From a virus: a stretch of DNA of 27,803 bases. The notes under the pieces were generated by a model that was not told the origin of the DNA, made no database searches, and worked only from the letters and a program-made list of their open reading frames with translations. Numbering within the stretch: the first letter of the stretch is position 1; each line of letters opens with the position of its first letter. The stretch is from positions 1-27,803 of IMG/VR virus record IMGVR_UViG_3300024490_000007; one strand, 5' to 3'. Position numbers and translations under genes: made by a program. This document shows, one piece after another, positions 1 to 27,803 of the stretch.

Positions 1-19
1 GTCTTACGCCACCGCACTT

Positions 20-66
20 TTTGGACGGTATTCTTTCCAAAGCGCGCAACCCACGGAAATCCGTGG
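20..66 (+). repeat. Two inverted repeats at left edge
   Basis: TTTGGA (20-25) with TCCAAA (36-41), and CCACGG (51-56) with CCGTGG (61-66) around an AAAT loop. The second ends three bases before ATG 70. There is no U-tract. They may be structured RNA, a regulator site or part of a packaging region. Confidence 0.5.
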
Positions 67-69
67 CTA

Positions 70-303
70 ATGCGCTTCGATGTTTGGCGAGGATCTGTGC
101 GGGGACGTAAACCAGCCACCGAGATCAACACGACGCGGACGCGGCCACGGCAGCCCAAGGCCGACGCCGAGCGCAAAGCGGCCGAGGTCATCACCGGCCG
201 CGTGTTTGCTTTGCACGGCGGCGAAGTTGCCAAACCTAAAGAAGAAGAAGTCGCGGAGTCCACCGCGTTGGCGACGTTGGCCGCAGTGTGGGGCAAACCA
301 TGA
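70..303 (+). CDS. Small hypothetical protein upstream of terS
   Basis: A 77-residue basic, hydrophilic protein that I do not recognise. Third codon positions become strongly G/C-rich from about position 115, which supports real coding there. Its stop overlaps the terS start as ATGA (300-303), so the two are probably translationally coupled. The start is uncertain: the frame stays open to the window edge, and no good Shine-Dalgarno sequence precedes ATG 70. A weak GAGGA lies before an in-frame GTG at 97. The first 66 bases have mixed third positions and two inverted repeats, so they look non-coding, but a longer gene entering from outside the window is possible. No function is assigned. Confidence 0.5.
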   Translation: MRFDVWRGSVRGRKPATEINTTRTRPRQPKADAERKAAEVITGRVFALHGGEVAKPKEEEVAESTALATLAAVWGKP

Positions 304-923
304 CGCAAGGACGTCCATCGGTTCGAACACCGGAGGTCAAAGCGCGGTTGGTCGAAGCGCTCAAGCTAGGCGCCACGTATCACGATGCGATCCAAGCCGC
401 GGGCCTATGCCGGTCGACGTTCCACGACTGGCGACGCGAGGATCCGGCGCTCGTCGAGGAGCTCGAAGCGGCCCGCGCCTATCACCGCTTGATGGCGCTG
501 AAGCGGATTGAGCGAGCAGCCAAGCGCGACTGGAAGGCGGCCAGCTATTTGCTCGACCGCCACGCCAAGCTAGACCCGCGGGACGCACCCGACACCGAGG
601 AGCTGCGGCTTGCGGCCGAGCGCGGCATCACGGCGACCGACGCTGCCGTTATGTGGCAGCGGCAACTGCAGGTGCTCGAGGGCGCGTATCAACGTGGCGA
701 GGTCGACGCGACGTCCTACCTGGCGCATATGTCTCGGCTCACTGCCGAGGCGCGGCACTTGGCCGACCAGCGCATGCGCCAGCTATCGCCCGACGGCACG
801 CCGCAGGTGGCGCTATCGCTCACGCTCGATAGCACCGGCATCCGCGACCCGGCCCCGCTGCCGGCCGGTGTCGAGCCAGCTCGGCGGGCAAGCGCTGGCG
901 GCGACCTAATTGACGTGGGCTGA
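300..923 (+). CDS. terS: Terminase small subunit
   Basis: A protein of 207 residues that would recognise phage DNA and hand it to the large terminase subunit for packaging. A helix-turn-helix of the terminase small subunit type spans about residues 26-46 (YHDAIQAAGLCRSTFHDW), followed by a helical oligomerisation region and a Pro/Ala-rich tail. Start ATG 300 is preferred over an in-frame ATG at 288 because it gives the ATGA overlap with the upstream stop seen throughout this genome. The stop overlaps the terL start as TGATG. The family call rests on the N-terminal HTH, the size and the position immediately before terL. Confidence 0.8.
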   Translation: MTQGRPSVRTPEVKARLVEALKLGATYHDAIQAAGLCRSTFHDWRREDPALVEELEAARAYHRLMALKRIERAAKRDWKAASYLLDRHAKLDPRDAPDTEELRLAAERGITATDAAVMWQRQLQVLEGAYQRGEVDATSYLAHMSRLTAEARHLADQRMRQLSPDGTPQVALSLTLDSTGIRDPAPLPAGVEPARRASAGGDLIDVG

Positions 924-2302
924 TGCAGGTATCGCTCGACATTGCCGACCTGTTCGCACCGTACCGCAAGCAGGCCGAGTTTCTTGCGGCGCCTCACCGC
1001 AATCGCTTTTTCCTTGCGGGCCGCGGCGCGGGCAAGTCGTGGACGCTGACGCTAGACGCGCTGTTGCAGGCCGTGGTGAACCCCGGCTGTCCCGGCGCAC
1101 TGCTCGGCCGTACCGAGCGCGACCTAAAGAAGAACTTGCTCCCCTTCCTGCGAACGCACTTGCAGACCCTGCGCGACGCTACCGGCTTCAACTGGATCAA
1201 ACGGTACAGCGCAGACGATTCGGCGATCTACCTGCACAACGGCAGCACCATCTATTGGCAAGGCTACGAGCGCGTAGACAAGCTGCGCGGCCAAAACCTG
1301 GCATGGGTCGCCGCCGACGAGATCTGCTGGTCTGAGACGAACGAGCTTACCGTCTACGAGACCTTGATCAGCTGCATTCGCGTGCCGTGCCCGCGGCCAT
1401 CGTTCGCGGTGGCCAGCTCGCCCAACGGTTTGAGGGGCGTCACCAAGCTATTCCGAGATCGGCAACTTGAGGATCATCCCGACTTTTTTGTTGCCCGCGC
1501 AACCAGTTATGACAACCCGTACCTTGATCGTCACGTCGTCGACAGCTGGAAAGACGCGATGTCGGTGCGGCGCTACGAGCAGGAGATCCTAGCGCTTGCG
1601 CTTCGTCCGATGTCGGCGATCTATGGTGAGTTTCGCGAGGCGCGGCACATCGTGCCATGGTCTGCAAAGCACCACCCCGAAGCTAGGTGGGTGATTGGCG
1701 TAGACTGGGGCCTAAATCGCGCGGTCGCTGTAGCGATCCAAGTGATGCCTGACGGCCGGTGGATAGTATGCGACGAGCTGGTGCGCCAGCCCGAAAGCCG
1801 CGGTCACTTTCGAGCAGACCTTCAACGGTGGATCGATCACATTTGCAGCGGTGGCGTGCCGCACTTGATCAGCGCCGACCGCGCAGTGCCCGAGGAAAAC
1901 GTGTGGTTGCGTCAACTTTACAGCCCTCGCCGCACAATGGTTCTGTCGCTGTCGAGCAAGGCCGACCAGTACGTGCGAAGCGGTATTGCTCAGGTGCAGG
2001 ATATGTTGGCGCCAGTGACTGGCGAGCCGCGGCTACTGTTTGCGCACTCGCTGGCCAAGACCTACAGCGGCAACGTCGCCGGCATTGTGCCGAGCATGGC
2101 GGCCTACCGGTACATGCTCGACCGCGACGGCAACCCGACCGACATCCCGGCCAAGGACAACCTGCACGACCATGCGGTTGACGCGCTGCGTTACGCCATA
2201 GTTGCGGGTTCACGGTTCAAGGAGCTGCACGGCGGTAAACTGCCGGGGCGGTTTGCGGTCGCCAACGACGGCGTCGACAACGTGCCTCCGCACTTGCGCT
2301 AG
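923..2302 (+). CDS. terL: Terminase large subunit (ATPase/nuclease)
   Basis: The packaging motor, 459 residues, which pumps DNA into the prohead and cuts it. Walker A is GRGAGKS at residues 33-39. Walker B is LAWVAADE ending at D132-E133. The coupling motif is ASSPNG at 164-169. The C-terminal RNase H-like nuclease shows VIGVDWG (D260), a second acidic candidate in SADRAVPEE (D318) and the family's closing motif HDHAVDALRY at 415-424. All parts are present and the length is usual for the family. It starts one base into the terS stop. The stop is followed by 39 bases holding a promoter-like module and the portal ribosome-binding site. Confidence 0.95.
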   Translation: MQVSLDIADLFAPYRKQAEFLAAPHRNRFFLAGRGAGKSWTLTLDALLQAVVNPGCPGALLGRTERDLKKNLLPFLRTHLQTLRDATGFNWIKRYSADDSAIYLHNGSTIYWQGYERVDKLRGQNLAWVAADEICWSETNELTVYETLISCIRVPCPRPSFAVASSPNGLRGVTKLFRDRQLEDHPDFFVARATSYDNPYLDRHVVDSWKDAMSVRRYEQEILALALRPMSAIYGEFREARHIVPWSAKHHPEARWVIGVDWGLNRAVAVAIQVMPDGRWIVCDELVRQPESRGHFRADLQRWIDHICSGGVPHLISADRAVPEENVWLRQLYSPRRTMVLSLSSKADQYVRSGIAQVQDMLAPVTGEPRLLFAHSLAKTYSGNVAGIVPSMAAYRYMLDRDGNPTDIPAKDNLHDHAVDALRYAIVAGSRFKELHGGKLPGRFAVANDGVDNVPPHLR

Positions 2303-2315
2303 CGTTGCGCCGCCG

Positions 2316-2332
2316 TACACTAGGCGCGGAGG
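2316..2332 (+). promoter_or_regulatory. Promoter-like module before portal gene
   Basis: TACACT at 2316-2321, then six bases, then GGAGG at 2328-2332, which serves the ATG at 2342. TTGCGC at 2294-2299 lies 16 bases upstream as a possible -35. The same layout recurs at 4950, 18195 and 18449. Promoter function is inferred; the repeat of spacing is seen directly. Confidence 0.45.
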
Positions 2333-2341
2333 TGTCTGCCG

Positions 2342-3724
2342 ATGTCGCTCTTTTCGATGGCGCGCGCCGAGCGCTGGGACATCACCAAATTTCAGAACAA
2401 GTCGCTGCAGTTGTCGCAGTTCCTACGCGGCGACTTCAGCTCGATCCGGGCCGAGCTTGATAAGGTGTTCCCGAACACCAATAACCTTCAAGAGCGGTTT
2501 GTGCCGCTGGTGCAGCGGTACGCCTACGAGCTGACCGGCTTCTATGGTCGGCCAGTCGTGCGGCGGTTCTTTAGCACACAAGCAGCCAATGCCGATCCGT
2601 TCGTCAAGCTGCGCGAGGTCTACCGCGCCAGCAAGGTCGACCGGGCGTTGCACCAGGCGCACCGCGAGCTAATGGTTCAACAGACCGTGATCCTTGCGGT
2701 GCTTCCCGACGGCGTCGGCAAGGTCAAAATTCTGTCGTTTGAGCCGTGGCAGGTTGAGTGGGAACCCGGCGACCCGCTGCGGGCTGACGACATCCAGCAC
2801 GCCGAAGAAGTCGAGCTTGCCGTACCGGTGGGCTACTCAGAAGGCTTCGTCACTTATGGCGAGCTGCATATGTCGGCCTCGGAAATCTACATCGAGAAGG
2901 GCGGCCAGAAGCTGCCGGTGTACGGCAACAGCACGGCCAACCCGTTTGGCGGTAAGATCCCGCTTATCGTGTTGCGAGCGGAGCAGCCGCAGCCGGGCCG
3001 CTGGGCCTCGCCGGTCAATGAGCCGCTCTTGTCGATGCAGATCGCGCTTTGCTTGAGCGAGGCCGATACCGAGCTGCTGGTTCACACTCAGGCTTGGGGC
3101 CAAAAGGTGCTTGAGAATGCGCAGATCGCGCAACAAGTCGAGGAGATGCAAGTCGGCCCCGACCGCGTCTTGGCGCTGGTCAACACCGACCCGACCGCAC
3201 CGGCGCCGCGGCTGACCATCGTTCAGGGCCAACCGCCGCTGGCGCAGATCACTAGCTGGAACGAGTCGCGCTTGCGGCTGCTGTGCTCCATGTTCGACCT
3301 GCAGCCCGATGCGTTTTTGAAGGTGGCGACCGCGGTTACGGCCTCGGCCCGCGCCGCTGACGCGAACGACCGCGAGCAGGCAAAGGACAAGTACAAGCCG
3401 ATCTTTGCCGACGCCGAAAACGAGCTGTGCCAGCTGATCGCCATGGTGCTGAACCTGACGGAGCCCGTGCAGATCCCGGCGGATACGGTCGTCGAGGTGC
3501 GCTACCAGACCTACGAGGTGCCGGCCGATCCGCTCCATGAGTCGCAGGCGCTGCAAATGGAAATTGCCCAGGGCATCACGTCGCCCGTCGACGTCGTTGC
3601 CGACCGCGACGGCATCACGCGGCAGTCGGCCTACGACAAGATCAAGCGCAACCTGCAAGAGTCGCGCGACCTTGGCGTCCTGCCGCCCGAGCAAATGCCG
3701 ACGCCTGAAACGGTGCCGCAGTGA
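2342..3724 (+). CDS. Portal protein
   Basis: A protein of 460 residues, expected to form the dodecameric ring at the capsid vertex through which DNA passes and to which the terminase docks. The evidence is size, position directly after terL and an overall portal-like make-up: a helical N-terminus, a mixed alpha/beta middle, a long helical stretch around residues 330-370 rich in Ala, Asp and Glu, and a Pro-rich C-terminus. It starts at ATG 2342 behind GGAGG. Its stop overlaps the next gene's GTG start (GTGA at 3721-3724). I cannot place it in a specific portal subfamily by eye; SPP1 gp6-like or a related type is likely. Confidence 0.82.
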   Translation: MSLFSMARAERWDITKFQNKSLQLSQFLRGDFSSIRAELDKVFPNTNNLQERFVPLVQRYAYELTGFYGRPVVRRFFSTQAANADPFVKLREVYRASKVDRALHQAHRELMVQQTVILAVLPDGVGKVKILSFEPWQVEWEPGDPLRADDIQHAEEVELAVPVGYSEGFVTYGELHMSASEIYIEKGGQKLPVYGNSTANPFGGKIPLIVLRAEQPQPGRWASPVNEPLLSMQIALCLSEADTELLVHTQAWGQKVLENAQIAQQVEEMQVGPDRVLALVNTDPTAPAPRLTIVQGQPPLAQITSWNESRLRLLCSMFDLQPDAFLKVATAVTASARAADANDREQAKDKYKPIFADAENELCQLIAMVLNLTEPVQIPADTVVEVRYQTYEVPADPLHESQALQMEIAQGITSPVDVVADRDGITRQSAYDKIKRNLQESRDLGVLPPEQMPTPETVPQ

Positions 3725-4368
3725 TCGAGGTTCGCGTTAGGTACACGAGGGCGGCGCAGGCCGACCCCAGCCTGATGGCGAAACTGCAACAGCCGATGGT
3801 GCTAGGCCAAGCGCTGGCGCGTCGAGTCGTTGAGCGCGTGTCGAAGCAAGGTCAAACGGCAACGCCGGCTAAGCCGTATTCGCGGCGTCGCGGACTGTAT
3901 GAGATCAACAGCGAATACGCGCGAGCGCTCGGCGTGACAAAAACACGCTACGGCAGTTCGGCGCAATTTCACGACGCAATCGGCGCGAAACAAGGCGCTT
4001 TTCGCGTCACTGGCGCAATGTGGAAAGGTCTACAGGTGCGCAACGTCGGGTCGTCGGGCGTCCTGATCGACTTTGCTGGCAGCTCTTACGGCAGCCAAGT
4101 GCAACAGTCGACGACCAGAAGCGGGCGCCAGCGGGCGCGACCGACTAAGGTGCGCAACCAGCAGAAGGCCGGCGCCGTATTTAGCCGTTCCGGCGTGAAC
4201 GTGATTCAGCCCAAAGAGCAAGAAACCGAAGCCATGGTGGCGGCAGTCACTCGATGGTCACAGCAAATCGTCGGTCGCATATTGGGCGCCGACGCTGGCT
4301 CGTTTACGACGACGGGCGATCAACAACTGCTGCGGGACATCCTGCAGCATTACGACGGGAGCAGATAG
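3721..4368 (+). CDS. Hypothetical head/neck morphogenesis protein
   Basis: A protein of 215 residues with a GTG start coupled to the portal stop. The middle contains FRVTGAMWKGLQV (about residues 95-107), then a hydrophobic beta segment and FAGSSYGS. This pattern recalls minor tail or tail-completion proteins of the HK97 gp10 and phage virion morphogenesis type, although those genes usually follow the capsid gene. The part before it and the segment near residues 130-150 are strongly basic (Arg, Lys, Gln). In this position phages often carry a minor head protein of the Mu gpF type, but I see no clear gpF signature. The role is inferred only as head or neck assembly. Confidence 0.45.
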   Translation: MIEVRVRYTRAAQADPSLMAKLQQPMVLGQALARRVVERVSKQGQTATPAKPYSRRRGLYEINSEYARALGVTKTRYGSSAQFHDAIGAKQGAFRVTGAMWKGLQVRNVGSSGVLIDFAGSSYGSQVQQSTTRSGRQRARPTKVRNQQKAGAVFSRSGVNVIQPKEQETEAMVAAVTRWSQQIVGRILGADAGSFTTTGDQQLLRDILQHYDGSR

Positions 4369-4369
4369 C

Positions 4370-4924
4370 ATGGACGCAAGCACCACCGCACCAGCTACTA
4401 CCGCCGCACCAGCGGCACCACCAGCAGCACCAGCCGGGCCGCCGGTCGACGACGTCGCCGCGCTGAGGGCCGAGCTGGCAGCGCTGAAGTCTGCCGAGGA
4501 GGCGCGCCAAGCGGCGGCAGCCAAGGCCGGCGAGGAAGCAGCAGCCAAAGCCGAAGAGGAGCGCAAGGCAAAGCTGTCGGCAGAACAGAAATTCGCGGAG
4601 GAGCTCGCGGCGCAGCGGTCGCAGATCGAGGAGACTCGCAAGCAACTTGCCGACGAGCGGCGCAACCTGGCGCTTGAGCGGCTGGGCGTGCAAGAGAAGT
4701 TCCGCAGCTTTGCGCCGGCGGTGGATCCGGGCGATCCCAAGGGCGCCAAGGCGCTAGAAAACTGGGCCAAGGACAACCCCGAGCTGTTGCGGCAGCAGGC
4801 GGTGCCGGTCTCGGATGCGCTTTCGCACCTCAAGAGCAAGGCCGGCAGTGCTTTGCGGGCTGTGATGAGCGGCGAGAAGAAGTCAACGCTTGTGACCGAG
4901 CGCAACCTCAGCAAGATGCGCTAA
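4370..4924 (+). CDS. Scaffolding protein
   Basis: A protein of 184 residues, a likely internal scaffold that guides capsid assembly and then leaves. It has a Pro/Ala/Thr-rich disordered N-terminus (residues 1-27), a long charged coiled coil rich in Ala, Glu and Lys (about 28-105), a short linker, and a basic helical C-terminus that would fit a coat-binding segment. This architecture, and the position between portal and capsid genes, is typical of phage scaffolds. It starts one base after the preceding stop. Homology is not visible beyond composition, so the call is architectural. Confidence 0.75.
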   Translation: MDASTTAPATTAAPAAPPAAPAGPPVDDVAALRAELAALKSAEEARQAAAAKAGEEAAAKAEEERKAKLSAEQKFAEELAAQRSQIEETRKQLADERRNLALERLGVQEKFRSFAPAVDPGDPKGAKALENWAKDNPELLRQQAVPVSDALSHLKSKAGSALRAVMSGEKKSTLVTERNLSKMR

Positions 4925-4949
4925 CCCTTGCAACCGCGCGGGGGCAGTG

Positions 4950-4967
4950 TACCCTTGCGCACGGAGG
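4950..4967 (+). promoter_or_regulatory. Promoter-like module before 136-aa gene
   Basis: TACCCT at 4950-4955, seven bases, then GGAGG at 4963-4967. TTGCAA at 4928-4933 lies 16 bases upstream and matches four of six -35 consensus bases. It has the same layout as the modules at 2316, 18195 and 18449. Confidence 0.45.
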
Positions 4968-4972
4968 CCAAT

Positions 4973-5383
4973 ATGGCGACGCGAAAGACTGGCGAGAAGG
5001 ACGTGGCAGCGGTGGTCGAGCCTGTTGGGCCGGCAATGCCGGTGCTGCCGTCTGACGAGGAAGTTGCGGCTGCACGTGCAGCGCGTAAGGCGGCAGGGAC
5101 GTACACCGAGCTTGCACCGGGCACCGTGTTGGGCCTGCCTGCTGGCTGGGCATCGGCCAAGCTTGACCCGGCGCTGGCGGAAAGCCGCAAAGCCGAGCTG
5201 CGGGCCAAGTGGGCCGCCAAGGGCTGGATCCAGCTGGAAGGGCTCCAGCAGGTGATCGGCTATCCCACCGGCTGCGAAGTCTGGGTCAAGCGGAGCGAGG
5301 ACTACGAGTCTGATCGCCGCGAGCTCGGCGAACGCATCCGGCAGATGGCGGCGCAGGGTTCTTTCTTGCTGGGCCAAGCCTAG
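4973..5383 (+). CDS. Hypothetical capsid-adjacent protein
   Basis: A protein of 136 residues that I do not recognise. The first 25 residues are low-complexity. The helical region that follows is rich in Ala and Arg, and the C-terminal half (about 60-120) has alternating hydrophobics and several Trp residues (WASAK, WAAKGWIQLEG, EVWVKRSED). Start ATG 4973 sits five bases after GGAGG; an in-frame TTG/CTG-type extension upstream has no support. Lying between the scaffold and major capsid genes, it may be a minor head or decoration component, but the sequence does not show this. Confidence 0.6.
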   Translation: MATRKTGEKDVAAVVEPVGPAMPVLPSDEEVAAARAARKAAGTYTELAPGTVLGLPAGWASAKLDPALAESRKAELRAKWAAKGWIQLEGLQQVIGYPTGCEVWVKRSEDYESDRRELGERIRQMAAQGSFLLGQA

Positions 5384-5397
5384 CTTAGAGGTGCATG

Positions 5398-6312
5398 ATG
5401 GCTAACTCTCTCGACAATCTGATCCGCGTTTCTCAGGCCGCTTTCGTTGACGCTCTTGCGTCGTCTACCGAGCAGTACGCGCAGTGCTGCCAGGTGCTGG
5501 ACTACGCCGGCGGCTCGGCCCAGCTGATGGCGGTGAACGCCGGCGGTCTGGCCACCGAGGTGACCGGCGCCACCAGCAGCGTCTCGGCTACCGACCTCAC
5601 CAGCGGCATCCGCGTTGTGACGCAGAAGGCGTTTGCGCTCAAGCACCGGATGCCGCGCCAGCAGCTCCCGTGGCTGGTGGAGTCGGCCGCTACCGACATC
5701 GCGGTCAGCTTGGCCAACGCCGCTGCGCAGAACATCAACAAGCTGTACTTCGACGGCCTTGAGTCGCTGTTTGCGTTGGCTCACCCGATGGCGGGCGCCA
5801 ACAACGGCCAGGTCGGCAACGGCAAAAAGTTCATCGACACTGGCTTGTCCTTCCTGCAGGGTCAAGCCGGCGCCGGTACGCAGTCGAACCTGCTCACCGA
5901 CGCGCTGTCGGAGAACAGCCTCAACAGCGCGCGCGAGATTCTGCGGAAGTACAAGAATCAGCAGGGCTTGCCGCTCAACATGGGCGATTCGTCGTACGTG
6001 CTGGTTGTCGGCCCGAAGAACGAGAAGATTGCGCGCCAGCTGCTCGGCTCGCAGTTCACCTCGGCCGCGCTTCAGGTCAACATCAACCAGGGCTTTGCGA
6101 CCCCGGTGGTATTCCCGCTGACCACCGATGACGACGATTGGTTCTTGATCGACACGGTCAAGAGCCCCTGCGGCATCTGGATGGGCGAGCCCCCGATGAT
6201 TGACGTTCTGCCGTCGGAAGATGGTCTGTTCGTCAACTTCGTGGCGCAGTTCTCGGCGAGCTTCTACACGAAGGCGTATGAGTTCGGCATCGTGGGCAGC
6301 AACGTGGCCTAA
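5398..6312 (+). CDS. Major capsid protein, Mu gpT-like
   Basis: A protein of 304 residues forming the capsid shell. The central and C-terminal parts resemble the Mu gpT major head subunit family: ALAHPMAG (about 120-127), a segment beginning LLTDALSENSLNSAREIL, then GLPLNMG and YVLVVGPKNEKIARQLLGS. The HK97 fold is therefore expected. No separate maturation protease gene or obvious N-terminal delta domain is visible, consistent with a separate scaffold. Start ATG 5398 is preferred over ATG 5395 because it gives six bases after GAGG (5388-5391). A strong hairpin follows the stop. Codon third positions are highly biased, as expected for an abundant protein. Confidence 0.85.
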   Translation: MANSLDNLIRVSQAAFVDALASSTEQYAQCCQVLDYAGGSAQLMAVNAGGLATEVTGATSSVSATDLTSGIRVVTQKAFALKHRMPRQQLPWLVESAATDIAVSLANAAAQNINKLYFDGLESLFALAHPMAGANNGQVGNGKKFIDTGLSFLQGQAGAGTQSNLLTDALSENSLNSAREILRKYKNQQGLPLNMGDSSYVLVVGPKNEKIARQLLGSQFTSAALQVNINQGFATPVVFPLTTDDDDWFLIDTVKSPCGIWMGEPPMIDVLPSEDGLFVNFVAQFSASFYTKAYEFGIVGSNVA

Positions 6313-6331
6313 CGTCCGGGGTGGGTTTTGC

Positions 6332-6370
6332 GGCGGGGGTCGGGCGGCTTGACGGTCACCGGCCCCCGCC
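6332..6370 (+). terminator. GC hairpin after capsid gene
   Basis: A stem of 12 pairs, 6332-6343 with 6359-6370, broken only by one possible G-U pair, with a 15-base loop. There is no U-tract after it. It ends eight bases before the GGAGG of the next gene, so it may act as a partial terminator or as an mRNA 3' end stabiliser for the capsid message. Confidence 0.5.
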
Positions 6371-6388
6371 AGCAAGCGGAGGTGTGCG

Positions 6389-7249
6389 GTGGGTATCGAG
6401 CTGCTGTACGACAGAGCGACGACGATCACGCATGCCGACATGTCGGGCCTTGTCCCGACCGCCGCGACGGTGGTCTTGCGGGCGCCCAACGGCAGCCAGT
6501 TGCAGGCGCCCGCGGTCACGCTGTCGACGATCAACACGCACGCAAACGCCAGCTCCACGGCGCTGATGCTCGACCTTGATTCGGTCGCCGGCGTCAAGGT
6601 GGGCCAACCGCTGGCAGTGACTAGCTACGGCGAGACCTACGTCTGCACGCCGGTGCGCATCGATGGACTGCACGTTCACCTAGCAGCAGCGCTGCCGGTG
6701 GCGCCAGCCAACAATGACACGGTCAAAGGCCTGACGATGTCGGCCAGCCTGAGCGCGCTAGGACTGGCGGCGCTTGGCGCCGGCTACCAGGTCGAGTGGC
6801 GCTACGAGAATGCGACGGCAAAGGGCTTCGCGACGGCCGAGGCCGCTTGTGTGCGCTGGCTGTGGCAGCCTGCCATCACGGCACCAGAGATCGCCGAGCT
6901 GCTTGCGACGGTCTACCAAACGACGCGGTCGGAGGACTTCTGCCGCGGTATCGCCGACCGGGTCAACGACAAGATCCGAAACGCCATTGAGCAGACTGGC
7001 CGCCGGCCATTCCTTTATGTTTCGCCGCGGGCCTTTGCTGAGGTCGGCCAGATTGGCGCCCGCTGGGTGCTGGCTGACATGGGCATTGCGTTGGTCGGCG
7101 ACATTGCCACGTTGGTGCGCGAGTACCGCTACGCTTTCGGCGATGAGCTTGAGAAAGTGATCAATGGCCTGAAGGCATACGACGCCAACAACACAGGCGA
7201 CACAACGCCGACGAAGCGGCCGCTTTACTCACTGCGGACGAGTCGATGA
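6389..7249 (+). CDS. Putative head-tail connector
   Basis: A protein of 286 residues with a GTG start six bases after GGAGG (6378-6382). The N-terminal part (1-115) is beta-rich. The C-terminal part is helical and contains ARWVLADMGIAL and FGDELEKVINGLKAYD, which resemble head-tail connector or adaptor proteins such as the Mu gp36/DUF1320 type. It sits where an adaptor is expected, between the capsid and tail-terminator genes. The combination of an N-terminal beta domain with the helical connector region makes it longer than simple adaptors. Family assignment is an inference from pattern and position. Confidence 0.55.
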   Translation: MGIELLYDRATTITHADMSGLVPTAATVVLRAPNGSQLQAPAVTLSTINTHANASSTALMLDLDSVAGVKVGQPLAVTSYGETYVCTPVRIDGLHVHLAAALPVAPANNDTVKGLTMSASLSALGLAALGAGYQVEWRYENATAKGFATAEAACVRWLWQPAITAPEIAELLATVYQTTRSEDFCRGIADRVNDKIRNAIEQTGRRPFLYVSPRAFAEVGQIGARWVLADMGIALVGDIATLVREYRYAFGDELEKVINGLKAYDANNTGDTTPTKRPLYSLRTSR

Positions 7250-7659
7250 CGACGAGCGCGGAAATCCTCACCGATTGGAAGGCTCGCATTGAGGCGCTAA
7301 TCCCGACGCATCGGGCTGGCACCGACGACAAGTACCAGGTTCAGATCGGCGTGCGGCATACCTACCTTGGTAGCCGAGCGGTGTTGTTGAGCTGCAACCC
7401 AGGGCGGCGCGTTTTCCCAGCGCAGGGTTGCTCCGACTGGGAAATGCAGGCGCTGGTTGAAGTCTGGTACGTTGACCAGCAGGGCGCCTACCTGCGGGCG
7501 GTCGAGGATGCCGAGCAGATTTGCGACGATCTCTACGACTGGATTGCGACGCAAACGGACATCTTGAAAGTTGAGCCGGATCTGGCCAATATCACGGGCG
7601 CGGACAACGAGCTGTCGATGTCGCGCAGTGTGCGCTTCACCTTCACCGGGCCTGCTTAG
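7246..7659 (+). CDS. Putative tail terminator protein
   Basis: A protein of 137 residues with an ATGA overlap with the preceding gene. It has an alternating alpha/beta layout: an N-terminal helix (ILTDWKARIEAL), beta strands (EMQALVEVWYVD), a helix (AVEDAEQICDDLYDWI) and a final strand (RSVRFTFTG). This is the usual make-up of siphovirus tail terminator or tail-completion proteins that cap the tail tube, and the gene lies immediately before the tail tube gene. No specific catalytic residues are expected. Position and size carry most of the weight. Confidence 0.6.
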   Translation: MTTSAEILTDWKARIEALIPTHRAGTDDKYQVQIGVRHTYLGSRAVLLSCNPGRRVFPAQGCSDWEMQALVEVWYVDQQGAYLRAVEDAEQICDDLYDWIATQTDILKVEPDLANITGADNELSMSRSVRFTFTGPA

Positions 7660-7670
7660 GAGACGACGTC

Positions 7671-9071
7671 ATGGCAAACTGGACTGATTCCTCTCTCTCG
7701 TTCGCCATCCAGTCGGACCTCGTGACGCCGACTACGCCTGACGCCAACTTTGGCGGCAACGTGTTGGCGGCCAACAACTTCCGGCCGCTGCTGTGCGACA
7801 CGCCCAAGGTGACCTTCAATACCGAGGTCAGCGAGCTTGATCTGCTGACCGGCCAAGTGGGCGCGGCGCCGGAAAAGATCGTGGGTCGTCGGTCGGGCAC
7901 GGTGTCGTTTGTGGTTCCGCTGCAGGCGTTCAAGACCGGCTACGACCCGACCGCGGAGGATCCGGGCGAGGCCCCGGTCAGCGGCGCGGAGGTCATCCCG
8001 CCGTGGCTCGTGCTCGTCGCCAACGCCATGGGATGCGACGTCGGCAGCTTGGCCGGCGCCACGCTGGCTGACAAGAACACCAACTTTTGGCGCGGCACGT
8101 TCCTGTCTGTGTCGGACTACGGCGCCGCCGCTGTGGTCGCCGCCGGCACCAACGCCAACAACATCGAGGTGGCGAACGGCGCGCTGCACGCTGGCGGCCA
8201 GCTGATCGCCGCTGCCACGTCGGGCACGGTGGCGCCGGGCATTGGCTGGATCAAGACCAAGAACGCCAACGTCATGACGACCTTTGACCCGATCAAGGCG
8301 CCGCTTGCCAACTTCGACGACGACAACGCCAACATCTACGGCACGGCGTCGGCTTGGGTGACCAACGACCAGCCCGTGGCGCTGACCGCGCTGTGGACTG
8401 GCAACGACACGAAGTTCTGCTATGTCCTGACCGGCCTTGTGTGCGAGGCGTTCAAGCTGACGCTTGAGCCCGGCGCCACCCCGACCGCCGAGTTCACGTT
8501 CCGTTTCTACGACTTCCAGATGGACAAGACGCTCGGCGGCCTGCAGATTCCGGCCAGCTACACCCGCGCGCCGCAGCTCGTCGGCACCAAGACCGGCGCC
8601 GCCTACCTCGACAGCTCGATCAAGTGTGGTCTGGCTGGCCTCACGATGGAGTGGAAGGCGACGATCAACGAGACCATGTGCCACAGCGCTCCGCAGGCTG
8701 TGTCGGCGGTGAGCGTGGTCAAGCCGCGGATCGCGGTCAACTTCACGGCTCCGCACACTGACGGCGATACCGTCTACTCGGACGCGGGCGCCGCGGGCAA
8801 CATCGGCTCGCACGTGTGGCAGTCGTCGCTCGAGCTGGGCACGACCCACAGCCTCGGCGTGTACGTCGGCGCGGCGATTGGCAAGTCGTTTTCGGTGCTG
8901 GTCCCGGCGGCTCGCGTGAGCGCGGCCCCGACTATCGCCGACGCCAACGGCGCGCAGACCTACACCGTTGCACTCGAGGCTGGCAGCTATACCGGCGACA
9001 GCTCGACCAACGGCGCTGAGACCTCGGACAACTGCCCGATCGACAGCATCTTCCGCATCGGCTTGGCCTAG
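7671..9071 (+). CDS. Major tail (tube) protein
   Basis: A protein of 466 residues expected to form the tail tube. The N-terminal region has RRSGTVSFVVPL (about 72-83), a strand pattern common in tail-tube proteins, and the protein is beta-rich throughout with many Gly, Thr, Ala and Asp. It is large for a tube protein, so the C-terminal part may add a surface domain, but I see no clear Ig-like signature. It starts behind AGGAG. Third codon positions are almost entirely G or C, as in the capsid gene, which fits high expression. It lies between the terminator and chaperone genes, the canonical place. Confidence 0.75.
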   Translation: MANWTDSSLSFAIQSDLVTPTTPDANFGGNVLAANNFRPLLCDTPKVTFNTEVSELDLLTGQVGAAPEKIVGRRSGTVSFVVPLQAFKTGYDPTAEDPGEAPVSGAEVIPPWLVLVANAMGCDVGSLAGATLADKNTNFWRGTFLSVSDYGAAAVVAAGTNANNIEVANGALHAGGQLIAAATSGTVAPGIGWIKTKNANVMTTFDPIKAPLANFDDDNANIYGTASAWVTNDQPVALTALWTGNDTKFCYVLTGLVCEAFKLTLEPGATPTAEFTFRFYDFQMDKTLGGLQIPASYTRAPQLVGTKTGAAYLDSSIKCGLAGLTMEWKATINETMCHSAPQAVSAVSVVKPRIAVNFTAPHTDGDTVYSDAGAAGNIGSHVWQSSLELGTTHSLGVYVGAAIGKSFSVLVPAARVSAAPTIADANGAQTYTVALEAGSYTGDSSTNGAETSDNCPIDSIFRIGLA

Positions 9072-9110
9072 GTTGGCCCGGTCGGGGCGCCTGCACCACC
9101 AGGAGCACCC

Positions 9111-9557
9111 ATGGCCATCGTGACTACCAGCACGGCAAAAACCGTGCAGCTTGTCTACAGCGCGGACCCTGCGGTTACGCTGGAGACCAAGGCAGCAACA
9201 CGACGCAAGGCGGCCCAGCTTGCGCGGGTGCGTAAAGCCGTCGGCGACAACGTGGCCGAGCTCGACAAGGCCGAGGCGGCGCCGCTGGATCCGTGCTTTG
9301 TCACGCTTGACGAGGCCAAGTCGGCGGCCGGTGCGACGCTGTTTCGGGTGCGGGCGTTGAGCTGGCTGGAGTACCAAGAGGCCGAAGCCATGGCGCCGGA
9401 AGCGCAGATCATGCGGCACATGGAGCTGGGCCTCGTCGACATCGACGGCGACAGGGAAGCGGCGGCGAAGTTTCGCGCCGACCCGGTGGCATCGCTGGTC
9501 GTGCCGCTCTATCGCGCGATCGTCGACCTCACATGGGGAAACTTGCCGGGGTCGTGA
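9111..9557 (+). CDS. Tail assembly chaperone, short form (lambda G-like)
   Basis: A protein of 148 residues behind AGGAG with six-base spacing. Position between the tube and tape measure genes, and the frameshift site near its end, identify it as the short tail assembly chaperone, which binds the tape measure and recruits tube subunits. It is acidic to neutral and largely helical, with a central segment (LFRVRALSWLEYQEAEAM) and ends in TWGNLPGS. Codons GGA-AAC at 9537-9542 are the slippery codons. Most ribosomes would end at TGA 9555-9557; a minority would shift to the -1 frame. Confidence 0.8.
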   Translation: MAIVTTSTAKTVQLVYSADPAVTLETKAATRRKAAQLARVRKAVGDNVAELDKAEAAPLDPCFVTLDEAKSAAGATLFRVRALSWLEYQEAEAMAPEAQIMRHMELGLVDIDGDREAAAKFRADPVASLVVPLYRAIVDLTWGNLPGS

Positions 9558-9892
9558 TCGACGGCAAGGCCGCGACCTGGGCAACGACACTGCCGCACTT
9601 GCTGAGCATCTGGCGCAAAGAGGGATTCTACCGGCGCGCGGTCTGGCTGTGCCGCTGCGAGCATGGACCTTGCGACGAGGTGCCAGAGACCGAGGACGGA
9701 CCCGCGGAGCTGCCGGGCGGTGCTTGGTCTGTGTGCCCTTACGGCGTCTTGCGCGGCCTGCAGTTTCGGGCGTTGGTGAACCTGCACGAGTGCGCTAAGA
9801 TCAGCCCGTTGGCTGGCTGGCCAGAGGCGTTTCCAGCTTGGCTAACGTGGGGTCTTGCGACGCTGCGGGCGCGACTGGAGGCGGGCAAATGA
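9111..9892 (+). CDS. Tail assembly chaperone, frameshifted long form (G-GT-like)
   Basis: Predicted joined product of 9111-9542 and 9542-9892, 260 residues: 144 in frame 0, then 116 in the -1 frame. The -1 frame segment has no ribosome-binding site before its first ATG (9533), which is itself part of the slippery region, so it is best read as an extension and not as a separate gene. The extension carries conserved-looking Cys and Trp residues (WLCRCEHGPCDE, WLTWGL). By analogy with lambda G/GT, the T-like part would contact tube subunits during tail assembly. Its stop overlaps the tape measure start (ATGA at 9889-9892). Confidence 0.78.
9536..9568 (+). other. Programmed -1 ribosomal frameshift site
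   Basis: The heptamer G GGA AAC at 9536-9542 is in the correct phase: frame 0 reads TGG GGA AAC, and after slippage the tRNAs pair with GGG AAA. It matches X XXY YYZ exactly and differs from the lambda G/T site (G GGA AAG) only in its last base. CTTGCCG at 9542-9548 can pair with CGGCAAG at 9562-9568, a possible hairpin, although it begins closer to the heptamer than is usual for stimulators. Confidence 0.85.
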
Positions 9893-12594
9893 GCACGGTT
9901 GCGGCAAGTCGGGTCGACGTCAAGATTGCGGTCGACGCACAGGGCAACGCGAGCCGCGTGGTCAAGCAGACTCGCGACGAGCTCGACGCCATGGGCAAGT
10001 CGGCGCAAGCGGCAACGGCCAATGCCGGCGGCGGGATGGCCAAGTTCGCAACGCTGGCGCAGCAATCAGCGAGCAAGATCGGCGGCGCCTTTTCGGCAGT
10101 CAACGCGGTGCTCGGCGGTACCAATCCGATTATGCAGAAGCTGGGCCAGTCGTTCACGGCTGCGGGCGCGGTAGCGACCGTCATACCGGGTCCGATCGGT
10201 ATTGCTGCTGCCGCGATGACCGGCCTAGCTGTGGCGACCTACAAGTTTATCGAAGCGGCCAACGAGGCCGAAGCTAAAACCAAGTTTATGCGCGGCGGTG
10301 CTGGCTCGGAAGGCATGGCCGCGCAGCTGGGCATCACGCAGGACGCAGCGATCAAGGTAAGCGCGGCGCTCGAGCAGATGACCGACCAAGGCATCCGGCC
10401 GACGTCGACAGAGCTGCGCGCGGTGCGGGATCGCGCTGTGGCTATGGGCGCCGACGGTAGCAAGGCTGTCGAGCAGTACCTTGCCGCATGGGCCAAGGGA
10501 CCGGACGCGCTTATCGCGGTGCAAGCTGAGATCGGCAACCTCGGCATTAAGAATCTGGGCGAACTTGGCGCATCTATCGGCCTGTCGCGGGAGTCGCTTG
10601 GGCTCGAACGCGACTTGACTGATCAGAAGGTGCAGCAGTCTGAGCTGTTGAAGGAAGCGGCGCAGATTCAAGCATCGATCGCATTGACGGGCAGGCAGAT
10701 CAGCGAGAGCGAACAGCGCGATCTTGACCTAGTGCGGCAGAAGGCGACGGCGCTGGAGATCGAACTTGCGGCCCAACGGCAGCTTGCGCGCGAGCAGCGC
10801 GCGTCAGAGCAGAACAGCACGCTGGCCAAAGGCCGGGCGACGCTGCTCGACATTGCGGCGACCCAAGAAAAGCGCAAGACGGTCGCCGAGGTGATTCGGA
10901 TTCAAGCGATTGATGAGCGACTGGCCGACGTCGCGGCGCGCATCAATACGCTTTACCGCAACCGCAATGCTTTGTCGCAGGAGGACTACGCCATCAAGGC
11001 GCAGGCGCTGCAGATCGAGCAGGCGCAAGCCGAGGCTGCAAAGGCCGCGGTATTCCAGCAAGCGCAAGCCGATCGTGTCGCGCGCCAGCAGGCCGCCGCC
11101 GCGAAGAACAAGGAACGCATTCAAGCCGAGACGGACGCGACCATCAAGCTGGCGCAGGCCGAATCGCAACTGGCGACGCAGCGGGCGAAGGTACCAGGAG
11201 CGGATCCTGATGTGCTCGCGTCCCGCCTCCGAGTCATCGATTTAGAGGAAGCAGCCGCAACGCGGGCGGCCCGGCAACGTGCAAACACCGTGCGCGGTCG
11301 GGAAGCTGAACTGCGCGCTATAGAACTGAACGCCAACAACGAGCGCGAGGCCGCACGCAAGGCAACCGCCGATGCCGAGGTTGAGCGCAGCCGGAAGGTT
11401 GTCGAGCTGAAGCGCGCCGCGTTTGAGGAGGAACTACAGGCCGAGATCGAGACGCAGGCCAAGATCGACGAGCTATCGAAGGCGCAGGCCGCCCGCGAGA
11501 TCGAGCAGTTGCGCAAGCGCGGCGATGTCCACGGCGCAACGATGCTGGAGATCCAGACCGCCGAAGCGCAGGCCGCTGCCAACATCGAAAAGATCAACCG
11601 CGACCTTGCGATCAAGCTGACCGGCATCGACGAACAGTCCGAGCTTGCCGCCAAGGAGCGCTTGCTTGCTGACCAGCAGATTGCGGCAGAACGCCAGAAG
11701 CTGGCCGATGTTACAGCCGCAGCCTTCACCAAAGAGAGCGATGCGATCGTCGCCAGCTTCAAGACCAAGCTATCGACCGTCGACGATGCGATCCAGAATA
11801 CCTTGGGAGCCAGCGCCGATCTCGTGCAGTCTGGCTTTGCGCGAACTGTTGAGGCAAAGCAGAACGCGATCGATGCGTTGAAAGCGTTGCAGGAAAACTC
11901 GGCCAACCTTAACGAGGCCGACCGCGCCGACCTCGATGCACAGGTGAAGGCGCAAGAGAAGATCTACCAAAAGCAGATCAAGGGCCTGCAAGACCAAGCC
12001 AAGCAAGCGCAAGAAACCATCAAGTCTGTGCAATCGTTTGGCAAGGGTATCGCCGGTATCGTCGGCAATGTGCAGAAGGGATCGCAAGCGCTGGCCGCTT
12101 TCCAGAAGGCGGCCGACGCGGGCAACGTCGAGCAGATGGCGACGGCCAACGAAGGGCTGACCAACGCTATCGACGGCACGATTGCAGCCAGTGGCGCGGC
12201 TGCTACCGCATTCATCGAGGACGAGCAGACCAAGGCAGCCATCCTCGCCATCACCGAGACCGCTGCCAGCGTGGCAGCGTTCGCTGGTGGCAACATCCCC
12301 GGTGGCATTGCTCACGCGGCCTCGGCGGCCATCTATGCCGGCGTTGCAGGTGGAGCTATCCCGACCGGCGGCGCTGGCACGGCTGGCACGGCCACGGCTG
12401 GCGCGACCACCGGCGGCGGCGGCGCAGTCACTGGCACAACCGGCGAGGCTGGCGGCGGCGGTGGTGGCGTTACTCAAGTGTTTAATTTCAACAAGGGTTT
12501 TGTGGTCGGCTCTACGCAGGAAGTTGCCAAGGGCATCAGCGGCACGTTGCGCAGCGTGAACGGCACCGGCTACGACCGGCGCAAGGCGGCCTGA
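9889..12594 (+). CDS. Tape measure protein
   Basis: A protein of 901 residues that would set tail length and may pass through the membrane during DNA entry. A hydrophobic stretch lies at about residues 92-118 (VIPGPIGIAAAAMTGLAV). Long charged coiled coils with heptad spacing run from about 235 to 720. A second Ala/Gly-rich hydrophobic region covers about 759-830, then a Gly/Thr/Ala linker near 825-861. Start ATG 9889 is chosen over an in-frame ATG at 9838 because GGAGG at 9878-9882 lies six bases before it and it overlaps the chaperone stop. No peptidoglycan hydrolase motif is seen. Confidence 0.92.
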   Translation: MSTVAASRVDVKIAVDAQGNASRVVKQTRDELDAMGKSAQAATANAGGGMAKFATLAQQSASKIGGAFSAVNAVLGGTNPIMQKLGQSFTAAGAVATVIPGPIGIAAAAMTGLAVATYKFIEAANEAEAKTKFMRGGAGSEGMAAQLGITQDAAIKVSAALEQMTDQGIRPTSTELRAVRDRAVAMGADGSKAVEQYLAAWAKGPDALIAVQAEIGNLGIKNLGELGASIGLSRESLGLERDLTDQKVQQSELLKEAAQIQASIALTGRQISESEQRDLDLVRQKATALEIELAAQRQLAREQRASEQNSTLAKGRATLLDIAATQEKRKTVAEVIRIQAIDERLADVAARINTLYRNRNALSQEDYAIKAQALQIEQAQAEAAKAAVFQQAQADRVARQQAAAAKNKERIQAETDATIKLAQAESQLATQRAKVPGADPDVLASRLRVIDLEEAAATRAARQRANTVRGREAELRAIELNANNEREAARKATADAEVERSRKVVELKRAAFEEELQAEIETQAKIDELSKAQAAREIEQLRKRGDVHGATMLEIQTAEAQAAANIEKINRDLAIKLTGIDEQSELAAKERLLADQQIAAERQKLADVTAAAFTKESDAIVASFKTKLSTVDDAIQNTLGASADLVQSGFARTVEAKQNAIDALKALQENSANLNEADRADLDAQVKAQEKIYQKQIKGLQDQAKQAQETIKSVQSFGKGIAGIVGNVQKGSQALAAFQKAADAGNVEQMATANEGLTNAIDGTIAASGAAATAFIEDEQTKAAILAITETAASVAAFAGGNIPGGIAHAASAAIYAGVAGGAIPTGGAGTAGTATAGATTGGGGAVTGTTGEAGGGGGGVTQVFNFNKGFVVGSTQEVAKGISGTLRSVNGTGYDRRKAA

Positions 12595-13250
12595 TGCTGT
12601 CGATCGAAACAACCGAAGCGTGGGCTTGGACCATCACGGTGCAGATCGGCGCCAACGTCGATACCTACACCAACGCCGAGCGGTCGACGTTCGACACGCT
12701 ACAGGCCTTTGTCGCGTGGGCCAGTGCGGCAGCAAGGCCTTGGGCAGACACGGTGCTTTGGCGGTGGAGCTGGTCTCAGGACGTGGCCACTGGCGGCGCA
12801 AAGGTGACGCTCGGCAGCACCGATGCTGCGACGTTGACGATGTCCGCAGGGGCGACGGCACGGTTGGGCATTGCCTCAGGTGTCGGCACTATCTTTGTCG
12901 GCACGTCGCCGGCCTCGGGAACGTGGGCGCCGGGGCCTGTGGGGGTGCTGGCGGCGGTGTTGGATATGCCGTTTCTTGGCGACGAGGGCGTCACGTCGGC
13001 AACGGGTGCAGTGCGGCCCGGCGTGCCAGGTCTCGCCGGTCGACGGCCGATTGTGTCGGGCACGTGTGACGCGCTGCAGCACGCGCGCTTGATCAGCATC
13101 CTGCGGCTGGCGAGCAACCCGCGGCGCGGCTGGGTGTACCAACGACACACAGCGACATGGATCGATGTCGCGGTCGGGGGCTATACTCGGCAGCCGGTCA
13201 ACAGCCTGTGGTGGCGCGTTGCGCTTGAGGTCGGCGGCGAGGTGCTCTGA
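12594..13250 (+). CDS. Putative distal tail protein A
   Basis: A protein of 218 residues starting on the last base of the tape measure stop. It is beta-rich with many Trp and Gly. A segment near residues 35-85 (phobic helix with AFVAWAS, then WRWSWS, then KVTLGSTDA) has the same order of elements as the next gene, suggesting a shared fold or old duplication. This position after the tape measure usually holds distal tail or minor tail proteins. No specific family is recognised, so the tail role is inferred from context. Confidence 0.55.
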   Translation: MLSIETTEAWAWTITVQIGANVDTYTNAERSTFDTLQAFVAWASAAARPWADTVLWRWSWSQDVATGGAKVTLGSTDAATLTMSAGATARLGIASGVGTIFVGTSPASGTWAPGPVGVLAAVLDMPFLGDEGVTSATGAVRPGVPGLAGRRPIVSGTCDALQHARLISILRLASNPRRGWVYQRHTATWIDVAVGGYTRQPVNSLWWRVALEVGGEVL

Positions 13251-13954
13251 TGGCGGTGCTTGAGGCGTACCTATACAGCGAGAGCGTGACGGACGACACG
13301 TTTCCGTCGCTGTGTGTGGACGACACGATCATTGTCACTGAGGGCGCTACGACCAGCGAAGTCCGCCTGGGCACGCCACAACGGTTCACGGATGCGCTAG
13401 TGATCTGGGCGACCGAGTGCAACAACGCGCTGCCGGGCTTCTACCAGTTCAGCTACAACGCCACGACGCGCCGAGTCACCATCAGCTGCACTAACGCAAT
13501 CAGCTTTACCTTACCGGGCAACGTCCGCAAGGTGCTCGGATTCTCGGCGCAATCCTACGGCCCCGGCGTTAGCTTCACGGCAGAAGGCCCGCCGGCTGCA
13601 ATCGTCGAGCTCGCGGCCTATGAGTGCGCGCCAGCCGACGACGCCGCCAAGGCCGAGCTGCGCAGCTTCCGGCACGCGCGGGCGCTCGGCATTGGTTGGG
13701 GAAACGTGCAGCTGTTCGACATCGGCCTTGTGCTGCGCGCCACTGACGCTGGCGTGATTATGCCGGTACGCGGTTCTGACCTTACCGGGTACTGTCTGAC
13801 AGGGCGGATTCGCGTGGGGCCGAGCTCGCCGGCTTACTCGCCGACGCAGCCGGGCGGATACCTCGACGGCTGGATTGTCAGCACCAGTGGGCTACAAAGC
13901 TGGGGCGACGACGAGAACTTCTACGCGCTGCGGGCGCTTGTGGCGGTGCCCTGA
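13250..13954 (+). CDS. Putative distal tail protein B
   Basis: A protein of 234 residues whose start overlaps the preceding stop by one base. Residues about 45-100 contain ALVIWATECNNALPGFYQFS, then RVTISCTNAISFTL and KVLGFSAQSYG, a beta-rich pattern. The order Trp-Ala helix, aromatic strand, VTI/VTL strand, LG turn parallels the preceding gene. It lies between the tape measure and the large tail hub candidate, so a minor tail or tail-tip role is likely. I do not recognise the family. Confidence 0.55.
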   Translation: MAVLEAYLYSESVTDDTFPSLCVDDTIIVTEGATTSEVRLGTPQRFTDALVIWATECNNALPGFYQFSYNATTRRVTISCTNAISFTLPGNVRKVLGFSAQSYGPGVSFTAEGPPAAIVELAAYECAPADDAAKAELRSFRHARALGIGWGNVQLFDIGLVLRATDAGVIMPVRGSDLTGYCLTGRIRVGPSSPAYSPTQPGGYLDGWIVSTSGLQSWGDDENFYALRALVAVP

Positions 13955-16578
13955 TGCCAGCTTGGGATGCGGTCAAGTACGGCTGGAACGTGGTCTACTG
14001 GGTGACCATTGAGGGCATCCCAATAGTGTTCACGGAGCGCGGTCTGGGCATGACGCTGCCGACAGGCTACGAGGTCGAGGACGCTAGCCTAGTGATCGAC
14101 GATTCAAGCGAGGTTGGCACCGAGGTCGACCGCCGTCGAGGCTTGGGCGCCGGATTGTCACTCGGCTTTCGGCTGCTCGACACCGCGACCGTGCGCGACT
14201 ATGTGCGGCGCCCTGCCAAGTTCGCCGAGCTGACGCAAGACGAGACCGCCGCTACCAACGTTATCCACGTCGATTCGACGGCAGGCTGGAACAACACCGG
14301 CCGCTTCTGGCTCGGCCACGAGCTCATTACCTACACTGGCAAGACCGCAACGACCTTTACCGGCTGCACGCGCGGCGTCGTCGGATTGGCCTACAATCAC
14401 GCGCTCGTCTCGGCTGGCAACTTGGCAACCAGCTCGCCGCGGTGGTGGCGAGGGCGCACTGTCACGCTGTGGGCATCGCCAATCAATCAGGCTGGCGTGC
14501 CAAGCGGCGCGGCGCTGACGCAAGACGCGGTGCAGGTCTGGCGCGGCCGCATCAGCGACGGTCCCAACCGCGGCATGTCGTGGTTCGACTTTCAGGCCGA
14601 CTCGCTTGAGCGCGTGCTAGACCGACCGCTTGCGGCGCAGTTGAGCGGCAAAGTCGTGCCGACTGCCAATGCCTACCTGCCGCCGACGGGGCTGCAGGTT
14701 GAGTACACGATCAAGACCAAGAACAACGTTGGCGCCAACCTGTGGTCGTACAAGATCGAATTCGCGCCGTTCGCCACGCTCACTCCAACGACCTATTATA
14801 GTGGCGACCAGCTACGCAAGCGCATCGCGGACGAGTTTCTGCAAGCGGTCACGCAAGCAGGCGCAGGGGCGCGCATCCTCGGTCTGATCTGGCATCCCGT
14901 GCCGGGGTACAAGACCAAGGTCGGGCAAGTGCAACCGCACTGGGCTGCATGCATTGCGGTGGCCGAAGATGCTGCGGTGTTTTGGCTTCAGCACGACATC
15001 TACTACAACAAGACCAACGCCGGCTTTAGCGCCAACTTGTACGGGCAGCAGCCGACGGTGTTTCCCGGCGGCATGCCAGCGCAGGAGCTGGCTACCGATT
15101 GGGTGAGCGGCGACCACCCGCTGTCGGGGCCGGAGTCTACTGGGTTCGCGGTTACGTCGCTCACCGTGCAGCTCGATAGTGGCCTTGATGCGCTGGTGCC
15201 TACCTCCGGCCTGTTGTACGTCGAACCGAAGGACACCATTAAGCCGTTCGTGTGCCGCTACAAGTCTCGGCAATTTGGGCCGACGGGCATCCGGTTCAGC
15301 AATCTGGTGCTGCCCAGCGGATACGGCCAGCTTGCCGAACCAAAGCAGGAGGAATGCATCGGCGCGCAGGTGCGCATCCTGTTTGCCGACCAAGGGTCAC
15401 CGGCCAAGACCTGCTTGCGGCTGCTCCACGGGTCTGGCACTGGTCTTCGCTCGGCGGTGTATGACACGCTGACGGAGGGCCGCGGCTATGGCATGGACGA
15501 GGATTGGATCGACGCTGACAGCTTCAACGCTACGCTCGGCGCGGGGGCGGCCGGTCAGCTGGAGGTGCGAGTGTCCCCGGCGGGGGCCAGCTTTGCCGAC
15601 ATCTTCGCGGGTCTGCTTGCGCTGTCTCGCTTGGCGGTGGCGTCGCGCACAGTGGACGGTGCGACCAAGCTCGCTTGCGTCCGCACTGATGCGGCTGGCG
15701 GCGAATACTGGCACATTATCCGTGATGTTGACCTACTATCGGTCGGCGCCGACCCGGTGGAGCCTCAATCGCGATTGACGCCGCTAAACCGGATCACGGT
15801 CACGCGCGCAGCCTACGGAATGACCTGGTCGGCTGACGGCATGGTCAGCGGCGGCGAGGAAGCCGAGCAGGATACGTCGATCTTTTCTGACATCCCGTCG
15901 GTGCTTGCGCTGGGCGAGGAAGGACTTGAAGCGACGGTGCCTGCCCTCGACAACGAGCAGCTAACGCAGTACGCATTGCCGCTAGCGCTGGCCACGTTCG
16001 CCGGCGACCAGTCATTGCAAGCGGTCGCGCTATCGGTGCCGCCGTGGGTGTCGGCGCAAGTCGGCGACCTTGTTCGGCTGGAGCTCACGCACCCAAGCCT
16101 GTGGAACTACGAAACGCAATCGCCCGGCTACACCGGCCCCGGCCGCATCGTCGGGCGAACCATCGAGCTGCGCACGTTGCGGGTCAAGCTGACGGTCTTG
16201 ATCAACAGCAGCACCAACACCAAGACGTTGGCGCCGGCGGCTCGCGTGTCGTCGTGGACTGGCCCAGCCAACAACCCGTTGACCATCGATGTTGGCGCGC
16301 AGTACCTGCCGCACTTCACGCAGGCGCTGGTGCAGAACGGCTGGGCGTGGTGCCAACACTATCGGCCCGGCAACGTCGAAAACGTGGCGCAGAAGTTTGC
16401 GATCTCGGCAGTGGCCAAGGTCGGCGCGTTCTGCCGGCTTACCGTCATTGGCGGCAGCTGGGCCGCTGGCACGCTGTCAACGGCTGAGTGGAGCACCATC
16501 ACGGTGCCCAGCACCAACGACAGCAACGACTGGCAGAAAACCTACACCCACGCCGGCGACGGCTCGCTTTGGAGTTGA
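13954..16578 (+). CDS. Large tail tip/hub protein
   Basis: A protein of 874 residues starting on the last base of the preceding stop. At about residues 90-150 it carries a module seen in many phage tail proteins, with VIHVDSTAGW, GHELITYTGKTATTF and GCTRGVVG in order. A later region (about 610-750) with the strands NRITVTRAAYG, QLTQYALPLALATFAGDQS and VGDLVRL resembles the hub part of tail-tip proteins. The C-terminus is rich in Thr, Ser and Trp. Together with its size and place after the tape measure this points to the tail tip or baseplate hub. No lysozyme or peptidase motif is visible. Confidence 0.65.
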   Translation: MPAWDAVKYGWNVVYWVTIEGIPIVFTERGLGMTLPTGYEVEDASLVIDDSSEVGTEVDRRRGLGAGLSLGFRLLDTATVRDYVRRPAKFAELTQDETAATNVIHVDSTAGWNNTGRFWLGHELITYTGKTATTFTGCTRGVVGLAYNHALVSAGNLATSSPRWWRGRTVTLWASPINQAGVPSGAALTQDAVQVWRGRISDGPNRGMSWFDFQADSLERVLDRPLAAQLSGKVVPTANAYLPPTGLQVEYTIKTKNNVGANLWSYKIEFAPFATLTPTTYYSGDQLRKRIADEFLQAVTQAGAGARILGLIWHPVPGYKTKVGQVQPHWAACIAVAEDAAVFWLQHDIYYNKTNAGFSANLYGQQPTVFPGGMPAQELATDWVSGDHPLSGPESTGFAVTSLTVQLDSGLDALVPTSGLLYVEPKDTIKPFVCRYKSRQFGPTGIRFSNLVLPSGYGQLAEPKQEECIGAQVRILFADQGSPAKTCLRLLHGSGTGLRSAVYDTLTEGRGYGMDEDWIDADSFNATLGAGAAGQLEVRVSPAGASFADIFAGLLALSRLAVASRTVDGATKLACVRTDAAGGEYWHIIRDVDLLSVGADPVEPQSRLTPLNRITVTRAAYGMTWSADGMVSGGEEAEQDTSIFSDIPSVLALGEEGLEATVPALDNEQLTQYALPLALATFAGDQSLQAVALSVPPWVSAQVGDLVRLELTHPSLWNYETQSPGYTGPGRIVGRTIELRTLRVKLTVLINSSTNTKTLAPAARVSSWTGPANNPLTIDVGAQYLPHFTQALVQNGWAWCQHYRPGNVENVAQKFAISAVAKVGAFCRLTVIGGSWAAGTLSTAEWSTITVPSTNDSNDWQKTYTHAGDGSLWS

Positions 16579-16581
16579 CCG

Positions 16582-17589
16582 ATGGCCATTGTTACGCCGG
16601 CCGACATCGCGGTGCTGGGGCAGCAGGACTTTGCGCTTGCTGCAATGCCTGGGCCGCTCGATACGATCCTCAAAAACACTAACTACCTGTACCAATACCA
16701 TCGGCCGCCGATGCTGTCGGTTGCCTTTTGCTCGGCATACCAGATCGCAGGCCGCACAGCGGCGTTCATTATCCCGATCAAGCCAAGCGTCGAGGGTCTG
16801 CTGTATGAGTTCACGGCCAAGGTGTTGGCAACAGCCGCCGGCGCGTGGCAGCTCACTGTCACATATGAGAGCTACGACGCCATCAGCGGGTGGTTGCCGC
16901 TGACTACGCAAGTCAGCAATCAAGTCGCCATGGCCGACCAGCCGCTTACCGACGTACAAACGGCGGTTATCGCTGGCACTAAGACGATGATCCGCGCCAT
17001 GTTCACGGGCTCGGCTGGCGCGCAACTGACGCCGCACCACCTGCTGGTGATTCCGACGCCCGCAGCACCGACGGCCGGCATCAAGCTTTCGGGATTTGTG
17101 CCGTATGACAACGGCTTGTTGAACACGACTGGCGCAGTCACGACGGAGCACGTGAACCGCGCGCAGCAGAACGCAATCGCGGTGCTGCAGGATCGGGCGC
17201 AGTGTGCGTTCGCCTTTGTGCAAGAGGACAACCCGGCCAATATGGTATTTCGGCCGGGCCTGTCGGCCTACGTGCTGTGGAAAACGTCGCCATCGGTCAA
17301 GGTCGGCCTGTATGGGCAGCAGGGCGAACTGACGCTGGACTGCGCTATTCTGGCTGGCGTCACACGCGGAACCGGGAAAGTGCGGTTGATCCAGTCCGAC
17401 GCCACCGACCCCGAGGCCTACTACGAAGCCGACGCGACGGGCACGTTGCAAACTGGCAGCTTTACCGCCACTGCGCAAAATGGCGGCACCGATAGCGCCA
17501 TTGAGCTTGCTATGTCGCTGAAGCTGACCGACCCGCTTGCGCTCGCAGACATCTACGCCGTGTGCGCATGGTGGAGGCCTACGGTATGA
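16582..17589 (+). CDS. Hypothetical tail-tip protein
   Basis: A protein of 335 residues with GGAG (16571-16574) seven bases before ATG 16582. It is beta-rich and neutral, with hydrophobic strands spread throughout (AFIIPIKPSVEGLLYEFTAK, WQLTVTYESYD, CAFAFVQED). No signal, membrane segment or catalytic motif is seen. It lies in the tail-tip gene series and its stop overlaps the next start (ATGA at 17586-17589), so a structural tail function is likely. The family is not recognised. Confidence 0.55.
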   Translation: MAIVTPADIAVLGQQDFALAAMPGPLDTILKNTNYLYQYHRPPMLSVAFCSAYQIAGRTAAFIIPIKPSVEGLLYEFTAKVLATAAGAWQLTVTYESYDAISGWLPLTTQVSNQVAMADQPLTDVQTAVIAGTKTMIRAMFTGSAGAQLTPHHLLVIPTPAAPTAGIKLSGFVPYDNGLLNTTGAVTTEHVNRAQQNAIAVLQDRAQCAFAFVQEDNPANMVFRPGLSAYVLWKTSPSVKVGLYGQQGELTLDCAILAGVTRGTGKVRLIQSDATDPEAYYEADATGTLQTGSFTATAQNGGTDSAIELAMSLKLTDPLALADIYAVCAWWRPTV

Positions 17590-18185
17590 GCACGCCAGCA
17601 CTTCCGATCAACTGGTGCAGTTTCGACGATCAGGCATTGCCGATCGATGTTTCCGTTGACCCGACTCCACCGGCAGCCGCGGCCTTGCTGGCCTCGGTTA
17701 ACACGGTGGTTATGGCCGTGGCTGTCACGCCCTACGCGGCGACAGGCCACCTGTGCTTCAGGCATGGCTACGTCGGCGGGGTCGCTACGACGGCTTGCGA
17801 TCTATACTTTACCCTCAGCGTCGCGCCGGGCGCGGTACACGCCAAGTTTGCGAGCAACGATCGGATGGTCGACGGCGCCATGGTAGCACCGCCGAGCCAT
17901 AGTGTATGGACGCAGACTGGCGGCACCGTTGGCGCCAACGTGGCGATCCTGCCGATGTACGCGCCACCCGGATTCGTCACGGGCAACACTCCGAATTTCT
18001 GGGTCGGCACGCAATACCCGGTCGAGTCGGGTAATACAATCGACGACACGCCGGTGGCCAGCTCTAACCGCATGCTCGAGCTGCCCAGCTACCGGCACCC
18101 CGTCAAAGAGAACGGCTACTGCACGTCGGTCATGGCGTGGAGCTGCCGCGTAGTTCACCTCACGTCGGATCTGGCTTCGCTGTAG
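17586..18185 (+). CDS. Hypothetical tail-tip protein
   Basis: A protein of 199 residues. ATG 17586 is preferred over an in-frame ATG at 17562 because it forms the ATGA overlap. It is a beta-rich protein with several Cys and Trp residues (NWCSFDDQ, CDLYFTLSV, FWVGTQYPVESG) and a possible globular virion-protein composition. It closes the translationally coupled tail-tip series: the stop is followed by a promoter-like module and a new unit. It could be a tail tip or fibre-base component; nothing in the sequence decides this. Confidence 0.55.
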   Translation: MSTPALPINWCSFDDQALPIDVSVDPTPPAAAALLASVNTVVMAVAVTPYAATGHLCFRHGYVGGVATTACDLYFTLSVAPGAVHAKFASNDRMVDGAMVAPPSHSVWTQTGGTVGANVAILPMYAPPGFVTGNTPNFWVGTQYPVESGNTIDDTPVASSNRMLELPSYRHPVKENGYCTSVMAWSCRVVHLTSDLASL

Positions 18186-18194
18186 CGTTTGCCC

Positions 18195-18212
18195 TATGAT
18201 CGGCCGCGGAGG
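18195..18212 (+). promoter_or_regulatory. Promoter-like module before 74-aa gene
   Basis: TATGAT at 18195-18200 matches five of six -10 consensus bases. Seven bases follow, then GGAGG at 18208-18212. A weak -35-like TGGCTT at 18172-18177 lies 17 bases upstream. It has the same layout as at 2316, 4950 and 18449, and it is the best -10 of the four. Confidence 0.5.
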
Positions 18213-18220
18213 TTAGCGCC

Positions 18221-18445
18221 ATGGAAATTGCGTCGGGGCCTGTGATTGCGCTTGTGTCGGCGATGCTGTCGATGACGGTCACGATTGCGACCGCAACCGC
18301 GTGGCTCAAAGGCCAGTTTGGCGAGCTCGGCGAACGGCTGGCAAAGGCGGAAACCTTGCACAAGTCGCTGCACGACCGCGTGGAAAAGCTAGAGTCGGCG
18401 CGCGAGGAAGAGGTCCGGCGAGCGCTGGCGCGGGACAGGGTCTAG
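18221..18445 (+). CDS. Small membrane protein with coiled coil
   Basis: A protein of 74 residues with one N-terminal transmembrane segment (about 6-29, VIALVSAMLSMTVTIATATA) followed by a charged amphipathic helix that could form a coiled coil (about 30-72). It starts eight bases after GGAGG. The layout fits a short inner-membrane spanin-like subunit or another lysis accessory protein, but typical i-spanins are longer. It opens a new unit after the tail genes and lies about 1.6 kb before the lysis cassette. Membrane topology is inferred from hydrophobicity only. Confidence 0.6.
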   Translation: MEIASGPVIALVSAMLSMTVTIATATAWLKGQFGELGERLAKAETLHKSLHDRVEKLESAREEEVRRALARDRV

Positions 18446-18448
18446 CGG

Positions 18449-18466
18449 TACACTCGACGACGGAGG
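18449..18466 (+). promoter_or_regulatory. Promoter-like module before 113-aa gene
   Basis: TACACT at 18449-18454, seven bases, then GGAGG at 18462-18466. The hexamer is identical to the one at 2316. The -35-like sequence is poor (TGGCGC at 18426-18431, 17-base spacing). The module begins just after the preceding stop. Confidence 0.45.
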
Positions 18467-18472
18467 AACACC

Positions 18473-18814
18473 ATGGCACTCGGCAGCGCACCGGATCGGA
18501 TTGGCCTGACGACCAACATTCAAGCGGCGCAGAATGCTCCGACGTTGGCAACGCAAGGCTACGCGACCAAGAATCACCGATACGTCAACGTCTCGGTGGC
18601 GGTGACTGCCGGAACCTCGGTCGACGTGCAGGTTTACCTATACACCGGCGACGGCTGGGTGCTGTATACCGACGTCCCAACAACGACCGTTACGACTGCC
18701 GGCGGCATCTTCCAACTGGAGATCCGCGGCTATCCTCGCATCTACGTGCGCGTCACTAACCTGGTCGGCGTAGGCTGCACGGCTCAGGTCTCGGCCGACG
18801 CGGTCACGTACTAG
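18473..18814 (+). CDS. Small beta-rich hypothetical protein
   Basis: A protein of 113 residues starting six bases after GGAGG. From about residue 35 on it is a regular series of beta strands (YVNVSVAV, SVDVQVYLYTG, FQLEIRGYPRIYVRVTNL), consistent with a small beta-sandwich. No signal peptide or membrane segment is seen. A promoter-like module of its own suggests it is needed in quantity, so a decoration or adhesin-associated virion protein is conceivable. The family is not recognised. Confidence 0.55.
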   Translation: MALGSAPDRIGLTTNIQAAQNAPTLATQGYATKNHRYVNVSVAVTAGTSVDVQVYLYTGDGWVLYTDVPTTTVTTAGGIFQLEIRGYPRIYVRVTNLVGVGCTAQVSADAVTY

Positions 18815-18825
18815 CGGGGGCCTCG

Positions 18826-19632
18826 ATGCTGCACACCGCGCGCGTTGCTGGCAGTGCTAATCGGCTGGCCCCCGTGCAAGAGCGACGGTCGGTAGGCACG
18901 GCGCTTGTGCGCGGGCTGTTCGCGCCGTCAATGGTCTGGTGGATGCATCCGCAGGGGTGCCAGCTGGCAAGCGGGTTGACCGTGCCAGCGGTGCAGGATT
19001 TCAGCGGGCGCGGTGTCACGATCACGCAGGGCACTGGGAGCAAGCAGCCGTTGCGCGGAGGCGTGCAGGGCGTGCCGTGCTTTACGTTCGACGGCGTGAA
19101 TGATTCGATGTCGACCAGCGCTACTAACCTTACGGGAACGCAGGCGATCACGGTAGCTGTTGTGGAATACCGCCCCACTACTACTGCCGGCATCCAAACC
19201 GAACTAACGATCGATTCAACAGGTGGCGGTATCAATACCGGCTACCTTGTCGTTGGGAACAACGGCGGCAGTAACAATTTCAGCGTGGCCTACCTCGGCA
19301 ACGGTGGCTATCAGATCAAGGACGTGCAAAGCGCGCTAACGCCGACACAGAGTTGGGCAGCGTGGGCAACGGTCGCGAATAAGACGCTGACGGCAGCCAA
19401 CGAGCTCAAAATCTTTCGACGTGGTCAACAGGTCACGGCGTTTTCGACCGTCGTCACCAACGACAGCAATAACGCGTTCGCCAATGCATCTTGGTACATA
19501 GGGGCGCGCAACAACGCGTCATCGTTCTTTAACGGCTCGCTGGCGCAAATCCTCGTGTTGTCCACCGGGCTATCTGACACGGCTGCGGCCTACCTTTCGC
19601 TTTACATGGCGCAATCGGCTGGTGTCGCATGA
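18826..19632 (+). CDS. LamG/concanavalin-like candidate adhesin
   Basis: A protein of 268 residues. After about 45 N-terminal residues it shows the pattern of a LamG-like jelly-roll domain: VQDFSGRGVT, then CFTFDGVNDSMST (about 84-96), the strand TQAITVAVVEYRP, and near the end ASWYIGARNNASSFFNGSLA followed by ILVLSTGLSDTAA. Such domains bind sugars and are common in phage tail fibres and receptor-binding proteins. The N-terminal part could attach it to the virion. It lies after the tail tip genes and before lysis, the usual site for receptor-binding genes. Host binding is inferred. Its stop overlaps the next ATG. Confidence 0.65.
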   Translation: MLHTARVAGSANRLAPVQERRSVGTALVRGLFAPSMVWWMHPQGCQLASGLTVPAVQDFSGRGVTITQGTGSKQPLRGGVQGVPCFTFDGVNDSMSTSATNLTGTQAITVAVVEYRPTTTAGIQTELTIDSTGGGINTGYLVVGNNGGSNNFSVAYLGNGGYQIKDVQSALTPTQSWAAWATVANKTLTAANELKIFRRGQQVTAFSTVVTNDSNNAFANASWYIGARNNASSFFNGSLAQILVLSTGLSDTAAAYLSLYMAQSAGVA

Positions 19633-19862
19633 TCACGCTGTTTCACCGCGACACAGACACCGCGCACGATGCGCCCTGCGACGTTGCCGACGTGGCGGTA
19701 ATGACGCTTGACGGCCAGCCAGCCGGCTACATTGGCGCCGCGTGGGGCGAGCATACGCCCGACGACGTGTTGCACTTCGACCATTGCCAACCGGAGGACG
19801 TCGACGACGTGCTAGCTGGCTGGGGCCTGAAGCGCCCCGAACCGCCGCCCATCGGTGGCTAA
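19629..19862 (+). CDS. Small acidic hypothetical protein
   Basis: A protein of 77 residues, strongly acidic with many Asp and His residues (DTDTAHDAPCDVADVAV, LHFDHCQPEDVDDVL), ending in a Pro/Gly tail. It is coupled to the preceding gene by ATGA at 19629-19632. No membrane segment or known motif is seen. Its place between the adhesin candidate and lysis genes suggests a virion accessory protein or chaperone, but this is a guess. Confidence 0.55.
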   Translation: MITLFHRDTDTAHDAPCDVADVAVMTLDGQPAGYIGAAWGEHTPDDVLHFDHCQPEDVDDVLAGWGLKRPEPPPIGG

Positions 19863-19870
19863 GGATGACT

Positions 19871-20041
19871 ATGCGATACCTTCTGCTTGCGGCCCTTGCG
19901 GCCTGCTCCAAGCCGGCTCCGGCCCCGACGACGGCGATTATCATTGTCGACGACGTGGTGCAGATTGTTGACGCCGCCGAGGCGGTCACCGCTGCCGACG
20001 CAGTCAGCCCGGCCGACGCCCCAAGCGCTGTGACGCCGTGA
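19871..20041 (+). CDS. Small lipoprotein
   Basis: A protein of 56 residues. It begins MRYLLLAALAACSKP, a short signal peptide with a clear lipobox LAAC (Cys12), then a Pro/Ala/Thr-rich stretch and a short hydrophobic segment IIIVDDVVQIV. ATG 19871 is chosen because AAGG (19861-19864) lies six bases upstream; an ATG at 19865 would overlap that site. The stop overlaps the GTG of the holin candidate (GTGA). A small lipoprotein beside a holin and an endolysin is compatible with an outer-membrane spanin (Rz1-like), but no partner gene is nested with it. Confidence 0.65.
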   Translation: MRYLLLAALAACSKPAPAPTTAIIIVDDVVQIVDAAEAVTAADAVSPADAPSAVTP

Positions 20042-20211
20042 AGGGCAAGCGCACATACGCGGCACTCGCTGGTGTCGTCGTGACCGTGGCTATCGGTTGC
20101 GCGGCGCGTCATGGCATCGACCTTGGACCGTTGCGCGGCGAACTGGTGGACGCTGTCGTTATCTTGCTGGCAGGAGCTGCGGCCTACTTCCGCAGCCAGG
20201 CACACAAGTGA
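20038..20211 (+). CDS. Putative holin, two transmembrane segments
   Basis: A protein of 57 residues beginning GTG and coupled on both sides by GTGA. It has a short basic N-terminus (MKGKRT), a hydrophobic segment at about 7-23 (YAALAGVVVTVAIGCAA), a polar turn (RHGIDLGPLRGEL) and a second hydrophobic segment at about 38-52 (VDAVVILLAGAAAYF), ending in basic residues. Two membrane segments in about 60 residues immediately before an endolysin is the layout of a class II holin, which would open the inner membrane for the endolysin. The holin call is by architecture and position. Confidence 0.7.
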   Translation: MKGKRTYAALAGVVVTVAIGCAARHGIDLGPLRGELVDAVVILLAGAAAYFRSQAHK

Positions 20212-20885
20212 CCGCTGAAGAGTACAACAGCGCGGAGCTCGTTGCCGGTCGCCTCACGCCGGCAATGCTCGCTGTGGCTCACGAGGCTGGCGGCGTTGCG
20301 GCGTTTCAGTTGGCGCATGGGCTGGTGGCCGACGGCAAGGCCGGGCCAAGGACGCAGGCGCTACTTGCCGCGCAACTGACGGCGACATCGGCGGGCATGG
20401 CGGTGTCATGGGTGACGCCGATCCCGCGCGGGCAAAAGGGCGTCGAGGAAGTGTACGGCCGTTTCGGTTGGCAGGAGCTCGCCGGCGGACGTATCGCCAT
20501 CGACGCCAGGTGGGCCGCTTCCAACATCTGCACGGTACGCTTGCACACCGGCCGCACCGTCAAGCTGCACAAGCTGGTGGCGGCCGAGTTCGCCCGGCTG
20601 TTTCAGGCCGCCTGCGACGTCAGCGGCTATACGCCGACGAGCGTCCAGACATGGGTGCCGCGGCATACGCTGTGGGATCCGGCCAAGTCGCTGTCGCTCC
20701 ATAGCTGGGGCATTGCGATCGACTTCAGCCCGAGCGAAAACACCATGGGCGGCACCGACGGCAAGGGCGGCCCGAGCAAGCTGCGGCAGCATCCGGCCTT
20801 TGTCGAGGTTTTCAAGGGCGCCGGCTGGACGTGGGGCGGCGATTGGAAGATGCGCGACGATATGCACTTCCAGAGGGCAAGCTGA
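20208..20885 (+). CDS. Endolysin: peptidoglycan-binding domain + M15 peptidase
   Basis: A protein of 225 residues with GTG start overlapping the holin stop. Residues about 20-58 form a peptidoglycan-binding domain (AAFQLAHGLVADGKAGPRTQ). The C-terminal part is an M15 (VanY-like) metallopeptidase: H165 and D172 in LHSWGIAIDF, and H220 in DMHF, supply the zinc ligands expected of the family. It would cleave peptide cross-links in the cell wall. No signal peptide is present, so release through the holin is expected. Upstream in-frame ATG 20097 lies inside the holin gene and is rejected as the start. Confidence 0.88.
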   Translation: MTAEEYNSAELVAGRLTPAMLAVAHEAGGVAAFQLAHGLVADGKAGPRTQALLAAQLTATSAGMAVSWVTPIPRGQKGVEEVYGRFGWQELAGGRIAIDARWAASNICTVRLHTGRTVKLHKLVAAEFARLFQAACDVSGYTPTSVQTWVPRHTLWDPAKSLSLHSWGIAIDFSPSENTMGGTDGKGGPSKLRQHPAFVEVFKGAGWTWGGDWKMRDDMHFQRAS

Positions 20886-21064
20886 TGCGACTGTGTGCGA
20901 TTCTGTTGGCGCTGTGCGCTGTTGCGTGCGGGCCTGTGCAATGCGGCCAAGTCGCGATCGATATCCTGCCAATTGACGGCAAACCCAAGCCTGCGGGCAA
21001 GGTGGTGATCCGATGCGACGGACGCAAGCTGACCGAGATCAACGCGCGCGACGGGGTGCAGTGA
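20885..21064 (+). CDS. Small lipoprotein, possible o-spanin
   Basis: A protein of 59 residues starting on the last base of the endolysin stop. It has a signal sequence (MRLCAILLALCAVACGPVQ) with a lipobox-like AVAC, then a short beta-rich body (VAIDILPIDG, KVVIRCDGRKL). Lipid attachment at Cys15 would leave about 45 residues. Immediately after an endolysin this is a usual place for an Rz1-like outer-membrane spanin, but the sequence is not Pro-rich as most Rz1 proteins are. It could equally be a surface lipoprotein. The role is not settled. Confidence 0.6.
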   Translation: MRLCAILLALCAVACGPVQCGQVAIDILPIDGKPKPAGKVVIRCDGRKLTEINARDGVQ

Positions 21065-21291
21065 TGACCTGGGAGCAGATGCGCGCCAACTGGGCGACGT
21101 CGCCCGTGCGGCACGAGGTCAACGGAGCACTTGAGCGTGCCGTCTTTGCGGCGCTGTCGGCGCTGGTGCCAGTGCTCCCCCAGGACGTGCGGCAGAAGGC
21201 TGCAAAGGCTGCGATTGCGGCAGTCGACGAGGCCGTAACGCAGCCGACCAAGATCGAAGCGGGCGGCGTCATTATCACCGACCATCGCTAG
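21064..21291 (+). CDS. Small hypothetical protein closing late arm
   Basis: A protein of 75 residues starting on the last base of the previous stop. It is largely helical and moderately hydrophobic (AVFAALSALVPVL, AAKAAIAAVDEAV), ending in a beta-like tail (IEAGGVIITDHR). It is probably not a true membrane protein. Its last 17 bases overlap the 3' end of the convergent transglycosylase gene. The family is not recognised. Confidence 0.55.
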   Translation: MTWEQMRANWATSPVRHEVNGALERAVFAALSALVPVLPQDVRQKAAKAAIAAVDEAVTQPTKIEAGGVIITDHR

Positions 21292-21697
21292 TCGGCGGCA
21301 GGTGGTGCTGTCGACGGCTGCCGCCGGGCGCTACTCCCCTCTGCGCTCGGCGGTAGCCTTTTGCCAGCGCTAACACGTGCTGGGCATATGCCGCGCCACA
21401 CTCGCCGCGCAAACCTGCGTTGCCGCATCGGTAACCCGCCAGCGCGCGCGACCAGTCGCCGTCGCTCCTGCGGTACCAGTAGGCCAGCAGTCGGGCGCCC
21501 TCTAGCCGGTTGACCGGCGGCACAAACAACGCCCAGCGCGGCACCTCGGCCCAGCGTGGGCAGACTTGCATAACCCCGACGCAGCCAGCTCGCGAGATTG
21601 CCGACCAGGTGCCGCGGCTTTCGGCATGAGTCACGGCATCAAGCATCCCGGCGGGCAGGATGGCAAGCGCAGATAGCCAAGCGGCAAGCAGCGTCAT
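21275..21697 (-). CDS. Secreted or SAR-type lytic transglycosylase (SLT)
   Basis: A protein of 140 residues. An N-terminal hydrophobic segment (LLAAWLSALAILPAGML, residues 3-19) is a signal or signal-arrest-release helix. The SLT fold motifs follow: HAESRG with catalytic Glu26, GVMQV (41-45), and AGYRCGN (87-93), then a long helix. It would cleave glycan strands without water, leaving anhydro sugars. The C-terminus is basic. ATG 21697 overlaps the methyltransferase stop (ATGA). It is the last gene of the leftward arm, separate from the lysis cassette, so it may be a second lysis enzyme or a virion wall-penetration enzyme. Confidence 0.75.
   Translation of the reverse strand: MTLLAAWLSALAILPAGMLDAVTHAESRGTWSAISRAGCVGVMQVCPRWAEVPRWALFVPPVNRLEGARLLAYWYRRSDGDWSRALAGYRCGNAGLRGECGAAYAQHVLALAKGYRRAQRGVAPGGSRRQHHLPPTSDGR
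21293..21326. terminator. GC hairpin between convergent arms
   Basis: CGGCGGCAG at 21293-21301 pairs with CTGCCGCCG at 21318-21326, a 9-bp GC-rich stem with a 16-base loop. It starts two bases after the stop of the last rightward gene, inside the end of the leftward gene. There is no U-tract in either direction. It may be a bidirectional terminator or an RNA-end structure. Confidence 0.45.
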
Positions 21698-22863
21698 GGT
21701 GTCGACCTCAGTGCGGCGTCGATGCGGGCGCCAATCCAGCGGACGACCGGCACAGCCCAGCTATTGCCGAGCGCACGGTATCGCGGACCGTCAGGGCAAT
21801 CCTCGGCTGGACGATTGCGATAGGCAATCTTGCTATAATCATCGGGGAAACCTTGCAATCGCTCGCATTCGCGCACAGTCAGCCGGCGAACCCGGCCTTG
21901 ATTATCAACTAGGATGCGCCCACTGCTGGCATCTTGTCCGTTCAAACCGCCGCCCATATGTGCGCCGTCGGTCAATGCGTTGGAAAGACGCGCAACCCAT
22001 GCCCCACAGCATGACAAGCCATCGAGGGCGGGATCGTAGTGAAGTCCACTAGTCCATTCATCGCACCATGGGCAGATCATGTCCTCGATGCACCAACAGC
22101 CGCATTCGTCCCAATCGGTGCCGTGCTCTCGACATAGCACGCCGCTATCGACTTCATCGCTTCGCGCAAAGGCGCTGGCAGGCTTGCCGCTCCCCTCCTC
22201 TTCGCGTCTCGGCGAACGAATCCCGAGCACGCCTTCGCGCTCAAATAAAGATTCGGTTGGATCGAACCTGTCTCGAGCACCTGCGACAACGAACACACGG
22301 CGGCGTCGTTGGGCCAAGCCGAAATGTTGGGCGTCAAGGACTCGCCACGCGACTGCTCGCGTGGGTCCAAGCACACAACCAGCGTCCGTCCATCGGCGCC
22401 CTGCCGGCTTGAGTGCGCAATCCTCCCCGGCAAGAGCGCCAAGGAAACAGCCGAACGCGTTATCGGGGGTGTTGAGCACGCCGGGGACGTTTTCCCAAAA
22501 GATGACGGCTCGGTCTTGGCCTCGTCCGAGGCGAACAGCGTCAATTGCATCGGCGATCTCCACAAAGGTGAGGGTCAGGTTGCCGCGGGCATCGTCAAGC
22601 GACCGTCGCAGGCCGGCAACGCTGAACGCTTGGCAGGGCGTGCCGCCGCAAAGGAGGTCGGGAGCCTCGACATCGCCGGCGCGAATGCGACCAGGTAGGG
22701 TGGTCATGTCGCCGTGGTTCGGCGTGGCCGGGTAGTGATGCGCGAGCACGGCTGACGGAAACGATTCGATTTCCGAGAACCATGCAGCTCGCCAGCCAAG
22801 CGGCTCCCACGCCACACTTGCGGCCTCAATGCCGCTGCACACGCTGCCGAATCGCAGGCTCAC
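21694..22863 (-). CDS. DNA (cytosine-5-)-methyltransferase
   Basis: A protein of 389 residues that transfers a methyl group from SAM to C5 of cytosine. Motif I is FGSVCSGIEAAS (5-16), motif IV is GGTPCQ with catalytic Cys77, motif VI is ENV (124-126), motif VIII is QRRRRVF (185-191), motif IX is RLTVRECERLQGFP (327-340), and motif X is RYRALGNSWAVPV (361-373). All key residues are present. The target-recognition region carries a cysteine-rich insert (residues 244-286). GTG 22863 follows GGAGG and overlaps the upstream stop. No cognate restriction endonuclease gene is seen, so it is probably a solitary protective enzyme. The recognition site is unknown. Confidence 0.93.
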   Translation of the reverse strand: MSLRFGSVCSGIEAASVAWEPLGWRAAWFSEIESFPSAVLAHHYPATPNHGDMTTLPGRIRAGDVEAPDLLCGGTPCQAFSVAGLRRSLDDARGNLTLTFVEIADAIDAVRLGRGQDRAVIFWENVPGVLNTPDNAFGCFLGALAGEDCALKPAGRRWTDAGCVLGPTRAVAWRVLDAQHFGLAQRRRRVFVVAGARDRFDPTESLFEREGVLGIRSPRREEEGSGKPASAFARSDEVDSGVLCREHGTDWDECGCWCIEDMICPWCDEWTSGLHYDPALDGLSCCGAWVARLSNALTDGAHMGGGLNGQDASSGRILVDNQGRVRRLTVRECERLQGFPDDYSKIAYRNRPAEDCPDGPRYRALGNSWAVPVVRWIGARIDAALRSTP

Positions 22864-22991
22864 GGCACGGCCTCCAGCGTGGTTGCATGAGAATTTTGAG
22901 TGCGATAGTCGTCAAGATACGCTTCACACGGTCGACACAAGAGAACCCGTCGCCCGCGCCTTGACTTGCCGCAACGATAGCAGCCTTTCAT
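22860..22991 (-). CDS. 43-residue zinc-ribbon-like protein
   Basis: A short gene read from ATG 22991 to TGA 22860. The product has CYRCGK and LCRPC, a CxxC...CxxC pair (Cys4, Cys7, Cys19, Cys22) typical of a small zinc ribbon, with basic residues between them. It is coupled at both ends: ATGA with the upstream gene and GTGA with the methyltransferase. That perfect fit between two real genes is the main reason to accept it. It may bind nucleic acid or a partner protein. Confidence 0.6.
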   Translation of the reverse strand: MKGCYRCGKSRRGRRVLLCRPCEAYLDDYRTQNSHATTLEAVP

Positions 22992-23419
22992 GGCGCAGCC
23001 TCCAACGCGGCGACAAGCGCTTCGGCTTCGCTGTCATAAATGGCGCGACCACATCGGTAGTTTCCGCTCCACTTCCATCCATGCGCGTATGGGTGGGCGT
23101 GCAACGTCGGGTCGTGCCGCAGCTCACGAATCAAGGCGAGCAAACAGCCGAGCGTGGCGGGGTCGTCGAGGTCCGGCAGATGGTTCCAGCGCGACTCTCC
23201 GTCGATCTGAATGCCACCGGTAGAGCTGTGAGCTTGGTCATGCCACCCGTATGGGTCGTCGCCTTCAGCTTCGCGCTCATCAAGTGCCAGCTCGATGCAC
23301 GCACCTACGATTGCACATACTCGCCCCTCATACCGAAACAAATCCCCGATAGCTCGCATCCCCGGCATCCATCGCCATCGCTTGCAGGCAACCGCCCGCT
23401 TTGCCAGTTCCGTGGTCAT
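22988..23419 (-). CDS. Hypothetical phage protein
   Basis: A protein of 143 residues with Trp, His and Asp residues and a segment LPDLDDPATLGCLLALIREL (about 81-100) of a type often seen in uncharacterised phage proteins. The remainder includes CAIVGACIELALDERE and a final helix (DSEAEALVAALEAA). No enzyme motif is visible. It is coupled by ATGA to both neighbours. Role unknown; the early arm context suggests DNA metabolism or host takeover. Confidence 0.6.
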   Translation of the reverse strand: MTTELAKRAVACKRWRWMPGMRAIGDLFRYEGRVCAIVGACIELALDEREAEGDDPYGWHDQAHSSTGGIQIDGESRWNHLPDLDDPATLGCLLALIRELRHDPTLHAHPYAHGWKWSGNYRCGRAIYDSEAEALVAALEAAP

Positions 23420-23643
23420 AGCTCGCCATCCTCTAGCCCGACCAGACGCCGGGCAGTCAACCGCGCCTCAAACTCATCGGACGCCCCGCAGTCGCACGGA
23501 CAATCGGCGCGAGTCTCACACCACTGCGCGTGGGGGCCTACTGCCCAATGCCGAATGACTTCGCGCAATCGGCGCAACCGGTCAAGCTCGGGCCAAGTCT
23601 CCACGGCCTCACGCAGCGCGGCGCAGTCAAGCGGCTTGCCCAT
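23416..23643 (-). CDS. Small Cys-rich NEAR-family-like paralog 1
   Basis: A protein of 75 residues. It contains LREAVETWPELDRLRRLR, QWCETRADCPCDCG and a C-terminal ARRLVGLEDG. ATG 23643 is set by GGAGG with six-base spacing; a longer frame upstream has no support. The protein closely resembles the product of 26937-27161: the core LREAVETWPELDRLRRLR is identical and the CxCG and LVGL elements are shared. A shorter relative lies immediately upstream at 23627-23821. The Cys residues could bind a metal. Function unknown. Confidence 0.7.
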   Translation of the reverse strand: MGKPLDCAALREAVETWPELDRLRRLREVIRHWAVGPHAQWCETRADCPCDCGASDEFEARLTARRLVGLEDGEL

Positions 23644-23821
23644 CGCGGACCTCCAGACCGAGCAACCGCCGGGCCTCGTCGCGAGCTTCGTTGTGGTCGG
23701 TGGCTCCGCAGTAGCACCAGACCTCCGCACCAGGCTGCGGCGCGCACCCGTAGGCGTGCTTGATGGGTAGCCAGTCGGCGACGAGCTGTCGGAGCGTTGC
23801 AGTATCAATCTTGGGTTCCAT
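23627..23821 (-). CDS. Small Cys-rich paralog 2
   Basis: A protein of 64 residues beginning at ATG 23821, behind AGGAGA. It contains TLRQLVADW, GAEVWCYCGATDHNEARDEA and RRLLGLE, matching the WC.CG, NEAR and LLGL features of the two related genes at 23416 and 26937. ATGs at 23833 and 23842 are further from a good ribosome site. It overlaps both neighbours by 17 bases. The family is short, with one or two Cys pairs, and may bind metal. Function unknown. Confidence 0.65.
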   Translation of the reverse strand: MEPKIDTATLRQLVADWLPIKHAYGCAPQPGAEVWCYCGATDHNEARDEARRLLGLEVRDGQAA

Positions 23822-24626
23822 GTCTCTCCTCATCGTAAGCACTGCCGGTCGCCGCCGTTGCCACAGCGATAGGTGTACCGGCAGGCTCGCCCACCGTGGG
23901 CGAACTGATAAGGTCGAGCTGCACGGCTGGCGTGCGCTCGTCGAGCAGTGGCCGCACCGGGATTCGGGCGGTCGTCACGCGGTCAATGGCCTTGGCGTGC
24001 GTCTCGGCGTCGAGCTCCGCGCCGACGGCCTGTCGACCCTCCCACAGCGCAGCCAGCAGCGTCGTGCCGCCACCAGCGCAGGGGTCGCATACCAGGTCGC
24101 CGGGGCGGCTGTAATCGCGGACGATGGCGCGCATCAGGTCTAATGGCTTGGCACCCGCGACGGCGCCGTGTTTCTCGCAATGCGACATGTACGCGCCGGG
24201 CAGGCAGCCCCACGTCGCGAACTTGCGGGAGCGCGGACGGGCGACCATGAGCCACACAGTCCAGCTCGACGGGCCATCACCGACGAGACGTGGGCGCGGC
24301 TGGATGATCGGAATAGGCGCGAAGGAGTAGAGCCCCGCCGCGGCGTAGGCCTCCTGATAAACGGGCGCAAGGTCGTGCGATGTCATGGCGCAGATCCAGC
24401 CACGGCAGCAGCCAGCGGCCCAGCGTACAAAGGCGGCAACGTCGTCTGGTGTCCAGTGAGCATATCTCAATTGCCTACGCGCGCTCCTATCCGGCATCCT
24501 GTTTGACTCACGCAGTAAATGATTGACGCCATCATGCGTCCCGGCCCCATACGGCGGGTCCGTGATCACGGCATTGCAGCGGAAGCCGGGCCGGAAGGCC
24601 TCGCGGTAGTGGCCGAGGGTGATCAC
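23805..24626 (-). CDS. Beta-class DNA methyltransferase (N6-adenine/N4-cytosine)
   Basis: A protein of 273 residues with motif IV DPPY at residues 23-26 and motif I DPCAGGGTT at 181-189. The order IV before I defines the beta class. DPPY is most common among N6-adenine enzymes, but N4-cytosine is not excluded. A conserved-looking segment WTPDDVAAFVRWAAG lies between, and KPLDLM precedes motif I. GTG 24626 overlaps the RecT stop and removes an upstream stretch that is only the antisense of recT. No endonuclease partner is seen, so protection of phage DNA from host restriction or regulation is likely. Confidence 0.88.
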   Translation of the reverse strand: MITLGHYREAFRPGFRCNAVITDPPYGAGTHDGVNHLLRESNRMPDRSARRQLRYAHWTPDDVAAFVRWAAGCCRGWICAMTSHDLAPVYQEAYAAAGLYSFAPIPIIQPRPRLVGDGPSSWTVWLMVARPRSRKFATWGCLPGAYMSHCEKHGAVAGAKPLDLMRAIVRDYSRPGDLVCDPCAGGGTTLLAALWEGRQAVGAELDAETHAKAIDRVTTARIPVRPLLDERTPAVQLDLISSPTVGEPAGTPIAVATAATGSAYDEERHGTQD

Positions 24627-25414
24627 GGCTCGGCCTCGACAACGTCGGCCTCGACGGGCTTGCGGTCGGCAAGAAACGCGCGCCAACGCTCGGCGCCGGC
24701 ACCGTCCAGCCACCGTGACAGGGTCAAGCGGGCTTCGGCAGTCATGGCCGACGGCCGCGGCTTGCCCAGCGATTCGCAGAAGGCGGCGGCGTCGTCGTAG
24801 CTCCAGCCGTTTGCGCCAAGCCAAGCGCAGAAGGATACGCGGTCAGCGGCCCAGCTTGCGTGGTGCCCGTCGGCATCGACTGGCGCGGCAGTGGTTACGA
24901 CGGCTACCGGCGCTCCTTCCTCGTCGACGGCGGCGCCAAGCTCCTCGGGTGTGTAGATGACGCCGTGCAGTGCCTCAGAGCAGGCCATGCGGGCCACCTC
25001 CGTGATGGCGCGGGCGCGGAGCATCGCGGCGGGAAAGCTACGCCACACCGACTTGCCGGCGAGGCCTGCGGCCTTGGCGCGGTCGATGGTCCAGCTGACC
25101 TTAAAGCCGTCAAAGCTGGGATCGTCGGCGCGGATCACTTGGGCGTGCGCCTCGCGGTCGTCGCCCCACACGCGCAGCTTGTGGCCAGCTCGACGAACAA
25201 GCGCGGCGATGAGGTCGGCCGACGCGGTCGGCTTGCCTTCAATGACATGGATCGACGTGATCGCCGTCATCATGTCGACCTGAATCGAGCGGGCGTACTC
25301 CATTGCCCAGAGCAGGTTGGCTGGCTGCTTGCGGTACTGCTGCGGCAGCATGCTGCTGTCTGCCAGCGTTCGAGCCAAGGCGAGCTTATCGCCGACGGTT
25401 GCAAGATCTCCCAT
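24623..25414 (-). CDS. recT: RecT-like single-strand annealing protein
   Basis: A protein of 263 residues. The sequence SSMLPQQYRKQPANLL (about 20-35), EYARSIQ, HVIEGKPTASADLIAALVRR and the later MLRARAITEVARMACSEAL follow the pattern of RecT-like annealases in many phages. It would pair complementary single strands during recombination or replication. The C-terminal part (from about 170) is more variable. AGGTG precedes ATG 25414 and overlaps the RecE stop. The gene beside it encodes a RecE-like exonuclease, which supports the assignment. Confidence 0.82.
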   Translation of the reverse strand: MGDLATVGDKLALARTLADSSMLPQQYRKQPANLLWAMEYARSIQVDMMTAITSIHVIEGKPTASADLIAALVRRAGHKLRVWGDDREAHAQVIRADDPSFDGFKVSWTIDRAKAAGLAGKSVWRSFPAAMLRARAITEVARMACSEALHGVIYTPEELGAAVDEEGAPVAVVTTAAPVDADGHHASWAADRVSFCAWLGANGWSYDDAAAFCESLGKPRPSAMTAEARLTLSRWLDGAGAERWRAFLADRKPVEADVVEAEP

Positions 25415-25422
25415 GGTTCACC

Positions 25423-26181
25423 TCAAGCCCAACGTGGCGGTTTCAGTTTGCCGGTGCAGTTCGCAGCCAAGCCCGGCCAGTCGTCGAATTCGACGCACGC
25501 GGCGTAGGTGCGCACGGCCTTGTCCCACAGCACGGCGCCGAACTCAACGAAATCCGCGCCGGCCTCCATAAGGACGACGTCATGCGGTGCCGTGGACGAC
25601 ACAAAGACAAAGATCTTGGGCAGCTCCTTGCCCGTCAGCACGCGCGCCGCTTCGATATAGGCCGCGGCGCTGATGTGATAGCCGAACTGCCACGCCGCGC
25701 GCTGTAGTCCGTCCTCGTCGTCGGCCGAGGTCGTCTTAAGATCGATAATGGCCTGATCCGTGACGCAATCGAGCTTGGCCTTGCAGGGCACGCCGTCGCG
25801 CTCCCACAACACCGGGACTTCGAATCGACCACCGGTCATCAGGTCGCCGGCGCCAGACTGCTCGACCGCGTAGGCCATGGCGTGGGCTTTGTCCATGTCC
25901 GCGGACGACACGCCGATCTTGCCAGCGTTGTCCGCGGCCCACTGCTCGGCCGCAAACTTGCCGTCCTTGGTGCGACGGTCGAAGGCCGGCATAACGGCGT
26001 AACGCTGGGCGAACTGTTGCGGCTCCAACACCAGGCAATGCAGCAGGGTGCCAAACTCCATCGCGGCGGTAGGCTTGGCGGGGTGCTCGCGCTCCCAGCG
26101 ATACCGGGCCGGCGACTTAAGCAAGGTTTTGGCTCCGCTGGCGCTGAGGCGCGGAAGGGCGTGATATTCGCGGTCATCCAT
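25423..26181 (-). CDS. recE: RecE-like PD-(D/E)XK exonuclease
   Basis: A protein of 252 residues with the signature of the DUF3799/RecE-type nuclease: SASGAKTLLKSPARYRWE (about 14-31), MEFGTLLHCLVLEPQQF, CKAKLDCVTD followed by IIDLKTTS (a D-x-K pair typical of the fold), and a Trp/Pro-rich end. It would resect 5' ends so that the annealase can bind. ATG 26181 is preferred over an in-frame GTG at 26187 because GGAGG stands six bases before it. It is paired with the RecT-like gene (8-base gap). Confidence 0.82.
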   Translation of the reverse strand: MDDREYHALPRLSASGAKTLLKSPARYRWEREHPAKPTAAMEFGTLLHCLVLEPQQFAQRYAVMPAFDRRTKDGKFAAEQWAADNAGKIGVSSADMDKAHAMAYAVEQSGAGDLMTGGRFEVPVLWERDGVPCKAKLDCVTDQAIIDLKTTSADDEDGLQRAAWQFGYHISAAAYIEAARVLTGKELPKIFVFVSSTAPHDVVLMEAGADFVEFGAVLWDKAVRTYAACVEFDDWPGLAANCTGKLKPPRWA

Positions 26182-26183
26182 GA

Positions 26184-26330
26184 TCACCCTCCGATGAGCA
26201 GGCAGAAGCCCACGATGACAGCCAGACCGATGATGACGGCCGCGGCGTTGATTACCTCAGCAATGAGCGACTCGCGTCGGGCGGCGGCCTCGGCGCGGCA
26301 GGTGATGCAGTAGCGCGGATCGTGGCGCAT
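26184..26330 (-). CDS. Small membrane protein
   Basis: A protein of 48 residues. Its N-terminus has a CxxC pair (RYCITCRAEAAARRES), then a transmembrane segment (VINAAAVIIGLAVIVGFCLLIG, about 26-47). ATG 26330 is preceded by a GGGGGA ribosome site. Its last codons contain the GGAGG of recE, and it ends just before the exonuclease start. The combination of Cys pair and membrane segment is notable but not diagnostic. Function unknown. Confidence 0.6.
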   Translation of the reverse strand: MRHDPRYCITCRAEAAARRESLIAEVINAAAVIIGLAVIVGFCLLIGG

Positions 26331-26332
26331 GG

Positions 26333-26608
26333 TTATTCCCCCTTGATCAAGAATTTGGCGAACATCGGGAAGCCGCGGCCGATGAGCACAGCGCAGACCC
26401 AGTTCCACACGGCCAGCCGCGCGGCGTCCTGCTGGCAGCTGATAATGAGGTCGGCAAACACGGGGCCGGGCATGCGCTGGTCGCGGTGGGCCTCGGCGCA
26501 CCAGGTCAGCGCGTCGGCGATGCGCCGGGCGGTCATCTTCTGCACTTCTACCGACCTGCGCGCCAGCTCGATTTGGCGGCCTTCTGTTTTGGGGTCGATG
26601 GGCAACAT
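26333..26608 (-). CDS. Hypothetical protein
   Basis: A protein of 91 residues with an N-terminal charged helix (RQIELARRSVEVQKMTARRIADAL), a Trp/Cys-containing middle (WCAEAHRDQRM) and a hydrophobic C-terminal segment (LAVWNWVCAVLIGRGF) that might associate with membranes. It starts behind GGAG in a leader that shares a 24-base element with the gene upstream. Function unknown. Confidence 0.55.
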   Translation of the reverse strand: MLPIDPKTEGRQIELARRSVEVQKMTARRIADALTWCAEAHRDQRMPGPVFADLIISCQQDAARLAVWNWVCAVLIGRGFPMFAKFLIKGE

Positions 26609-26613
26609 GTCTG

Positions 26614-26637
26614 TCTCCGTTGCGGCGTTGCGGGCCG
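26614..26637 (-). repeat. Repeated leader element, copy 1
   Basis: A 24-base element in the leader of the gene starting at 26608, identical at 23 of 24 positions to the one at 26834-26857 (exactly 220 bases apart). It includes the GGAGA ribosome site and a tandem TTGCGG pair on the plus strand. It may be a translation or operator control element. Confidence 0.7.
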
Positions 26638-26641
26638 TGGC

Positions 26642-26827
26642 TTAGACCTGTGCAATGCGGTAGGTGTCGAATTCTTCGCCGCCCCATCGGGCGATCTGCT
26701 CCAGCATGGCCTCGCGCGCCGCTTCACGCGATGAGTAGACGCCCAGCTTGGCGTCGACCCAGCGAGCTTTCTTCGTTCGCGATCCGGCGTTCATGTTGAA
26801 CTTCACGATGAACTTGGGGTACTTCAT
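26642..26827 (-). CDS. Small basic hypothetical protein
   Basis: A protein of 61 residues, basic at the N-terminus (YPKFIVKFNMNAGSRTKKAR), then WVDAKLGVYSSREAAREAML and a C-terminal strand. The layout, a beta pair then a helix, may be a small nucleic-acid-binding or regulatory fold but no family is recognised. It starts at ATG 26827 behind AAAGGAGA, is the first gene after the TTGACA promoter, and shares the leader element with the next gene. Confidence 0.6.
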   Translation of the reverse strand: MKYPKFIVKFNMNAGSRTKKARWVDAKLGVYSSREAAREAMLEQIARWGGEEFDTYRIAQV

Positions 26828-26833
26828 GGTGTG

Positions 26834-26857
26834 TCTCCTTTGCGGCGTTGCGGGCCG
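26834..26857 (-). repeat. Repeated leader element, copy 2
   Basis: Partner of the copy at 26614-26637, one mismatch in 24 bases, and also placed just before a ribosome-binding site and ATG. It lies in the 5' leader expected from the promoter at 26872-26900. Confidence 0.7.
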
Positions 26858-26871
26858 CTGTTGATGTGGCC

Positions 26872-26900
26872 AGCTTAGTGGGTGGCGGAAACGGTGTCAA
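26872..26900 (-). promoter_or_regulatory. Leftward promoter, TTGACA -35
   Basis: On the minus strand a perfect -35 TTGACA (26900-26895), a 17-base spacer and TAAGCT (26877-26872) as a moderate -10. Start would be near 26865, giving a short leader before ATG 26827. It lies in the largest intergenic gap of the leftward arm and probably drives the genes down to 21275. Confidence 0.65.
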
Positions 26901-26914
26901 CACTTTTCTTGAAG

Positions 26915-26937
26915 GGGCAGCAAAAAAAGTTTTGCCC
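26915..26937 (-). terminator. Possible hairpin after paralog 3
   Basis: GGGCA (26915-26919) can pair with TGCCC (26933-26937), with an A/T-rich loop; an alternative pairing of AAAA with TTTT is also possible. It touches the stop of the gene at 26937-27161. There is no clear U-tract after the stem on the minus strand, so terminator status is weak. Confidence 0.3.
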
Positions 26938-27161
26938 TATCCGTCCCGGTTCAGCCCGACCAACTCGCGCGCCATGCGGCGGGCCTCGTTCGCTTTGCCC
27001 CAGCCGCAATTGCAGTCGACGTCGGCGCGGGTCGCGCACCACTGCTCGTGGCTCCGCTCGGGCCACCAGAGGATGACAGCGCGCAGGCGGCGGAGGCGGT
27101 CAAGCTCGGGCCACGTCTCGACGGCTTCGCGCAGGGCTTCGCATGACATGGTTTTCTTCAC
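26937..27161 (-). CDS. Small Cys-rich paralog 3
   Basis: A protein of 74 residues beginning GTG 27161, overlapping the upstream stop (GTGA) and preceded by AAGGAGGTG. It contains LREAVETWPELDRLRRLR (identical to paralog 1), HEQWCATRADVDCNCGWG and NEARRMARELVGL. A 38-base DNA stretch is 34/38 identical to paralog 1 (23579-23616 versus 27097-27134), so the duplication is recent or the genes exchange sequence. Function unknown; metal binding by the Cys residues is possible. Confidence 0.7.
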   Translation of the reverse strand: MKKTMSCEALREAVETWPELDRLRRLRAVILWWPERSHEQWCATRADVDCNCGWGKANEARRMARELVGLNRDG

Positions 27162-27370
27162 GGCTGCACCTCCTTCCTAGGCAGCGTCCGCGGTCGACCG
27201 CCGGGGCCTCGCGACGGTCGCGACGGGTCAAGCTGGCGCAGGCGCTTGCGTAGGGACTTGAGCGCGGCCAACGTCATACCCAGCCGGTGAGCGGCCTCGG
27301 GCAGCGTGGCGCACTGGTCGCAGACGTGGTCGATCCACGCAACGTCGGCGGCGGTTCGGGCTGGTGTCAT
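27158..27370 (-). CDS. Small helix-turn-helix protein
   Basis: A protein of 70 residues. A helix-turn-helix is likely at about residues 22-44 (TLPEAAHRLGMTLAALKSLR), after a Trp/Cys region (DVAWIDHVCDQC), and the C-terminus is basic and Pro/Arg-rich. It may bind DNA and regulate early genes. ATG 27370 overlaps the upstream stop as ATGA. A longer frame running further upstream is an artefact of overlap with the next gene. Confidence 0.65.
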   Translation of the reverse strand: MTPARTAADVAWIDHVCDQCATLPEAAHRLGMTLAALKSLRKRLRQLDPSRPSRGPGGRPRTLPRKEVQP

Positions 27371-27600
27371 CGGATCTCCACGTCGCGCCGGTGTCGGCGG
27401 CAGAAGGTGCATCGCTGGCTGCGGCTGGCCCATCGGTGCGCGGGCAACTGGCACTCGATGACCTGCGCGCGGTACCAGGCCTGATAGTGTGCCATGCACA
27501 GGTTGCGCGCGAATCGCTTGCGGCCGCATTCGGTGCAGGCAGCCGTCGGCGGCAGGATGGTGGGGCGGCCTCGGGGTCGTGTTGAACGGTTGCGGATCAT
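27367..27600 (-). CDS. Small zinc-finger protein
   Basis: A protein of 77 residues, highly basic at the N-terminus. It has CTECGRKRFARNLCMAHYQ (Cys22, Cys25, Cys35, His38), a CxxC...CxxH finger, and a second CTFCRRH (Cys64, Cys67, His70). Small zinc fingers of this type are common in phages and may bind DNA or RNA. ATG 27600 has no ribosome-binding site and lies seven bases after a possible -10, so a leaderless message is possible. It is coupled to the HTH gene by ATGA. Confidence 0.7.
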   Translation of the reverse strand: MIRNRSTRPRGRPTILPPTAACTECGRKRFARNLCMAHYQAWYRAQVIECQLPAHRWASRSQRCTFCRRHRRDVEIR

Positions 27601-27607
27601 ACGGCCG

Positions 27608-27637
27608 ACGGTAGCGGAAAGCGGGGCGCGGCGTCAA
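27608..27637 (-). promoter_or_regulatory. Possible leftward promoter giving leaderless mRNA
   Basis: On the minus strand TTGACG (27637-27632), an 18-base spacer and TACCGT (27613-27608). The start point would fall at or near A of ATG 27600. The -10 is weak. Confidence 0.4.
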
Positions 27638-27803
27638 TAATTCACGTCGTCCGATTCCTCGTGGTCGGGCGCTAGGAGCTCGTGCGGACCGAGCGTTTCG
27701 GCGCCGGGCACTTGGTCGCGGGCGGCCAGCTCGCGCAGCCATGCGAGGTCGGCAAAGCGGATCACGGGTGGCGGCAGCGGCTGGTGGCAGTGTGGGCAGG
27801 TGG
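27634..27803 (-). CDS. Partial gene, C-terminal part, cut by window edge
   Basis: The last 55 residues of a leftward gene that enters at the right edge. Near the cut it has TCPHCHQPLPPP, one half of a zinc-ribbon-type Cys pair, then a helical stretch (DLAWLRELAARD) and an acidic tail ending DDVNY. Third codon positions are GC-rich, supporting real coding. The frame stays open to the edge, so the start and function lie outside the window. Confidence 0.6.
   Translation of the reverse strand, partial: TCPHCHQPLPPPVIRFADLAWLRELAARDQVPGAETLGPHELLAPDHEESDDVNY

Follow-up and report, generated by a model that had tools for sequence, protein, structure and literature searches.

A family of small phage accessory proteins with a probable zinc site

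Genes at the locus

We examined a 27,803-nucleotide stretch of viral DNA (IMG/VR record IMGVR_UViG_3300024490_000007, here called the window), in which an original prediction had placed a three-member family of small Cys-rich proteins. All three ORFs were found where they had been claimed, on the minus strand, and we refer to them as P1, P2 and P3 (Table 1). Each is preceded by a Shine-Dalgarno-like sequence. The 3' end of P2 overlaps the start of P1 by 17 nt, the stop codon of P1 overlaps the start of the gene we call p143 by 4 nt (ATGA), and P3 starts with a GTG codon after AAGGAGGTG. The upstream side of the cassette carries the exonuclease VIII-like, RecT and N6/N4 methyltransferase genes, and the downstream side carries p143, a zinc-ribbon-like ORF that matched no family, the C5 methyltransferase and a lysozyme-like gene similar to ORFs in most relatives.

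Table 1. Features of the window discussed in the text (all on the minus strand)
Feature	Coordinates	Strand	Description	Basis
Lysozyme-like ORF	21275-21697	-		sequence reading, not family match
C5 cytosine DNA methyltransferase	21694..22863	-	PF00145	
Zinc-ribbon-like ORF	22860..22991	-	43 aa, CxxC...CxxC, between p143 and C5 methyltransferase	sequence reading
p143	22988..23419	-	143 aa, from a large, unnamed family of viral proteins	
P1	23416..23643	-	75 aa, N-terminal hairpin and zinc-site-like module	
P1 putative ligand motif	23488..23532	-	H38-x3-C42-x7-C50-x-C52	alignment
P1 residues 9-27	23563..23619	-	near-invariant N-terminal hairpin	
P2	23627..23821	-	64 aa, short form: one helix, then module	
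P2 putative ligand motif	23708..23758	-	H22-x3-C26-x9-C36-x-C38	alignment
N6/N4 DNA methyltransferase	23805..24626	-	PF01555, upstream of P2	
RecT-like annealing protein	24623..25414	-		
Exonuclease VIII-like	25423..26187	-	DUF3799	
P3	26937..27161	-	74 aa, architecture as P1, other sublineage	
P3 putative ligand motif	27006..27050	-	H38-x3-C42-x7-C50-x-C52	alignment
P3 residues 9-27	27081..27137	-	protein identical to P1	

Small CxxC-type ORFs also occur in the same-strand run (the 43-aa ORF of Table 1, 26184-26330 with 48 aa, and 27367-27600 with 77 aa), and none of them has a sequence relation to P1-P3. The run had been described as an early arm, which is plausible from the RecT and exonuclease genes; because the lysozyme-like ORF ends the same run as these recombination genes, however, the leftward run may not be purely early.

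Both strands of the window commonly carry long open frames, as would be expected if P1-P3 were spurious ORFs in GC-rich phage DNA. We regard that explanation as exceedingly improbable, given the Shine-Dalgarno sequences, the conservation at the protein level and the excess of silent changes across contigs described below. The three genes are real, related and under selection.

A shared module and a conserved hairpin

Local alignment scores, compared with those of 2,000 shuffles, relate all three proteins (z = 34.6 for P1/P3, 14.2 for P1/P2 and 12.2 for P3/P2). P1 and P3 are identical over residues 9-27 (ALREAVETWPELDRLRRLR), a core of 19 residues rather than the 18 originally counted, and the 38-base stretch with 34 matches between their genes was confirmed exactly. 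Despite the 19 identical residues, the codons of P1 and P3 show many silent differences. P2 has only the C-terminal module in common with the other two. It aligns without their first ~16 residues; its "ATLRQLVADW" is the counterpart of their second helix (LRRLREAI..W), its His22-x3-Cys26 aligns with their His38-x3-Cys42, and its "WCYCG" corresponds to their C-x-C-G turn.

These alignments adjust the motifs that had been put forward for the family. The proposed "WC...C.CG" core holds for P1 and P3, whereas the W of P2 stands ahead of its second Cys cluster (EVWCYCG); the "NEAR/AR" helix is EAR in all three copies, and P1 reads FEAR. What P1, P2 and P3 share is H-x3-C-x7..9-C-x-C-G, and the family-wide form is (H/C)-x3-C-x7..9-C-x-C-G with a helix after it. 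An internal repeat (ALREAVETWPE versus RLREAIALWPA) scores above shuffles in L028, P3 and L031, and not in P1, and it can be offered as a suggestion only.

The Cys pattern, whose loss in relatives had been named as grounds for abandoning the family, is kept. In an alignment of 12 sequences, Cys 42, 50 and 52 and Gly53 are invariant and position 38 is His in 10 and Cys in two (the L030 and L031 types), so that four positions are invariably Cys or His, with the spacing and swaps of structural-zinc ligands. Replacement of His by Cys is a poor substitution unless both residues hold metal. The two sequences with Cys share the context P[YF]RTC[DE], and their swap may be a single event. An AlphaFold2 model of P1 (pLDDT 80, pTM 0.58) has helices at residues 7-15, 18-31, 37-45 and 54-67, with H38 and C42 one turn apart on the third helix and C50 and C52 in the turn before the fourth; the block of residues 41-50 has a pLDDT of 65. 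Because the cysteines are invariant, the H/C swap is that expected of a metal ligand and the modelled geometry is suitable, we infer that one structural zinc ion is probably held by the (H/C)-x3-C pair and the C-x-C turn.

The cysteines could instead form a disulfide, bind another metal or make up a redox centre. P1-type proteins do have a further conserved residue, Cys7, with Cys48 as an additional cysteine in P1, but P2 lacks Cys7, a cytoplasmic location is likely, and the HCCC or CCCC positions are invariant with the H-to-C swap among them. We therefore consider a non-zinc function of these residues unlikely.

The two halves of the protein differ in how they evolve. Among seven members, residues 3-27 have a pN of 0.067 and a pS of 0.60 (pN/pS 0.11), whereas residues 28-70 have a pN of 0.30 and a pS of 0.71 (pN/pS 0.42). 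The N-terminal hairpin is thus strongly constrained, far more than the module. Because the two halves are alike in the divergence of their silent sites, the identity of the hairpin reflects selection rather than recent copying or gene conversion. This contrast suggests that the hairpin has a constant binding partner, and that the target of the module varies or matters less. Charge is not consistent across the family (predicted pI 4.9 to 8.9).

Relatives in other contigs

Relatives were found in 12 other IMG/VR contigs: nine of the P1/P3 type, two cut-off copies of P2, and L048 (IMGVR_UViG_3300032224_001305), a 101-kb contig of a different phage. The last encodes a 134-aa protein (L048:2600-3004) in which an unrelated Cys-rich N-terminus is followed by the same module at the C-terminus. 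P1 and L048 are similar in DNA from about P1 residue 26 onward and into p143; exchange between them therefore took place near the module boundary.

A search of whole contigs gave one credible copy in each of the 10 other contigs with a full-length module, and three copies are peculiar to this window. P3 has 97% identity to its counterpart in the nearest relative, L029 (IMGVR_UViG_3300024511_000002), whereas P1 comes closest to L048 (84% over 50 columns) and to L023 and L024 (81%). The family tree is weakly supported and places P2 on a very long branch; a clade of P1 and P3 was nevertheless rejected (AU p = 2e-5), as was one of P1, P2 and P3 (p = 2e-7). We considered local duplication as the origin of P1 and P3 and set it aside, since the genes nearest to each of them are those of other phages. 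The description of the genes as repeated paralogs is accordingly apt for three related copies in the window, but with single copies elsewhere and the P1+P3 clade rejected, the copies seem to have been acquired separately, not produced by local duplication.

Several weaker candidates were discarded. Matches to lysozyme-like ORFs (NCGWGG) reflect composition only, the match at G009:11170 has a stop codon inside it, and that to L129 was also rejected. On the minus strand of L130 (the contig of L088), an open stretch of 25 residues near position 1501 (RKKLSEVPCACGSKRANTARFRTVR) looks like the C-x-C-G...AR portion of the module (E 4e-4), and is possibly a module remnant or a chance likeness.

A region of exchangeable cassettes

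The gene that follows a family member differs between contigs. Where its start overlaps the family stop codon, it belongs to a C5 methyltransferase in both L023 and L026, to a Mom gene (PF25680) in L024:6222-6755, to p143 for P1 of the window and in L048, to a zinc-ribbon ORF in L030 and to ORFs of unknown function in L025 and L031. In L027 and L028 the family gene is followed by a gap and then lysozyme. DNA-modification genes are thus overlapped in L023, L026 and L024, and not at P3 of the window or in L027, L028 and L030. On the 5' side, a 60-aa ORF directly adjoins the family gene in L023, L024, L026, L027 and L028.

On the L029 contig, the counterpart of the methyltransferase at 23805-24626 and the lysozyme-like gene lie ~150 bp apart. 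The same site in the window holds a 2.1-kb block made up of P2, P1, p143, the 43-aa ORF and the C5 methyltransferase. A homologue of this C5 methyltransferase is present in L029 (IMGVR_UViG_3300024511_000002:17218-17877, 90% DNA identity over 661 bp), where it adjoins the counterpart of window position 27597, that is, in a different place. The C5 methyltransferase is thus a mobile cassette and, because the block is absent at the L029 site and this gene sits elsewhere, the P1-P3 region is a shuffling area of exchangeable, translationally coupled cassettes.

One neighbour in this region, p143, belongs to a family of its own in at least 159 viral contigs, often with two or three copies per contig. 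Its members have conserved ends (RAVACKxWRWMPGM, DPATLGCLLALVREAW and EAEALVAALEAAP) and a hypervariable middle. A scan of 46 members gave no Pfam match and no convincing PHROGs match, and a scan of species genomes gave two matches only. The structure model of p143 (pLDDT 85) has a central barrel that is weakly Tudor/SH3-like, and its best structural neighbours include RapA, the UvrD/PcrA Tudor domain and Mfd (Z 5.7 to 4.4; Foldseek E >= 0.24). Because such barrels are common and these Z values do not rise above background, we take the likeness to RNA-polymerase-binding Tudor domains as a lead only.

Comparison with known families

The original prediction recognised no named family, and our searches agree. 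P1-P3 gave no Pfam match up to E 10, no PADLOC or NCBIfam match up to E 1 (PADLOC covers mostly defence, and counter-defence poorly), no significant PHROGs match, only noise among GenBank phages and plasmids, and nothing significant by sequence against the PDB. The model of P1 likewise had no significant structural match, from which a new fold does not follow. Scanning genomes with the family alignment turned up no relative, and profile searches over sets of 284 and 379 genomes gave no hits; having no positive control, these searches show little. We conclude that P1-P3 represent a real, unnamed family of small phage accessory proteins that probably bind zinc.

Three kinds of known protein invite comparison. 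DksA/TraR proteins are small and helical and have a Cys-based zinc site, as is predicted for P1, but the P1-P3 spacing is not CxxC...CxxC, and the likeness of the P1 model to 1tjl (Z 2.8, rmsd 4.7 A) has a Z in the noise. The unnamed small phage zinc-ribbon ORFs, such as the 43-aa ORF of the window, resemble P1-P3 in size, location and Cys content; they carry CxxC pairs, whereas the P1-P3 family carries H/C-x3-C and C-x-C. The third is Com of phage Mu (PF10122), a 62-aa CCCC zinc-finger protein that activates translation of mom (PMC6483171). P1-P3 are, like it, very small phage proteins, of probable zinc type, and three relatives have the family gene running into the start of a DNA-modification gene, which in one case is Mom. 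The CCCC finger of Com is N-terminal and accompanied by a disordered tail; in P1-P3 the (H/C)-x3-C-x7..9-C-x-C arrangement lies between helices, and the downstream gene is not constant.

Possible roles

We tentatively favour, at somewhat less than even confidence, a reading of P1-P3 as zinc-stabilised adaptors, each combining a fixed hairpin for docking with a variable module, that act in protection of phage DNA or in interference with the host. One module of ~45 residues, in which the His/Cys-x3-Cys helix pair and the Cys-x-Cys turn would hold a single zinc, is preceded in P1 and P3 by a near-invariant helical hairpin (residues 7-31). The hairpin would dock on a constant partner, and the module with its tail helix would diversify against a variable target. 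The genes move in exchangeable cassettes, in the company of p143 and DNA-modification genes, and such a protein would most likely serve as a protein-binding adaptor rather than an enzyme. The ligand pattern, the contrast in pN/pS, the recurrence of the module in L048 behind another N-terminus and, once more, immediately ahead of p143, and the nearby DNA methyltransferases and Mom are consistent with the adaptor model. Against it, the adjoining gene varies, charge is not consistent, and the link to DNA protection is one of neighbourhood only.

The other readings draw on much of the same evidence. A role in host takeover or defence evasion, as originally suggested, is possible, the case being circumstantial and resting on the nearby DNA methyltransferases and one Mom gene. 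In its direct form, P1-P3 would be effectors that inhibit a host enzyme, whether of restriction, of another defence or a takeover target. The small size, the non-structural arm, the adjoining modification genes and the faster evolution of the C-terminal half would all suit such effectors, but they resemble nothing in PADLOC, Pfam or NCBIfam, and their N-terminus is the most conserved part, unlike a typical arms-race surface; we think this rather unlikely, if the least so of the alternatives. Regulation of an overlapping DNA-modification gene at translation, as by Mu Com, is quite improbable. The overlaps in L023, L026 and L024 favour it, as does the absence of a Com match (PF10122, Zn_ribbon_Com) from the window and the contigs of six relatives, that of L024 included. 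The variable next gene speaks against it, as do a ligand order unlike that of Com, the failure of PF10122 to match P1-P3, and RNA folding at eight junctions, which gave no support to such regulation (z -1.9 to +1.0 against shuffles, not unusually structured). We give similarly little weight to the idea that P1-type proteins are transcription-associated adaptors working with p143, in view of the likeness of its central barrel to RNA-polymerase-binding Tudor/KOW domains. A module gene overlaps the start of p143 in two distant phages, and RapA, UvrD/PcrA and Mfd are among the structural neighbours of p143; Z values under 6 may nonetheless mean just a common SH3-like barrel (SETDB1 and myosin are also listed), the Foldseek E values are no lower than 0.24, and the module is absent from most p143-bearing contigs. 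A bolder reading, which we hold to be improbable, is that an undescribed zinc-stabilised module is swapped between docking N-termini and shipped with p143-like partners to reach a target in the host, for example RNA polymerase or a restriction system.

P1-P3 add to phage dark matter a clean family of tiny accessory proteins that lends itself to testing, and offer a case of a small protein that evolves by exchanging modules, one half being almost frozen while the other diversifies. The unnamed p143 family is possibly a more useful handle than P1-P3 themselves. Should the frozen hairpin bind a conserved partner, it would be a direct bait for pull-down of that partner.
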